From positions 910,686 to 974,685 of the forward strand of contig NZ_CP015249.1 in the NCBI RefSeq assembly GCF_001632775.1: a stretch of 64,000 bases of DNA, in the 5' to 3' direction. A model generated the notes under the pieces. That model was not told the origin of the DNA. It ran no database searches and was given only the letters and a program-made list of their open reading frames with translations. This document shows positions 1 to 64,000 of the stretch, in pieces (within the stretch, counting starts at the first letter, position 1; the number at the start of each line of letters is the position of its first letter). Both the position numbers and the translations under genes were made by a program. Source of the DNA: Dokdonella koreensis DS-123 (GTDB lineage Bacteria; Pseudomonadota; Gammaproteobacteria; Xanthomonadales; Rhodanobacteraceae).

Positions 1-34
1 ACGCGCTCATCAGTTTCGGATAGCTCCACAGACC

Positions 35-72
35 AACGCCGCCCTGGTTGCATTCAGGGCGGCGTTGCTTTT
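35..72 (+). terminator. Rho-independent terminator of the upstream gene
   Basis: A perfect 12-bp stem (35–46 paired with 55–66) with an 8-nt loop is followed by GCTTTT. It ends 22 bases before the first gene, so it most likely stops transcription entering from a gene left of the window. The isomerase gene would then need its own promoter, which I cannot identify in this short space. Confidence 0.75.
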
Positions 73-94
73 CGGCGAGAGTGGAATACAGGTA

Positions 95-1003
95 ATGAAG
101 ACGCTGCTGTTCCTGTTGCTAATGTCCACCGGCATCTCGATGGCACATGCACTGCCTGCGCATGTGATCGTCCAGCAGAGTGGTGTCGAAGTGACGGTCA
201 AGGATGTCGATCAATTCGCCCAGACGATTCCGGAAAAGGACCGGGCGGCCTTCTTCGACAGCCCGAAGCGGATCGAGCAGGTCCTGCAGAATCTTCTGAC
301 CCAGAAGCTGGTCGTCCAGGACGTTCGTCGCCAGGAAGCAGATCCCATCCTGTTGAGTCAGATCGACAAGGACCCGGCCGGCACCTATCGCAGGCAGCTG
401 GAGCGGGTTCGGGACTCGGATGTCCCCGATATGACGGTGCTCGCCGAGGAAATGTACGCGGCGAATCGGTCCGACTATGTCGTCGCCGGTCGAATCGACG
501 TGCAGTACCTGAAGGCTTCGGTGGAAGCCGAAAAGGAGCGCGGGAAGCCCAAGCCGGAGAGCCTTGCAGCGGCCAAGGCCACGATGAACCGCCTTCGTGC
601 ACAGATTCAATCCGATGTGCGGCAGTTCGACGCGATCTACGGCACACCCGAGCAGCATGGCGTCGAGGCTGGGACGCTGGAAGATGCAGCTGGATCGGAA
701 CACTATCCAGACGCGACGCGGGCCGCGGCGCGAAGTCTCAAAGCGCCGAGTGATGTATCGGCAGTGGTGGAAGAGGTGGGAGGGATCTATATCCTCAAGG
801 CGGTCGTGCGCGAGCCCGATCGACAGCTCACTTTCGATGAGGTCAAGGATTCCATCCTCGAAGCGAAGCGCACCGAGTACGTGAAGCAGCGGATCGACGA
901 GTATCTAGGTAGCCTGCGCACGACGCCCATGGAGTTCAATCCGGAAGCGATTGCTTCCTTGCGCACCCGCTATGCGAATGGTGCGCAAGCCCTCGGGCAG
1001 TAG
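95..1003 (+). CDS. Parvulin-like peptidylprolyl isomerase, secreted
   Basis: The 302-residue product starts with a hydrophobic signal-like segment (residues 2–19, cleavage probably after Ala-His-Ala). A SurA/PpiD-like N-terminal helical region follows (about 30–150), then a parvulin-like stretch (about 150–265). By family this would be a periplasmic prolyl isomerase/chaperone for exported proteins. The ATG at 95 is preferred over the TTG at 65 because it puts the signal peptide at the N-terminus. The parvulin domain is divergent and I cannot confirm catalytic residues, so it could be a chaperone without isomerase activity. It lies directly behind a terminator and 92 bases before the transporter gene. 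Confidence 0.7.
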   Translation: MKTLLFLLLMSTGISMAHALPAHVIVQQSGVEVTVKDVDQFAQTIPEKDRAAFFDSPKRIEQVLQNLLTQKLVVQDVRRQEADPILLSQIDKDPAGTYRRQLERVRDSDVPDMTVLAEEMYAANRSDYVVAGRIDVQYLKASVEAEKERGKPKPESLAAAKATMNRLRAQIQSDVRQFDAIYGTPEQHGVEAGTLEDAAGSEHYPDATRAAARSLKAPSDVSAVVEEVGGIYILKAVVREPDRQLTFDEVKDSILEAKRTEYVKQRIDEYLGSLRTTPMEFNPEAIASLRTRYANGAQALGQ

Positions 1004-1095
1004 CCGGTCGCGTGCAGGTTGGGCCGAGCGTGTCGGAGCGAAGAAGATCCAGCCCCCCTGACAGGGCCTCTTTCAGATCGGGAGCTCCCAGAGCA

Positions 1096-1872
1096 GTGCA
1101 TCGTCGAACATTCGCGCTGGCGGTCGAGTTCCTCCGTCGCGAGCTGCGCAACCGGTTCGCGGGCAGCTTCAGCGGCGGTCTGTGGGCCCTGGTACAACCG
1201 CTCGTCCAGCTCGCCGTCTATTCGTTCGTCTTCGTGCACGTCTTCAAGGCGCGCCTGCCGGGGGCCGACGCGCCCGGGTTCGTGCCTTTCCTGGTGACGG
1301 CGCTGTGGCCGTGGACGGCGTTCTCCGAGGCGCTGCTGCGGTCTACGACGGCGATCCAGGAGAACGCCGCGCTGATCGGCAAGATCGCCTTGCCGCGGCA
1401 GGTCTTCGTGTTCGCGGCTGCCGCATCCAGCTTCCTCATCCATACGGCCGGGTTCGTCGCCATCGTCCTGATCCTGAAGCTTCTCGGATACCGGATCGAC
1501 CTGCTGGGCCTGCTGCCGGCACTCGCCCTGTACCTGCCGCTGTTCGCCCTGGCGGTCGGTATCGCGTTGGTGCTTTCCGCGTTGCAGGTCTTCGTGCGCG
1601 ACCTGATCCAGGCGCTGGGGCAACTGCTGATGCTGATGATGTTCGCGGCGCCGGTTTTCTATGCGCGCGAATCGCTGCCCGAGGCGTACCGGCATTGGCT
1701 GGACCTCAATCCCTTCACGTTCTACGCGGAAAGCTTCCGCAGCCTGCTGCTGGGATACGGTCACCTGGACCTTGGCCGACTGCTCGTGGCGATCGTGGTC
1801 GCCGGGCTGGTGCTGGCCATCGGCAGCTTCGTCTTTCGGCGGCTGAACCGGCATTTCGAGGATTTCCTCTGA
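1096..1872 (+). CDS. Polysaccharide ABC exporter, permease (Wzm-like)
   Basis: An ABC-2 type membrane protein with about six transmembrane segments, for example around VQPLVQLAVYSFVFVHVF and LLMLMMFAAPVFY. In this family the permease forms the channel through which an undecaprenyl-linked O-polysaccharide or similar glycan crosses the inner membrane. The frame is open from a GTG at 1012. I chose the GTG at 1096 because it gives 258 residues, normal for Wzm, and a GGGAG lies about 12 nt upstream; the extra residues from 1012 are Arg/Ser-rich and not membrane-like. The matching ATPase gene follows after 124 bases. The glycan substrate is unknown and no glycosyltransferases are visible in the window. 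Confidence 0.85.
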   Translation: MHRRTFALAVEFLRRELRNRFAGSFSGGLWALVQPLVQLAVYSFVFVHVFKARLPGADAPGFVPFLVTALWPWTAFSEALLRSTTAIQENAALIGKIALPRQVFVFAAAASSFLIHTAGFVAIVLILKLLGYRIDLLGLLPALALYLPLFALAVGIALVLSALQVFVRDLIQALGQLLMLMMFAAPVFYARESLPEAYRHWLDLNPFTFYAESFRSLLLGYGHLDLGRLLVAIVVAGLVLAIGSFVFRRLNRHFEDFL

Positions 1873-1996
1873 GGCCATGGCGTCGAATCATGCCGCTCCG
1901 GAGAACCTCCGCAGAAAGCTCGGCGCTATAGTGCGTCCGGTCCTCAGGAACCTCGTTCCATGCTGATTACGCTTCGCCCCCTGCCGAGATCGTCCG

Positions 1997-3229
1997 ATGT
2001 CCGCTGACGGCGTGCCGGCACCCTCGTTGCTGGTCGAAGCGCAAGGCCTGGGCAAGCGCTACCCGAAGGTCTTCCAGCGGCGGGACCGCCTGCGGGCGCT
2101 CGGAGCCTTGCTGAGCGGCCGGGGCGACATCGATTCGATCCAGGTCCTGCACGACGTCGACCTGCGAGTGCAACGCGGCGAGTCGCTGGGCCTCATCGGC
2201 GAGAACGGTGCCGGCAAGTCGACCCTGTTGAAGCTGATCGCCGGCGTGCTGACACCCAGCAGCGGCGGCGTGACGGTGAACGGCAGGGTCGGTGCGCTGT
2301 TGGAGCTGGGTGCCGGCTTCCATCCGGAATACAGCGGCCGCGACAACATCGCGATGAGTGCGGTGCTCTACGGCCTGAGCGCGGCGGAGCTGCGCACCAA
2401 GCTCGACGAGATCGTCGCGTTCGCCGACATCGGCCGGTACATCGACGAGCCGGTCAAGCACTATTCGTCCGGCATGGTCGTACGGCTGGGCTTCGCCGTG
2501 GTGGCGGCCCTGCGTCCTGACTTGCTGATCACCGACGAAGTGCTCGCGGTCGGGGACGAGGCGTTCCAGAAGAAATGCGTGCGCTGGATCGAGGACTACC
2601 TGGCCGATGGCGGAACCTTGCTGCTGGTTTCGCACAGCATGTACCACGTGCAGAAGCTGTGCCGTCATGCGTGCTGGCTGCGCGACGGGACGGTCGCTGG
2701 CTATGGCGACGTGTTCGACGTCACCCAGGCCTATCTCGCCTACCAGGAAAGGAGAAGCGACCAGGCCGCTCGGCCCAAGACGGCCGACGCGTCGCAGGAG
2801 TTCGCGGTCGTGGGGGTGGACGTCAACGGCAGCGCGGACGAGCGCGCCCTGGTTCTCGACGGCGGGGCCGACCTGCGCGTGCGCGTGCGGGTCCGCTCCC
2901 GTGACGGGCGGCCGCCGATCGTCGCCTTCGGGCTGGTGCGTGCCGACGGCACGCCGGTCTACGGCGTCACCACCGAGATGGACGCCGTGACGCCGACGCG
3001 CGATGGCGACACGTACGTGGTCGCGGTCGATTTCTGCGCACTGCCGCTGCTGCCCGGCGGCTACAGCTTGCGGGTGCACTCGATGGACACCGAGGGCGTC
3101 CGCGCGTTCGATACGATCGAGCGCGCCATCACGATCCGCGGCAGCTCTCGCGAGTTCGGGATGGTGCGACTTTCCCACCGCTGGCACGACGTATCCGAGC
3201 ATCCCGCCTCGCGGGTGCCGGGAGCTTGA
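1997..3229 (+). CDS. Polysaccharide ABC exporter, ATPase with C-terminal substrate-binding domain (Wzt-like)
   Basis: The 410-residue protein has Walker A GENGAGKST (69–76), the signature YSSGM (156–160) and Walker B LLITDEVLAVGD (176–187), all typical of the O-antigen/teichoic acid exporter ATPases. A C-terminal extension of about 145 residues (265–410) looks like the beta-sandwich domain that in Wzt recognises the modified non-reducing end of the glycan before export. That domain is known from chain-terminator-dependent systems, which fits the methyltransferase gene 10 bases downstream. A TATAGT at 1927–1932 could be a -10 element, but no good -35 is visible. Confidence 0.9.
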   Translation: MSADGVPAPSLLVEAQGLGKRYPKVFQRRDRLRALGALLSGRGDIDSIQVLHDVDLRVQRGESLGLIGENGAGKSTLLKLIAGVLTPSSGGVTVNGRVGALLELGAGFHPEYSGRDNIAMSAVLYGLSAAELRTKLDEIVAFADIGRYIDEPVKHYSSGMVVRLGFAVVAALRPDLLITDEVLAVGDEAFQKKCVRWIEDYLADGGTLLLVSHSMYHVQKLCRHACWLRDGTVAGYGDVFDVTQAYLAYQERRSDQAARPKTADASQEFAVVGVDVNGSADERALVLDGGADLRVRVRVRSRDGRPPIVAFGLVRADGTPVYGVTTEMDAVTPTRDGDTYVVAVDFCALPLLPGGYSLRVHSMDTEGVRAFDTIERAITIRGSSREFGMVRLSHRWHDVSEHPASRVPGA

Positions 3230-3239
3230 GGTTGCCGAC

Positions 3240-4142
3240 ATGAGCGACAGTCCCGCCGCCCTGCCTTTCACGGGCGAACGCTTCACGCCCGAATGCGTGC
3301 GCGAGATCTGGTACGAGCACTGGCATCGCTACGCATTCGCACTCGACCTCGTGCGCGGCAAGCGGGTGCTCGATGCCGCCTGCGGCGAGGGTTACGGCTC
3401 GAACCTGCTGGCGGACGCGGCGGCGAGCGTCGTCGGCGTGGATCTCTCGGCGCAGGCGGTCGACCACGCCAGGAACCGCTACGGCAGCCGCACGAATCTC
3501 CAGTTCGTGCAGGCCGACGCCACCGCGCTGCCGTTCGAGGACGCGCGCTTCGATGTCGTGGTCTCGTTCGAGACCCTCGAGCACCTGCATGCGCAGGAAC
3601 GGCTGATCGAGGGCTTCGCCCGCGTGCTGGCCGACGATGGCCTGCTGGTGATCTCCTCGCCGGACAAGCGCACCTACTCGGACGTGATGGGGTTCGACAA
3701 CGAGTTCCATGTCCGTGAGCTGTACCGGGACGAGCTGCTCGACTTGCTGCGTCCTCACTTTCCGCAGCTGCGGCTCTATGGCCAGAAGCTGCTGTTCCAG
3801 TCGGCGCTCTGGTCGCTCGACGGCGCGGACGGCGACAGCCAGGCCTGGACGTCACCATCCGCGGGCCAGGCGCCGGTGCCGGGTCTCGGTTACGCCCCGG
3901 TGTACTACGTGGCCCTCTGCGGTCGCCGTGGCCTGCCGGCCCCGCTGCCGGCACTCTCGCTGTTCGGGGACGGCGAGGAATCGGTCTATGCGCACTACAA
4001 CCACGAGGTGCGCAAGAACATGGCAGCGGGTGCCCGCATCGCGGAACTCGAGGCGGAGCTGGACCGCCTGCGCCAGGACGCCGGGCCGGCAGCACCGGAA
4101 CCACTGCCGGCGCCGCGTGGCTGGCGCCGCTGGTTGCGCTGA
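3240..4142 (+). CDS. SAM-dependent methyltransferase with C-terminal coiled coil, putative glycan chain terminator
   Basis: The 300-residue protein opens with TGERFTPE and EHWHRYAFA, a start common in methyltransferases of glycan clusters. SAM-binding motif I (VLDAACGEGYGS, residues 43–54) follows. Near the C-terminus, ARIAELEAELDRLRQ (265–279) is a short coiled coil, and the protein ends in the basic-aromatic GWRRWLR. In the O9a system the terminator WbdD joins a methyltransferase to a coiled-coil ruler and a membrane-binding tail, and its product is read by the Wzt C-terminal domain. The same elements in miniature, without a kinase domain, are seen here; the chain-terminating role is inference. 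The start is the ATG at 3240, 10 bases after the ATPase stop. Confidence 0.75.
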   Translation: MSDSPAALPFTGERFTPECVREIWYEHWHRYAFALDLVRGKRVLDAACGEGYGSNLLADAAASVVGVDLSAQAVDHARNRYGSRTNLQFVQADATALPFEDARFDVVVSFETLEHLHAQERLIEGFARVLADDGLLVISSPDKRTYSDVMGFDNEFHVRELYRDELLDLLRPHFPQLRLYGQKLLFQSALWSLDGADGDSQAWTSPSAGQAPVPGLGYAPVYYVALCGRRGLPAPLPALSLFGDGEESVYAHYNHEVRKNMAAGARIAELEAELDRLRQDAGPAAPEPLPAPRGWRRWLR

Positions 4143-4374
4143 CGGGGTGTCGTTCGATTCCCGGTAGATCGCTGCGCACCGGCGCGTATCCGGGGCAGGG
4201 AAGAGCGGGACGCGGACGTCGGTCTACGTGCGAGCGGTGGCGCCGTCCCGGACCTGCGCGCGAGCGGCCGTCCGGGTGGGGCCGGCAGGCCGCCAGATGA
4301 CTTCGTGCGACCGGACCGGACGGCCCGTCAGGCGCGCGCCGTGCCACTGGCGCGTCTCGGGCCGGGCAACCCGC

Positions 4375-4386
4375 GGGGGGGGGGGG
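4375..4386. repeat. Homopolymer of 12 G in a 282-bp gene gap
   Basis: Twelve consecutive G residues lie between the methyltransferase stop (4142) and the convergent SDR stop (4425). No gene can be supported in 4143–4424. The tract is downstream of both genes, so it is not placed to switch either by slippage. It may still vary in length or be a sequencing-sensitive site. Confidence 0.9.
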
Positions 4387-4424
4387 ACGACACGCCCTGG
4401 TCGTCGAGCCCAGATCGTCGAGTC

Positions 4425-5246
4425 CTAGTCGTCTAGGAACAGGTCGGTCAGCGGCGTCTGCGTCGGATCGACCGCGTACTGCGAGAACGCTTCGATGCCG
4501 CGGGCACGCAGGATTTCCTCGTCGATCAGGAATCGCCCGTTCAACTCCGCGCTGGGGGTGGTCAGCACCGCATGGGCGGCGTCGGCGACGATGTCCGGCC
4601 GGCGGCAGCGCTCGATCGGGATGCCGGGAATCATGTTCAGTGCGTCGGTCGCGATGATCGTGCGCGGCCAGAGTGCGTTGATCGCGATACCGCGATCCGC
4701 GAACTCGGCCGCCAGTCCCAGCGTGACGAGGCTCATGCCCATCTTCGCCAGCGTGTAGCCCGTATGCGGCGCCCACCAGCGCGGATCGAACGAGGGCGGA
4801 GGCGCCAGCGTGAGGATGTGCGGATTGGCGGACCGGAGCAGGTGCGGGAGCGCATGCTGGGCGCACAGGAAGCTGCCGCGCGCGTTGACCTGCTGCATCA
4901 GGTCGAAGCGCTTCATCGGCGTGTCCAGCGTGCCGCGCAGCCAGATCGCGCTGGCATTGTTGACCAGGATGTCGAGGCCCCCGAACGTGGCCACGGTGCG
5001 CTCGATCGCCGCCTGGACGTCTTCCTCCTCGCGGATGTCGACCTTCAGCGCGAGCGCCCGCCCGCCGGCCGCTTCCACCGCGGCGGCGGCGGTGTGGATG
5101 GTGCCGGGCAGCTTGGGATTGGCGACCTCGCTCTTGGCCGCGATCACGACGTTGGCGCCGTCGCGGGCGGCGCGGACCGCGATCGCGAGACCGATGCCGC
5201 GCGAGGCGCCGGTGATGAAGAGGGTCTTTCCGGCTAGCGATGCCAT
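4425..5246 (-). CDS. Short-chain dehydrogenase/reductase (HSDL2-like)
   Basis: The 273-residue SDR has the dinucleotide-binding motif TGASRGIG (12–19), NNAS (96–99), Asn121 and the YxxxK pair (Tyr164, Lys168). Overall it resembles the HSDL2-type SDRs found beside fatty acid and sterol metabolism genes; the substrate is unknown. The segment HILTLAPPPSFDPRWW occupies the place where this subfamily usually reads LxLSPP, so the catalytic Ser appears to be Ala148. That suggests altered or weak activity, or compensation by a neighbouring Thr. The gene is transcribed alone, convergent with the methyltransferase. Confidence 0.85.
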   Translation of the reverse strand: MASLAGKTLFITGASRGIGLAIAVRAARDGANVVIAAKSEVANPKLPGTIHTAAAAVEAAGGRALALKVDIREEEDVQAAIERTVATFGGLDILVNNASAIWLRGTLDTPMKRFDLMQQVNARGSFLCAQHALPHLLRSANPHILTLAPPPSFDPRWWAPHTGYTLAKMGMSLVTLGLAAEFADRGIAINALWPRTIIATDALNMIPGIPIERCRRPDIVADAAHAVLTTPSAELNGRFLIDEEILRARGIEAFSQYAVDPTQTPLTDLFLDD

Positions 5247-5414
5247 GGCTGTTCCTTGTGTTCGGGTAGCGGGAGCGGGTGGTATCCGGATATCGGGAAA
5301 GCGTACGCGCGGAGCTGCCGGTCCGGCGCAGCGGATGCGTACCGGTCCGGCTCCGGTCGGGACGGGGAGCGGTGCGTTTGCACGCCTTCCTGCGGCACCG
5401 GGGCCGGCCGCGCG

Positions 5415-6014
5415 CTATTCGCGCTGGAAGCGCGGCAGTGCATCGCGCAGCAGGGCGAGCCGTTGCAGCGGATCGACGATCTCCAGCAGGTGCTGGCGCT
5501 CGCCGGCGGCCAGCGGAAGCAGTTCGGCCATCCTGAAGCCCACCCAGCTGGCATCGTCGAAGCAGCTGCGGTCGGCATGCCGCGCGGGCAGGTTCATCTG
5601 CCCGAGCAGGCGGTCGAGAATGGTCGGCAGCAGGCCGAACTCGGCCGGCACGGCGATCGTGCGCTCCTCGTCCCAGGCCCGGATGTCGCCACGCACGAGG
5701 CCGTTGTCGCGGACGCGCGTGCGCTCGACGTGGAACCGGTTGCGCCCTTCGGCCGTGATGCCGAGCAGACCCTGGTCGAGGGTGTAGAAGTCGGTGATGT
5801 GGGCGATCGTTCCGATCGCTGCGGGGGTCGCAGGTTCGCCGACCTCGGCACCCTCGATGATCAGGCAGACGCCGAAGCCGCGACCCTCGCGGCTGCATTC
5901 GCGGACCAGGTCGAGGTAGCGAGGCTCGAAGATGCGCAGCCGCAGCGTGCCGCCGGGAAACAGGACATTCGACAACGGAAACAGCGGCAGGTCGGTGCAG
6001 TCGGCGGCGGCCAT
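5415..6014 (-). CDS. LON substrate-binding-domain protein
   Basis: This 199-residue protein is made only of the N-terminal LON domain. It starts with LPLFPLSNVLFPGG and continues with RLRIFEPRYL, the family hallmark. No AAA or protease domain follows, so it is not Lon protease. Such stand-alone proteins are common in proteobacteria and their role, perhaps substrate recognition or adaptor function, is not established. The ATG at 6014 gives the canonical N-terminus; a TAGACT lies 8 nt upstream of it, suggesting a very short leader. It may form a transcription unit with mpl, which ends its reading frame 53 bases upstream on the same strand. Confidence 0.85.
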   Translation of the reverse strand: MAAADCTDLPLFPLSNVLFPGGTLRLRIFEPRYLDLVRECSREGRGFGVCLIIEGAEVGEPATPAAIGTIAHITDFYTLDQGLLGITAEGRNRFHVERTRVRDNGLVRGDIRAWDEERTIAVPAEFGLLPTILDRLLGQMNLPARHADRSCFDDASWVGFRMAELLPLAAGERQHLLEIVDPLQRLALLRDALPRFQRE

Positions 6015-6022
6015 GACCACCG

Positions 6023-6028
6023 AGTCTA
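6023..6028 (-). promoter_or_regulatory. Candidate -10 element (TAGACT) for the LON-domain gene
   Basis: Read on the minus strand, TAGACT is followed by 8 nt and then the ATG at 6014, so the transcript would be nearly leaderless. No convincing -35 element is seen, so this is tentative. Confidence 0.3.
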
Positions 6029-6067
6029 GCAAGCGGTCAGGACGGCAGGCGAGTCCGCACCGGGTGG

Positions 6068-7423
<1,356 letters not shown>

Positions 7424-7484
7424 GGGCCAGGAGCCTCGAGAACCATCGGCGCGGCCGTGCCGGACCGGCCGACAGCGGATGCCG

Positions 7485-8048
7485 TCAGCGGGGCAGCGCG
7501 GCCAGGATGCGGTCGAACACGTCGTCCAGCTCGCCGACACCGTCGACGACGACCAGCTTGCCGGTACCGGCGAAATAGTCGGCCACCGGGGCGGTCTGGT
7601 CGGCGTACACGCGCAGGCGTTCGCGCACCGTCTCGGGCTTGTCGTCGGCGCGGCCCTCGGCCGCGTAGCGGATCTCGCAGCGGCCGATGATCGTCTCGTT
7701 CGGCACGTCGAGCTTTACGGCGATGTCCAGCGGCTGGCCGATGCGGGCGAGCAGCGCTTCCAGCGCCTGGCACTGGGCGACGTTGCGGGGGTAGCCGTCG
7801 AGGATGAAGCCGGCGGCGGCATCGGGCTGTGCCAGCCGCTCCTCGAGCATGCCGAGGACGATGTCGTCCGACACGAGTTGCCCGGATTCCATCACCGCCT
7901 TGGCCTTGAGGCCAAGCGGCGTACCCGCCCGTACCGCGGCGCGCAGCAGGTCGCCGGTCGAGATGTGCGGGATCCCGAGCGCGGTCTTGAGTCTGGCCGC
8001 CTGGGTTCCCTTGCCCGAACCGGGCGCGCCGAGCAGGACGAGTCGCAT
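7485..8048 (-). CDS. adk: Adenylate kinase, short-lid form
   Basis: The 187-residue enzyme (ATP + AMP to 2 ADP) has the P-loop GAPGSGKGT (7–15), the AMP-binding STGDLLR, LDGYPRN and the short lid GRCEIRYAAEGRADD. The lid lacks the roughly 27-residue insert of E. coli Adk, as in Xanthomonas-type enzymes. The ATG at 8048 directly precedes the first beta strand. The gene is divergent from the phosphofructokinase gene with 164 bases between, so both probably have promoters there. Confidence 0.96.
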   Translation of the reverse strand: MRLVLLGAPGSGKGTQAARLKTALGIPHISTGDLLRAAVRAGTPLGLKAKAVMESGQLVSDDIVLGMLEERLAQPDAAAGFILDGYPRNVAQCQALEALLARIGQPLDIAVKLDVPNETIIGRCEIRYAAEGRADDKPETVRERLRVYADQTAPVADYFAGTGKLVVVDGVGELDDVFDRILAALPR

Positions 8049-8203
8049 AGAGTATTCCGTTGGATGTGGGCGGCTGGACGGGGGCGGTGCGATCCCGACA
8101 CGTCGCGATCCGCTAGACTGCCCCGGCAACGAGACAGACCCTCAAACGAGCGCGGGCTACGCTAACGGCTGCACCCGGGAGTGTCAAACGCGCCGAGGGC
8201 ATC

Positions 8204-8209
8204 GGAGGA
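8204..8209 (+). promoter_or_regulatory. Strong ribosome binding site of pfp
   Basis: GGAGGA lies three bases before the ATG at 8213. The spacing is short, but this site fixes the start of the phosphofructokinase gene. Confidence 0.7.
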
Positions 8210-8212
8210 GCG

Positions 8213-9472
8213 ATGAATCGCGGGAACTTGCTGTATGCGCAATCGGGCGGTGTGACCGCGGTCATCAACGCGACCGCCGGTGCCGTCATCGAGGCAGCGC
8301 GGCGACGGCAGGTCAAGGTACTGGCGGCGCGCAACGGCATCGTCGGCGTGCTGCGGGAAGACCTGATCGATACGTCCAGGGAAACGTCCGCGGCCATTGC
8401 GGCATTACGCCACACGCCCGGCGGCGCGTTCGGGTCGTGCCGGTTCAAGCTCGGTGCGATCGACCGGGACCGTGCTCGGTACGAGCGGCTGATCGACGTG
8501 CTGCGCGCGCACGACATCCGCTACTTCCTCTACAACGGTGGCAACGATTCGGCCGATACGTCGTTGAAGATCGCCCAGGTCGCCGAGGCGCTGGGCTATC
8601 CGGTCAAGGTGATCGGCGTGCCCAAGACCGTCGACAACGACCTGGCACTCACCGACTGCTGCCCGGGATTCGGGTCGGTGGCCAAGTACACGGCCGTCTC
8701 GGTGCTCGAGGCCAGCCTGGACGTCGCCTCGATGGCCGAGTCCTCGACCAAGGTCTTCGTGATGGAGGTGATGGGCCGTCACGCCGGCTGGATCGCGGCT
8801 GCGTCCGGCCTGGCCGGGAACGGTCCCGACGAGCCGCCGCACATCATCCTGTTCCCCGAGGTGCCGTTCGACGAGGCGGCGTTCCTCGCCCGCGTGCAGG
8901 CGACGGTCGAGCGGGTCGGCTGGTGTACCGTCGTCGTATCCGAAGGCGTGCGGACGCCGGACGGGCGTTTCCTGTCCGAGGCCGGCGGGCGCGACGCCTT
9001 CGGCCACGCCCAGTTGGGCGGCGTGGCGCCGCTGCTGGCCCAGCGGATCAAGGACAGGCTTGGCCTGAAGTACCACTGGGCGCAGCCGGACTACCTGCAG
9101 CGCTCGGCACGGCACCTGGCCTCCAGGACCGATCTTGCGCATGCCATCGCGGTCGGCAAGGCCGCGGTCGCCTATGCCCTGGCGGGGCGCCACGCGGTGA
9201 TGCCCGCCATCGTCCGGACCTCCGATGCGCCGTATCGCTGGAAGATCGAGCCGGTGCCGCTGGCAAAGGTCGCCAACACGGAAAAGGTCCTGCCGAAGGG
9301 CTTCATCCGCCGTGACGGCTATGGCATCACCGAGCGGGCGCGCCGCTACCTCTCGCCGCTGATCCGCGGCGAGGATCCGCCACCGACCGGCAAGGACGGG
9401 CTGCCACGCTATGTGAAGCTGAAGAACCTGCCGGTGGCCCGCAAATTGCCGCCGTTCGAGCCGGCCGACTGA
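8213..9472 (+). CDS. pfp: PPi-dependent 6-phosphofructokinase
   Basis: The 419-residue PFK-family enzyme has SGGVTAVINA near the N-terminus, GGNDSADT (109–116), PKTVDND (137–143) and MGRHAGWIA. In this family an Asp at the second position after GGx and Lys in PKTxDND mark use of pyrophosphate instead of ATP. The enzyme therefore probably performs the reversible PPi-linked conversion of fructose 6-phosphate to fructose 1,6-bisphosphate. The usual GGDDS motif reads GGNDS here, a small variation. The pairing with the H+-pyrophosphatase gene at 16797 fits a PPi-based energy economy. It is followed after 5 bases by the acyltransferase gene, probably co-transcribed. Confidence 0.92.
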   Translation: MNRGNLLYAQSGGVTAVINATAGAVIEAARRRQVKVLAARNGIVGVLREDLIDTSRETSAAIAALRHTPGGAFGSCRFKLGAIDRDRARYERLIDVLRAHDIRYFLYNGGNDSADTSLKIAQVAEALGYPVKVIGVPKTVDNDLALTDCCPGFGSVAKYTAVSVLEASLDVASMAESSTKVFVMEVMGRHAGWIAAASGLAGNGPDEPPHIILFPEVPFDEAAFLARVQATVERVGWCTVVVSEGVRTPDGRFLSEAGGRDAFGHAQLGGVAPLLAQRIKDRLGLKYHWAQPDYLQRSARHLASRTDLAHAIAVGKAAVAYALAGRHAVMPAIVRTSDAPYRWKIEPVPLAKVANTEKVLPKGFIRRDGYGITERARRYLSPLIRGEDPPPTGKDGLPRYVKLKNLPVARKLPPFEPAD

Positions 9473-9477
9473 GGCCG

Positions 9478-10362
9478 ATGCGGGTAGTGGCCACCGCGGT
9501 GCGCGCCGTGACGGCGGCGGTGCTGATCGGCGTCAGCACCTTGGTGCACGCCCTGCCGTTGTTCGTCCTGGCGATGCTGAAGGTGCTCGTGCCGGTGGCC
9601 GCCTTCCGGCGGCGCCTGTCGCGGGCGCTGGTGGTGTTGGCCGAGAGCTGGATCGGATTCAACAGCGGGCTGATGGCCCGCCTGGGCCGCACGCAGGTGC
9701 GCGTCAGCGGCATGGAAGGACTCCGCTACGACGAGTGGTATCTGGTGGTCTGCAACCATCAGAGCTGGGTCGACATCCCGGTTTTGCAGCGCGTCTTCAA
9801 CCGGCGCATCCCGTTCCTGCGCTTCTTCCTGAAAAGCCAGCTGATCTGGGTGCCGGTGCTGGGCCTGGCCTGGTGGGCGCTCGATTTTCCGTTCATGAAG
9901 CGCTACTCGCGCAACACGCTGGCCCGGCATCCGGAGCTGCGCGGCAAGGACCTCGAGGCGACCCGGCGCGCCTGTGCCAAGTACCGCGACATGCCGGTGT
10001 CGGTCATGAACTTCGTCGAGGGCACGCGTTTGACCGCCGACAAGCACGCGCAGCAGCGCTCGCCGTATCGGCACCTGCTGCAGCCACGCGCCGGCGGCGT
10101 CGCCTTCGTGCTGGAGGCGATGGGCGACCTGCTCGACGCGGTGGTCGACGTCACGCTGGTCTACCCGCAAGGCCGGCCGACCGTCCTGGACCTGCTCTGC
10201 GGCCGCGTGCGCGAGGTGCGCGTCCAGGTGCGCCGGCTGCCGGTCCCGCTCGCCTTGTTGCAGGGTGGCTACGACGACGCGGCCGCGCGGGCACGCTTCC
10301 AGGACTGGATCAACCGGCTGTGGCGCGAGAAGGACGCGACGATCGCCGGCAGCCTGTCTTGA
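9478..10362 (+). CDS. 1-acyl-glycerol-3-phosphate acyltransferase-like protein (PlsC/YihG type)
   Basis: The 294-residue protein starts with a hydrophobic stretch (about 10–40). It carries the HxxxxD acyltransferase motif as NHQSWVD (His94, Asp99), then FLKSQLIWVPVLG and the third motif FVEGTR. These are features of lysophospholipid acyltransferases of the YihG/YihG-like group acting at the inner membrane. Acceptor and acyl donor cannot be told from sequence. The gene begins 5 bases after the pfp stop, so it is likely translated from the same transcript, although the metabolic link is not obvious. It converges on the LysR gene. Confidence 0.87.
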   Translation: MRVVATAVRAVTAAVLIGVSTLVHALPLFVLAMLKVLVPVAAFRRRLSRALVVLAESWIGFNSGLMARLGRTQVRVSGMEGLRYDEWYLVVCNHQSWVDIPVLQRVFNRRIPFLRFFLKSQLIWVPVLGLAWWALDFPFMKRYSRNTLARHPELRGKDLEATRRACAKYRDMPVSVMNFVEGTRLTADKHAQQRSPYRHLLQPRAGGVAFVLEAMGDLLDAVVDVTLVYPQGRPTVLDLLCGRVREVRVQVRRLPVPLALLQGGYDDAAARARFQDWINRLWREKDATIAGSLS

Positions 10363-10415
10363 TGCGCGGACCGGTGGCGTCCGCGATTCCGGGCCCGGCC
10401 AACCGTCCGCCCGCT

Positions 10416-11387
10416 TCAGGTCTTGCCTGCGCGCCGCTTGCGCCGCTGGCGGCGCTGGGCCAGCAGCAGCGCGTCGTCGGCGATGGCCGCACCGGTCTTG
10501 CCGTGCATGCGATTGGCCTGCAGCAGCGGCGGGCATTCGCGCACCAGTGTCTCGACCACGGCGCGCTGCAGGCTGGTCGGATGGGGCTGGGTGTGGAACT
10601 GCAGCAGGACGGGGACCTCGAACGGCCGGTAGCCGGCGACCGCGCGCACCTCGTGCTCGGGCCGGATCAGGTGCACCGGTACCACGGCGCGGCCGATGCC
10701 CTGCGAGACCGCATCGATCAGCCCGTAGATGTCGTCGAAGTATGCGCGCAGCATGCGCGGCACGGTCGCGCCGGTCTGGCTCAGGAAGAAGCGCTCGGTG
10801 AAGTTGTCGCGCGGCTCGTGGTCGATGTAGCAGTCGGGCCGGGTGGCATGGCGGACCGACTCGATCAGCACGTTGCGCTCGATCCCGATCTGCACGTTCT
10901 CGATGCCCATGCGCTCGCACTCGGACAGCGACAGGCAGAAGTCGACGCGTCCGTCGATCAGCATGTCGTGGATCTGGTGCACCTCGCCCTTGATCGTCTG
11001 GCAGGTCAGGCGCGGGTTGGCGCGCAGCAGGACCGCCAGCGCCGGCAGCGCCACCGACCGCAGCGACGAGGAGAACGCGACCAGACGGAAGAAGCCGGCC
11101 AGGTTGCCGTCCTCGCTCTTGCCGCCGATCAGGTTGTCGATGAGGTCCTGTTCCTGCAACGCGATGCTGGCGGCATAGCGCTGCAGCACGCGGCCCGACT
11201 CGGTCAGCTCCAGGCCCTCGCGCAGGCGCAGGAACAGGATCTGGCCGACGGTCTCCTCGAGGTTCTGGATGCGCTTGGTCAGCGCCGGCTGGCTGATGTG
11301 CAGCAGCTCCGCGGCCCGCCCGAACTTCAGCTCGCGTGCCAGCACGACGAACGATTCGAGCTGTGCCGATGAGAGCCGGGTGGTCAT
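10416..11387 (-). CDS. LysR-family transcriptional regulator
   Basis: The 323-residue regulator starts with a winged helix-turn-helix (about 5–63: LSSAQLESFVVLARELKFGRAAELLHISQPALTKRI in part). An effector-binding domain follows (about 95–300), and the C-terminus is strongly basic (QRRQRRKRRAGKT). The ATG at 11387 is standard for LysR proteins; upstream codons in the frame are unlike the family. It is divergent from the TIGR03032-type gene with 151 bases between, so that gene is a natural target candidate. The effector is unknown. Confidence 0.9.
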   Translation of the reverse strand: MTTRLSSAQLESFVVLARELKFGRAAELLHISQPALTKRIQNLEETVGQILFLRLREGLELTESGRVLQRYAASIALQEQDLIDNLIGGKSEDGNLAGFFRLVAFSSSLRSVALPALAVLLRANPRLTCQTIKGEVHQIHDMLIDGRVDFCLSLSECERMGIENVQIGIERNVLIESVRHATRPDCYIDHEPRDNFTERFFLSQTGATVPRMLRAYFDDIYGLIDAVSQGIGRAVVPVHLIRPEHEVRAVAGYRPFEVPVLLQFHTQPHPTSLQRAVVETLVRECPPLLQANRMHGKTGAAIADDALLLAQRRQRRKRRAGKT

Positions 11388-11538
11388 TGCAGGCGACTCC
11401 GGTGCCGTTTCCGAACTATAGCCACACTGTACGCCGATGGCGCAGCGGCGAGCGGGTCGCCCGCGCGCGCCGCAGCGCGGGCAGGCGTTGCAACGGCCCG
11501 CCGGATCGTCAACGATGCGGGCCTTTCCGGAACAGGCC

Positions 11539-12678
11539 ATGTCCATGAGCAGCCCGCCTTCGCAACCCGCCGCCGGCCCGGCCGGTACGGCGCCCGCCGG
11601 CGACGCGCCGGCCGCCGTCCTCGCCAGCGTGCACACCACCAACCTGCCGGACCTGCTGCGCCAGTTGCAGGGCTGCCTGATCGTCAGCACCTACCAGGCC
11701 GGCAAGCTGGTGATCCTGCGACCCGACGGTGCTGCGATCAATACGCATTTCCGCACCTTCGATCGCCCGATGGGCATGGCCGCCGACGGCGAGCGCATCG
11801 CGCTCGGCACGCGGGTGGAGATCGTCGAGTTCCGCAACATGCCGGCGGTGGCCTCCCGGTTGAACGACCCGCCGCGGCACGACGCGGTCTACCTGGCGCG
11901 GCGCGGCCATGTCACCGGCGCCATCGACATCCACGAGATGGCCTGGGATCGCAACGGCGACCTGTGGTTCGTCAACACGCTGTTCTCGTGCCTGTGCACC
12001 CTCGACGACAAGTCCAGTTTCGTGCCGCGCTGGCGTCCTTCGTTCGTCAGCCACCTGGCGCCGGAGGACCGCTGCCACCTGAACGGGCTCGGGATGCGGG
12101 ATGGCCGGCCGCGCTACCTGACGGCGCTGGGCGAAACCAACACGCCGCAGGGCTGGCGTGCCAACAAGCGCGACGGCGGCCTCCTGCTCGACATGCAGTC
12201 CAACCAGGTGATCGCGCGCGGCCTGTCGATGCCGCATTCGCCGCGCTGGTACGACGACCGGTTGTGGGTGCTCGAGTCCGGCCGCGGCGCCCTGGTCACG
12301 ATCGACCCGAAGACCGGTGCCAAGACCGACGTCGCCCGCGTCCCCGGCTTCGCGCGCGGACTGGATTTCCTCGGCCCGGTGGCGTTCATCGGCCTGTCGC
12401 AGCTGCGCGAGACCAACGCGTTCACCGACATCCCGATCACCGAGGACAACGTCGACCGGTTGTCGGGCGTGTGGGCGGTGCACATCGGCACCGGCAAGAC
12501 CGTCGGCCTCCTGAAGTTCACCGGCGGCGTGCAGGAGATCTTCGCCGTGCAGGCCTTGCCGGGTATCGGGTTCCCGGAGGTCATCCACGAGGGCGAGTAT
12601 CTCGAGACCGCCTATGCCTTGCCCGACGATGCCCTGCGGGACGTCAGGTTCTCGCCGCCGCCGGCACCGGCGGCATAG
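11539..12678 (+). CDS. TIGR03032/DUF4915 family protein of unknown function
   Basis: The 379-residue protein contains GCLIVSTYQAGKLVILR, the characteristic start of this family. Repeated Trp/Asp-rich segments (AWDRNGDLWFVNT, HSPRWYDDRLWVLESG) suggest a beta-propeller. The first 30 residues are Ala/Pro-rich and probably disordered. Family members are uncharacterised; some sit near glycan or peptide-modification genes, but no such link is seen here. The start is uncertain: ATG codons at 11515 and 11539 are both possible and neither has a clear ribosome site. It is divergent from a LysR gene. Confidence 0.75.
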   Translation: MSMSSPPSQPAAGPAGTAPAGDAPAAVLASVHTTNLPDLLRQLQGCLIVSTYQAGKLVILRPDGAAINTHFRTFDRPMGMAADGERIALGTRVEIVEFRNMPAVASRLNDPPRHDAVYLARRGHVTGAIDIHEMAWDRNGDLWFVNTLFSCLCTLDDKSSFVPRWRPSFVSHLAPEDRCHLNGLGMRDGRPRYLTALGETNTPQGWRANKRDGGLLLDMQSNQVIARGLSMPHSPRWYDDRLWVLESGRGALVTIDPKTGAKTDVARVPGFARGLDFLGPVAFIGLSQLRETNAFTDIPITEDNVDRLSGVWAVHIGTGKTVGLLKFTGGVQEIFAVQALPGIGFPEVIHEGEYLETAYALPDDALRDVRFSPPPAPAA

Positions 12679-12720
12679 CCGCAGGTTATCGAACGATTCC
12701 TGCGGGCGATCGCGATAACC
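12679..12720 (+). other. Two mutually exclusive hairpins between genes
   Basis: CCGCAGG (12679–12685) can pair with CCTGCGG (12699–12705). GGTTATCG (12684–12691) can pair with CGATAACC (12713–12720). The left arms overlap at 12684–12685, so both stems cannot form fully at once. The site is directly behind the TIGR03032-type gene and 90 bases before the sigma-like gene; it may be only a weak terminator. Confidence 0.4.
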
Positions 12721-12809
12721 GGCGGCTATCGGCGCGTCAGGAAGTTTGATTGGACGGCGCTCGCGCCCTCGGCAACGATACGGGCGGGTATTGCGGGCGG
12801 GAGACGGCC

Positions 12810-13379
12810 ATGCCGGAGGTTTCGGTTGTCGCACAGCACATCGGCCGTTTCGGCACCGGATCGCAGGCCGGGACCGTGCATGTCCTCGGGCCGGTCCTGG
12901 GCTATGGGCACTACCTGCCGCTGCTGCGGCGCTGGCTGTGCGACCGGTTGCCGCCGGACCGGCAAGCCGCCGGCCGCGTCGCCGAGATGGCCTGCCGCCT
13001 GCTGGCCGATCCACTGCACGGTCGCGATCCGTCTCGTCGCGGCGTGAACCCGCTGGTCGCCCTGCGCGACCTCGCGCTGGCCGAGCTGTCGGTCGCGCCG
13101 TCGGCAGAGGCGCAGGCGCGTCGCCCAGCCGCCCCGGTGTCGGCGCGGGTGGAGCAACTGGTCGGCCGCGACCAGGTACACGCCTACGAGCAGGCGCTGG
13201 CGAAGCTGCCGCGGACCGAGCGCGAAGTCCTGGTGCTGCGCATCGAGTTCGCGATGGAGTACCTGCAGATCGCCGACGAGACCGGCCTGAGCGAGGCGCG
13301 GGTGCGCGAGGTGGCCGTCAACGGTCTTGCGGCACTCGTGCTCGTGCTGGCGGCGCGCCGGGGCGCCGTGCCGCACTAG
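12810..13379 (+). CDS. ECF-like RNA polymerase sigma factor, divergent
   Basis: The 189-residue protein ends in a clear sigma region 4 (about 130–178: LPRTEREVLVLRIEFAMEYLQIADETGL, then SEARVREVAVNGLAAL). The N-terminal half (about 30–95) has the helical outline of region 2 (HYLPLLRRWL, then VNPLVALRDLALAEL), but the usual acidic and aromatic core residues are weak. The ATG at 12810, after GGGAGA, is preferred to a TTG at 12750. The stop codon TAG (13377–13379) lies inside the left terminal repeat of the element at 13376–13646, so insertion may have set the present C-terminus. No anti-sigma gene is adjacent. Confidence 0.7.
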   Translation: MPEVSVVAQHIGRFGTGSQAGTVHVLGPVLGYGHYLPLLRRWLCDRLPPDRQAAGRVAEMACRLLADPLHGRDPSRRGVNPLVALRDLALAELSVAPSAEAQARRPAAPVSARVEQLVGRDQVHAYEQALAKLPRTEREVLVLRIEFAMEYLQIADETGLSEARVREVAVNGLAALVLVLAARRGAVPH

Positions 13380-13646
13380 GGCGTGTCATCAATCCCCCGG
13401 CAGGTCGCGTTGGCCCTGGAAAGTCGTCAGGGGGTGTTGTGTGGCGCCGCGCCTGACTGGCCGTCAGGTCAAGCCGCGCAACGCACGCTGGCGGCTTTCC
13501 AGGGCCAACCCGTAGGGCCGCTCTTGCGTACGCCCGGGACTGCGTCATCGCTCGGGCGTGGACCCACGTCCACTTCCTCCCTCTTCCTTGGCCCGGACGC
13601 ACGCAAGAACGGCGCGGCCTACCGAGGGATTGATGACACGCCCTAG
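13376..13646. mobile_element. MITE-like element with 21-bp perfect terminal inverted repeats
   Basis: The 21 bases at 13376–13396 (CTAGGGCGTGTC...) are the exact reverse complement of 13626–13646. Inside are a perfect 14-bp inverted repeat (13410–13423 with 13495–13508), CCTGAC/GTCAGG (13452–13457 with 13463–13468) and ACGCCCG/CGGGCGT (13530–13536 with 13553–13559). No transposase or other gene fits in its 271 bp. CTAG at both tips is self-complementary, so a CTAG or TA target duplication cannot be told apart from the repeat. Ends of this kind resemble IS5-superfamily termini, but that is a guess. It abuts the sigma gene and supplies its stop codon. It fills most of the 443-base gap 13380–13822; the rest (13647–13800) shows nothing I can name. 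Confidence 0.75.
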
Positions 13647-13807
13647 CACGCGGTCGAGAAGGGGCTGTCCTGCCCGTTCTCGATGCACACGGTCGCGGCA
13701 ACGCCGCGTCGCCGGTCCCGCGGCTCAACGGCCTGAGCGGGCGACCCCTCCCCGGATCGCGCCAGCGGCCGTAGCCTGGGCGTCAATTCCCCGACGGGGC
13801 GATCGGC

Positions 13808-13813
13808 TACACT
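13808..13813 (+). promoter_or_regulatory. Candidate -10 (TACACT) in a hairpin abutting an ABC-F start
   Basis: TACACT forms most of the loop of a perfect 7-bp inverted repeat (GATCGGC 13801–13807, GCCGATC 13816–13822). The ATG at 13823 follows directly. No Shine-Dalgarno sequence is present, so a leaderless transcript or operator control of the promoter is possible. Confidence 0.4.
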
Positions 13814-13822
13814 ACGCCGATC

Positions 13823-15435
<1,613 letters not shown>

Positions 15436-15439
<4 letters not shown>

Positions 15440-16614
15440 GCGCCGTCCGGTCGCGTCGCCAGGCCACCGGTGCCCGCGCCGGCGCGCCGGCCGGCCGCCG
15501 AATGCAGGAACGGCCGCTCGGTCAGCCGGTAGGACAGCCACGCGACGGCGATCACGACCGGGACCAGCCAGAGCGCCAGCCGGGCCAGCCCGGCCGCCGG
15601 CGGCCACTGGCTGAAGCCGGTGCGATAGGCGACGACGAAGACGATGCCGTGCCACAGGTACAGGCTGTAGCTGATGCGGCCCAGGAAGGCCAGCAGGCGC
15701 CCTTCGAACAGGAATCCCGCCAGCCGACCGCCGGCGGCCGCGCCGTAGACGATCAGTGCCATCGGAATGCCGATCAGCGTCCAGTGGAAGAACATCCACG
15801 GCACGTCGGCAGTGTCGAGCACGTTGCCGCGCCGGCCCAGCTCGGCGACCAGCAGGGCCAGGCCGGCCAGGCCGGCCACCAGGGCCGCGGCCGGCCATGC
15901 CGAGCGGCCGGCCGGACGCCGCAGGTGCGCCCAGGCGGCCAGCACGCCGAACAGGAACTGGTCCAGGCGCGCCGGCAGGTGCATCACAGTCGTCCACCAG
16001 ATCAGGTCCGACGGCTGCCCGCTGAAGAGGCGGTCGTAGGCGAGCAGGCGGAAGGAGACCACCCAGACCATCACCAGCGTGACGACCAGCCAGGCGCGCG
16101 CATGGAACAGCAGCCAGGCCAGCAGCGGCAGCAGCAGGTAGAAATGCCATTCCACGGGCAGGCTCCACCACACGCCGTTCAGCAGCGGCCCGATGTCCGG
16201 GTACAGCAGGAACTCCATGCTCAGGTAGGCCAGCAGCTGCTTGGCGTCGATCGGCCAGGCGCCGCTGACCAGGTAGCCGCCGACGGTCAGGATCAGCAGC
16301 TGCGCGTAGAACGGCGGCAGCACGCGCAGGCAGCGTCGCTTGAAGAAGACGATCAGGTCCGGAAACGGCCGGCGTCCGTCGATCCAGGCCAGGAACGGCA
16401 GGCCGAGCAGGAAGCCCGACAGCACGAAGAACAGGTCCACCCCCAGCATGCCGCACGAGAACAGCGCGGTCAGGTCGACGCCGAGCACGACGACGGGGGG
16501 CGCCACCGCCAGCAGCCACAGATGCAGCAGCATGACCCAGATCGCGGCCAGTCCGCGCAGTCCGGTCAGCGCCGGGTAGTAGTCGGTAGGTGCGGTCACC
16601 GCGGAGCATCCCAT
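15436..16614 (-). CDS. Acyltransferase 3 family membrane protein
   Basis: The 392-residue protein has about ten hydrophobic helices. The family start YYPALTGLRGLAAIWVMLLHLW contains the conserved Arg and His, and GVDLFFVLSGFLLG follows. Later signatures are FLGRISYSLYLWHG and YRLTERPFL. Family members O-acylate surface glycans such as O-antigen or exopolysaccharide at the inner membrane. The surface glycan made with the 1096–4142 exporter would be a plausible substrate, but no proximity supports this. The ATG at 16614 (MGCSAV) is used. It is convergent with the ABC-F gene and divergent from hppA. Confidence 0.9.
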
Positions 16615-16720
16615 GATGCGGCGCCGGCACAGCGGGCCGGTCCGGCCGGCCAGTGTAGGGCCAATCGGCGGCGCCGGCGTGCTCGCTGCAGGGCGGCATG
16701 GCTGCTTCGGCGTCAGCGGC

Positions 16721-16726
16721 TATACT
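16721..16726 (+). promoter_or_regulatory. Candidate -10 (TATACT) of hppA
   Basis: TATACT lies 70 bases before the hppA start, in the divergent gap between the acyltransferase and hppA genes. The hexamer 17 bp upstream (ATGGCT) matches the -35 consensus at only three positions. Confidence 0.4.
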
Positions 16727-16796
16727 GGTCGGCGTTGTCCAGCGGCCGCCAAGAGCCACCTGCACGTCCACGAAACGCACCGGGGAGGAAAGCTAC

Positions 16797-18830
<2,034 letters not shown>

Positions 18831-18853
18831 CCGCCTGCGGTTGCGCACAATCA

Positions 18854-18882
18854 GACGAAGCCCCGGTCCTCGGGGCTTCGTC
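18854..18882 (+). terminator. Terminator hairpin after hppA
   Basis: An 11-bp perfect stem (18854–18864 with 18872–18882) with a 7-nt loop begins 24 bases after the hppA stop. Only a weak T-rich tail (GTTCTCGT) follows. It ends 20 bases before the prolyl oligopeptidase start. Confidence 0.65.
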
Positions 18883-18901
18883 GTTCTCGTCGGAAGCCTC
18901 C

Positions 18902-21010
18902 ATGCTCTCTCAACGCCTGCTTCTCTCCATCGGTCTCCTGCTCAGCACCTCCCTCATGGCCCAAGCTCCCGCACCCGCCCCGTCGCAGGACGGCGACGAT
19001 CCGTACCTGTGGCTCGAAGACGTCGGCGGCGACAAGGCGCTGGACTGGGTCAAGGCACGCAATGCCGAATCGACCGCCGCGCTGGCCGACAGCAAGGCGT
19101 TCGAGCAGACGCGCGAGCGCATCCTCGAAGTGCTCGACTCGGACGCGCGCATCCCCGGCGTCGTCAAGATGGGGGCGTACTACTACAACTTCTGGCGCGA
19201 CAAGACGCACCAGCGCGGCCTCTGGCGCCGCACGACCCTGGACGAGTACCGCAAGGACAGTCCGGCCTGGGAGACCATCCTGGACCTGGATGCGCTCGGC
19301 AAGAAGGAAAACGAGAACTGGGTCTGGCACGGAGCCGAGTGCCTGCGCCCGTATGACGGCCGCTGCCTGCTCTCGCTGTCGCGCGGCGGCGCGGACGCCA
19401 CGGTGGTCCGCGAGTTCGACCTCAAGACGCGTGACTTCGTCGCCGACGGCTTCCGCCTGGCGGAGGCCAAGTCCTCGGTCAACTGGATCGACATCGACAC
19501 GCTGTTCGTCGGTACCGATACCGGTGCCGGCTCGATGACGCGCTCGGGCTATCCGCGCATCGCCAAGCGCTGGAAGCGCAGCACGCCGATCGAGTCGGCG
19601 ACGGTGGTGTACGAAGGAACGGCGGACGACCTCAGCATCAATGCGTACCACGACGACACACCCGGCTTCGAGCGTGATTTCGTCCGCCGCACGATCGATT
19701 TCTATTCCAGCCAGACCTTCGTGATCGGCAAGGACGGCAAGCAGGCCCGGCTGCCGATTCCCGACGACGCCAACGGCAGCGTCCATCGCGAGTGGCTGAC
19801 CGTCGAGACGCGCATGCCGTGGACCGTCGACGGCAAGACCTATCCCGGCGGTGCGCTGCTCGCCGCGAAGTTCGACGACTTCATGGCCGGCAAGCGCGAG
19901 CTGGTCGTGCTGTTCGAGCCGACCGAGACGACGTCGCTGGCCGGCTATTCGTGGACGCGGCATCACCTGATCGTCAACCAGCTCGACGACGTCAAGAGCG
20001 TGCTCACCGTGCTCACGCCGGCGGACGGCGCGTGGAAGCGCTCGACGCTGCCCGGTGCGCCGAAGCTCAGCACCGTGTCGGCGACGGCGATCGACGCCGA
20101 CGACAGCGACGACTATTTCATGACCGTCGCCGGCTACCTGGAGCCGACCACGCTCTATCGCGGCGTGATCGGCGAGGCCAAGGCCGAAGTCCTCAAGCGC
20201 ACGCCGGCATTCTTCGACGCCTCGCGCCTCGACGTGGCCCAGCACTTCGTGAAGTCCAAGGACGGCACGCGCATCCCGTACTTCATCGTGGCACCGCGCG
20301 ATCTGCGCAAGAACGGCGCCAATCCGACCCTGCTGTACGGCTACGGCGGCTTCGAGGTCTCGCTCCAGCCGGGCTACGCCGCGGTCGCGGGACGCGCCTG
20401 GCTCGAGAAGGGCGGCGTCTACGTCGTCGCCAACATCCGTGGCGGTGGCGAGTACGGCCCGCGCTGGCACCAGGCGGCGCTCAAGCAGAACCGCCTGCGT
20501 GCCTACGAGGATTTTGCGGCCGTGGCCGAGGACCTGATCGCGCGCAAGATCACTTCGCCCGCGCACCTGGGCATCCAGGGCGGCAGCAACGGCGGCCTGC
20601 TGATGGGCAACATGACCGTGCTGTACCCGAAGCTGTTCGGCGCGGTGGTCTGCCAGGTGCCGCTGCTCGACATGAAGCGCTACAGCCACCTGCTGGCGGG
20701 CGCTTCGTGGATGGCCGAATACGGCGATCCGGACAAGGCCGAGGAGTGGCAGTACATCCGTACGTTCTCGCCGTACCAGAACGTGCGCAAGGACGTGAAG
20801 TACCCGCCGGTGCTGTTCACGACCTCCACGCGTGACGACCGTGTCCATCCCGGCCATGCGCGCAAGATGATGGCGCGGATGCGCGAGCAGGGCCACGACG
20901 TGACCTACTACGAGAACATCGAAGGGGGACACGGCGGTGCTGCCGACAACCGGCAGGCGGCCTTCATGCAGGCGCTGGCCTATACCTTCCTCTGGCAGCA
21001 CTTGAAGTAA
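18902..21010 (+). CDS. Secreted prolyl oligopeptidase (S9A family)
   Basis: The 702-residue protein has a signal peptide (LLLSIGLLLSTSLMAQA, cleavage near 20–22). A seven-bladed propeller region follows (about 80–420), then an alpha/beta hydrolase domain. The triad is visible: Ser562 in GGSNGG, Asp645 or Asp646 in TRDDRVHPGHA, and His677 in EGGHGGA. It should cut short peptides after Pro, probably in the periplasm or outside the cell. The frame stays open far upstream across hppA, but the ATG at 18902 with the signal peptide is the only sensible start. A canonical terminator follows 40 bases after the stop. Confidence 0.95.
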   Translation: MLSQRLLLSIGLLLSTSLMAQAPAPAPSQDGDDPYLWLEDVGGDKALDWVKARNAESTAALADSKAFEQTRERILEVLDSDARIPGVVKMGAYYYNFWRDKTHQRGLWRRTTLDEYRKDSPAWETILDLDALGKKENENWVWHGAECLRPYDGRCLLSLSRGGADATVVREFDLKTRDFVADGFRLAEAKSSVNWIDIDTLFVGTDTGAGSMTRSGYPRIAKRWKRSTPIESATVVYEGTADDLSINAYHDDTPGFERDFVRRTIDFYSSQTFVIGKDGKQARLPIPDDANGSVHREWLTVETRMPWTVDGKTYPGGALLAAKFDDFMAGKRELVVLFEPTETTSLAGYSWTRHHLIVNQLDDVKSVLTVLTPADGAWKRSTLPGAPKLSTVSATAIDADDSDDYFMTVAGYLEPTTLYRGVIGEAKAEVLKRTPAFFDASRLDVAQHFVKSKDGTRIPYFIVAPRDLRKNGANPTLLYGYGGFEVSLQPGYAAVAGRAWLEKGGVYVVANIRGGGEYGPRWHQAALKQNRLRAYEDFAAVAEDLIARKITSPAHLGIQGGSNGGLLMGNMTVLYPKLFGAVVCQVPLLDMKRYSHLLAGASWMAEYGDPDKAEEWQYIRTFSPYQNVRKDVKYPPVLFTTSTRDDRVHPGHARKMMARMREQGHDVTYYENIEGGHGGAADNRQAAFMQALAYTFLWQHLK

Positions 21011-21049
21011 TTCCGAGGTCGGCCGCCGATGCGGCCGCCGGTTTCCGAA

Positions 21050-21075
21050 GGCCCGCTCGAGCGGGCCTTTTTTTT
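21050..21075 (+). terminator. Rho-independent terminator of the prolyl oligopeptidase gene
   Basis: The 18-base palindrome 21050–21067 (GGCCCGCTCGAGCGGGCC) is followed by eight T residues. Confidence 0.92.
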
Positions 21076-21116
21076 GGTTCTTCGCCATGCGCGGGAATCA
21101 ATCAGCTGCCGCGCTC

Positions 21117-21158
21117 GTTGCTGTTGCTGTTGCTGTTGCCGTTGCTTTGGCTGTTGGC
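21117..21158. repeat. Degenerate GTTGCT hexamer tandem
   Basis: About seven hexamers of GTTGCT or close variants run in tandem. They form the outer edge of the left arm of the inverted repeat at 21145–21729. No coding role can be supported. Confidence 0.7.
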
Positions 21159-21729
21159 GCCTAAAGCGAGCCGAGCATCGCAGGTCGGCCAGGCCGCAGA
21201 GCTGCCCCGTGTTTGAGCGAAGCGAGTTGGGGCAGCGTGCCTGGCCGGCCGAGAAGCGCAGGGGACCGGCGCGGCGCAGCCGCGGCGGCTCGCGCCGGCG
21301 ACCACGGTTTTGGTTACTTTTGCCAAGACAAAGAATTTCCTGGAGACATTCTTGACGTCGCGCAGCGACGGCCCGAAGGGCGGCCGCCATGGATGGCGGG
21401 CCGCAAAAGTCACCCGCGCGCGCAGCGTGCGGAAGCTCTTGCTCTTAGCTTTCGCTGTGGCTTTTGAGGATTGCCGGCACGGAGCAAAGCAGGAGCAGAA
21501 GCAAGATCAAGAGCTTTCGTCCGCTACGCGGCCGAGTCCCTTTTGAATGGGCCAAAAGGAACCAAAAGCCCTCTCGCCCGGCGCAAGCCGATCCGGCTAC
21601 GCCGGATCGGTTCCCTGCGCTTCTCGGACGACGAGGCACGGCGCCCCAACTCGCTTCGCTCAAACACGGGGCGCCTCTGCGGCCTCGCCGCCCTGCGATG
21701 CTCGGCTTGCTTTAGGGCGGAAAAGCCAA
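21145..21729. repeat. Large imperfect inverted repeat island
   Basis: The left arm (about 21145–21330) and right arm (about 21548–21729) are reverse complements with mismatches. Well-matched blocks include CCCCAACTCGCTTCGCTCAA, CTGCGCTTCTCGG and TGCGATGCTCGGC, with AACCAAAA on the centre side of both. The centre (about 21331–21547) holds further AAAGC/GAGCAAAAGC-type runs. Short frames read outward from the arms give similar peptides in both copies, which is expected from repeated DNA and not evidence of genes. This island fills the 898-base gap between the prolyl oligopeptidase and TonB-family genes, and I see no real gene in it. Similar interspersed repeats occur in Lysobacterales genomes as far as I recall. 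Confidence 0.75.
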
Positions 21730-21896
21730 GGGCCAAATCCAAAGCAGGAGCAAAAGCCGTATGGCCCTGCGAATGGGTGAAGAACCTTTTTTGCCGCCGC
21801 TGCCGGAGCCTGCGCCGCGCCGCCACGCGCGCATGCGACATCCGCCAACCCCGCCGGCGTTCCGCCCGCGTTGCAATCGCCTGACGGGGTTCGATG

Positions 21897-21901
21897 GAGG
21901 G
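21897..21901 (+). promoter_or_regulatory. Ribosome binding site deciding the TonB-family start
   Basis: GAGGGG-type sequence (GGAGG, 21897–21901) lies 7 nt before the ATG at 21909. It overlaps the in-frame ATG at 21894, which therefore is unlikely to be the start. Confidence 0.6.
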
Positions 21902-21908
21902 GCAGGCG

Positions 21909-22568
21909 ATGCATGCAACGATACGAGCGACGGCGACCGGATGGGACTGGTCGCGCACCGGCAGTCTGAGCGCGACCGCGGTATTGCACGTGGCGGCATT
22001 GGCGCTCGCCTGCATCCCGGCGATGCTGCCCGACAAGCTGCCGTCGGCCGCGGCGCCCGTCCTGTACTGGATCGAGCCGGTGGCGCCGCCGCCGGTCGTG
22101 CCGTTGCCGCCACCGCCGCAACCGGTCCCACGTCCGCGTCCAACGCCGGTGGTGCCCGCGGCGCCGGCTGCGCCGATCGTCGTTGCCGACGCACCGCTGC
22201 TCGCGGAATCTCACACGATATCGCCTGTGCCGGCGGTATCGCCGGCCGTCGTCGACACGACGGCATCGCTCGCGTCGTCCAGCGCCGTCGACGGGCTGCT
22301 CGCCTACGAGCGCGTGCGTGAGCCGCACTATCCGCCTGACGCACTGCGTCGCGGCGAGCAGGGCACCGTGGTGTTGCGGGTATGGGTGGCCGTCGACGGC
22401 GGCGTGCGTCGCATCGAGATCGCGCGCAGCAGCGGCTGGCCACGATTGGATCGCGCGGCACGCGATGCGGTGAAACTCTGGCGCTTCCGGCCGCCGCAGA
22501 AAGCGGGCGTCGCAACGGAAGGTTCCGGACTGGTACCGATCGTATTCGCTCTGCCGGAGCGGCGCTGA
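21909..22568 (+). CDS. TonB-family energy transducer protein
   Basis: The 219-residue protein has an N-terminal membrane anchor (about 18–38, TAVLHVAALALACIPAML). A Pro-rich periplasmic spacer follows (about 50–90, PPPVVPLPPPPQPVPRPRP). A TonB C-terminal domain ends the protein (about 130–215: YPPDALRRGEQGTVVLRVWV, DRAARDAVKLWRFRPP). Such proteins transmit proton-motive force from ExbB/ExbD to outer-membrane receptors; no exbBD or receptor gene is near. A second, unrelated-looking TonB-domain protein is encoded at 40946. The gene is isolated, with repeat DNA upstream and 637 non-coding bases downstream. Confidence 0.88.
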   Translation: MHATIRATATGWDWSRTGSLSATAVLHVAALALACIPAMLPDKLPSAAAPVLYWIEPVAPPPVVPLPPPPQPVPRPRPTPVVPAAPAAPIVVADAPLLAESHTISPVPAVSPAVVDTTASLASSSAVDGLLAYERVREPHYPPDALRRGEQGTVVLRVWVAVDGGVRRIEIARSSGWPRLDRAARDAVKLWRFRPPQKAGVATEGSGLVPIVFALPERR

Positions 22569-23205
22569 CGCGCAGCGTTCGTCATCGGTGCGCGCCGGCC
22601 GCGCGCACTGCGTTCGTCACGAGCGGACACGATCGACCTGACGTTGATTGTCAGAAGCTGTCAGCACTTCGCCGCATCTGCGAACGCCATCTCGTTCCCC
22701 GGATTTCCAAGTGAGACGCGCATCGCGATCGCTGCCGGCATGGAGTTTGCTCGTCATTCGCTCACGGACTCCGGATGCGCGTGGCGATCGCGCCGACTTC
22801 GGATACGCAATTGCCGCGCGCGAGGATCGATGCGCGGTTGGTCGAAGTGCGAGGAAAGGTCGGCAAGTCGATGAGGTCGTGGATGGGACGGGCGTGGGCG
22901 GCGAGCCTTCGCGAAGGGAATACGCAGGCGTTTGCGATTCGCGGTCCGATCGCAACGCATCGCCGACCGCCCGTGCACGGCGCGCCGCCTGCGGATTCCT
23001 CGCGTTCGCGCTTCTCTGATCGAGCGGCATCCACGCCGCGCGCACTCGGTCGATACCCGATGCCTGCGGTTCCCGCGCAATCGAGGATTCGCCGCGCGCG
23101 GCCGGCCGCTGTGCGCGCTGCGCATCTCGCGCCGTGCTTCGCGCCGCGGCGTCGCCCGGTACCTTTCGCCGGAGCGTTCCCTGCCGGCTCATCGGGGAGG
23201 AGCGC
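22569..23205. other. 637-base gap without a supportable gene
   Basis: Several short overlapping frames exist on both strands, but all are Arg/Ser-rich, lack ribosome sites and resemble no protein I know. The stretch is visibly less GC3-biased than neighbouring genes. It probably holds the promoter and leader of the roadblock operon that begins at 23206; no clear promoter hexamers stand out. A decayed gene is possible. Confidence 0.5.
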
Positions 23206-23613
23206 ATGAAAGTCCGGAACAAGGTCGAGGCGGCCCTGATAACCCGTCGCCTGCAGGAGCTGCTCGCCGACCAGAGCAGCATCCTGGCCGCCGTCATCGC
23301 CACCCACGACGGCTTCGAGGTGGCCTGCGCGCAGCGGCAAGGGGCGATTTCGGCGGCACGCGTCGCGGCGATGGCCAGTTCGCTGCAAGCGCTCGGCGGC
23401 TCGATGGTCGCCGAGACCGCCAGTGGCGAGTGCACCGACATCATCATCAACGGCAGCCTCGGCAGGCTGCTGGTGTTCGACATCCCGCTACCCGGTGCCG
23501 GCCTGCTGCTGTGTGTGCAGACCACCAGCGAGGCGGCCCTCGGCTCGATCCTGTTCGCGGTGCGCTCGTGCATGAGCGACATCGAGAACACGCTCGGCGT
23601 CACCGGCCGCTGA
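23206..23613 (+). CDS. Roadblock/LC7 domain protein 1
   Basis: The 135-residue protein is a single roadblock/LC7 domain. An N-terminal helix (about 5–22) is followed by ILAAVIATHDGFEVACAQ and a helix ARVAAMASSLQAL. A strand pair (TDIIINGSLGRLLVFDI, GLLLCVQTT) and the final helix LGSILFAVRSCMSDI complete the fold. Bacterial members such as MglB form dimers that bind or regulate small Ras-like GTPases; no such GTPase gene is present here. GGGGAGG directly upstream fixes the ATG at 23206. It is the first gene of an apparent operon with a second roadblock gene 73 bases on and a kinase-like/phosphoesterase gene behind that. Confidence 0.82.
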   Translation: MKVRNKVEAALITRRLQELLADQSSILAAVIATHDGFEVACAQRQGAISAARVAAMASSLQALGGSMVAETASGECTDIIINGSLGRLLVFDIPLPGAGLLLCVQTTSEAALGSILFAVRSCMSDIENTLGVTGR

Positions 23614-23686
23614 ATGCCGGCGACGCTCCCATCCTTCTCCGGAGATCCGGAGCCTTTTCCCTCCAGCCATCGCAAGAGGACGCTTC

Positions 23687-24094
23687 ATGAGCAAACTCAA
23701 CGACATCTGCAACGACATCGTCAACAACGTCGACAACGGCCTGGGTTGTGCGCTGGTCGACCTGGAATCGGGCCTGCTGCTCGCCGTTGCGCACAAGGTG
23801 CCGTACTTCACCCAGGGCTACCTCGACGCCGTTGCGGCGGCAGCGGTGGACATGTTCCGCGGCCGGACCGTGCGTGCCGTGGAAGACATGCTCGCCTCGC
23901 AGCGCGGCGGCGCCAGCGTGCGGCTGCTCAAGGAAGTGCAGATGACGACCGACAAGACCTATCATTTCATGATGATCCTGCCGAACAAGCCCAACTCGCT
24001 GGTGGTGCTCATCACCGGCCGCAAGGCGAACCTCGGCCTGGGCTGGAGTGCCGTGCGCTCGGCCATCCCGCAGCTCGAGCCGCTGGTGCCGTAG
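23687..24094 (+). CDS. Roadblock/LC7-like protein 2
   Basis: This 135-residue protein has the same outline as its neighbour: GLGCALVDLESGLLLAVAH, a helix LDAVAAAAVDMFRG, strands around YHFMMILPNKPNSLVVLIT, and the closing helix LGLGWSAVRSAIPQL. Sequence identity to protein 1 is low, so the two may form a heterodimer instead of being a recent duplication; this is inference. The ATG at 23687 follows an AGAGGA about 6 bases upstream. The next gene begins 29 bases after the stop. Confidence 0.72.
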   Translation: MSKLNDICNDIVNNVDNGLGCALVDLESGLLLAVAHKVPYFTQGYLDAVAAAAVDMFRGRTVRAVEDMLASQRGGASVRLLKEVQMTTDKTYHFMMILPNKPNSLVVLITGRKANLGLGWSAVRSAIPQLEPLVP

Positions 24095-24123
24095 GCCGGC
24101 ATCGACGCAGGGCGAGCGGCGGC

Positions 24124-25623
24124 ATGGCGTCGATCGACGATCGGCTGCAGCTCGCCGGCACGGTATCCGGCCTCGCGCCGGATACCGCCGAGGTACGGCG
24201 TGCGTTCGGCACGCGCAAGACGATGGAGCGCGACGGCGAGTTCACGGGGCGGCTGTCGACGCAGGTCTATGCCAGCGACACGCTGGTGGTCAAGGTGCGT
24301 TCGGAACATGCCTTCGCGCGCAGCCAGGGCGAGCGCTGGGTCGCCGCGCGCATCGAGCGGGAACGGGCCCTGGGCATCTATCCGCCCGGCAAGGCCTGGT
24401 ATCTGCTTGCGGCGGGAACGCAGGTGCTGGCGGTCAACGCCGCGCCCCGGCTGCTTTCGCTGCGGCACTGGCGTGCATCGGATGCCGCCGCCCTGCAGCG
24501 GACCTGGACCGGTGTGGCCGAACGCTACCTGGATGCACGCGAGCACGGCTACCGGCTCGACGAGGACTTGACGAACTTCGGCGTCGGTGCGGACGGCCGG
24601 GTCTGCTATCTGGACGACGACCTCTACCCGTGGAGCGGCTTCGGCCCGCTGGCCGCCTTCCTCGACCGCACGTTCTGCCGGCGCGGCGATCCTGACGAGG
24701 CGCGTGGCGTCGGCCAGGCGATCGCCATGGCCTGCATCGCCCGTCTCGGCCCGGCAGGAAGCATCGGCCTGCTGCACGAAGTGGAGGCGATCGCGGCCGT
24801 CAACGACGCGCATGCAGGACGCCTGGCGGCACTCGCCGCCGGCTTGCGTCCCCCGCGCGAGAAGCCGGTGGCGGCTCCGCGCCAGCAGGCGCCGATCGGC
24901 CTGCTGGCCGACGTGCACGCCAACCTGCCGGCGTTGCAGCAGGCCTTGTCGGTACTTCGGGCCGCCGGCATCACGCGCTTTCTCGTGCTGGGCGACAGTG
25001 TCGGCTACGGGCCGTTTCCGGCCGAATGCATCGAGTTGCTGGCCGGGCTCGACGCCGTCGTCATCCGTGGCAACCACGACGAGGCGGTGGCCGGCGAAAC
25101 GCTGCCGACGCCGTTCTCGCACGACGCGCGCTGGGTGGTGGAATGGACGCGCAACCGGCTGTCGAAGGCGCATCGCGACTGGCTCGGCGCCTTGCCGCTG
25201 CGCCATGCCGACGGCGACTGGATGGCCGTGCACGGCGCGCCGGGCGATCCGCGCGCGTTCTCGACCTACGTCTACCAGATGACCTCTGTCGAGCAGCTCG
25301 ACTGCCTGCAGGGCCTGCAGCACCGGATGTGCTTCCATGGTCACAGCCACCTGGCCGGCGCGTACCTGCGCGACGGTCGCGGCGACCGCTTCTGCGGGGA
25401 TGGCACGATCGACCTCGCCGGCGTGCGGCAGGCCCTGATCTGCCCCGGTTCGGTCGGGCAGCCGCGTGGCGGTGCAAGCGGCTGCCAGTTCGGCGTGTTC
25501 GACCCCGCCGCCGGCGTGGTTCGCCTGGCGTCGGCCGGCTACCCGACGGAGGACCTGATCGAGGCGATGCGCCGCAATGGATTCCCACCGGGCCTGCTCG
25601 GGCGAATCGCCGATCCGCGGTGA
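24124..25623 (+). CDS. Kinase-like domain fused to metallophosphoesterase
   Basis: The 499-residue protein has two parts. The N-terminal part (about 1–240) has the marks of a degenerate protein-kinase fold: a beta-3-like Lys57 in TLVVKV, a catalytic-loop-like DEDLTNF (Asp146/Asp148, Asn151), and a metal-binding-like YLDDDLY (Asp164–166). The C-terminal part (about 257–480) is a calcineurin-like phosphoesterase with all metal motifs: ADVH (Asp263, His265), GDSVGYGP (Asp291), GNHD (316–319), His370 and GHSH (406–409). It may therefore join a transfer and a hydrolysis activity on one chain; substrate unknown. It is the third gene after two roadblock genes and converges on a RIO-like kinase gene 43 bases away. 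Confidence 0.8.
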   Translation: MASIDDRLQLAGTVSGLAPDTAEVRRAFGTRKTMERDGEFTGRLSTQVYASDTLVVKVRSEHAFARSQGERWVAARIERERALGIYPPGKAWYLLAAGTQVLAVNAAPRLLSLRHWRASDAAALQRTWTGVAERYLDAREHGYRLDEDLTNFGVGADGRVCYLDDDLYPWSGFGPLAAFLDRTFCRRGDPDEARGVGQAIAMACIARLGPAGSIGLLHEVEAIAAVNDAHAGRLAALAAGLRPPREKPVAAPRQQAPIGLLADVHANLPALQQALSVLRAAGITRFLVLGDSVGYGPFPAECIELLAGLDAVVIRGNHDEAVAGETLPTPFSHDARWVVEWTRNRLSKAHRDWLGALPLRHADGDWMAVHGAPGDPRAFSTYVYQMTSVEQLDCLQGLQHRMCFHGHSHLAGAYLRDGRGDRFCGDGTIDLAGVRQALICPGSVGQPRGGASGCQFGVFDPAAGVVRLASAGYPTEDLIEAMRRNGFPPGLLGRIADPR

Positions 25624-25666
25624 CGGCCGGGCGCGGCGGCGTCCACGGCTGCCCGCAGCGGAACGG

Positions 25667-26323
25667 TCAGCGCGGCCCCGGGTCGCGGACGCGCCCGTTT
25701 CCCTCGTTGTCCCAATAGCCGAACACCTTGCGGGCGATCAGCTTGTAGGCGCGCTTGCCGGTGGCGTGCCAGATGCGGGTGATCCACGAGCGCCGGCGCA
25801 GGACCCGCCGCTCGATCGGGGTCAGCGCGGCCGGGCAGTAGCTGCGCTTGTGCTTGAGCAGATGACGCAGGTCCTCGCGCGCCAGCAGGCGGAACAGGGG
25901 GCCGCGCCGGTGACTGAGCCAGGCGATCTGAAAATCGAGGACGCCGGGCCGGCCGTCGGCCAGCACCAGCCAGTTGGGTTCCTTGGCCAGGTCGTTGTGG
26001 GCGACGCCGCGGGCGCGCACCTGCTTGAGCAGCCGGTGCGCGGCGCGATAGAACGCCGGATCGCGCGGCTGCCCGAGCTGCATCGGCTGGCCGTCGAGGT
26101 AGCTGCGGTCGAGGCAGCCGGTGTCCGCGCCGATCAGCTGGGGAACACCGTCGATGCCGGCCAGCGCGGCCAGCACGCGCGCTTCGCGGGCGGCGGCACG
26201 CTGCGCGAACGGGCGCAGCAGCGGATGCACCGCGCGCGTGTCACGGCGAATCCAGCGCCGGTCGCCGTCGCGGCACAGTTCGATGCGGCCGAGCGCGTCG
26301 GCCTTGAGCAGCGTGGTCTCCAT
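25667..26323 (-). CDS. RIO/lipopolysaccharide-kinase-like protein kinase
   Basis: The 218-residue protein has the catalytic loop VAHNDLAKEPN (about residues 107–117) and the metal-binding GVLDFQIAW, as in RIO-like and LPS-core-kinase-like families. The N-terminal lobe is short. The C-terminal tail is basic (SWITRIWHATGKRAYKLIARK), suggesting contact with membrane or nucleic acid. Such proteins phosphorylate either proteins or lipid A-core sugars; the choice cannot be made from sequence. The ATG at 26323 is the first in a homologous position. It is convergent with the roadblock operon and lies downstream of ispB on the same strand. Confidence 0.75.
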   Translation of the reverse strand: METTLLKADALGRIELCRDGDRRWIRRDTRAVHPLLRPFAQRAAAREARVLAALAGIDGVPQLIGADTGCLDRSYLDGQPMQLGQPRDPAFYRAAHRLLKQVRARGVAHNDLAKEPNWLVLADGRPGVLDFQIAWLSHRRGPLFRLLAREDLRHLLKHKRSYCPAALTPIERRVLRRRSWITRIWHATGKRAYKLIARKVFGYWDNEGNGRVRDPGPR

Positions 26324-26398
26324 CGCGGCAGGATAGCCCAGCGGAGCCGGGCCGCGCCGACGGGCACCTTCAGCGGTGCGTCGGCGTGCCGGCTTGGC

Positions 26399-26426
26399 CG
26401 CGGCGGAACGCGCGCGTTCCGCCGCG
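26399..26426. terminator. 28-bp perfect palindrome after ispB
   Basis: Bases 26399–26412 are the exact reverse complement of 26413–26426. The site starts 10 bases past the ispB stop, so a hairpin could end ispB transcripts or insulate the kinase gene. There is no T-run. It might instead be a protein binding site. Confidence 0.5.
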
Positions 26427-26436
26427 AGCGGGCCGC

Positions 26437-27444
26437 TCAGGAGCGGCGGTCCACCGCGTAGTCGGCCAGCACCGCCAGCGCCTCGCGTGCCGGCGACGGC
26501 GGCAGGACGTCCAGCGCCGCCTGCGCCGAGCGCGCGTAGTCGACGGCCCGGGCGTGCGCGTAGTCGAGCGCGCCGCAGTCGCGGATCGCCGCGACGATCG
26601 CCTCCAGGGCACCGGTATCGCCCGATTCGATCGCGGCCCGCAGCAAGGCCGCCTGCTGCGGCTCGCTGCGCGCGATCGCGCGGATCACCGGCAGCGTCGG
26701 CTTGCCCTCGGCGAGGTCGTCGCCGATGTTCTTGCCGAGCGTCGCCGCGTCGGAGACGTAGTCCAGGACGTCGTCGGCGATCTGGAACGCGAAGCCGAGG
26801 TCCAGCCCGTAGCGCGCCAGCGCTTCTTCCTGCGGTGCCGGCAGCCCGGCCAGCACCGCGCCCAGCCGCGTCGCCGCGGAGAACAGCACGGCGGTCTTGC
26901 GCTCGATGACGTCCAGGTAGGCCTGCTCGCCGGTATCGGCATTGCCGATGTTCAGCAGCTGCAGCACTTCGCCTTCGGCGATGCGGTTGGTGGTGTCGGC
27001 GAGGATGCGCATGATGCGCATGCTGTCCAGCTCGACCATCATCTGGAACGAGCGCGAGTACAGGAAGTCGCCGACCAGGACGCTGGCGGCGTTGCCCCAC
27101 AGTGCGTTGGCGGTCTTGCGGCCGCGGCGCAGGTCCGATTCGTCGACGACGTCGTCGTGGAGCAGGGTCGAGGTATGGATGAATTCGATCAGCGCGGCGA
27201 GCTGGACCTGGTCGCCGCCGTCGTAGCCGGCCGCTTCGGCGGCCAGCAGGTGCAGCATCGGCCGCAGCCGTTTCCCGCCGCCGCCGACGATGTGCTCGGC
27301 GATCTGGTTGATCAGCACGACGTCCGAAGCGAGGCGGCCGCGGATCAGCGCGTCGACCGCCTGCATCCCCGGTGCGGCCAGGGCCTGCACGTCGGCGATG
27401 CCGCGGATGGAGCGGGGGGCGGCGGTAGGAGCGAGTGAACTCAA
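26437..27444 (-). CDS. ispB: Octaprenyl/polyprenyl diphosphate synthase
   Basis: The 335-residue trans-prenyltransferase has GGGGKRLRP, the first Asp-rich motif LLHDDVVD, ASVLVGDFLYSRSF and the second motif AFQIADDVLDYVSD. GKNIGDDLAEGKPTLP is typical of IspB, which makes the side chain of ubiquinone. No ATG precedes the conserved domain. The TTG at 27444 gives a normal N-terminus (SSLAPTAAPRSIRG), while the next ATG would cut into the first helix. The TTG choice is therefore inferred. The gene follows chpC on the same strand after 71 bases, an accidental-looking neighbour of the chemosensory cluster. Confidence 0.9.
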   Translation of the reverse strand: MSSLAPTAAPRSIRGIADVQALAAPGMQAVDALIRGRLASDVVLINQIAEHIVGGGGKRLRPMLHLLAAEAAGYDGGDQVQLAALIEFIHTSTLLHDDVVDESDLRRGRKTANALWGNAASVLVGDFLYSRSFQMMVELDSMRIMRILADTTNRIAEGEVLQLLNIGNADTGEQAYLDVIERKTAVLFSAATRLGAVLAGLPAPQEEALARYGLDLGFAFQIADDVLDYVSDAATLGKNIGDDLAEGKPTLPVIRAIARSEPQQAALLRAAIESGDTGALEAIVAAIRDCGALDYAHARAVDYARSAQAALDVLPPSPAREALAVLADYAVDRRS

Positions 27445-27515
27445 GAGCGGGAGGTTCCGGGCCGGGACCCGGCGATTATAGCGGGCGATGCTCCACCGCT
27501 CGCCGCGGCCGCCGG

Positions 27516-27980
27516 TCAGGCCGCCAGGGCGCGGGCGACCAGGGTCTCGATCGCCTCGAGATCGGGGATCTGCGCATGGTCGTCGCGGACCAGCACTTCG
27601 GCCAGCACGCCGGTCCGGCGCTCGCGCGCGTCGCCGCTGGGAATCAGCAGATCCTGCGTCACCGTGACCAGCCGCGGGAATCCCTGGGTCAGCAGCGCCA
27701 GGAACGGCATGCGCGCCTGGCCGCCGAGCGCCTTGAGCACCGCCACCTTGGCGTTGCTGTAGCCCTCGGCCTGGCTGGCCTCGGTCAGCATCGAGTAGGA
27801 AAACAGCGGCAGGCGCCATCCGCGCCAGGCCAGGCGTCCGAGCAGCCAGTCCGGCGCGTCGGCGATCCGTTCCGGCGTGGCATAGGTGATGACCTCGGCG
27901 ACGGTCGCGTTCGGCAACAGCACGCGGCCGTTGCTGACCGGGATCATGACGCCGCGGATCTCGCGGGGCAGGTCAGCCAT
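27516..27980 (-). CDS. chpC: CheW-like coupling protein ChpC
   Basis: The 154-residue protein is a CheW-fold protein (MIPVSNGRVLLPNATVAEVITY, then FSYSMLTEAS). It stands at the end of a pil-chp cluster, the position of chpC in Pseudomonas aeruginosa. There it couples receptors to the histidine kinase of the twitching motility pathway. The ATG at 27980 with GAGGAA upstream is used; a TTG at 27998 is the alternative. Similarity is low in the middle, as is usual for ChpC, so the name rests partly on context. It follows chpB by 54 bases. Confidence 0.8.
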   Translation of the reverse strand: MADLPREIRGVMIPVSNGRVLLPNATVAEVITYATPERIADAPDWLLGRLAWRGWRLPLFSYSMLTEASQAEGYSNAKVAVLKALGGQARMPFLALLTQGFPRLVTVTQDLLIPSGDARERRTGVLAEVLVRDDHAQIPDLEAIETLVARALAA

Positions 27981-28034
27981 GGGAGCGGATTTCCTCAATC
28001 GACGGACGGGAGGGATGCAAGGGGGCGGCGGCGG

Positions 28035-29948
28035 TCATTGGGCGGGGGCCGGGTCGGCGTCGCGCAACGCGGCCAGGTGCTCGGCCAGGGCCGTCGGCGA
28101 CCCTTGGAAACCGGCCAGGCCGGCGTCGTTCACGCTGTCGACCATCTCGCTGACGACACAGGTCGCCGGATCCTGTACCCAGATCTCGCCGCCGGCCTCG
28201 GCCAGGGCGCGGCAGCCGGCCACGCCGTCGCCGGACATGCCCGAGAACACCACGGCCAGGGCGTCGGCACCGAAGTCCGCGGCGAGGACCGCCAGCATCT
28301 GGTCGATGGACGGGTGGTGAGAGGTCGGTACGGTCTGCGGCTGGACCAGGACCGTGCCGTCGGCCTTGATCCGCAGATCGCGGTGCGGCGGGACGATGAG
28401 CAGGTCGCCGTGCGCGACGCGCTCGCCGTGGCCCGGCACGCGAATGGTCAGCTCGGTGGCGCGTGCGAGCTGCTGGGCCAGCAGGTCGATGAACTCCTCG
28501 CCCATGTGCTGGACCAGCACGAACAGCGCCGGGTAGTCGCGCGGGATCGCGCCGATCACTTCGCGGATCGCTTCCGGGCCGCCGATCGAGGCGCACAGCG
28601 CGACGACGCGGCGGATGGCGGCGTTCGCGTCGGCCGGCCGCGCCGCCTTGGCGGACAGTGCCAGGGCGTCGGCGTCCAGCCACACCTCGTGGTCGACGCG
28701 CGCGGCCTGCGGGGCGATCGCGTCCTCCATCGGTACCAGTTCCAGCGTCGAGGCTTCTTCGGCCGATTCGGCTTCGGGGGCCGCCGGCGGATAGGGCGAC
28801 GCGGCCGACATGTACTCGGCCGCGGAGATCTTCTCGATGCCGAACGGGGCGGCCGTCGCCACCTCGTCGTCGACCTCGAAGGAGACCAGGTCCCAGTCGG
28901 GCACCGCCGGCAGTTCCGCCGTGTCGGTGCCGGGGACACCGGCTTCGGCCTGGAAGCTGTCCGAGTAGACCGGCTGCGTGTCCAGGTGCGCGAGCGGTGC
29001 CGAATCGGCTTCGGCGTCGTCCTCGTCGAGCACCGGGCGTTCGATCGTGCCGGCGGTCTCGTCGGCCATCGCACGGCTCAGCCAATCGTCGAGGTCGACC
29101 GCTGCGTCCTCCTGTCGCGGCGCGACGGGCGATGCGGGGGTGTCGTCGAAGCCGTCGAGCGTGAAGTCGGCGAGCAGCTGCGCGTCTTCGTCGGAGAATG
29201 GCGATGCCTCGCCGGCGGCGTCGACGGTCCCGGTCTCGGCCGTGGCGTCGTCTTCGTACCCTTCCGGGCTCGGGAAGACGTCCAGCCGTTCCTCTTCGGC
29301 CGCCGCGTCGGCGATCGCCGGCAGGTCCTCGAACAGGAACGGCTCGTCGAGCGCCGAAGCCTCCAGCTGCTGCGGGAGATCGGCTGGCGGCGGCGAAACG
29401 GGCGCTTCGGTCAGGAGAGCCGTGTCGGCGATACCGGACGATGCATCCGTCCAGGCCGTCGGTTCGGGCAGCGGCGCGTCGTCCGGCGCTTCGGCGGGCG
29501 ACGGATCGCCACCAGCTGCGGGAGCGATGTCGATGCGCAGGTCCTGGACCGCGTGTGCGGCCGGGCCGGGCACCGGCTCGGCACCGGCCGGGCGTGGCGG
29601 ATCGGTGGCTTCGGGCGCATCGAGGATCTTGGCAGCCAGATGGCGCACCCAGCGTGCCTGGTCCCAGCCCGAGAGCCGGCTCGAGACATGCCCCTCGTTG
29701 ATGAGGACGCGATACGGCCCGCTGCCGAGCAGTTCGTAGACCCGGTCGAGGTCGCCGTCGATTTCCGAATCGAGGTTGACCACGACCACGCGCGCACCCG
29801 ACTGCTCCAGCGAGCCGCGGTCGATCGCGTGCGTGGTCGATTCGTAGACGATCGGCGTGCCGAGGTCCTGCAGCACGTTGCGCAGGTGGCGTCCCAGCTC
29901 GTCGGTCTGGAACAGCAGGGCAACGGGCACGTGCGCTTCGGTGGCCAT
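28035..29948 (-). CDS. chpB: CheB-type protein-glutamate methylesterase ChpB
   Basis: The 637-residue protein has three parts. First is a receiver-like fold (about 1–110) with an Asp in VVVVNLDSEI but otherwise unusual motifs. Next comes a long acidic, low-complexity linker (about 115–440). Last is a C-terminal methylesterase (about 440–625) with CASIGGPEA (Ser), VLVQHMGEEF (His) and FSGMSGDG (Asp). It should remove methyl groups from the receptor PilJ. It is far longer than ordinary CheB (about 350), all through the linker. The ATG at 29948 overlaps the chpA stop (TGATG), so the two are translationally coupled. No CheR/PilK gene is found to add methyl groups. Confidence 0.9.
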   Translation of the reverse strand: MATEAHVPVALLFQTDELGRHLRNVLQDLGTPIVYESTTHAIDRGSLEQSGARVVVVNLDSEIDGDLDRVYELLGSGPYRVLINEGHVSSRLSGWDQARWVRHLAAKILDAPEATDPPRPAGAEPVPGPAAHAVQDLRIDIAPAAGGDPSPAEAPDDAPLPEPTAWTDASSGIADTALLTEAPVSPPPADLPQQLEASALDEPFLFEDLPAIADAAAEEERLDVFPSPEGYEDDATAETGTVDAAGEASPFSDEDAQLLADFTLDGFDDTPASPVAPRQEDAAVDLDDWLSRAMADETAGTIERPVLDEDDAEADSAPLAHLDTQPVYSDSFQAEAGVPGTDTAELPAVPDWDLVSFEVDDEVATAAPFGIEKISAAEYMSAASPYPPAAPEAESAEEASTLELVPMEDAIAPQAARVDHEVWLDADALALSAKAARPADANAAIRRVVALCASIGGPEAIREVIGAIPRDYPALFVLVQHMGEEFIDLLAQQLARATELTIRVPGHGERVAHGDLLIVPPHRDLRIKADGTVLVQPQTVPTSHHPSIDQMLAVLAADFGADALAVVFSGMSGDGVAGCRALAEAGGEIWVQDPATCVVSEMVDSVNDAGLAGFQGSPTALAEHLAALRDADPAPAQ

Positions 29949-32900
29949 CACGGATCGAGCCTCAGCACCTCGACGACGTTCTGCATCAGGTCGGCCTCCT
30001 GGTACGGCTTGCCGAGGTAGCGCTGCACGCCCAGTTCGAGCGCGCGCTGGCGATGCTTCTCGCCGGTACGCGAGGTGATCATGATGATCGGTACCTCGCG
30101 CAGCCGGGTGTCGTTGCGCATGTAGGTGGCCAGCTCGTAGCCGTCCATGCGCGGCATCTCGATGTCGAGCAGCATGAGGTCGGGGACGCGGTCCTGCAGC
30201 TTCTCGACCGCATCCAGGCCATCCTTCGCGGTGACGACTTCCAGGTTCGCGCGTTCGAGCACGCGCGTGGTGACCTTGCGCATCGTGATCGAATCATCGA
30301 CGACCATGACCAGCGGCTGCTGGCGTACCTCGGCCTGCGCCTCGGGGATCATCAGGTCGGGCAGCACGGTGCTGCCGTCGGCGCCCAGGTCCTCGCGCAG
30401 GGCGACCGCGCGGCGGACCAGCGGCGCCAGGTCCAGGATCATCACGACCGAACCGTCGCCCATGATCGTCGCGCCGAAGATGCCCGGGATCGAGCTGATC
30501 TGCGGTCCGACCGACTTGACGACCACCTCGCGCGAGCCGATGACGGCGTCGACGCGGATCGCGGCGCGCTGGTCGCCGGTGCGCGTCATCAGCAACGGCA
30601 ACTGGGTGTCGTCGATGTTGCGCCCGCCGGGAACGCCCAGCAGGTGCGACAGGTCGTGGAAGTGGAAATCCTCGCCGCCGAAGCCGTAGCGCGTATTGCC
30701 GGCCAGCAGCCGCCCACGCAGCTCCTCGCGGTCGATCCGCACCACGCCTTGCACCGAGGACATCGGGATCGCATAGGTGGCCTCGCCCAGCCGTACCAGG
30801 ATCGCCTGGGTGACCGCGAGCGTGAACGGCAGGCGGATCGTGAAGGCGGTGCCGCGGCCGGCCTGCGATTCGATCGCCAGGGTGCCGCCGAGCTGCTTGA
30901 TCTCGCTGGCGACCACGTCCATGCCGACGCCGCGGCCGGCCAGCTGGGTGATCTGGTCGGTGGTCGAGAAGCCGCTCTCGAGGATGAAGCCCTGCAGGTC
31001 GCGATCGGAGAGCTGCGCGTCGGGCTTGAGCAGGCCGCGCTCGATCGCGCGCCGGCGGATCGCCGGCAGGTCCAGGCCGCGGCCGTCGTCGGACACCTTC
31101 AGGACGACTTCCGTCGCTTCGCGGCTGAGCGCGATGTTGACGGTGCCCTCGGCCGGCTTCGCGGTGGCCTGGCGCTGCTCGGGCGACTCGATGCCGTGCG
31201 CCAGCGCATTGCGCAGCATGTGCTCGAACGGCGCCTTCATGCGCTCGAGCAGGTTGCGGTCCATTTCGCCCTGGGCGCCTTCCACGCGCAGCTGCGCGCG
31301 CTTGCCCAGTTCCTGCGCGGCCTGCCGCAGGGTGCGGCGCAGCGTGGGGACCAGCGAATCGAACGTGACCATGCGCGTGCGCATCAGGCCTTCGTGCAGG
31401 TCCGAGCTGACGCGCGACTGCTGCAACAGCAGCGTTTCGGACTGGCGGGTCAGCTCGTCGAACAGGCCCTGGATCGACACCAGGTCCGACACCGACTCAC
31501 CGAGCGCGCGCGAGTACTGCTGCAGCTGCGAGAAGCGGTCCAGTTCCAGCGGGTCGAAGGTGGCGGCGCCGCTCTCCTCGTTCTCGCGCTGGTAGCGGGC
31601 GATGATCTGCGCCTCGGTCTCGATCTCCAGCTTGCGCAGCTGCTCGCGCAGGCGGTTGACCGTCTGCTCGAACTCGACCAGGTTGAAGCGGAACGAGGCG
31701 ATCTGCTGCTCCAGGCGCGAGCGATAGATCGACACCTCGCCGGCGTAGTTGACCAGCGAGTCGACCAGCTCGGAACGTACGCGGATCATTTCCTGCGGCG
31801 CGCGCATCGTCTCGTCGTCTTCGGCGACGAACGGAGCGGCGGCCGGCGCGGGCACCGGTGCCCGCGGCGCAGCGGGTACCGCCGGTGCCGGGGCGTCCGC
31901 CGTCGCCGGTGCCAGCGGCTGGCCGGCGGCCAGGTGCTCGAAGCGGGCGATCGCATGATGCGGCATCGCGATCGCCTGGCGCTGGCCGACGCGCTGCACC
32001 AGGCCGTGCAGGCGGTCGAAGCCGCGCTCGAAGGATTCGATCGCCGCGCGGTCCATGCGCCGGGTGCCGGCATGGATGGTCTCGAGCAGCGATTCCATCG
32101 CGTGGCTGAGGTCGCCGATCGGCGTCAGGCCGGCCATCCGCGCACCGCCCTTGAGCGTGTGCAGGTCGCGTTGCAGGCCGGAGAGCAGGTCGAACGCCTC
32201 GGGCGTCTCGTGCAGGCGCGCGACCAGCGCGTCGGAATGATCGAGGATGTCGCTGGCTTCCTGGACGAAGATCTCCAGCAGGTCCTCGTCGGTGTCCTCC
32301 AGCGCGAGCGCGCCTTCCGGCTGCGCGTCCTCGGCGATCGCCGGCGTCTCGCGCTCGGCATCCCACCAGGCCCGCCCGGCGTGTGCGGGAGCCGCGTCCG
32401 CGACCGGCTCGGCCGGTGCGACGACGCCGGCAGGCGGTTCCACCGGTTCGATCGCCGCCACCGGATCGGACGCGAAGGCCGGCAGCTCGTCCGGCTGCGG
32501 CTCGATCGGCGGTTCCGCGGGCAGCGACTGCCACGACGGCGCATCGGCCGCGGTGCCGATGTCATCGTGCGCTGCGGTGGCGTCATCGGATGCCGCCGCG
32601 ACCGGCGGTCCGGCCGGCAGGTCGTCGGAGAAGAGGGGGGCTTCGGCCGATTCGGCCAGGAGCTGCTGGATCTCGTCGGCGAGCGTGTCGCCCGTCGCCG
32701 GCCGGTCGCCGGCCTCGTAGGCCGGTGATGGCGGGGTGACGGCGTGTACCTGCGTCGGATCCGCGGCCAGGAACGCTTCCAGCTGCGAGGCGCCGATACC
32801 GGGTGCCTCGGTGGACGCCTCGGCCGACGGGCCGGCGTCCGGGGTGGCCTGATCGCCGAACTGGGCGATCAGGATGTCGGTGAAATCATGCAGTTCCGCG

Positions 32901-35900
32901 GCGTCCCGGGCCGTGTCGGCCTCGGGCTCGGCCTCCCCGGCGCCGTCGTCGGCGTCCGGAACCGTTTCCAGGACGATGTCCTCGTCCGGGGTGGCGGTCG
33001 TCGCGACCTCGGGAGTCACATCGTCGAGGCCGGCATGCAGCAGGTCGAAGCTCGGTTCCGGCAGGGCATCGCGCAGGCGGGCCAGGCGATCGGCGAGCCC
33101 GGCGGTATCGGGCACGGCCAGGTTGCCGACGCCGATCCGCGCGATGACCTCGCGCGTGATGCGGCAGGCCTCGCCGAGCGCCAGGCGGCCTTCCGGCGGC
33201 AGCGGCCGGGCTTCGGCGCCGAGGCGCTTCAGATAACCTTCCAGCGGTCCCAGCACGGCGGTCAGCGCCGGGATGTCTACCATCGCGATCGCGCCGTGAA
33301 GGGTGTGCACCGCGCGCTGCACCGGGTCGTCCGGCGTCGGACGCGGCGGGTCGCCGGCCGCCAGCCAGGTCTCCACCGTCTCCAGGTGGGTATCGGTCTC
33401 GTTGCGCAGGATCTCGTACAGGACCGGGTCGATGGCGGGCGCAGCCGCGGGCGGCGGCGCGGAAGCGGTGGCATCGCCGGAAGCGCCCTGCGCATCCGGT
33501 GTCTCGTCGCGATGCGGCCATACCGCGGGTACGCGGCGGCGCACGGTGCGCTTGACGCTGCGTCGTGTCGTGGCCGGCGGCAACCAGGCTTCCTCGCCGG
33601 CGGCGAGGCGGTCGGCGGTGTCCATGATGCCGGCCAGGTCGACCAGCGCGGCCGCCTCGCCGCGCAGCGCGGCGAGCAGGTCCGGCAGCGTCTGGATCGC
33701 CGTGCTGGCCAGCGCGAACACCGCGCGCGAGGGCTCGATCGAGCGATCGAGCACCCGGTTGAGCATGTTCTCGATCTTCCAGCTGAACTCGCCCAGCGTC
33801 AGTGCGCCGACCAGGCGGCCGGACCCTTTCAGCGTGTGGAACGAGCGCCGGATCGTCTTGACGGCGTCGAGATTGGCTAGGTTGCCGCTCCAGGTCGGAA
33901 GCACCTGCTGCAGGCTGTCGATCTCGTCCTGCACCTCGTCGAGGAAGACGTCGCGGATGTCGTCGTCGATGTCCTCGGAGGCCATGCTCTGGAAGCCGAG
34001 CGCCAGCGGCTCGACGGCCGGAAGCTCTTCCTCGATTTCCTCTTCGATCTCGATCCAGGTCTGCCCGTCCGCGGCAGGTGGGGCGGCGGTGTCGACCAGG
34101 CGCAACCCGGCCATCTCGTGGCGGTGCGGTTCGGGCGTGTGGGTCTCGCCGAGGATCAGGTCGCGCAGGTCGTCGCCGGGCGCGATCTCCACCGCGGTAT
34201 CGAGTTCCAGTGCGACGAAGTCCTCGACCGGTGCCGCACCGTCGGCATGGCCGCTCGCGACCGCCGCATGCGGTTCCGGCGCCGCGCCGGTGGCCGCGGC
34301 ATCCTCGACGCCGGTGCCCGGCGCAGCCGGTTCGTCCGCCGGCGGCGGGACCGGCCAGTAGCCGAGCGAGGCGAGGCTGTCGCGGGTGACGTCGAGGATG
34401 CGCTCGCGGCCGCTGCGCTGCTCGCGGGTCGCCTCCAGGTAGTACTCGATCGAGGCCAGCGCATCGGCCAGCTTGTCCATCTGCTCGACGGTCGGGATCC
34501 GCCGGTGGCGGATCAGCTCGACCTCGACGAAGCGCACGACGCCCGGCATCAGGTCGGAGGCCGCGTCCAGGCCCAGCATGCGCAGGGCGCCGGCGATTTC
34601 CTCGAGCAGGCGCGGGATCAGCTCGACGCGGCTGTGGTCCCAGGGCGACTCGATGAACGCGACGATGTCGTGCTTGGCCTGCTGGATGTTGATCGCCGCC
34701 TCGCGCATCAGCGCGTCGAGGATCTTGCGCACCTCGGCACGCGGCAGCTCCTTGCCCTCGATGCCGTCCTCTTCGCCGGGGCCGCCGGCGCCGAGCCGTT
34801 CGATGTGGTCGTCGAGCGAAGCCTCGACGTAGAGCAGCGCGCCGGCGACGTCCAGCAGGTTGCTCTCGTCGACCGGCCGCTTGCCGCTGGCGATCTCGTC
34901 GATGATCTGGCGCTGCTCGCCGACCACGCGCCGCGGTACGCCGAGGCCGAGCATGCCGAGCGTGTCGCCGACGCGATCGAGGATCTCGGTCTGGGCGCCG
35001 AGTGCGGCCGGGTCGGCATCGCGCGTGCGCAGGAAGATGTCGAGGACCTCCTTGACCCGCAGCAGGTCGTCCTTGATCGCCGCCGAGACGGTATCGAGGA
35101 GGTTGCGGTTGTGCCCGGTCATCGCCCCCTGGGCGTGCTCGACCTCGCGCGCGCTCGGCAGCAGGCCGTCGAGCTGGTAGGTGGTGCGGACCTCCTCGAC
35201 ACGGCTGCCGCGGCCGCCGGAATTGGCGACGTAGTACAGGAGGTTCTGCAGCAGCTCGCGCGGGGCGCGCTCGTGCAGGGCGTCCTCGCCGGCATCGGCG
35301 AACCGCTTGATCTCCAGGTCGATGCGGCCGAACAGCAGCTTCAGCGCGACGCTGACGTCGAGCGCGCGGTCCTGCAGCGCTTCGACGACCGCGGCCGCCA
35401 CCCACCAGAGCCGGCGCGGTTCGACGCGGCTGGACAGCTCGCGCAGGCGGTCGAGCACGCCGAGCAGGCGCTGCAGCGCCGCCGCCTCGTCCTCGCCGCG
35501 GAACCAGCGCAGCAGGCTGGCCTGGTAGGCCAGCCGCAGGCGCGAGGCGGCCTGGCGCTGCTGGTCCAGCGGCAGCGGCTGCATCGCACCGGCAGCGCCG
35601 GCGGGCAGCGCGACCGCCATGTCCGGCGCGAACAGCGCCGACTCGGACAGCAGCTTCTGGCCGCGGCAGGCGCGCAGGTCGTTCAGCAGCGGCAGCAGGA
35701 CGATCGGGATGTCCTTGTGACCGCCCTGCAGGCGTTCCAGGTAGTCCGGCAGCTGCACGACGCCGCGCATCAGCACCGTGTAGGCCTCGTCGCGCTCGCC
35801 GATGGTGCCGTCGAGCAGGGCCTGGACCAGTTGCTCCATCTCCTCCACGACCAGCGCCGCGCCGTACAGCTCGATCATCCGCAGCGTGCCCTGCACCTGG

Positions 35901-36052
35901 TGCAGGTGCCCGCCACAGATGCGCATCAGGCTGCTGTCGGCCGGCGTGTCGACGTAGGCCTCCAGCGCCTCCTGCGCCTGGCGCAGGGTCGAGTCCAGCT
36001 CGTGCTTGATCCAGCCGAGGCTCGTGAATTCGATGTCGTCTTGCAGCTTCAT
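29948..36052 (-). CDS. chpA: Giant hybrid chemosensory histidine kinase ChpA (PilL)
   Basis: The 2034-residue kinase has several phosphotransfer (Hpt) domains: an N-terminal Hpt-like helix bundle (HLHQVQG, near 49), FHTLKGSGR (near 740), VHTLHGAIAM (near 918) and LHTLKGGARM (near 1298). Acidic linkers separate them. Then come the dimerisation helices, the ATPase core (RNALAHGIES near 1617, SDDGRGLD, GRGVGMDVV), a CheW domain, and a C-terminal receiver (MVVDDS near 1917, LLDIEMPRMDGYE). It is the central kinase of the type IV pilus (twitching) pathway and acts at the membrane with PilJ, PilI and ChpC, passing phosphate to PilG and PilH. The length resembles P. aeruginosa ChpA (about 2,470), with fewer Hpt modules. 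Confidence 0.95.
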   Translation of the reverse strand: MKLQDDIEFTSLGWIKHELDSTLRQAQEALEAYVDTPADSSLMRICGGHLHQVQGTLRMIELYGAALVVEEMEQLVQALLDGTIGERDEAYTVLMRGVVQLPDYLERLQGGHKDIPIVLLPLLNDLRACRGQKLLSESALFAPDMAVALPAGAAGAMQPLPLDQQRQAASRLRLAYQASLLRWFRGEDEAAALQRLLGVLDRLRELSSRVEPRRLWWVAAAVVEALQDRALDVSVALKLLFGRIDLEIKRFADAGEDALHERAPRELLQNLLYYVANSGGRGSRVEEVRTTYQLDGLLPSAREVEHAQGAMTGHNRNLLDTVSAAIKDDLLRVKEVLDIFLRTRDADPAALGAQTEILDRVGDTLGMLGLGVPRRVVGEQRQIIDEIASGKRPVDESNLLDVAGALLYVEASLDDHIERLGAGGPGEEDGIEGKELPRAEVRKILDALMREAAINIQQAKHDIVAFIESPWDHSRVELIPRLLEEIAGALRMLGLDAASDLMPGVVRFVEVELIRHRRIPTVEQMDKLADALASIEYYLEATREQRSGRERILDVTRDSLASLGYWPVPPPADEPAAPGTGVEDAAATGAAPEPHAAVASGHADGAAPVEDFVALELDTAVEIAPGDDLRDLILGETHTPEPHRHEMAGLRLVDTAAPPAADGQTWIEIEEEIEEELPAVEPLALGFQSMASEDIDDDIRDVFLDEVQDEIDSLQQVLPTWSGNLANLDAVKTIRRSFHTLKGSGRLVGALTLGEFSWKIENMLNRVLDRSIEPSRAVFALASTAIQTLPDLLAALRGEAAALVDLAGIMDTADRLAAGEEAWLPPATTRRSVKRTVRRRVPAVWPHRDETPDAQGASGDATASAPPPAAAPAIDPVLYEILRNETDTHLETVETWLAAGDPPRPTPDDPVQRAVHTLHGAIAMVDIPALTAVLGPLEGYLKRLGAEARPLPPEGRLALGEACRITREVIARIGVGNLAVPDTAGLADRLARLRDALPEPSFDLLHAGLDDVTPEVATTATPDEDIVLETVPDADDGAGEAEPEADTARDAAELHDFTDILIAQFGDQATPDAGPSAEASTEAPGIGASQLEAFLAADPTQVHAVTPPSPAYEAGDRPATGDTLADEIQQLLAESAEAPLFSDDLPAGPPVAAASDDATAAHDDIGTAADAPSWQSLPAEPPIEPQPDELPAFASDPVAAIEPVEPPAGVVAPAEPVADAAPAHAGRAWWDAERETPAIAEDAQPEGALALEDTDEDLLEIFVQEASDILDHSDALVARLHETPEAFDLLSGLQRDLHTLKGGARMAGLTPIGDLSHAMESLLETIHAGTRRMDRAAIESFERGFDRLHGLVQRVGQRQAIAMPHHAIARFEHLAAGQPLAPATADAPAPAVPAAPRAPVPAPAAAPFVAEDDETMRAPQEMIRVRSELVDSLVNYAGEVSIYRSRLEQQIASFRFNLVEFEQTVNRLREQLRKLEIETEAQIIARYQRENEESGAATFDPLELDRFSQLQQYSRALGESVSDLVSIQGLFDELTRQSETLLLQQSRVSSDLHEGLMRTRMVTFDSLVPTLRRTLRQAAQELGKRAQLRVEGAQGEMDRNLLERMKAPFEHMLRNALAHGIESPEQRQATAKPAEGTVNIALSREATEVVLKVSDDGRGLDLPAIRRRAIERGLLKPDAQLSDRDLQGFILESGFSTTDQITQLAGRGVGMDVVASEIKQLGGTLAIESQAGRGTAFTIRLPFTLAVTQAILVRLGEATYAIPMSSVQGVVRIDREELRGRLLAGNTRYGFGGEDFHFHDLSHLLGVPGGRNIDDTQLPLLMTRTGDQRAAIRVDAVIGSREVVVKSVGPQISSIPGIFGATIMGDGSVVMILDLAPLVRRAVALREDLGADGSTVLPDLMIPEAQAEVRQQPLVMVVDDSITMRKVTTRVLERANLEVVTAKDGLDAVEKLQDRVPDLMLLDIEMPRMDGYELATYMRNDTRLREVPIIMITSRTGEKHRQRALELGVQRYLGKPYQEADLMQNVVEVLRLDP

Positions 36053-36160
36053 CGTTCGTTCTCTAGGCGACGGGCAGGGAAGTCGCCTTCGCTGCGCATG
36101 ATCGATCTTGATGCAATCATCATGCCTCCTTGGGGCTGCCGGCTCTCCCGGCCGCCGGGA

Positions 36161-38191
36161 TCAGCCCGGCAGCTTGAAGTCCGCGACCGACCGCCGCAGG
36201 TCGGCGGCGAGTTCGGCCAGGTTGCCGATCGATTCGGCGGTCTGGCTGGCGCCGACCGAGGTCTGCGTCGTGATTTCCTGAATGACGTTCATCGTGGCCG
36301 AGATGTTGGTCGCCGCCATCGACTGCTGGCGCGCCGCCGTCGAGATGTTCTGGATCAGCTCGGCCAGGTCGTTGGACACCTTCTCGATCTCGCCGAGCGC
36401 CAGGCCCGCGTCCTCGGCCATCCGGGCCCCGGAAACCACCTCGGCGGTGGTCTGCTCCATCGAGCTGACCGCCTCGTTGGTGTCCGACTGAATCGTCTGG
36501 ACCAGGGTCTCGATTCGCTTGGTCGCGCCGGCCGAGCGTTCGGCCAGCCGCTGCACTTCGTCGGCGACCACCGCGAAGCCGCGGCCGGCCTCGCCGGCCG
36601 AAGCCGCCTGGATCGCCGCATTGAGCGCCAGGATATTGGTCTGCTCGGCGATGTCGTTGATCAGTTCCACGATCGAGCCGATCTCCTGCGAGGATTCGCC
36701 CAGGCGCTTGATCCGCTTGGAGGTCTCCTGGATCTGGTCGCGGATCGAGTCCATGCCGTCGATCGTCTGGCGCACCACGGTCACGCCCTTGGTGGCGATC
36801 GCCACCGAGCGCTGGGCGACGTCCGCGCTCTCGGAGGAGTTGCGCGAGACCTCGTCGATCGAGACGGCGATCTCGTTGACCGCGGCCGAGGCCGAGGTGA
36901 TCTGCTGCGCCTGGTGCTCGGCGGCTTCGGCCAGGTGCATCGCCGTGGCCTGGGTTTCCTGGGCTGCGGCGGCCACCTGCACGGCGGTCTCGTTGATCGT
37001 GGTCACCAGCGAGCGCAGCGCCTCGACCGCGAAGTTGACCGAGTCGGCGATCGCGCCGGTGATGTCCTCGGTGACGGTGGCCTTGACGGTCAGGTCGCCT
37101 TCGGCCAGCGAGCCCATCTCGTCGAGCAGGCGCAGGATCGCCTCCTGGTTGCGGTGGTTGAGCTCGGCGGTGACGTGGTAGCGCTTCTGCTGGTCGCGGA
37201 TCAGGCTGAAGCCGAGGACGAGCAGCATCAGCAGCGAGGCCACGCCGGCCACGGCGCCGATGATCGGATTGGGCAGCATCCGCTCGTTCGGCAGCCGCTC
37301 GATCGCGGTGGCGAGCTCCGCGGCGCGCAGCAGCACGTTGCCGCTCTCGTTGGACGCGTCGATCGAGGCCGCCTTGACCTCGTCGATGCCGGGACCGGCG
37401 TCGATGATGCGCTGGACCGGATTGCCGAGCATGCCCCACTGCTCGTTGACGTCGTCGAGGATGGTGCGCGCGTTGGCGTTGTCGAGCGGACGGATCGACA
37501 GCTCCGGCGCGCCGTTGATCAAGCCGGAGAGGACCGTGCCGTAGAGCCGGGCGTCGCGCTGGAAGCCGCCGACCGCCGCCTCGCTCTGACCGCCTGCCAG
37601 GATTTCCTGCAGGCGGCGCATCATGCGGTCGGCCAGCAGCATCTGGCGTGCCGAGATGTACACCTGCGAGGCCGGCGCGTTGCGGTCGGTCAGGATGTTG
37701 ACGACCTCGTTCATGCGCGAGTTCAGCACCGGCATGCGGGTGTTGAAGTCACCGGCGGTGGCGGTCGCGTCGAGCACCAGTTCCTTGCGGCTCAGGATGC
37801 CGGCCGCCTTCGCCGCCAGCACGCGCCAGCCCTCGGTCAGCTTGAGCAGCGCCGCCGATGCGCCTTCCTCGTCCTTGTAGCCGGGCATGCCCGTTTCCGG
37901 GTTGCCGTCGTTGAGGTAGCGCACGCGGGCGTCGATCTCCTTGCGCCGCGCGTCGAGCTGGTTGAACGCGTCGAGGTTGCCACCGGCCGCCTCGGAGGCG
38001 AACTTGGCCAGCTCCTGCGACTTGACCTGGATCTCGGTCGTGTAGGCCACCGCCTGGCGGTCCTGACCGTTCTTGATGTACATCCAGCCGAAGTTGAAGA
38101 TCACGAACGCCAGCAGCAGGCCCAGCAGGACGATCTGCCACCAGTTGCCGCTCCGTTCCTTCGCCGCCAGGGTGCCGCTAGTAGTGCTCAT
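36161..38191 (-). CDS. pilJ: Methyl-accepting chemotaxis receptor PilJ
   Basis: The 676-residue receptor has two membrane segments (about 18–38, IVLLGLLLAFVIFNFGWM; about 305–330, GAVAGVASLLMLLVLGFS). They enclose a periplasmic helical sensor of about 260 residues. The cytoplasmic signalling helix contains EQTNILALNAAIQAASAGEAGRGFAVVADEVQ (cited in part). In the Pil-Chp system PilJ senses type IV pilus state or surface contact. It sits between pilI (215 bases upstream) and chpA (108 bases downstream). Both gaps are larger than others in the cluster and could hold extra promoters, which I could not identify. Confidence 0.95.
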   Translation of the reverse strand: MSTTSGTLAAKERSGNWWQIVLLGLLLAFVIFNFGWMYIKNGQDRQAVAYTTEIQVKSQELAKFASEAAGGNLDAFNQLDARRKEIDARVRYLNDGNPETGMPGYKDEEGASAALLKLTEGWRVLAAKAAGILSRKELVLDATATAGDFNTRMPVLNSRMNEVVNILTDRNAPASQVYISARQMLLADRMMRRLQEILAGGQSEAAVGGFQRDARLYGTVLSGLINGAPELSIRPLDNANARTILDDVNEQWGMLGNPVQRIIDAGPGIDEVKAASIDASNESGNVLLRAAELATAIERLPNERMLPNPIIGAVAGVASLLMLLVLGFSLIRDQQKRYHVTAELNHRNQEAILRLLDEMGSLAEGDLTVKATVTEDITGAIADSVNFAVEALRSLVTTINETAVQVAAAAQETQATAMHLAEAAEHQAQQITSASAAVNEIAVSIDEVSRNSSESADVAQRSVAIATKGVTVVRQTIDGMDSIRDQIQETSKRIKRLGESSQEIGSIVELINDIAEQTNILALNAAIQAASAGEAGRGFAVVADEVQRLAERSAGATKRIETLVQTIQSDTNEAVSSMEQTTAEVVSGARMAEDAGLALGEIEKVSNDLAELIQNISTAARQQSMAATNISATMNVIQEITTQTSVGASQTAESIGNLAELAADLRRSVADFKLPG

Positions 38192-38406
38192 CGATTCTCT
38201 ACCTCAACGTGAATCTCGATACGGCCAGATCAGCGTCATCAGGAAATCCGTACGCCCCCTTGCCCTGCCTGGCGCGATCGCGGACCGCCGGCTCGGTCCG
38301 TCGTTCCGTGAAGCGGCACAGCGGCCGCCGGTCGTGCAAAAACGTCCCGCCATGGTCCGCCGCCGCCGCGGCGCAACCCGGTATTCGGTGCCTGGCGCCG
38401 TGGCCT

Positions 38407-38958
38407 TCACGCCGCCGCTTGCTGGAACTCGGGTGCGCGCACCAGCGCGGCCATGCTGAACATGCCCCACAGCACCTCGCCCAGCGGCACGCGCTCGCGG
38501 ACGAAGCGCTCGTAGCGCGGATCGTCCTCCCCGATCGCCTGGCTGCGCAGTTCGTCGGCGAAGCTGCGCTGCCCGAGCACCTCGTCGACCAGCAGGCCGA
38601 CGCGGCCGGCCTGCTGGCGCACGACCAGCACGCGGCTGTTCTCGGTGAGGTGGGTGGACGTTCCCTCGACGAAATCCTTCAGGTCGATCACCGGCACCAG
38701 GCTGCCGCGCACGTTCGCCACGCCGAGCAGCCACGAGCGGGTGCCCGGCACGATCGCGATCGGCGGCAGCGTCAGGATCTCGTTGACCTCGCCGATCGTG
38801 CTGGCGAGGTAGCGCTGGCCGACGCGGAAGCCGATACCGCGCCACAGGCCCGGTGCCTCGGCCTGCTCGGGCGCGCCGGCGGCGTGGGCCAGGCTGCGCC
38901 GCTCGTACTCGGCCAGGGCCTCGAACGGACTGAAGAAGGCGTTGGCGGGCGTGGACAT
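38407..38958 (-). CDS. pilI: CheW-like coupling protein PilI
   Basis: The 183-residue CheW-family protein has GIGFRVGQRYLAST, then PGTRSWLLGVANVRGSLVPVIDL, typical of PilI. It links the receptor PilJ to the kinase ChpA. It lies 15 bases downstream of pilH in the same transcript. Its start at 38958 is the only reasonable ATG. The C-terminus (LVRAPEFQQAAA) is as usual for the family. Confidence 0.93.
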   Translation of the reverse strand: MSTPANAFFSPFEALAEYERRSLAHAAGAPEQAEAPGLWRGIGFRVGQRYLASTIGEVNEILTLPPIAIVPGTRSWLLGVANVRGSLVPVIDLKDFVEGTSTHLTENSRVLVVRQQAGRVGLLVDEVLGQRSFADELRSQAIGEDDPRYERFVRERVPLGEVLWGMFSMAALVRAPEFQQAAA

Positions 38959-38973
38959 CGTAGGTGGGTTCCT

Positions 38974-39339
38974 CTAGGCCGACAGCAGGCCGTCGATCTG
39001 GCCGAGCAGTTCCTTCTCGCCGACCGGCTTGGTCATGAACGCCTTGGCGCCCTGGCGCAGCGCCCAGATGCGGTCGGTTTCCATCGACTTGGTGGTCACC
39101 ATGACGATCGGGATGTCCGACGTGGCGGTGTCCCGGCTCAGCTGGCGCGTCGCCTGGAAGCCGTTCATGCCCGGCATGATGATGTCCATGATCACCAGGT
39201 CGGGCCGTGCGCGGCGCACCTGGGCGATTCCTTCCTCGGCACTGGGCGCGCTGCTGACCCGGTGACCGGCTTTCTCGAGGAAGCCCGTGAGCACACGGAT
39301 CTCCGTCGGCGAATCGTCGATGATGAAAATGTGTGCCAT
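38974..39339 (-). CDS. pilH: Response regulator PilH
   Basis: The 121-residue single-domain receiver has IIDDSPTEIR, phospho-acceptor Asp in DLVIMDIIMPGMNG, TTKS and KPVGEKEL. It is a CheY-like regulator of the twitching pathway; in P. aeruginosa PilH controls pilus retraction or serves as a phosphate sink. It starts 34 bases after the pilG stop. Confidence 0.95.
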   Translation of the reverse strand: MAHIFIIDDSPTEIRVLTGFLEKAGHRVSSAPSAEEGIAQVRRARPDLVIMDIIMPGMNGFQATRQLSRDTATSDIPIVMVTTKSMETDRIWALRQGAKAFMTKPVGEKELLGQIDGLLSA

Positions 39340-39373
39340 CGCGTGCCCCCATCGCGTCGAATGGCCAATACGC

Positions 39374-39772
39374 TCATTTGAGGTCCACGTGCCGGCGGAT
39401 CGCGCCCAGCAGTTCCTCGCGGGTGAACGGTTTGGTCAGGTATTGCTCGGACCCCACGATGCGACCGCGGGCCTTGTCGAACAGGCCGTCCTTCGACGAG
39501 AGCATGATGACCGGCGTGGACTTGAACAACTGGTTGTTCTTGATCAACGCACAGGTCTGATAGCCGTCCAGGCGCGGCATCATGATGTCGACGAAGATGA
39601 TGTGCGGCTGCTGGTCGGAGATCTTCGCCAGCGCCTCGAAGCCGTCGGTGGCGGTGATGACGTTGCAGCCTTCCTTGCGGAGCAGGGTCTCGGCGGTACG
39701 GCGGATGGTCTTGGAGTCATCGATGACCATGACCTTCAGGCCGCCCAGGTTGTCAGTTCTTGCCTCGTCCAC
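39374..39772 (-). CDS. pilG: Response regulator PilG
   Basis: The 132-residue receiver reads LKVMVIDDSKTIRRTAETLL, then IIFVDIMMPRLDGYQTCALI and KPFTREELLGAI. It is nearly as in Pseudomonas and Xanthomonas PilG. It is the CheY-like output that promotes pilus extension and, in some species, adenylate cyclase activation. No ATG is available at the N-terminus. I use the GTG at 39772, with GGGG 9 nt upstream; a TTG at 39787 is the alternative and has no spaced ribosome site. A promoter-like TTGACA sits at 39831–39836 upstream. It is the first gene of the cluster. Confidence 0.94.
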   Translation of the reverse strand: MDEARTDNLGGLKVMVIDDSKTIRRTAETLLRKEGCNVITATDGFEALAKISDQQPHIIFVDIMMPRLDGYQTCALIKNNQLFKSTPVIMLSSKDGLFDKARGRIVGSEQYLTKPFTREELLGAIRRHVDLK

Positions 39773-39807
39773 CTGCGGATTCCCCAACCACCTAGCCGAG
39801 TCGATCT

Positions 39808-39836
39808 TCTTAACCGTCGCTTAGCGAGACTGTCAA
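39808..39836 (-). promoter_or_regulatory. Candidate sigma-70 promoter of the pil-chp cluster
   Basis: On the minus strand a perfect -35 TTGACA (39831–39836) is followed after 17 bp by TTAAGA (39808–39813), a weak -10. TAAGAA with an 18-bp spacer is the alternative. It would give a leader of roughly 25–30 nt before the GTG of pilG. Confidence 0.55.
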
Positions 39837-39998
39837 GTTTCTTTTGTAAGCGCAAGAAAGAACGACAAAAAGCAGGGCATTGCCCTGTCCGGCCGGCGTC
39901 CCCCCCTCGCGATCGCGCCATGTAGTATATGCCCGGGGTGATGACGGGAAACCGTGTATTCATCCCATTTCCGGCCGACGGCCCACCGTGGAGCACCC

Positions 39999-40946
39999 AT
40001 GCCCTCGACCCTAGCCGTCCTGATGGACCCGATCGACGCGATCCGGGTCAAGAAGGACTCGACCTTCGCGATGCTGCTCGAGGCGCAACGGCGCGGCTGG
40101 GCGCTGCTGTACATGACCCAGGGCGACCTGGCGCTGCGCGCCGGGGTTCCGTACGCGCGGCTGGCGCCGCTCGTGGTCCAGGACGACCCGGACGACTGGT
40201 TCCGTCTGGGCGACCGGGAATGGCGCGACCTGCGCACGGTCGACCTGGTGCTGGCGCGCAAGGACCCGCCGGTGGACGAGCAGTTCGTCTACGACACGAT
40301 GGTGCTGGAACTGGCCCAGCGCGGCGGCGCCCGCGTGGTCAACGATCCGCGCGGCCTGCGCGACGCCAACGAGAAGCTGTTCGCGCTGGAATTCCCCCAG
40401 TGCATCGCGCCGACCCTGGTCGCGCGCGATGCCGGCGAACTCAAGCGCTTCGTGGCCGAGCACGGCCAGGTCGTCCTCAAGCCGCTGGACGGCATGGGCG
40501 GTCGCGGCATCTTCCGCTCGCACCACGGCGATCCCAACCTCAACGTCATGCTGGAGACGCTGACCGGCAACGGCCGGCAGCTGGCGATCGCGCAGAAGTT
40601 CATCCCGCAGATCGACGCCGGCGACAAGCGCATCTTGCTGATCGACGGCGAGCCGGTGTCGTACGCGCTGGCCCGCATCCCGCAGGGCGACGAGTTCCGC
40701 GGCAACCTGGCCGCCGGCGGCAAGGGCGTGGGCGTCGCCCTGTCCGAGCGCGACCGCTGGATCGCCGCCCAGGTGGCGCCGGAGCTCAGGCGCCGCGGCC
40801 TGGTCTTCGTCGGGCTGGACGTGATCGGCGACTACCTGACCGAGATCAACATCACCTCGCCGACCTGCATCCGCGAGCTGGACGCGCAATACGGCATCAA
40901 CATCGCCGGCCAGCTGTTCGACCGGCTCGAGGCGACCTGGCCCTGA
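39999..40946 (+). CDS. gshB: Glutathione synthetase
   Basis: The 315-residue ATP-grasp enzyme joins gamma-Glu-Cys to Gly. It starts STLAVLMDPIDAIRVKKDSTFAML in part. It contains VVLKPLDGMGGRGIFR, LLIDGEPVSYALARIP and LTEINITSPT, all family hallmarks. Length matches E. coli GshB (316). The ATG at 39999 gives the conserved N-terminus. It is divergent from pilG and overlaps tonB (TGATG), the same arrangement as in Xanthomonas-type genomes. Confidence 0.97.
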   Translation: MPSTLAVLMDPIDAIRVKKDSTFAMLLEAQRRGWALLYMTQGDLALRAGVPYARLAPLVVQDDPDDWFRLGDREWRDLRTVDLVLARKDPPVDEQFVYDTMVLELAQRGGARVVNDPRGLRDANEKLFALEFPQCIAPTLVARDAGELKRFVAEHGQVVLKPLDGMGGRGIFRSHHGDPNLNVMLETLTGNGRQLAIAQKFIPQIDAGDKRILLIDGEPVSYALARIPQGDEFRGNLAAGGKGVGVALSERDRWIAAQVAPELRRRGLVFVGLDVIGDYLTEINITSPTCIRELDAQYGINIAGQLFDRLEATWP

Positions 40947-41800
40947 TGGCCGCGCCCGGCATCGCCGACCGGCTCGGCGTCACCTTGCTGTTCTCGGTGC
41001 TGGCGCATGCGGTGGTCGCGCTGGGACTCACGTTCGACTACGAGAAGGCCGCGCCGCGGCTGCCGTCGCTGGACGTGATCCTGGTGCAGTCCGCCAGCGG
41101 CGAGCGGCCGGACAAGGCCGATTTCCTCGCCCAGGCCAGCAACAGCGGCGGCGGCGACGCCGAGCAGCCGCTGCGTCCCAGCGAGCGCCTGTCCAGCCCG
41201 GTGCCCAAGGCGACCGAAGGCATCGCGCCGGTGCCCACCGAGGATGCGGCGCCGCGGCCGACGCCGGCGCGGCCCGACGAGATGCTGACGCGCCAGCAGT
41301 CCGATTTCAGCGTGCGCACCGACCGCGAAGCGCACGAGACGCCGCCGGTGCCCGAGGCCGCCCAGCGCGACGCGCTGCAGCGCCGGCTGGAGATGGCGCG
41401 GCTGGCCGAGGAGTTGCAGCGCGAATCGCAGCGCTACGCCAAGCGGCCCAAGCGCAAGTACATCTCGGCCAATACGCGCGAATACGCCTATGCCGCCTAC
41501 ATGCGGGCCTGGGTCGCGCGGGTCGAGCGCATCGGCAATCTCAACTACCCGGACGACGCGCGCAGGAACAAGCTGCAGGGCGAGGTGATCCTCACCGTCG
41601 GCCTGGGGCGCGACGGCAGCCTGCGCAGCGTCGACGTCATCAAGTCCAGCGGCCACAAGGCGCTGGACGAGGCGGCCGAACGCAGCATCCACCTGGCCGC
41701 GCCGTTCCCGGTCGTTCCCGACACCGACGAGAAGATCGACGAGCTGTACATCACCCGGACCTGGCAGTTCCTGCCCGGCGACGTCCTGCGCACGCAGTGA
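40946..41800 (+). CDS. tonB: TonB energy transducer protein
   Basis: The 284-residue protein has a single N-terminal membrane helix (about 12–28, TLLFSVLAHAVVALGLTF). A long, partly disordered and charged periplasmic stretch includes an alpha-helical, Glu/Arg-rich region (about 130–170). A TonB C-terminal domain ends it (about 190–280: YPDDARRNKLQGEVILTVGL, AAPFPVVPD). The ATG at 40946 overlaps the gshB stop by one base, so translation is coupled. Compared with the gene at 21909 it lacks a Pro-rich hinge. No exbB/exbD is nearby. Confidence 0.92.
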   Translation: MAAPGIADRLGVTLLFSVLAHAVVALGLTFDYEKAAPRLPSLDVILVQSASGERPDKADFLAQASNSGGGDAEQPLRPSERLSSPVPKATEGIAPVPTEDAAPRPTPARPDEMLTRQQSDFSVRTDREAHETPPVPEAAQRDALQRRLEMARLAEELQRESQRYAKRPKRKYISANTREYAYAAYMRAWVARVERIGNLNYPDDARRNKLQGEVILTVGLGRDGSLRSVDVIKSSGHKALDEAAERSIHLAAPFPVVPDTDEKIDELYITRTWQFLPGDVLRTQ

Positions 41801-41885
41801 GGCGCCGCTGCGGCTGCGCCGTGCGGCCCCGCTGTCCGGGGCGTGAACGGCTCGCCGGCGCATGGTTGTCCCCGATGCGGCGCCG

Positions 41886-41891
41886 TACAAT
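41886..41891 (+). promoter_or_regulatory. Candidate -10 (TACAAT) giving a leaderless yqgE transcript
   Basis: TACAAT ends six bases before the ATG at 41898, so a transcript started at normal distance would begin at or next to the start codon. TGGTTG 17 bp upstream is a weak -35. No Shine-Dalgarno sequence precedes the ATG. Confidence 0.45.
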
Positions 41892-41897
41892 GCGCCC

Positions 41898-42464
41898 ATG
41901 CACGAAACGAGCGGACTCGCCAACCAATTGCTGATCGCGATGCCGGCCCTGCGCGACTCGAATTTCGCGCGCAGCGTCACGTTCGTCTGCCAGCACGGCG
42001 AGGACGGCGCGATGGGCTTGCAGATCAACCGGCTGTCCGAATACCGGCTCGGCGACCTGCTGGACCAGATGTCGATGCGCTCGGACCTGACCGACGTGAA
42101 CGATGCGCCGGTCCTGATCGGCGGCCCGGTGCAGCCCGAGCGCGGCTTCGTGCTGCACTCCCCGCACGGCGAATGGGAGTCCTCGTTCCGCATTTCCGAG
42201 CGCATCAGCGTGACCACCTCGCGCGACATCCTCGCGGCGATCGCCGAGGGCAACGGTCCGCGCCAGTCGCTGGTGACGCTGGGCTATTCGGGCTGGAGCG
42301 CCGGTCAGATCGAGCAGGAGCTGCGCGAGAACGCCTGGCTGACCGCGCCGGCCAGCGAGCAGATCCTGTTCGAGACGCCGTTGGACCGGCGCTGGCAGGC
42401 CGCCGCCGCGATTCTCGGCGTCAGCGACCTGGTGCAACTGGCCGGCTATGTCGGCAACGCCTGA
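41898..42464 (+). CDS. yqgE: YqgE/AlgH family protein
   Basis: The 188-residue protein belongs to the conserved UPF0301 family: LANQLLIAMPALRDSNFARSV in part, MGLQINR, VLIGGPVQPERGFVLH and LVTLGYSGWSAGQLE-like LGYSGWSAGQIEQE. Its function is unknown; in P. aeruginosa the homologue AlgH was linked to alginate regulation. It is almost always next to ruvX, as here, where the genes overlap by 17 bases. Confidence 0.95.
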   Translation: MHETSGLANQLLIAMPALRDSNFARSVTFVCQHGEDGAMGLQINRLSEYRLGDLLDQMSMRSDLTDVNDAPVLIGGPVQPERGFVLHSPHGEWESSFRISERISVTTSRDILAAIAEGNGPRQSLVTLGYSGWSAGQIEQELRENAWLTAPASEQILFETPLDRRWQAAAAILGVSDLVQLAGYVGNA

Positions 42465-42915
42465 ATCCTTCCTCACCGTGCTCGGCTTCGACTACGGCAG
42501 CCGCCTGATCGGCGTGGCGGTCGGCAACCGGCTGGCCGCCAGCGCGCGTGCGCTGGCGACGATCGGCAACGGCAGCGGCGGCCCGGACTGGGCGCCGCTG
42601 GACGCCCTGGTGCGCGACTGGACCCCGGACGCCTTCGTGGTCGGCCTGCCGCTGACGCTCGACGGCGGCGAGCAGGCGGCCACGCGCGGCGCCCGCGCCT
42701 TCGCCGCGGCATTGCAGCGCCGCTACGGCCGGCCGGTCTTCACCGCCGACGAACGCTATACCTCGCGCGAAGCGAGCCGCCGGTTCGCCGACCAGCGCGC
42801 GCGCGGCACCGCGCGCCGCAAGGACGCCAAGGCGCTCGATGCGCTGGCCGCGCAGATCATCCTGGAGGCCTGGATGGCCGCCCCCGACATTCCGGACCTT
42901 CCGAGCGCCCCATGA
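42448..42915 (+). CDS. ruvX: Holliday junction resolvase-like YqgF/RuvX
   Basis: The 155-residue RNase H-fold protein starts LGFDYGSRLIGVAVGN, with the catalytic-type first Asp. It continues with FVVGLPLTLDGGEQ, DERYTSREA and the last Asp in KDAKALDALAAQIIL. The family acts in pre-16S rRNA 5' maturation and has been proposed as a junction resolvase. It starts within yqgE and its stop overlaps pyrB (ATGA). Confidence 0.94.
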   Translation: MSATPESFLTVLGFDYGSRLIGVAVGNRLAASARALATIGNGSGGPDWAPLDALVRDWTPDAFVVGLPLTLDGGEQAATRGARAFAAALQRRYGRPVFTADERYTSREASRRFADQRARGTARRKDAKALDALAAQIILEAWMAAPDIPDLPSAP

Positions 42916-43853
42916 CCCGATCCACCGCTACCGCCGGCGACCTGCCGCACCTGATCACGCTGCGCGATCTGGCACCGGCGCAGATCCTCGGCCTGCTCGA
43001 CCGTGCCGCCGACCTGCGGCAGCGCTTCGCCGCCGGCCCCGCGCCGACGGCGCTGCTCGACGGCCGCACGGTGGTCAACCTGTTCTTCGAGCCGTCCACC
43101 CGCACGCGCACCAGCTTCGAGCTGGCGGCGCGGCGCCTGGGCGCCACCGTGGTCAACTTCGACATCGCCAGCTCGTCCACCAGCAAGGGGGAAACGCTGG
43201 AGGACACGCTGGCGACGCTCGAGGCGATGGGCTGCGATGCGTTCGTCGTCCGCCACAAGGAGAACGGTACGCCGGCGCGCCTGGCGCGTCACGCGCGCCG
43301 CGCCGCAATCCTCAATGCGGGCGACGGCAACCATGCGCACCCGACACAGGGCCTGCTGGACGCGCTGACGATCCGTGACGCCAAGCCGCGGGTCGGGGAC
43401 CTGCGCGTGGTGATCTGCGGCGACGTGCGCCACTCGCGCGTGGCGCGTTCCGACGCCGAGGTGCTCGCCGCGCTCGGCGTGCGCCAGATCCGGCTGTGCG
43501 GTCCGGCACCGCTGCTGCCGGATCCGGCCGACTTTCCCGGCTGCGCGCTCCACGACGATTTCGACGAGGCGATCGCCGGTGTCGACGTCGTCATCATGCT
43601 GCGGCTGCAGAAGGAGCGCATGGCCTCGGCGATGATCGCCGACGAGCGCGACTACTACGCCCGCTACGGGCTGGACCCGGCGCGCCTGGCGCGCGCGGCG
43701 GCCGGCGCGATCGTGCTGCATCCGGGGCCGATGAATCGCGGCATCGAGATCGCCGACGAGGTCGCCGACGGGGCGCAATCGCGAATTCTGGACCAGGTCG
43801 CCAACGGCGTGTTCGTACGCATGGCGGCCCTGGCCACGCTGCTGGACCGCTGA
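42912..43853 (+). CDS. pyrB: Aspartate carbamoyltransferase catalytic subunit
   Basis: The 313-residue enzyme makes carbamoyl-aspartate for pyrimidine synthesis. Motifs are FFEPSTRTRTSFELA (carbamoyl phosphate binding), SSSTSKGETLEDT, HPTQGLLD and HPGPMNRGIEI. No pyrI regulatory gene follows, consistent with the class that works without it or with a PyrC-like partner encoded elsewhere. ATGA overlap with ruvX. Confidence 0.97.
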   Translation: MTRSTATAGDLPHLITLRDLAPAQILGLLDRAADLRQRFAAGPAPTALLDGRTVVNLFFEPSTRTRTSFELAARRLGATVVNFDIASSSTSKGETLEDTLATLEAMGCDAFVVRHKENGTPARLARHARRAAILNAGDGNHAHPTQGLLDALTIRDAKPRVGDLRVVICGDVRHSRVARSDAEVLAALGVRQIRLCGPAPLLPDPADFPGCALHDDFDEAIAGVDVVIMLRLQKERMASAMIADERDYYARYGLDPARLARAAAGAIVLHPGPMNRGIEIADEVADGAQSRILDQVANGVFVRMAALATLLDR

Positions 43854-43883
43854 CACTTTTTTCATCCGATCAGGGAGAACTTC

Positions 43884-45569
43884 ATGGGCATCCTTAGCAA
43901 ACGCCTCGCGCTGGCCTGTGCGCTGGTCGCGCTCGCCGCCTGCGGCAAGAAGACCGATCCGGCCGATCCGCTCGGCTACGTGCCGGCCGATACGCCTTAT
44001 GTCGCGGCCAACGTCGAGGTCCTGCCCGACGCCACGGTCGAGGTGTTCGCGACGCAGATGAAGGCGTTCTGGCCGCTGATGTTCGAGCAGGTCCGCCCGA
44101 TCGTGGGCGAGCTGGAGAAGGATCCCAAGCACGCCGACGCCGCGCGCGTGGTACGCGCGCTGTTCGACGAGATCGCGCCGCGCGACACGCCGGAGAAATG
44201 GGCCGAGATCGGCTTCGGCACGAAGGTCCGCTCGGCGATCTACGGCGTCGGCCTGGTGCCGGTGCTGCGCCTGGAGCTGGCCGATGCCGAGGCGTTCCGC
44301 GCGACCGTGGCCCGGGTCGAGGCCAAGGCCGGCACCACGCTGGGTACCGGCCGCATCGGTGACCAGGACCTGTGGATCGTCGACGGCGGCAAGGTGCAGG
44401 GCCTGATGGCGATCCAGGGCACGCACCTGGTGCTGACGGTGGCGCCGGCCGAAGCCGACGAGGCGCTCAAGCGGCGCCTGCTGGGCCTGGACCGGCCCGA
44501 GCAGTCGCTGGCGGCGTCCGGCGCCCTGACCGCGCTGAACCAGGCCGAAGGCTACCTGCCGTACGGCAGCGGCTACGTCGACCTGCGCCGCATCGTCGCG
44601 CTGATCGACCGCGATCCGGGCTACCAGGCCTTTGCGCGCCTGGCCGAGGAAGCACCGCCGGCACTCGACGAGACCTGCCGCGGCGAGCTCGACGCGATCG
44701 TCGCCAAGGCGCCGCGCGCGAGCTTCGGCTATACCGTGCTCGACGCCGGCCACATGACGATGCACAGCCTGCTCGAACTCGATCCGGCGCTCGTGCAGGG
44801 CCTGCAGGGGCTGGCGGTGTCGCCGCCCGGGTCCGCGGCGACCGGCGATGCGCTGCTCGACCTCAGCTTCTCGCTGCCGGTGCTCAAGGCCAAGGCCTTC
44901 GTCGAGAAGCAGGTCGATGCGATCGTGGCCGCACCGTATCGCTGCGAAGCGCTCGCCTTCGTCAACGAAGGCGCGCAGGACCTCCAGCAGAAGCTCGACC
45001 AGACCGTGCCGCCGCCGCTCAGCGACCTGACCGGCCTGCGCCTGAGCCTGGACCGCTTCACGTGGAAAGGCCAGGACAAGCCCGACTTCGCCGGCAAGCT
45101 GCTGATCGCCAGCGACGATCCGGCCACCCTGGTCAGCATGGCCCAACTGGCCGTGCCGACGCTGCGCGACGTGCAGCTGACCGCCGGCGGCGCGCCGGTC
45201 GACCTGCCGCTGCCGCCGGAAGCGGCCGGTTTCGTCGATTTCGCGCAGGCGGCGCTGGCACCCAAGGCGCTGGCCCTGGCGTTCGGCACCGGCGCGGCGG
45301 CGACCGACCTCGGCACCTGGCTGGCCGAACCGGCCGCCACCGATGCGCAGCTGCTCGGCTTCCGCTACAGCGGCCGGCTCTACGGCGTGATCGGCGACGC
45401 CACGCGGCGCTTCGCCGACGCGATGCCGGAGGAGCAGCGCGACGCGATCGACAGCCAGCTGCGCCTGTATGCGCTCTACGAGCAGTGGTTCAAGCGCTTC
45501 GACCAGCGCGTCCGGGTGACGCCGAAGGGCCTGCTGATCACCCAGGACGTCGAGTTGGCCAAGCCGTAG
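43884..45569 (+). CDS. Large putative lipoprotein of unknown function
   Basis: The 561-residue protein has a lipoprotein signal peptide (ALACALVALAAC, Cys at residue 20), so it should be anchored in an outer or inner membrane leaflet facing the periplasm. The mature part lacks membrane helices and contains repeated small alpha/beta-like units (for example VLRLELADAEAFRATVARVE; DLSFSLPVLKAKAFVEKQVDAI in part). I recognise no enzyme motif. AGGGAGA at 43872–43878 fixes the start. It begins 30 bases after pyrB, with a possible separate role; a hairpin-forming sequence follows the stop. Confidence 0.8.
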   Translation: MGILSKRLALACALVALAACGKKTDPADPLGYVPADTPYVAANVEVLPDATVEVFATQMKAFWPLMFEQVRPIVGELEKDPKHADAARVVRALFDEIAPRDTPEKWAEIGFGTKVRSAIYGVGLVPVLRLELADAEAFRATVARVEAKAGTTLGTGRIGDQDLWIVDGGKVQGLMAIQGTHLVLTVAPAEADEALKRRLLGLDRPEQSLAASGALTALNQAEGYLPYGSGYVDLRRIVALIDRDPGYQAFARLAEEAPPALDETCRGELDAIVAKAPRASFGYTVLDAGHMTMHSLLELDPALVQGLQGLAVSPPGSAATGDALLDLSFSLPVLKAKAFVEKQVDAIVAAPYRCEALAFVNEGAQDLQQKLDQTVPPPLSDLTGLRLSLDRFTWKGQDKPDFAGKLLIASDDPATLVSMAQLAVPTLRDVQLTAGGAPVDLPLPPEAAGFVDFAQAALAPKALALAFGTGAAATDLGTWLAEPAATDAQLLGFRYSGRLYGVIGDATRRFADAMPEEQRDAIDSQLRLYALYEQWFKRFDQRVRVTPKGLLITQDVELAKP

Positions 45570-45594
45570 GCCGCAGCGGATAGGGTACGACCGC

Positions 45595-45620
45595 GGCCGC
45601 CGTCCGTCAGGGCGGCGGCC
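45595..45620. terminator. Hairpin between convergent genes
   Basis: GGCCGCCG (45595–45602) pairs with CGGCGGCC (45613–45620) around a 10-nt loop. It lies 25 bases after the lipoprotein stop and overlaps the last codons of the convergent adaptor gene, so it could serve the lipoprotein transcript. No T-run follows. Confidence 0.45.
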
Positions 45621-46629
45621 GTTCGCCGGCCGTTCGCGCCGGCGTCGCGACGAACACGTCCACGCGCAGGCCGACCGGCAGCGGCGGCTGGCCGTCCAGT
45701 GTGATCAGCGCTTCGAGGATCTTCGCGTCCTGCTTCTCCGCCGGATCGCCCGAGGTCTGGTTGCGCGGTCCCATGCGCCGGCTGACATGGGCCACCCGGC
45801 CGGCGAAGCGCTGCCCGGGAAATGCATCGCTGCTGACGTAGGCGTCCTGGCCCACCCGGATGCGGGCGATGTCCAGTTCGTCGACATCGGCGCGCACCTG
45901 CAGCCGGCGCAGGTCGCCGATGCGCGCCAGCGGGATCGGCGCCAGCGCCACCACGGTCTCGCCCTCGCGCTGGTCGCGCTTGAGCACGGTGCCGTCGATC
46001 GGCGAGCGGATCAGGCTCTTCTCGAGCAGCGCCGCGGCGCGGTCGCGGTCGGCAACGGCCGCCGCCAGCGCTGCTTCGGCCGCAGCCAGGTCCTCGCGGC
46101 GCGCACCGGCCTTCAGCAGCGCCAGGGCCGCCGCGGCACGCTCGCGCTCGGCGCGTGTCGCGGCTGCCTGGGCGTCGGCCTGCTCGCGCTGCTCGATGCT
46201 GATCAGGCCGCGCTCGGCGATGGACCGGCGCCGCGTCGCTTCGGCCGCGGCCAGCCGCTCCTGTGCCGCCGCCGCCGCGAGCACGGCCGCGGCCTGGTCG
46301 ATCTCCTCGGTCCGTGCGCCGTTGCGCAGGCGCTCGTGCTCTGCGCTGCGCAGCGCGACCTGCGCTTCGGCCGCGGCCACGGCGGCGCGGTACTCGCTGT
46401 TCTCGATCTCGGCCAGCAACTGGCCGGCGACGACACTGTCGCCCTCGTCGATCAGCACGCGTGCCAGCCGCCCCGACAGCTGCGGAATGATGACGCGCTC
46501 CTCGCTCGCCGGCTCGACCAGGCCGCCGGCGGCGACGCGTGTGCCGGCGTCCGCGGTGGCCGGCGCGGGCGCCGGGGCCCCGCCACAGCCGGCGAGCGCG
46601 AGCAGGAAGACGATGAGGGTCGGGCGCAT
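45607..46629 (-). CDS. HlyD/DevB-like efflux adaptor lipoprotein
   Basis: The 340-residue membrane-fusion protein has a lipobox (LALAGC, Cys15). It continues with the first half of a biotinyl-lipoyl domain (GRLARVLIDEGDSVVAGQLLAEIENSEY in part), a long Ala/Glu-rich coiled-coil hairpin (about 85–200), the second half (SLIRSPIDGTVLKRDQREGE in part) and a beta-barrel. It would bridge the inner-membrane exporter to an outer-membrane channel such as TolC. The ATG at 46629 is used; a TTG at 46650 overlaps the ATPase stop (TTGA) and would add seven residues. It is the third gene of the exporter operon. Confidence 0.88.
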   Translation of the reverse strand: MRPTLIVFLLALAGCGGAPAPAPATADAGTRVAAGGLVEPASEERVIIPQLSGRLARVLIDEGDSVVAGQLLAEIENSEYRAAVAAAEAQVALRSAEHERLRNGARTEEIDQAAAVLAAAAAQERLAAAEATRRRSIAERGLISIEQREQADAQAAATRAERERAAAALALLKAGARREDLAAAEAALAAAVADRDRAAALLEKSLIRSPIDGTVLKRDQREGETVVALAPIPLARIGDLRRLQVRADVDELDIARIRVGQDAYVSSDAFPGQRFAGRVAHVSRRMGPRNQTSGDPAEKQDAKILEALITLDGQPPLPVGLRVDVFVATPARTAGERPPP

Positions 46630-46646
46630 GGGACGACGAGGTTCGT

Positions 46647-47372
46647 TCAAGGCGGGGAAAGCGGAGGGTCGGGCGGCCGGGGCGGACGGCGGTCGTCCTT
46701 CAGGTGGCCGTCCTCCAGGTGCAGGATACGATCGCCGAACCGCTCCATGCGCGGATCGTGGCTGACGACGACCACCGCGCAGCCGTCCTGGTGTGCCAGG
46801 GCGTGCAGCACGCCGGCCACCTCCTGGCCGGTGCGCCCATCCAGCGCCGCCGTCGGCTCGTCGGCCAGCAGCAGTTCCGGCCGGCCGGCCAGGGCGCGGG
46901 CGATCGCCACGCGCTGCTTCTGCCCGCCGGACAGTTCCGCCGGAAAATGGGCCTGCCGATCGCCCAGCCCGAGGCGTTCGAGCAGGTCGCCCGCCACCGC
47001 GCGCTGGCGCGCCCGCGGCACCTGCTTGAGGTCGAGCGCGATCGCCACGTTTTCCCAGGCCCGCAGCGTCGGGAACAGGTTGTAGTGCTGGAAGACGAAG
47101 CCGACGTGGCGCAGCCGCAGCTGGGCCAGGGCCTCCGGCCCGCGGCCGGCGAGCGCCTGCCCGAACAGCTCGACCTCGCCGCCGGTGGGGCGCAGCAGGC
47201 AGCCCATGACCTGCAGCAGCGTCGTCTTGCCCGAGCCGCTCGGGCCGAGCAGCAGCGTCAGCTCGCCGGCACGGATCGTCAGGTCGATGCCGCGCAGCGC
47301 CTCGAACGCGGTCGCGCCGTGGCCGTAGACGACCCGGGCACCGGCCAGGCGCACGACGTGGCCGCCGCTCAC
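46647..47372 (-). CDS. ABC exporter ATPase (DevA/LolD/MacB type)
   Basis: The 241-residue ATPase has Walker A GPSGSGKT (43–50), the Q-loop FVFQHYNLFP, the signature LSGGQKQR and Walker B LLLADEPTAALD. It is of the MacB/LolD/DevA class that powers extrusion of lipoproteins, glycolipids or peptides through mechanotransmission. The GTG at 47372 overlaps the permease stop (GTGA), so translation is coupled. Confidence 0.92.
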   Translation of the reverse strand: MSGGHVVRLAGARVVYGHGATAFEALRGIDLTIRAGELTLLLGPSGSGKTTLLQVMGCLLRPTGGEVELFGQALAGRGPEALAQLRLRHVGFVFQHYNLFPTLRAWENVAIALDLKQVPRARQRAVAGDLLERLGLGDRQAHFPAELSGGQKQRVAIARALAGRPELLLADEPTAALDGRTGQEVAGVLHALAHQDGCAVVVVSHDPRMERFGDRILHLEDGHLKDDRRPPRPPDPPLSPP

Positions 47373-48514
47373 TGGAACACCGTCGTCGGATCGATGCGGA
47401 TCAGCCGCCGTACCGACACCACCGCGCCGAGCGCGCACATCAGGATCGTCAGGATCGCCAGCAGCAGCGCCAGCCACGGCGGCATCGCCACGGCGACGTT
47501 GGTCCGCGAGGACAGCGCGACGACCGCGAGCACGGCCGCCATGCCGCCGGTGTAGCCGAACACGGCGCTGATCGCCGCCTGCTTGAGGATGACGCGGTTG
47601 AGGTAGGCGTTCGGTGCGCCGATCGCGCGCAAGGTGGCGTACTCGGGCAGCCGGTCCATCGTCGTCGCGTACAGCGTCTGGCCGACGATGACGATGCCGA
47701 CGATCAAGCCCAGCGAGGCCGCCAGCAGCAGTGCCGATCCGGCGCCGGTCGTGATCATCCAGTACGTCTGCGCCTGCCGCGCCAGGTCGCGCGCGTGCCA
47801 GACGTCGACCGCGCCGAGCCGCTGCTTGAGTGCGCGGCGCACCGCCTCGGCATCGGCACCGGCGGTCGTGCGGACGAGCAGGTAGGTGGTCTGCGTGTCC
47901 GGAAAGCCGGCCAGCCGCAGGGCATTGCGGTGATGCGTGAACACGTAAGGGCTCTGCGTGAAGGTGCGGATGCCCTGGGTGAAGCCGACCACGCGCGCGC
48001 GCCGGCGGTTGATCTCGACGGTATCGCCGATCGCGCGCACGCCGAGCTTGCCGGCGTAGAGGCGGTCGATCACGACCGCGTCGTCCTGCTGCAGGTCGGC
48101 GATCGCGCCCTCGGCGAGGTTCCACGGCGCGCCCTGGCCCGTGGCCGGGTCGAAGCCGACGATGCCGACGCTCTCGCTGCCGCCGTCCGGGCGTGTCCAG
48201 AAGCCGAACTGCATCATCAGCGGATCGACGCGCGCCACGCCCGGCACGCCCAGGGCCTCGTGCCGCCGCCGCAGCTCCAGGCGGCCGGCGATGTCGAGGT
48301 TGGTGGTGCCGGCCGGGGTGATCCAGAGGTCCGCGTCGGTATGGTCGACCAGGCCGGAGGTCGTGCGCGTGAACCCGACCAGCAGGCCCAGCTGCACGCC
48401 CATCAGCATCACCGCGAAGACCACGCCGATGATCGTCGCGGCAAACCGTGCGCGGTCGTGCGCCAGGTTGCGCCAGGCCAGCAGCGAGGTGCCGGCGATG
48501 CCGGATCGGCGCAT
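47369..48514 (-). CDS. ABC exporter permease, FtsX/DevC-like
   Basis: The 381-residue permease has four membrane helices: one N-terminal (about 23–45, ATIIGVVFAVMLMGVQLGLL in part), then three near the C-terminus (about 255–285, 305–330, 340–370). A periplasmic domain lies between. The sequence LPEYATLRAIGAPNAYL is the coupling region of FtsX-domain permeases. Together with the ATPase and HlyD-type adaptor it forms a DevBCA-like system. The substrate is unknown. A secreted protein gene lies 224 bases upstream on the same strand, which may or may not be connected. Confidence 0.9.
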   Translation of the reverse strand: MRRSGIAGTSLLAWRNLAHDRARFAATIIGVVFAVMLMGVQLGLLVGFTRTTSGLVDHTDADLWITPAGTTNLDIAGRLELRRRHEALGVPGVARVDPLMMQFGFWTRPDGGSESVGIVGFDPATGQGAPWNLAEGAIADLQQDDAVVIDRLYAGKLGVRAIGDTVEINRRRARVVGFTQGIRTFTQSPYVFTHHRNALRLAGFPDTQTTYLLVRTTAGADAEAVRRALKQRLGAVDVWHARDLARQAQTYWMITTGAGSALLLAASLGLIVGIVIVGQTLYATTMDRLPEYATLRAIGAPNAYLNRVILKQAAISAVFGYTGGMAAVLAVVALSSRTNVAVAMPPWLALLLAILTILMCALGAVVSVRRLIRIDPTTVFQ

Positions 48515-48698
48515 CAGGGACGGCTCCGTCCGGCGCGACGACGGTACTTCGCGGGGTCGGGCGTCGAGCTGCCTTTCGGGCCCGGTATGAAGTGTCGAAT
48601 CATTCCCGCCAAAGGAGCATCGGCGTCCGCCAGGGGGAACGATTGTTCCAGAAGCGGGGCGTTCGTGCTGTCGGTCCGCCCCATCGCCCCCCGGACCG

Positions 48699-48726
48699 CG
48701 CGCCCCGCCGTCGCCGGCGGGGCGCG
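48699..48726 (-). terminator. Strong hairpin after the beta-helix protein gene
   Basis: A 12-bp perfect GC stem (48699–48710 with 48715–48726) with a TCGC loop lies 12 bases after the stop at 48739. No T-run follows, so it may act with Rho or protect the mRNA 3' end. Confidence 0.5.
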
Positions 48727-48738
48727 CATCGCCTGGGA

Positions 48739-51159
48739 TCAGGGGGCGTCGAAACCGTCGTCGAACAGCGCGTCGTTGGGCGGCCGGACGACGGTGAAGG
48801 TCACCATCGCCGGCGTCGTCGCCTGGCCGTCGCCGGCGGCATAGGTGAAGCCGTCCGTGCCGAGGAAGCCCGGATCGGGCCGGTAGACGAAGCCGCCGGC
48901 GGCATCGAGCCAGAGCGTGCCATGGTTCGGGCCGGCCACCAGCGCCGCCGTCAGCAGGTCGGCGTTCGGGTCGGTATCGTTGGCGAGCACGCCCGGCGCG
49001 GCGACCTTGAGCACGCTGTCGAGAACGACCGTGTAGGCATCGTCTGCGGCGACCGGCGGCAGGTTCGGCGCGGTGACGGTCAGTGTCGCACTGGCGGGAT
49101 CGGTGGTGGCACCGACGGTCGTCTGCAGGGCGCCGGCGTTGAGCGTCTGCGTGAATACGCCACTGGCGTTGACGGTGACCGCGATACTGACCGTGCAGAA
49201 ACCCTCGGCCGGAACTGTCGCGCCCGCGGCGAGCGCGAAGTTGCCGGCGCCGGGTGTGGCCGTCAGGCTGCCGCCGGTGCACGAGGTGGTGGCCTCGGCC
49301 GGCTCGGCGATGACGACCGGCGCGGGCAGCGCTCCCACGAGGTCGGTGGTGAGTCGGGCGGCGACGTCGTTGGCATTGGTCAGCGTGATCGTCAGCGTGG
49401 ACGTTTCGCCGCCGAGGATCGCGTCGGGCGCGAACGCGAGGCCGAGCGTCGGGGCGAGGAAGAGGCGGTACTCGAAGGCGCCGATGTCGGCGGCGGGGCC
49501 GGTCACGCGCGAGAAGCCTGGTCCACGCTGGTCGGTCGCCAGGTTCTGGCCGTTGTTGCCGGCGTCGATGGCCGGGCTGCCGGGCAGCAGCGCCCGCGTC
49601 CGCGAGAGGCCGCCGTTGTCCTGCAGCGGGCCGAGCAGCGGATCGGCACTGAGCGTGCCGGCAGGCAGTGTCGTGCCGGCCGCGTTGACGATGAGGTTGT
49701 TGGCGCCGGTGATCTCGCCGCGGAAGGCGATCAGGTCGGCACGCACCGGGTTGGCGTTGGGCGCCTGGTTGCCCGCGATCAGCGTGCTCTGGAACTGGCT
49801 GGCCCCCACTGCCTGTGTATCGACGATGCCACCGCCGACGCCGCCGGTCGCCGTTGCGGCGGTGGCGACATTGGCCGTGATCGTGCTGTTGCTCACGCGC
49901 AGCGGCATCGTCTGCATGTAGTAACCGGAGCGGTTGCCCTGGAATAGCGCGCCGGCGTTGCCGGCTGTGTTGTCGGAAATCGTGCTGTTGGTGATCGTCA
50001 GTGCGTTGTAGTCGGCGAACACGCCACCGCCGATGTCGGCGGCGTTGCCGCTGACGGACGAAGCACTCAGCGTCCACAATCCGCCGAAGTTGTGGATGCC
50101 GCCGCCGGCGGCCTGCCCGGCCTCGCTGAAGGCCGTGTTGCCGTCGATCTGGGAGTGGCTGACGGTGCGGTTCGAACCGTTGGCGGCGACGTAGATGCCG
50201 CCGCCGAGCGCCTGCCCGGAGGCCTGGATCGTGTTGTGGGCGATCGTGCAGCCGGTCAGCGTCATCTGCGCGCCGTAGGTGCTGACGCTTACGCCACCGC
50301 CCGCAGCGGCGATGCAGGCCGTCGATGCGGTGTCGCAGCCGGCGAAGTTGTTCGTGATGATGCTGTTGGTCGCCGTCAGGTTGCGCGTGACTACACCGCC
50401 GCCACTGACTTGCGTGAGTGCCGTGGCGCCGCCGGTCTCGGCGCGGTTGCCGCTGATGATGCTGTCGGTCAGCGTGATCGTGCCGCTCAGGCCGGTGGCG
50501 AGGCCGCCGCCGGCGACGTTGACGGCAGCGCCGCCGGGCACGACGCCGGTGGCGACATTGTTCGAGATCGTGCTGCGCAGCGCGGTGATGCCGTTGCGGG
50601 CGTAGAGGCCGCCCCCGGCCACACCGCCGGAGCCGGCCTTGCTGGAGGCGATGCAGGCGGTAACGGTCGAGTCGGTCAGCGCGAGCGCGCCGCCGGCCGA
50701 AGCGGCGCAACCGCCTGCGGCGATGTCCACGGCCGCGTCGGCGCGGCCGTTGGTGAGCGTGAGGCCGGTCAGGGCCAGCGTACCGTTACCGCTGTGGAAG
50801 AAGATCCGGCCGAGTGCGTTGCCGTCGATGGCGAGTGCATCGCGGCCCGGGCCGATGATCGTCAGCGCGTTGCGCGCTACCGCGATCTGGCCGCCGGTCA
50901 GCGTGATCGATGGGCAGGCCAGCCCGGTGAGATCCACCGTGTCGCCCTCGCTGGCCGCCGCCACGACGTTGCGCAGCGTGCCGCTGCCGCCGTCGTCGGC
51001 GCAGCTGGTGACCGGGAGCGTCGCCGCGAGCACCGCAGGCGTCGCGAGGGCCAGCAGCACGGCGGCGGCCAGCGGCTGGATGTGGGCTCGAATGCGCGGC
51101 GAGGGCGTTGCGGCTGCACGGGCCGGCGCGGAGTGGGACGGACGGGGCGATATGGGCAT
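48739..51159 (-). CDS. Large secreted beta-helix protein with LF-DGF tail
   Basis: The 806-residue protein has a signal peptide (about 28–46, IQPLAAAVLLALATPAVLAA in part). A right-handed parallel beta-helix follows (about 80–480) with many GGGI/NST repeats. A choice-of-anchor Q segment (PLLGPLQDNGGL, then GSPAIDAGNN and ADIGAFEY) and an Ig-like region (about 560–680) come next. A cadherin-like/VCBS-type module (AADDAYTVVLDSV, LANDTDPNADLLTAALVAG) precedes the terminal ALFDDGFDAP. Beta-helix proteins of this sort often bind or degrade polysaccharide, but no catalytic residues are identified. The ATG at 51159 is chosen so that the signal peptide is near the N-terminus; a TTG at 51201 is possible. 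Confidence 0.85.
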   Translation of the reverse strand: MPISPRPSHSAPARAAATPSPRIRAHIQPLAAAVLLALATPAVLAATLPVTSCADDGGSGTLRNVVAAASEGDTVDLTGLACPSITLTGGQIAVARNALTIIGPGRDALAIDGNALGRIFFHSGNGTLALTGLTLTNGRADAAVDIAAGGCAASAGGALALTDSTVTACIASSKAGSGGVAGGGLYARNGITALRSTISNNVATGVVPGGAAVNVAGGGLATGLSGTITLTDSIISGNRAETGGATALTQVSGGGVVTRNLTATNSIITNNFAGCDTASTACIAAAGGGVSVSTYGAQMTLTGCTIAHNTIQASGQALGGGIYVAANGSNRTVSHSQIDGNTAFSEAGQAAGGGIHNFGGLWTLSASSVSGNAADIGGGVFADYNALTITNSTISDNTAGNAGALFQGNRSGYYMQTMPLRVSNSTITANVATAATATGGVGGGIVDTQAVGASQFQSTLIAGNQAPNANPVRADLIAFRGEITGANNLIVNAAGTTLPAGTLSADPLLGPLQDNGGLSRTRALLPGSPAIDAGNNGQNLATDQRGPGFSRVTGPAADIGAFEYRLFLAPTLGLAFAPDAILGGETSTLTITLTNANDVAARLTTDLVGALPAPVVIAEPAEATTSCTGGSLTATPGAGNFALAAGATVPAEGFCTVSIAVTVNASGVFTQTLNAGALQTTVGATTDPASATLTVTAPNLPPVAADDAYTVVLDSVLKVAAPGVLANDTDPNADLLTAALVAGPNHGTLWLDAAGGFVYRPDPGFLGTDGFTYAAGDGQATTPAMVTFTVVRPPNDALFDDGFDAP

Positions 51160-51311
51160 GGTGGATTCCGAAAAGAGGGCCTGATGGGTATGCCTCGGCA
51201 ACCGGCGGCGACGCCGCTAGCGGTAGGGCCACAGGGCATGGATCGGAGCGGGGTGCCGGCCGGATGGATCGGCCGCCGCACCCCGCGGGATGCGGCGGAG
51301 GCGGATTCAGT

Positions 51312-54302
51312 TCATCGCTTGCGGCCAACGATCAGGTTGTCGAGCTTCGCCCACGCCGAGTTGCTGTTGGGCGAATCGACAATCAGGCTGGTGATCGGCA
51401 CGCGGCTGGTGAAGCCGCGGAACGAAAGCGCCTGGTTGGTGTTGCCGAGCGCCACGAAACTGCCGTCGCTCAAGCTCAGCCAGATCGGTCCGCCGGAACC
51501 GTCGCCGTAGCCGTTGCTCTCCCAGAAATAGCCCCCGACCGCCGTCACCGGCGTCGTGAACGTGATGACGATCTGATCGGCGCTGTTGTTGTGCGAGATC
51601 ACGCCGGGAAAGTTGTAGAGGCCGGCGTGAGCGCCGCTCTGTGTGTAGATGCTGTAGGAAAAGCCGGCGCCGGAAAACGTCAGCGGCGCGAAGATCTCCT
51701 GGTTGGCCGGCACACCGGTGAAGCCTTCTTCGTAGTATCCGGTCTGGACGTGCGGCAGGAACGCCTCGCGCGAGGTGTAGATGCCGGGCGGGTGGTGTTC
51801 GATGTCGAAACCGTCGCCGAACAGCGCGTCGACCACGCGGATCGACAGCGCGATCGGCACGGTGATTCGGGGCTGGTCGGGATCGCTGGTCGCGATACAC
51901 AGCGATGCGGCGTGGTCGCCGAGCGCAAGACCGGCGGTGTCGACGTCGAGCGTGAGGGCCGCCGATGCGCCAGCGGCGATCTGGCCCTGCAGTGGTGCGG
52001 CGCGCAGCCAGGCCACATCGCCCGGCGCGTCGCAGCTGCCTGCCGTCTCGGTAAGGCGGTAGTGCAGCAGGCTGCCGGGTTGACCGGCATTGGCCAGCGT
52101 CAGCGTGCGGCTGCCGGAGGTGCCGATCTCGAGCGTAAGGTCGACCGGCGCGGTGTCCAGCGCCGCGGCCGGTACGAAGTTCCCGACTGCCAGCGCCACC
52201 GGAACCGCCACGCTCTCGTAGCCGCTGGCGATGCACAGGTTCGCCGTGTGCACGCCTTCGGCGAGGCCGGTCGGGTCCAGCGTGAGGTCGATCGTGGTTG
52301 GAGAGGCACCGGCGGCGATGCTGCCGGACGTGGCCGCCAACGACAGCCACGGGACGTCGGCCAGATTCGTGCAGCCCGGTGCGGTCTGCTCGGCGCGAAC
52401 CAGCAGCGAGCGGATCGGCCCGGAGTTGGTGACGAGCGGGAAGAAGCTGCCGTCGGCGACCCGGTAGTAGCTCGCTTCGGGCTCGTTGCGCGACAAGGCA
52501 TCGCTGGCGCTTCGGTCCAGGGACGCATAGCCGCCGGCCGGCAGGCGTACGCCGATGTAGACGCTGCCGCTGTCGAGCGTGATGCCGAGCGAGCTCAGGT
52601 CTGCGCGGTTGAATGCATAGTTGGGATAGGTCGGGGTGGAGGCGGTGGCGGCTACCGTGCCGAGCAGGTCGCCCGGGCCGCCGTCGGGCCCGTTGTCGTC
52701 GAAGACAGCCACCTCGTAGGCGAATTGCGCGGTAGGGCTGCCGTCGCGCGTCAGGGCGGTGCACACGGTCGTGAACGTAGCCGGATAGAACGTCGGCGTG
52801 AACTTGTCGAGCAGCGTGGTCGACGTCGAATTGCTGCCAAATGCGTCTTCGGCCGAATCGTCGTCGTGGATGATCAGGCCCGGCACTTCCGGACCGCAGC
52901 CGGCGGCGCCGGTGACGGCCGTGGGCGGCACGGCTACCGGTGGCCGGGCGGCGGCTTCGGCCGCCAGCGTGTCGTGCTGGCGCCGGTACTCGGCCAACCG
53001 CTCGGCGATGGGCCGCGCTGCCGGCGCGGCGATCGGCGGTGGCCGGTAGCCGGTTGCCGAGTCGCCCTCGACCAGCGACCAGTCCAGTGTGCGGTCGCCG
53101 GCATTGCCGATCGTCAGCGTGGCCGTCACCGGTGCGCCGCTCCCGAGCGGAGCGGTAGCGGCGACCGTGACGGGCGAAGCAGCGATGACCGGCCCACCGA
53201 CGTCGAGCGTCACCGTGGCGCTGGCCGCCAGCACCGTCGCTGCGCCGCCTCGGGTCCAGCGGATCGAGGAGGGCGCCGGGCGCGGCATCGGCGTGTTGTA
53301 GGAATACGGCGATGCGGCCGCGCCGAATCGCCGGTCGGCGGTCAGGCCGATCGTCGCCGAGCCGCCGTTGTCCCAGCCTTCCGGGTCGTAGTTGCCGAGC
53401 AATTCATGACCGAAGATCGTGTTCTGGTACTGGAATGCGATGGAGCCGTCCTCGCCGAGCACAGCCTGGGCGCTCAGCCGCCCCGGCGTCTCGCCGGTCG
53501 ATGTCCAGTTGACCCCCCAGAAGACGTGCCCGCGATCCCACTGCACGACGAGCCGGCGGTCCGGTGCCTGGCCGCGCACCTGCCACCAGACGCCGCCCTG
53601 GATGTTGTTGAGCAGGTCCCAGAACGGCGTGATGAAGCCGTTGGCGTCGAATGGCGCGCGCCCGGTCTGCAGCGGGCTGTTGTCATCGATGAACAGGATC
53701 TGCCCGTCGCAGCGTGAGCCGAGCGCCTTGATGAAGCCGCCGTTGGAGACGCACAGGCGGTCACTCGCGACTCCGTAGAACGGAAACGCGAACGGCAGCA
53801 CGATCTCGCGCTCACCGCCCCAGGCGTTCATGTCGAATGCGGTGCCGGTGCTGCGGACGTCGACGAAGTCGAGCGGTTGGGTGTCGTCGTAAGCGTAGCG
53901 GATGAGGTCGTCCTGGGCGGTCCAGGTGACGGTATGGGTGGCGCTGGTGCGCGCGACGATCCGATGGTGGTGGACCTGACTGGCGCCGGGAGCCAGCGCC
54001 AGTGCGGCGTGGTCGAGCAGGCGGCCGCTGGCGCTGTCCTCGAGGGTCGAGTAGGCCAGCGGTGTCGGGGAGGTATTGGTGACGGTGTAGCAGAAGTCGA
54101 CGACGTCGCCGACATTGACCTGGGCATGGCTGGCGCTGCCGCAGGTCGAGCTGTCGCCATGCGGGGTCAGGCCCACCGTCAGGGTGAGGCCGGTGCCGGC
54201 CGGCGCGGCCGGCACCGCGCCCGGCAGCGCGATCAGGAGCGCCAGGACCGGCAGGGACGACGGGCCACTGGCGGCGCGTCGGGAGGGCGTGCGAAGAGTC
54301 AC
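51312..54302 (-). CDS. Very large secreted multidomain protein
   Basis: The 996-residue protein has a signal peptide (about 16–32, LPVLALLIALPGAVPAA). A DUF11-like repeat follows (about 40–120), then a lectin- or nidogen-like region around residues 130–330 (FDMNAWGGEREIVLPFAFPFYGV in part, FITPFWDLLN). Several Ig/ASH-type repeats with the phrase SLCIA/NLCIA come next, with ALFGDGFDIEHH near residue 826. A final domain of about 165 residues (REAFLPHVQTGYYEEGF, then GGYFWESN) resembles a carbohydrate-binding-like domain. Its function is unknown; surface adhesion is plausible. The GTG at 54302 is supported by GAGGA six bases upstream. It follows the CadC-like regulator gene on the same strand. 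Confidence 0.85.
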   Translation of the reverse strand: MTLRTPSRRAASGPSSLPVLALLIALPGAVPAAPAGTGLTLTVGLTPHGDSSTCGSASHAQVNVGDVVDFCYTVTNTSPTPLAYSTLEDSASGRLLDHAALALAPGASQVHHHRIVARTSATHTVTWTAQDDLIRYAYDDTQPLDFVDVRSTGTAFDMNAWGGEREIVLPFAFPFYGVASDRLCVSNGGFIKALGSRCDGQILFIDDNSPLQTGRAPFDANGFITPFWDLLNNIQGGVWWQVRGQAPDRRLVVQWDRGHVFWGVNWTSTGETPGRLSAQAVLGEDGSIAFQYQNTIFGHELLGNYDPEGWDNGGSATIGLTADRRFGAAASPYSYNTPMPRPAPSSIRWTRGGAATVLAASATVTLDVGGPVIAASPVTVAATAPLGSGAPVTATLTIGNAGDRTLDWSLVEGDSATGYRPPPIAAPAARPIAERLAEYRRQHDTLAAEAAARPPVAVPPTAVTGAAGCGPEVPGLIIHDDDSAEDAFGSNSTSTTLLDKFTPTFYPATFTTVCTALTRDGSPTAQFAYEVAVFDDNGPDGGPGDLLGTVAATASTPTYPNYAFNRADLSSLGITLDSGSVYIGVRLPAGGYASLDRSASDALSRNEPEASYYRVADGSFFPLVTNSGPIRSLLVRAEQTAPGCTNLADVPWLSLAATSGSIAAGASPTTIDLTLDPTGLAEGVHTANLCIASGYESVAVPVALAVGNFVPAAALDTAPVDLTLEIGTSGSRTLTLANAGQPGSLLHYRLTETAGSCDAPGDVAWLRAAPLQGQIAAGASAALTLDVDTAGLALGDHAASLCIATSDPDQPRITVPIALSIRVVDALFGDGFDIEHHPPGIYTSREAFLPHVQTGYYEEGFTGVPANQEIFAPLTFSGAGFSYSIYTQSGAHAGLYNFPGVISHNNSADQIVITFTTPVTAVGGYFWESNGYGDGSGGPIWLSLSDGSFVALGNTNQALSFRGFTSRVPITSLIVDSPNSNSAWAKLDNLIVGRKR

Positions 54303-54308
54303 GGAAGA

Positions 54309-54313
54309 TCCTC
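54309..54313 (-). promoter_or_regulatory. Ribosome binding site supporting a GTG start
   Basis: GAGGA on the minus strand lies six bases before the GTG at 54302 of the large secreted protein. It decides that non-ATG start. Confidence 0.6.
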
Positions 54314-54563
54314 GTGGGTTCGATGGTCGCCTGCGGGACGGGCCGTAGGACGGGTATCGAACCTAGGAGCCGACACGCTCGGCCTGCAAGCGGCGGACAT
54401 GATCGGTCCGTCGACAGGCCGTGGTTGGCGTTTACAACGCATTGTTTCCAGGAGGTTTCGAAGCGTGCCGGATGCGGTCGGGCGGGACCGATGAGCAAAC
54501 CGTCAGGTGAGCTTTCCGGGCCATTGGACCGTTAGGCCCGTTGCTTGCGCACCGCCGCCGCCG

Positions 54564-56960
54564 TCAGGGTTGCTGGACCAGGCCGCTCCCGGCGACCGGC
54601 GGCACCTGCACGGCCAGTGGAATCGGTCGCTCGCCGGCCAGGGCGCGGGCGGTCCCGAGCGCGGTTCGCCAGGCCTCCGGCTGGCCGAGCGCGTGGTAGA
54701 GCCGTACCTGCATCAGGGCGACGTCGAAATCCTCCGCCCCCCACCGCCCCAGCCGCGCCGTGACGAGGCTGGCGCGGGCCGGATCGCCGGCGTCGAGCAG
54801 GGCGCCGGCATAGGACTCGGCCACCATGCGGATGTGGTAGGGCGTGCCTTCGCGTTCGGCCGTGGCCGTGGCCGTGTCGTAGATCGCAATCGCGCGCTCG
54901 TGCTGGCCGTCGGCCCAGCACTGCTCGGCTTCGGCCAGGTGCACGCGCAAGACCGTTTCATGCACGGTCTGGGCGCCGAGCCGCCGCGTCAGGTCGGCCG
55001 TCTCGGCCTCCGCCTCGGCACGACGGCCGGCTCCGCGCAGCGCACGCAGGCGCGTCAATGCCAGATCGACCCGGGTCGTGGAAAAGCCGCGCACGCCCGC
55101 CAGCGCGTCCAGGGCGCGGGCGGACTGCTCAGCCGCGACATCGAAGCGGCCTTGGACCAACGCGAGCTGGGCGAGCTGCCCCTCGATCATCGCGCGCAGA
55201 CCTGCTTCCTCGACTGGATCGGCCGCAGATGCGACTGCTGCCAGCAGCGTGCGCGCCTCGGTCAGGCGGCCGTTCGCGATCAGGCCGAGGGCACCCGTGA
55301 AGTCGAGGTAGTTGAGCGACTCCTTGCTCGTGGCGCCGGCCAGCTTCGGCCGCATGCGTTCATACAGGGCCAGCGCCGGCGCGGCCTGCAAGAGTTGCAG
55401 GTGGACCTGAATCTGGTTGATGACGGGTGTGATCAGCCGTTCGGTCGCACCGAAACGCTCCACCGTACGGATCGATCGCTCCAGCAGCGGGAGTGCTTCG
55501 GCGGCGCGATGGCTGGCAGCGTCGAGGCCCGCCTCGGCGTTGTCGACCCGGGCCAACTGGAGGGAATCATTGGCCATGGTGAACAACACCCGCGCGCGCT
55601 CGTAGTCCGCGCGCGCGAGCGCGCTGCGATCGGCGATCGCGTAGGTGATCGCCCGCCCGAGATGTGCGGAGCCCAGGTAGACCGGGTTGTCGAGCGGGTC
55701 CAGCAGGTCGATCGCCTCGTCGTAGCTGCGGACCGAGGCCTCGACGTCGACGGTGTCGAGAAAGCCCATCAGGTTCAGTGCGCGGGCACGCAGGACCGGA
55801 TCGTCCTCGGCTGAAACGGTGGTCAGCAGCTTGGTCAGCCGTTCGCGCGTGGCTGCGTCGCGGTCGTTCGCATTGTCGATCCGCGCCAACTGCAATTGAA
55901 TCTCGGGAAGCTCGCGAACGGCGGCGGGAGCGCCTTCGATCAATGTTTGCGCTCCGGCGAAGTCATCGGCCAGCAGTGCCGCCTCGATGCGTTGCAGCAA
56001 CTGAGCCGTGGAGGGTGGTGGGGCGTCGCCGACGGAAAGCGGCGGGTTCTTCCCGAAGTAAGCGATCAACTGATCGGCCGCCGCCTGGGCCGCGAGCAGA
56101 GCGTCGGGCGAGTAAGCCCGGGCGACACGTTCGCTGCCTTGCGCATCGTGCAGCACCAGCCGGACCATCCAGCCGTTCGATTGCCGCATCGCCGAGGTGG
56201 CGACGATTGCCGTCGCGCCCGTGGCACCGCGCACGCGGGCGGCCAGCTCGCCGGCATCGCCACCGTCGCGGCTCAGCGCCACGATGTCGGAGCTCGGTAT
56301 CACCGGCACGGCGGCTTGACGCAGCCGGCCGACCACGAAATCCATGAGGCCCAGGCGCATCCAGGTCGAGTCGGCGCTGTCACCGGGACTGGTCACTTCG
56401 GTCGGCAGCACACCGGTCGCGCCGGCAGCCCGGGCGAACGCCGGCCCCTGCGCTGACTGATCGCGATCGCGGTGCCACAGTACGCTGCCGAGCGTCACCG
56501 TGCCGGCCGCCAAGGCCAGCGCGGCCCGGACCAACCAGCGCCGTACGCGCGCGGTGTTGCGCGGCGGCGGAGAGAGGGCGGCCGCGAGCGGCTCGCTTTC
56601 ACGGGCCGCCTGCGCGGCATCCTCTTCGATCGTCGGCGCGACCCAGTGGAAGCCGAAGTGCGCGATCGTCCGGATCACCGCCTGCTGCTCGCCGTCGTCG
56701 TCGAGGATGCGCCGCACCTTGCGCATCAGCTGGCGGATCTGTGTATCGGTGACGTCGGCCCGGCTCCAGACCGTGGCACCGAGTTCACCGTGCCCAACCG
56801 CGCGGTCGCGGTTGGCGATCAGGTGGACGATGCAGTCGAAGACCTTCGGCGAGACCGTCAGCACCGTACCGTCGCGGCGCATCTCGCGCGTGGCCGGATC
56901 GACCGCGAACGCGCCGAACCGGTAGCGGGGCCGATAGCGGGGACGTTCGCGTGGACTCAC
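54564..56960 (-). CDS. CadC-like membrane transcription regulator with tetratricopeptide-type repeats
   Basis: The 798-residue protein starts with an OmpR-type winged helix (about 12–108: YRFGAFAVDPATREMRRDG, then LTVSPKVFDCIVHLI). A single membrane helix (about 142–162) is followed by a long periplasmic part. That part begins with a TolB-N-like region (about 185–290) and continues with TPR-like helical repeats (about 300–770). This is the CadC/ToxR architecture: a membrane-bound DNA-binding protein with a periplasmic sensor. The neighbouring secreted protein genes are candidate targets, by inference. The start is a GTG at 56960 without a strong ribosome site. Confidence 0.88.
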   Translation of the reverse strand: MSPRERPRYRPRYRFGAFAVDPATREMRRDGTVLTVSPKVFDCIVHLIANRDRAVGHGELGATVWSRADVTDTQIRQLMRKVRRILDDDGEQQAVIRTIAHFGFHWVAPTIEEDAAQAARESEPLAAALSPPPRNTARVRRWLVRAALALAAGTVTLGSVLWHRDRDQSAQGPAFARAAGATGVLPTEVTSPGDSADSTWMRLGLMDFVVGRLRQAAVPVIPSSDIVALSRDGGDAGELAARVRGATGATAIVATSAMRQSNGWMVRLVLHDAQGSERVARAYSPDALLAAQAAADQLIAYFGKNPPLSVGDAPPPSTAQLLQRIEAALLADDFAGAQTLIEGAPAAVRELPEIQLQLARIDNANDRDAATRERLTKLLTTVSAEDDPVLRARALNLMGFLDTVDVEASVRSYDEAIDLLDPLDNPVYLGSAHLGRAITYAIADRSALARADYERARVLFTMANDSLQLARVDNAEAGLDAASHRAAEALPLLERSIRTVERFGATERLITPVINQIQVHLQLLQAAPALALYERMRPKLAGATSKESLNYLDFTGALGLIANGRLTEARTLLAAVASAADPVEEAGLRAMIEGQLAQLALVQGRFDVAAEQSARALDALAGVRGFSTTRVDLALTRLRALRGAGRRAEAEAETADLTRRLGAQTVHETVLRVHLAEAEQCWADGQHERAIAIYDTATATAEREGTPYHIRMVAESYAGALLDAGDPARASLVTARLGRWGAEDFDVALMQVRLYHALGQPEAWRTALGTARALAGERPIPLAVQVPPVAGSGLVQQP

Positions 56961-57118
56961 GAGGGGGCTCTGCGGTAGCTCAGGTCACAAGGCATCGGGG
57001 CGGCACCAACGAGGCGCCACCCATGGCTCAGAAGTCATTGCGAAGCAATATAGCGTGCGGCGGCCGAGTCGGCCACGGCGGGCGCGACGGCGGCCCGTCC
57101 GCGACGCCGCGGGCCGGT

Positions 57119-57913
57119 TCACCGGCGCGCCTGCGCGGCGGCGTCGAGAAAGGCCTGCATCAGCGGGTCGGCCGGCAGCAGGTCCGCATTGCGGCCGTCG
57201 TGGAATTCCGGGTGCCATTGGACGCCGACGACGAAGGCCGGGCCGTCCACACGGATCGCTTCGACCACGCCGTCGTCGGACCAGGCGCCGGCGACCACGC
57301 CGCGGCCGAGCGCCTTGACGCCCTGGTGGTGGATCGAGTTGACGCGGCCTTCGTGCAGGTCGCCGTAGATGCGGCCGGCCCAGGTTCCCGGATCGAGCCG
57401 CAGCGCGTGGACGTGCTCGTCGTAGAGATCGGCATGCACGTGGTTGGCGCGCGTTGCGCCGTCGGCGCGCAGGTCCTGGTACAGCGTGCCGCCGAAGGCG
57501 ACGTTGATCAGCTGCATGCCGCGGCAGATGCCGAACACCGGCTTGCCGGCAGCGGCGAACCCGCGCAGCAGTTCCAGCTCGAAGCGGTCGCGCAGCATGT
57601 CGATCGCGCCCACGGTATGGGTCGGCGCCTCGCCGTAGGCGGCCGGATCGATGTCGGCGCCTCCCTGCAGGATCAGGCCGTCCAGCGCGGCGACGATGTC
57701 GGGGATGTCGATGTGCGCGCGCCGGATCAGGCTGTCGCGCTCGACCGTCGGCACCATCACCACCATGGCGCCGAGCGCCATGACCCATTGCGCGACCGAC
57801 TGCTCCAGGTACTGCAGCGTCTTGCCGCGGAAGCCCAGTTCCTGCGGCACCTGGCGCAGGATGCGCGGGGAAACGCCGATGATCAGCTTGCGGGGAGTCT
57901 CGGATCCGGTCAT
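57119..57913 (-). CDS. Class I glutamine amidotransferase-like gamma-glutamyl hydrolase (PuuD-like)
   Basis: The 264-residue protein has the nucleophile elbow GICRGMQ (Cys130), GGADIDP, and the His-Glu pair in VGVQWHPEF (His234, Glu236), a full triad. In this family (PuuD and relatives) it hydrolyses gamma-glutamyl amides such as gamma-Glu-GABA. The ATG at 57913 overlaps the stop of the upstream ligase gene by 4 bases (ATGA). So a gamma-glutamyl-forming and a gamma-glutamyl-breaking enzyme are made together. The substrate is unknown. Confidence 0.9.
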   Translation of the reverse strand: MTGSETPRKLIIGVSPRILRQVPQELGFRGKTLQYLEQSVAQWVMALGAMVVMVPTVERDSLIRRAHIDIPDIVAALDGLILQGGADIDPAAYGEAPTHTVGAIDMLRDRFELELLRGFAAAGKPVFGICRGMQLINVAFGGTLYQDLRADGATRANHVHADLYDEHVHALRLDPGTWAGRIYGDLHEGRVNSIHHQGVKALGRGVVAGAWSDDGVVEAIRVDGPAFVVGVQWHPEFHDGRNADLLPADPLMQAFLDAAAQARR

Positions 57914-59124
57914 GGACAGGTGGATGGCGCGGCGGCGGCGCGGGCGGCCCGGCCGGTATCGTCGTCCAAGCCCTCGCGCGGTGGCAAGCCGGCGGCCGGT
58001 GTCGTCGCCTCGATCAGCCAGTCCACGACGCCGCGCAGGGCCGCGACCCGCCCGGCACCGGCGTCGCGCGCCGCTCGATAGAGCGCCAGCTGGCGGTCGG
58101 CACTGGTGCCCCCGGCGAGGATGCGGCGGATCGGCGCGAGGACGTCGCCGGCGCCGAGCGCGTGCGCGGACCGTTCGATGTCCGGGCTGGCCCGGTCGAT
58201 CCAGGCGCCGACGCCGTGCCGTTCCCCGGAGGCGTCCAGGAAGTCGGCGGCGACGCCGTGGCGCTTGGCACGCCAGCGGTTCTCGTCGACCAGCCGCCGC
58301 AGCGTGGCGCCCTGGCGCGTGTCGGGGTCCGGTCCGTGCAGGTGCGCATGCACGACGCAGCGGAACAGCGCGGCCAGCGCCAGGCTGTCCTCGAGCCGGG
58401 TGCAGCTGTCGGCGATGCGAAGCTCCAGCGTCGGGAAGCGGTGCGAGGGGCGGATCGCCCACCAGATCGACTGCCGGCCGTCGATGGCGCCGCCGCGTTC
58501 GAGCAGGTCGGCGAAGGCGTCGTAGCCGGCCTGGTCCTCGAACAGGTCCGGGATGCCGGTACGCGGCCATTCGTCGTAGGCGGCCTGCCGGTAGCTTTGC
58601 AGGCCGGTCGGTTGGCGGCTCCAGAACGGCGAGGAGGCCGACAGCGCCAGGAACACCGGCAGCCACGGCAGCAGGCGGTTCATCAGGCGCACCCGGTCGA
58701 TACCGTCGGGAACGCCGACGTGGACGTGCAGGCCGCAGACCAGGTTGCGCAGGCCGAGGATCTGGTAGTCGTCGAGCAGGCGTTCGTAGCGCTGCTTCGC
58801 ACTGACGACCTGACTGCGCCAGGCGGTCAACGGCTGGGTGCCGGCGGCGAGCACGCGCAGGCCGTGCCGCTGCGCGGTCTGCGCCAGCTCGCACCGCAAC
58901 CGCGTCATCGTCGCCGCCGCCGTGGTGGCATCGGAAAACACCGGCGAGACGATCTCGATCTGCGACTGCAACAATTCGCGACCGATGTGCTGGCCGAGCG
59001 CACGCCGGCAGTCGGACAGGAATCGCTTGGGCATGCGCGAGACCGCGCAGCGGCTGTCCGGGTCGACGAGGAAGAGTTCTTCCTCCAGACCGAAGGTGAA
59101 TGCGGTGTCGGTGCGCAGGGGCAT
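57910..59124 (-). CDS. YbdK-type carboxylate-amine/glutamate-cysteine ligase (GCS2)
   Basis: The 404-residue GCS2-family protein has FTFGLEEELFLVDPDS at the N-terminus. HVHVGVPDG follows, then SIWWAIRPSHRFPTLELRIADSCT in part, the family's active-site segments. E. coli YbdK has weak gamma-glutamylcysteine ligase activity. This enzyme may ligate glutamate to an amine, an idea supported by the coupled hydrolase. A role in glutathione synthesis is possible, since no gshA is in the window while gshB is. The ATG at 59124 is used; an alternative at 59154 adds ten residues. Confidence 0.9.
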   Translation of the reverse strand: MPLRTDTAFTFGLEEELFLVDPDSRCAVSRMPKRFLSDCRRALGQHIGRELLQSQIEIVSPVFSDATTAAATMTRLRCELAQTAQRHGLRVLAAGTQPLTAWRSQVVSAKQRYERLLDDYQILGLRNLVCGLHVHVGVPDGIDRVRLMNRLLPWLPVFLALSASSPFWSRQPTGLQSYRQAAYDEWPRTGIPDLFEDQAGYDAFADLLERGGAIDGRQSIWWAIRPSHRFPTLELRIADSCTRLEDSLALAALFRCVVHAHLHGPDPDTRQGATLRRLVDENRWRAKRHGVAADFLDASGERHGVGAWIDRASPDIERSAHALGAGDVLAPIRRILAGGTSADRQLALYRAARDAGAGRVAALRGVVDWLIEATTPAAGLPPREGLDDDTGRAARAAAAPSTCP

Positions 59125-59259
59125 GGCGCATCCTGGCCGAGCCTGCGCAAACACCGGCTAAACGCGTCGTGCCGGTTCGACCGATCTTCGTGATCGTGTC
59201 GACGAATCGGCCACCACGCCGGCAGCGGGCCGGTGTTCCGCCGCGAGGTGATGTCCGCC

Positions 59260-59292
59260 GCACCGGTACGAGGACCCGCCTCGTACCGGTGC
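59260..59292 (-). terminator. Hairpin after the metalloprotease gene
   Basis: A 13-bp perfect stem (59260–59272 with 59280–59292) with a 7-nt loop lies 6 bases past the protease stop codon on the minus strand. There is no T-run. Confidence 0.6.
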
Positions 59293-59298
59293 CTGCGA

Positions 59299-62200
59299 TC
59301 AGGGCCTGGCTTCGAAGTCGTCGGCGAACAGGCGGTCGGTGACGTCGGTCCGGCAGGTCACCACGACGTCGGTGACATCGGTGGTGCCGATGGTGCCGCT
59401 GCCGCTGGCGACCGTGCAGGCCTGTTCGGGATCGACCGGCTGGGTGGCGATGGTCACCGCATAGGCGCCGCCGGTGCTGATCCGCTCCGAGAATACGAAG
59501 CTGCCGTTGCCTTCGATTCGCAGTGCGGTGCCGCCGTTGAGTTGCAGGGCCAGGCCGGTGCCAGTCAGGCCGCCGACCATGCCACCGACCGTATAGTCCG
59601 GAATGAAGGCTGGGCTGATGCACCAATGTGTGAGCACGCCCGTGTCGCCGCTGGCGTTGTCGGCAACGGTCAGCGTCCAGGTGCCGCCGATGCTTTGACC
59701 GCCGAAGGCCAGGTCCAATGACTGGTTAGGGCGAAGGACGCCCGCGATTGCCGGAGGCGTGGCGTTGCACATGTTTTCGGCCGGCTCCGTCGACAGATCG
59801 TCGAGGATCGCGTCGATGTCCTGTCCATCGCAACCCCAGGTCGATGCCGGCACGCCTGGGCGATGGATCACGACGACGTCGTGGCCGCCGTGGCTGAGCG
59901 TGTAGGTGAGGTCGCCGACGTACGAATGAGTCGTCTTGATGTGCAGATTGAGGCGCTGGAGCAATCGCGTACCGGAGATCGTCATGTCGTCGCTCACCTG
60001 GCCCTCGTCCGGAATCGGCAGGCTGAGATCGCGGCAGACCAGACTGGTGGTGGTGAAGCGCGACGCGCTCGACAGGGCGTCGGTCCCGCAGGCATTGGTG
60101 GCACGCACGCGCCAGTAGTAGGTGGTGCCGCCACTGAGCGCCGATGTCGTCCAGGTCGTCGCGACCAGTCCGCTGGCATTGGCGACCGAGGTATCGAAGC
60201 TGGGGTCGGTGGCGACCTCGATTGCATAGGATGTTGCGCCGGGTACCGCTGACCAGGTGAAGGCGACTGGCGTGGCGACCCCGTTGGCGCCGTCGGCCGG
60301 CGTCTGCAGGACGGGCGGCGCCGACAGCGGCGCCGAGACCGTCAGCGCGACCGCCACATTGTGGCCGGGACTGCCGGCGGCGGTGCCGTTGACCGTGATC
60401 GCGTGGCTGCCGGGCGGCGTCGCGGTGCCGGTGGCGATCGTCAGGGTCGAGGTTGTGCCCGGCGAGACCGGGTTCGGTGCGAAGCTCGCGCTGGCAGCGG
60501 CCGGCAGCCCGGTGGCCGCCAGCGTCACCGGCTGGTTGAAGCCACCCTCGGCGATCACCTCGACTGGATAGGTGGCCGGTGTGCCGGCGCACACCGCCTG
60601 TGCGGCGGCCGGTACCGCCAGTGCGAAATCGGCGGCGCTGGCCGAGCAGGCCGGGCGGGTGCCGCAGGCGATGCCGTGTGCATTGAACGCGTCCCAGATC
60701 CGGCAGGCATTGGGCGTGCCGTTGGCGAGATTGCCGTCGTCGTCGTCGGCCGCGACGAACACCGTGTACCAGTTGGTGGCCCCGCAGCCGTTGACCGTCG
60801 CGGCGGTGTTGCACTGGCCGCCGCTTTCCACCCGGTAGGCGCTCTTGGACGGCGTCAGGCTGGCGTACCAGATCTGGTCCATCTGCCGCCAGCCCTTCTC
60901 CTCGCCGTGGGCGTCGATCAGCATGTGGGCCAGGTCCCAGTTGGCGCTGGAGGCGATGTAGCTCTCGCAGTGCCCCTCGTAGCCCATCGGTCCGCGGTAC
61001 GGCGCGCCGTTGGACGCGACGTACGGGCAGGCGACGCCGGTCAGGCCGACATAGGCGCCGCAGTTGATGCCTGACGAGGCGGTGACGTTGGCGGGCGTGG
61101 CCAGCGTGCGCGAGCCGAGCAGGCTGAAATCGTTGACGTCGCGCACGCCGGTGCACGTGGTGCAGCCTAAGCAGACCCGGCCGGGCCGGAAGTTCGGCCC
61201 AATGCAGCTGTCGCGGGTTTCCAGGAACGCGAACGTGTCGCCGACCGCTTCGCCGCTGCCGTACTCGTTGGCGGCGCCGCCGGTGTTGCTGTCCAGGCCG
61301 TGTCCCCATTCGTGCAGGAACACCGCGGCGATCTCGCCGGTGTTGGAACAGCCGCCGCCGGACTTGAAGAAGTTCAGCGAGCTGCCGTTCCAGGACGCGT
61401 TGCAGGTCTGGCTGATGTTCATGTTGGCGGTGACCGTGGTCCGCAGCCAGCTGTTGTCGGGCAGGATCGAGCGCGCCTTCTCGTTGATCCGCGTCAGGTG
61501 GTAGAAGCCGCTGCGCGAGGCATGCGTATTGCCGGCGCCGCCGGAACCGGGCGTGGTGCAGTCGGTGCCGAAGCCGCTGCCGAAGTCGAGGTTACCGGTG
61601 CTGGTGTTGCTGAGCGAGATCGATCCGCAGGCATCGCTCATGCGGAAGTAGCGGCCGTTGAGCGTCGAGGTGGCCGTACCGCCGGTGTAGTCGTAGACGC
61701 CTTCGCTGTCGGTGACCTTGGCGCCGTTGTTGGTGACGGCGGTGAACGGGAACGGGACGACGATCTCCGGATCGGTGTTGGTGTTCGGGTAGATGCCACC
61801 GGTGACCGTCGCGTCGGCATACACGGTCAGGTCGCGCGCCTCGACGACGTGGCCGTCATGGGCGTCGACCAGCACCTGCCAGGTCGCCCCGTCGCCTTCG
61901 AGGCGGAAGACGTAGCGCCACGCCAGCAGGTGGGCGTAGCCGCTGCCCCGTGCGCCGGAGAACGCCATGCCCGGCTGCTCGCCGGCCGGCAGGCGCGGAT
62001 GGATCGCCAGCGTGCCGGCCTCGACCGTCTCGGCCAGCCGCGTATCGGCGGGAAAGCCCAGCTCGCGCCAGGCCGCCGCGAAGGCGGCGTCGCGGGTCAG
62101 CGTCGGCGTCGCGTCGAGGGCGACTTCGCCGATCCGCTCGGCACCGAACTGCACGATGTTGCCGTGCGCGATGCGCAGGTAGACGAAGGCCCCTTCGACG

Positions 62201-62730
62201 CGGACGCCGTCGTGATACTGCGCGTACTCGAGGAACCAGCGCGGGCTGCCGTCGCCGAACGCGCTGCTGCGCGCCTCGTCCAGGCGCAGGTCCAGGCCGC
62301 GCGCGCCGAGCAGTTCGGCGGTCTCGTCGATGAAGCGGCGCCCCTCGCGCGCGACCTGTTCGCGGTCCGGCACCGCGTCCGGCGCGAGGCCGAACGCGGC
62401 CGGCGACAGCGTGTTGCCGCGCCCCGGGATCAGCGGCACGCCGCTGCCCTGGACCACGTTCGGCCGGTCGCCGCGCGTATCCCAGCGCAATTCCCACGCC
62501 GTGCCGTGCCGCTGCGTGAAACCGGCCAGGCGTGCTTGCAGCACGGCGTCGCGAACGGCATCGAGCCCGAGCGACGGCGTCACGTCGAGGGCGTCGTCGT
62601 GGAAGCTGCGGGCCGGCATCCGGCGCGTGGCCTCGGTGGCCGGGTCGGGCTGGTAGGGCTGGATCGCGGGCGCGGGCAGCGCGGCAAGCAGCAGCGACGC
62701 GACGAGCGCGGCCTTCGGTATGCGGAGCAT
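59299..62730 (-). CDS. Secreted fungalysin-like (M36) metalloprotease with FN3 and P domain
   Basis: The 1143-residue protein has a signal peptide (about 5–22), a propeptide with FTP-like features (about 60–300), and a zinc protease domain with HEWGH (473–477) and the third ligand probably Glu494 in SGEAVGD. Many Cys residues suggest disulfides (for example GRVCLGCTTCTG). Behind it are an Ig-like domain (about 690–800), an FN3 domain (about 805–900) and a proprotein-convertase P domain (about 905–1030: SYVGDLTYTLSHGG, GGTWTLTVADNASGDTGVL in part). The chain ends DRLFADDFEARP. AGGGGA before the ATG at 62730 supports the start. Confidence 0.92.
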   Translation of the reverse strand: MLRIPKAALVASLLLAALPAPAIQPYQPDPATEATRRMPARSFHDDALDVTPSLGLDAVRDAVLQARLAGFTQRHGTAWELRWDTRGDRPNVVQGSGVPLIPGRGNTLSPAAFGLAPDAVPDREQVAREGRRFIDETAELLGARGLDLRLDEARSSAFGDGSPRWFLEYAQYHDGVRVEGAFVYLRIAHGNIVQFGAERIGEVALDATPTLTRDAAFAAAWRELGFPADTRLAETVEAGTLAIHPRLPAGEQPGMAFSGARGSGYAHLLAWRYVFRLEGDGATWQVLVDAHDGHVVEARDLTVYADATVTGGIYPNTNTDPEIVVPFPFTAVTNNGAKVTDSEGVYDYTGGTATSTLNGRYFRMSDACGSISLSNTSTGNLDFGSGFGTDCTTPGSGGAGNTHASRSGFYHLTRINEKARSILPDNSWLRTTVTANMNISQTCNASWNGSSLNFFKSGGGCSNTGEIAAVFLHEWGHGLDSNTGGAANEYGSGEAVGDTFAFLETRDSCIGPNFRPGRVCLGCTTCTGVRDVNDFSLLGSRTLATPANVTASSGINCGAYVGLTGVACPYVASNGAPYRGPMGYEGHCESYIASSANWDLAHMLIDAHGEEKGWRQMDQIWYASLTPSKSAYRVESGGQCNTAATVNGCGATNWYTVFVAADDDDGNLANGTPNACRIWDAFNAHGIACGTRPACSASAADFALAVPAAAQAVCAGTPATYPVEVIAEGGFNQPVTLAATGLPAAASASFAPNPVSPGTTSTLTIATGTATPPGSHAITVNGTAAGSPGHNVAVALTVSAPLSAPPVLQTPADGANGVATPVAFTWSAVPGATSYAIEVATDPSFDTSVANASGLVATTWTTSALSGGTTYYWRVRATNACGTDALSSASRFTTTSLVCRDLSLPIPDEGQVSDDMTISGTRLLQRLNLHIKTTHSYVGDLTYTLSHGGHDVVVIHRPGVPASTWGCDGQDIDAILDDLSTEPAENMCNATPPAIAGVLRPNQSLDLAFGGQSIGGTWTLTVADNASGDTGVLTHWCISPAFIPDYTVGGMVGGLTGTGLALQLNGGTALRIEGNGSFVFSERISTGGAYAVTIATQPVDPEQACTVASGSGTIGTTDVTDVVVTCRTDVTDRLFADDFEARP

Positions 62731-62904
62731 GGAGATCCCCTGACGATGGACGGCCTGCCACCGGGCGCCCCACGCAGGCCGGCCGTACCGCCTGCAGCCG
62801 CCCCGGACGGTGGCTTGTGCACCGATTATGACGCAGCGGCCGACCGGCTGCCGCGGCCGCCGCCGGCAGCCGGCATCCCGGGCGGCCGCGGTGGCCGGTC
62901 GCGG

Positions 62905-63624
62905 TCAGGGCGTCGCGGCGGTGCGGTCGAGCAGGGCGACGGCCTCGGGAATGCCGCGCGCGTCGGTCACCTGGACCACGCGCGCATCCTCGGCGGAAAA
63001 CGCCGTGTCCATCTCCAGCGACCAGGTGGAGTGGTAGGGCATGTAGATGCCCCAGCCGCCGAGCTGGACGACCGGCGCGATGTCCGAGCGCAGCGAGTTG
63101 CCGACCATCGCGAACGCGCCGGGCGGGACCTCGCACTCGCGCAGCACGCGCGCATAGGCGTGCGGGTCCTTCTCGGTCACGATCTCGATCCGGTGGAACA
63201 GGTCGGCCAGGTGCGAGCGCACCACCTTGGCCTGCTGGTGGATCAGGTCGCCCTTGGTGATGAGCACGACGCGGTACGTGGTGGCGACGGCCTCCACCGC
63301 TTCGCGGATGCCCGGCAGCAGCTCGACCGGATGCGCCAGCACCTCCTTGCCGAGGCCGACCAGCCGGTGCAGGTCGGCGGCGCTGATGCGGCCGCAGGTG
63401 ACGTCATAGGCCGCCTCGATCATCGACAGCGTCATGCCCTTAGCGCCATAGCCGAACAGGCCGATGTTGCCGGTCTCGATCGCCAGCAGGCGCTCGTGCA
63501 CGCGCGCGTCGGCCAGGTCGATGTAGGCGCCGACGATGCGCTCGAACTCGGCCTGGGCCGCGTCGTAGTAGTCCTGGCTGTGCCAGAGCGTGTCGTCGCC
63601 GTCGAAACCAATCAGTTGCAGCAT
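62905..63624 (-). CDS. HAD-superfamily hydrolase
   Basis: The 239-residue protein has motif I GFDGDDTLW (nucleophile Asp8, Asp10), motif II VVLITKGD and motif III/IV MVGNSLRSDIAPVV. A helical cap lies between about 20 and 100. It is a phosphatase or phosphoglycolate/sugar-phosphatase-like enzyme of unknown substrate. It is downstream of the GGDEF gene on the same strand with 41 bases between and might be co-transcribed. Confidence 0.88.
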   Translation of the reverse strand: MLQLIGFDGDDTLWHSQDYYDAAQAEFERIVGAYIDLADARVHERLLAIETGNIGLFGYGAKGMTLSMIEAAYDVTCGRISAADLHRLVGLGKEVLAHPVELLPGIREAVEAVATTYRVVLITKGDLIHQQAKVVRSHLADLFHRIEIVTEKDPHAYARVLRECEVPPGAFAMVGNSLRSDIAPVVQLGGWGIYMPYHSTWSLEMDTAFSAEDARVVQVTDARGIPEAVALLDRTAATP

Positions 63625-63665
63625 CGGAACCTGAAGCCGTCATGCCGTGCAGGCGGAAGCCGATT

Positions 63666-64000
63666 CTACGCGCCTTCGGCCGCCGTCTCCTGGCCGGTCG
63701 CGCCGGCGGCCGGCTGCACGCGGTTGCGGCCGCGGGCCTTGGCGGCGTAGAGCGCGAGATCGACCGCGCGATAGAACGCATCGCCGTCGGCGTGCCGCAC
63801 CGGATCGTAGAGGCCGGCGCCGATGCTGACCGTGACCGGCAGCGAGCGGCCGTCGCAGATCAGCGGATCGCCCGCCAGCGCGTGACGGATCCGCTCGGCC
63901 TGGGACAGCGCGCCGGCCGCCACGGCGCCCTTGAGCACGACGCCGAATTCCTCGCCGCCGATCCGGGCCAGTACCGCGTCGTGGTCGCCGAACGCGATGC
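63666..64000 (-). CDS. Diguanylate cyclase (GGDEF) domain, C-terminal fragment
   Basis: The frame runs off the right edge of the window. What is visible (about 111 residues) contains the active-site loop GGEEF (near 63957), then FGVVLKGAVAAGALSQAERIRHAL in part and the closing helix LALYAAKARGRNRVQ. GGEEF is a catalytically competent form, so the protein probably makes cyclic di-GMP. The N-terminal sensor part is outside the window. No inhibitory I-site can be judged because that part is missing. Confidence 0.88.
   Translation of the reverse strand, partial: IAFGDHDAVLARIGGEEFGVVLKGAVAAGALSQAERIRHALAGDPLICDGRSLPVTVSIGAGLYDPVRHADGDAFYRAVDLALYAAKARGRNRVQPAAGATGQETAAEGA

Follow-up and report, generated by a model that had tools for sequence, protein, structure and literature searches.

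A kinase-like/metallophosphoesterase fusion and two roadblock proteins as probable parts of a divided MglA-type GTPase system

The window (the whole 64,000-nucleotide stretch of DNA analysed here) contains three tightly spaced plus-strand genes, Rob1, Rob2 and KMPE (Table 1). The coordinates given in an earlier note on this DNA were reproduced, as were the gaps of 73 bases between Rob1 and Rob2 and 29 bases between Rob2 and KMPE. The block is flanked by a TonB gene and by a kinase-like gene to which no Pfam family matches; profile comparison (hhalign) of this neighbour with the kinase-like domain of KMPE found no similarity (probability 0.2). Pil-Chp-type chemosensory genes also adjoin the module, and CheB and CheW are present in the congener G001 as well. 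A functional link to these genes was considered and rejected, because the neighbourhood is not conserved among 110 related loci: the C-terminal part of CheA or PilJ was matched in 12 (at least one of these matches, in L055, being merely a double receiver protein), and CheB, CheW and TonB in none. A phage or plasmid origin was also discarded, as Rob2 had no match in 50,697 phage and 72,556 plasmid records (E 1e-3). A pattern search of IMG/VR gave nine matches, none of them a relative.

Table 1. Genes of the module in the window and the two domains of KMPE.
Feature	Position	Strand	Description
Rob1	23206..23613	+	135 aa roadblock protein, MglB-like
Rob2	23687..24094	+	135 aa divergent roadblock protein
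KMPE	24124..25623	+	kinase-like domain fused to metallophosphoesterase
KMPE N-terminal kinase-like domain	24124..24861	+	K57, E80, D146, N151, D164, D165 invariant
KMPE C-terminal metallophosphoesterase	24880..25623	+	Pfam match and conserved metal-site residues

Rob1 belongs to the roadblock/LC7 family, as the earlier note had proposed, with a Pfam Robl_LC7 (PF03259) match of 30.5 bits, above the cut-off of 23. An Asp-Gly pair at residues 35-36 resembles the pair reported for the MglBs of MglA Groups 2-5, and was found in 62/62 Rob1 matches above 60 bits, in a crude test that counts duplicate loci. The orthologue in G001 is 74% identical and occupies the same genomic place. Rob1 is likely to be a partner, putatively the GAP, of an unlinked GTPase described below.

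Rob2 escapes sequence profiles: a Pfam search at E up to 1 returned no family, and none of 39 aligned members gave a roadblock profile match. However, its AlphaFold model (mean pLDDT 91.5) is matched best in the PDB by a Streptomyces roadblock protein and by M. xanthus MglB (Foldseek, E 2-3e-8, TM ~0.73; E 3e-8 for MglB). By this predicted fold Rob2 is a divergent MglB-like roadblock protein; the reading of the second gene as a roadblock is upheld despite the absence of a Pfam match, and Rob2 adds a roadblock family overlooked by Pfam.

The C-terminal half of KMPE is a calcineurin-like metallophosphoesterase, as indicated by the match of residues 257-457 to Pfam Metallophos/Metallophos_2 and by its metal site, in which D263, H265, D291, N317, H318, H370 and H409 are invariant and H407 is present in 39/40 sequences. 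The nearest solved structure is 3rqz (34% identity, E 3.7e-21), and this half also resembles SapH, titled Ap4A hydrolase (E 3e-13). Residues 1-246 of the window protein matched neither a Pfam family nor a PDB sequence, and the 40 aligned members gave only scattered, weak and unrelated Pfam matches. The residues listed for the N-terminal domain in Table 1 are invariant in this alignment of 40 sequences, the window's included, and the spacing D146-N151-D164 is identical to that of D166-N171-D184 in PKA. The order of secondary-structure elements in the model fits a kinase fold. In the viral Foldseek library KMPE matched proteins named APH-like, RIO-like, ChoK-like and Ser/Thr kinases (E 1e-6 to 1e-3), and these matches probably belong to the N-terminal half; the best 50 PDB fold matches comprise just phosphoesterases and phosphatases, the phosphoesterase half dominating. 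We assign the N-terminal domain to the protein-kinase-like superfamily on its predicted fold and residues, from which kinase activity would also be expected.

Since the catalytic and metal-site residues are conserved, both halves are predicted to be active. The alternative, a pseudokinase or ligand-binding domain attached to a phosphoesterase that alone is active, could draw on the lack of Pfam and PDB sequence relatives of the N-terminal domain, but is very unlikely given the invariance of K, E, D, N and D in sequences with only 29-40% full-length identity to the window protein. The fusion described in the earlier note is confirmed by the invariant kinase residues together with the Pfam phosphoesterase match, and KMPE contributes a kinase-like domain that has no Pfam family.

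No GTPase had been noted at the locus. This is correct for the window, but not for the genome, where a whole-genome search located a sole small-GTPase match at C1:886693-887211, 47 kb from Rob1. A further gene, C4 (L045:9218-10402(-)), overlaps the GTPase start by one base, and the C4-GTPase pair sits between genes read from their reading frames as putative xerD and dxs. Another C4-like gene is located at 3182 kb, with no GTPase match there. The G3 motif of this GTPase reads GLPGQ, as in G001, and GTPGQ was found in 54/59 GTPase matches above 120 bits, duplicate loci counted. GTPases of two related loci, L031 and L032, match ATP_bind_1 above cut-off, and one of them also Ras; one of the two weakly matches a Rab-family protein (E 0.002) and MglA (E 0.009) in the PDB.

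The recurrence of these genes was assessed in a scan of species genomes with Rob2, which returned 108 relatives, 80 of whose loci were kept for counts (fragmented KMPE in L064 and L106 was scored as present). When whole reading frames are considered, 38/80 loci have the full set of C4, GTPase, Rob1 and KMPE no more than 5 kb from Rob2. GTPase, Rob1 and KMPE accompany Rob2 in 7 loci, KMPE alone in 8 (in 6 of them the upstream sequence extends for 5 kb or more), Rob1 and KMPE in 2, Rob1 alone in 3, and C4-GTPase-Rob1 and GTPase-Rob1 in 1 each, leaving 20 loci with no partner at this distance. A small GTPase is thus found near Rob2 in 47/80 loci, invariably with Rob1, and KMPE in 55/80, which argues against a chance neighbourhood of Rob2 and KMPE. 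Where 4 kb or more of sequence flanks Rob2 on each side (54 loci), KMPE is present in 38, the GTPase in 36 and no partner in 13. In the 55 loci that have it, KMPE is downstream of Rob2 in 51, convergent to it in 28 and codirectional in 23. C4, GTPase and Rob1 occur together within 5 kb of Rob2 in 41 loci by domain coordinates (39 by whole reading frames), and in 40 of the 41 the order on one strand is C4, GTPase, Rob1, Rob2 (domain coordinates; L104 deviates).

Rob2 carriers include Marinobacter, Competibacter, Thiotrichaceae, Methylococcales, Solimonas and Mariprofundus. Misbinning may explain some titles, namely those of Nitrospira, Phycisphaerales or Microbacteriaceae MAGs in which most or all of the set is present. 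A phylum-wide KMPE profile search yielded 31 other genomes, of which 30 were examined, a fragment (G679) being left out. Strong Rob2 was found in 22 of these 30 loci and a GTPase above 100 bits in 20, while 8 have no strong Rob2 within the stretch examined around KMPE; as 29 of the 32 KMPE-matching genomes come from one family (f217), they are not independent.

Rob2 is the most conserved part of the set. It is strongly conserved (VPYFTQ..AVAAAAVDMFRG). The scan behind the 80 loci relied on two peptide motifs of Rob2, and the conservation of these motifs there is partly due to selection. In 37 complete loci retrieved in this way, mean pairwise identity is 66% for Rob2, 47% for the GTPase, 37% for KMPE, 31% for Rob1 and 21% for C4. 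In 21 loci chosen by KMPE it is 67% for Rob2 against 44% for KMPE, and in the 15 of these with Rob1, Rob2, KMPE and GTPase the values are 66% (Rob2), 63% (GTPase), 48% (Rob1) and 43% (KMPE).

At the level of whole genomes, Rob2 and KMPE belong together. Among 369 class genomes, KMPE is present in 14, strong Rob2 (>180 bits) in 17 and the GTPase in 68 (E up to 0.001); all 14 KMPE-bearing genomes have both strong Rob2 and the GTPase. The association of Rob2 with KMPE has a Fisher p of 9e-23 across the 369 genomes, and of 2e-11 among GTPase-positive genomes minus this one, neither value being corrected for relatedness. The 13 other KMPE genomes span 10 families, and in three of them, from a single family, Rob2 and KMPE lie on separate contigs, yet both are present. 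Around the 13 other full-length KMPE genes, Rob2 falls within the examined stretch in 10, of which 9 also have GTPase, C4 and Rob1; the tenth (L040) reaches a contig end. With the KMPE N-terminal domain as query, matches appeared in 15/369 genomes, including a fragment in G230 that was later dropped: its weak 42-residue match was not confirmed by the KMPE profile, and the surrounding stretch (L043) lacks all five families. KMPE was not found in three genomes with strong Rob2 and GTPase, namely G274 (72% complete), G335 and G457. The profile scan of the class genomes had no positive control; the same profile recovered this genome in the phylum search.

Closer to home the distribution is sporadic, because none of 98 other genomes of the genus, family and order has strong Rob2 (weak matches of 21-67 bits in 11), and the KMPE matches, in 12/98, begin no earlier than residue 191 and lie almost entirely in the phosphoesterase. 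In G001 the C4-GTPase pair is at the same place and Rob1 stands alone between tonB and the kinase-like gene, without Rob2 and KMPE. In G003, G005 and G009 tonB adjoins the kinase-like gene, and Rob1, Rob2 and KMPE are all absent there. The congeners G000 and G001, with and without Rob2 and KMPE, show that the core can exist without this arm. The expectation that the genes stay together is therefore borne out in part: as a unit they recur across Gammaproteobacteria and Zetaproteobacteria, but are not kept together within the genus.

In phylogenetic trees the window's Rob2 groups with that of L051 (support 0.85), and its Rob1 (0.73) and KMPE (0.63) group with those of L052, at modest supports; the unlinked GTPase pairs with the L052 GTPase (0.96). 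The KMPE clade of window, L052 and L051 has a support of 0.0, rising to 0.91 once L087 is included. L051 and L052 carry the genes contiguously. The source of L052 is a MAG titled Microbacteriaceae. The simplest history would be a once contiguous set that was split in this genus, followed by joint loss of Rob2 and KMPE in G001; a joint gain of the two in this genome is also conceivable. The orientations would allow a single 47-kb inversion to restore the operon. The GTPase-dxs and TonB-Rob1 neighbourhoods are both common to G001 and this genome, and any such inversion therefore predates their split.

These data bear on whether the GTPase takes part at all. On the earlier note's view of a module other than MglAB, Rob1 and Rob2 would pair as a heterodimer to regulate only KMPE, and the distant GTPase would be unrelated. 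This would accord with the 47 kb between Rob1 and the only GTPase match and with the 8 loci in which KMPE is the sole partner of Rob2 within 5 kb, GTPase, Rob1 and C4 being absent there. This arrangement is unlikely, however, as the GTPase is linked to Rob2 in 47/80 loci, with Rob1 in every case, the unlinked GTPase is sister to that of L052, which also has the nearest Rob1 and KMPE (modest supports), and G001 has Rob1 and C4-GTPase in the absence of Rob2 and KMPE. As the main reading it was rejected on the GTPase-linked loci and on the genome's own C4-GTPase pair. The enzyme linked to roadblock proteins, which the earlier note had suggested, is a plausible and fair inference and a recurring unit; its independence from a Ras-like GTPase is not supported by the 47/80 loci. 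An MglA-like GTPase is largely the constant partner of Rob1, in those loci and in this genome's own pair, but not of Rob2, given the 8 loci with KMPE only and three actinobacterial loci with SpoIIE.

In the latter (L127, L129 and L130, by their titles actinobacterial) a Rob2 relative 56-59% identical to the window's precedes a SpoIIE phosphatase gene. STAS and HATPase genes come next in L127, where Pfam identifies them, and in L129, where they resemble those of L127. No GTPase was found in the stretch examined. L127 is from a named strain, Leucobacter massiliensis; L129, a Promicromonosporaceae MAG, and L130 are from MAGs. L130 terminates within the phosphatase gene and shares its source MAG with L052 and L096; in L096 the Rob2 relative has no SpoIIE neighbour. 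We take SpoIIE phosphatase, STAS and HATPase to be a partner-switching set, headed by the Rob2 relative in Leucobacter massiliensis and the Promicromonosporaceae MAG; these genes are not neighbours of Rob2 in the window. The open-access literature yielded no relevant paper linking roadblock proteins with SpoIIE and STAS. Tentatively, Rob2 might be a portable roadblock adaptor for phospho-switch enzymes, serving KMPE in Proteobacteria, where it would couple a Ras-like GTPase to reversible protein phosphorylation, and SpoIIE-STAS-HATPase in Actinobacteria.

The same loci bear on the possibility that both roadblocks act on the GTPase only, in a 1:2 MglA:MglB arrangement, and that KMPE has a separate role such as nucleotide (Ap4A-type) hydrolysis. 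Two MglBs can occur in the Group 3 systems described in the literature (excerpt of PMC4316618), the phosphoesterase half resembles SapH, KMPE is convergent to Rob2 in 28/55 loci, and KMPE was not found in three of the genomes that have Rob2 and GTPase. It is nevertheless improbable, as Rob2 is present, linked or not, in 14/14 KMPE class genomes, Rob2 and KMPE are jointly absent in G001, and Rob2 relatives precede SpoIIE with no GTPase in the examined stretch.

From gene content and order, co-occurrence, predicted folds, conservation of catalytic residues and the joint absence of Rob2 and KMPE in a congener, we consider that Rob1, Rob2 and KMPE are probably components of a five-part signalling system built on a Ras-like GTPase and consisting of C4, an MglA-type GTPase with Rob1 as switch, and a Rob2-KMPE arm. 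In such a system the GTPase and Rob1 would form the switch, and Rob2 would bind KMPE, possibly also Rob1 as a heterodimer, tying the kinase/phosphatase activity to the switch state. KMPE might then both phosphorylate and dephosphorylate a target, which could be C4, one of the roadblock proteins or a protein outside the system. C4 would be a receiver-like and winged-helix protein if it is the same as the published Group 3 protein.

Several observations count against the five-part model: the GLPGQ motif, the 20/80 partnerless Rob2 loci, the three genomes with Rob2 and GTPase in which KMPE was not found, the 8/30 KMPE loci without a nearby strong Rob2, the actinobacterial loci with no GTPase found in the stretch examined, the modest tree supports and the null profile comparison of the KMPE kinase-like domain with the neighbour family.

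We class the module as a variant of the Group 3 MglA-type systems to which a Rob2-KMPE arm has been added. Group 3 systems of beta- and gamma-Proteobacteria consist of a protein of unknown function, predicted by fold to be receiver-like and winged-helix, with MglA and one or two MglBs, and their output is given there as a prediction (Wuichet and Sogaard-Andersen, 2014; excerpt of PMC4316618). The order C4-GTPase-Rob1-Rob2 in the relatives fits this core as excerpted, and C4 takes the place of the conserved protein beside MglA, with which its description would identify it. By contrast, the excerpted text mentions no KMPE; the set here is divided, Rob1 lying 47 kb from the GTPase and not, as expected of MglB and MglA in Group 3, within four genes of it, so that on this coupling strict Group 3 membership fails in this genome; the GTPase reads GLPGQ instead of the GTPGQ reported there for Groups 2-5; and Rob2 has no Pfam roadblock match. 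In Snodgrassella, gut colonization has been linked to a Group 3 set that has an orphan mglB (excerpt of PMC11112851). Among the open-access papers listed, judged by title or opening of the abstract, none joins KMPE to a Group 3 MglA-type system. KMPE co-occurs with Rob2 and is therefore a concrete candidate output for a branch of these systems, whose GTPases match the profile in the 68/369 class genomes.

The MglA/MglB pair of Myxococcus xanthus and RomY likewise comprise a Ras-like GTPase, MglB as its GAP and an additional protein by which MglB is stimulated (excerpt of PMC9481161). However, MglA there is a Group 1 member (PMC4316618, in part), and no kinase-phosphatase fusion is described in the excerpt on RomY. 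The actinobacterial conservons CvnA-D also combine a GTPase, a roadblock protein and a phospho-signalling enzyme in one gene set (excerpts of PMC4316618 and PMC13343842), but by these accounts the enzyme is a histidine kinase, whereas here it is a kinase-like/metallophosphoesterase fusion, accompanied by C4. A CvnA histidine kinase and CvnC beside the roadblock protein are absent from the Rob1-KMPE locus.

In Ragulator, the roadblock pair MP1/p14 scaffolds MEK/ERK. The likeness, roadblock-fold proteins that join kinases and small GTPases, is an analogy of working only; the Rob2 fold matches the MP1/p14 structures 1veu and 3cpt at E about 4e-6 to 1e-5. If the adaptor role suggested for Rob2 is true, its proteobacterial form would be a bacterial counterpart of Ragulator-type scaffolding.

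The module of the roadblock genes Rob1 (MglB-like) and Rob2 (divergent) and the kinase-like/metallophosphoesterase fusion KMPE adjoins chemosensory genes for CheW, CheB, CheA with Hpt domains and a PilJ-type receptor, an adjacency not conserved in the 110 related loci checked. The kinase-like neighbour in the window has no Pfam match; its gene adjoins a TonB gene in three congeners and, in the congener genome G001, Rob1.

In a Lysobacterales MAG (L051:6893-13453), C4-GTPase-Rob1-Rob2-KMPE, where C4 is encoded beside the small MglA-type GTPase, is followed by a second C4-GTPase-Rob1. The second C4-like gene of D. koreensis has no adjoining GTPase match.

A second Rob2 or Rob2 piece adjoins Rob2 in L055, L056, L057 and L061 (Thiotrichaceae, Beggiatoa, Thiomargarita), where the usual partners (C4, GTPase, Rob1, KMPE) are absent within 5 kb of Rob2. 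Elsewhere, SpoIIE phosphatase immediately follows a Rob2 relative in three loci, with STAS and HATPase genes coming next in two of them.

Coordinates of neighbouring and related genes
Feature	Location	Strand	Remark
Kinase-like protein, 218 aa	window, frame ending at 25667	-	HNDLAKEPN and DFQ motifs
Type IV pilus-type chemosensory genes	window 27516-38191	-	adjoin Rob1-Rob2-KMPE
Second C4-like gene, D. koreensis DS-123	L050:7798-9030; genome at 3182 kb	+ (in L050)	
Rob2 relative + SpoIIE phosphatase	L127:9001-11513		actinobacterial title
Rob2 relative + SpoIIE phosphatase	L129:9001-11415		actinobacterial title
Rob2 relative + SpoIIE phosphatase	L130:2630-4182		actinobacterial title
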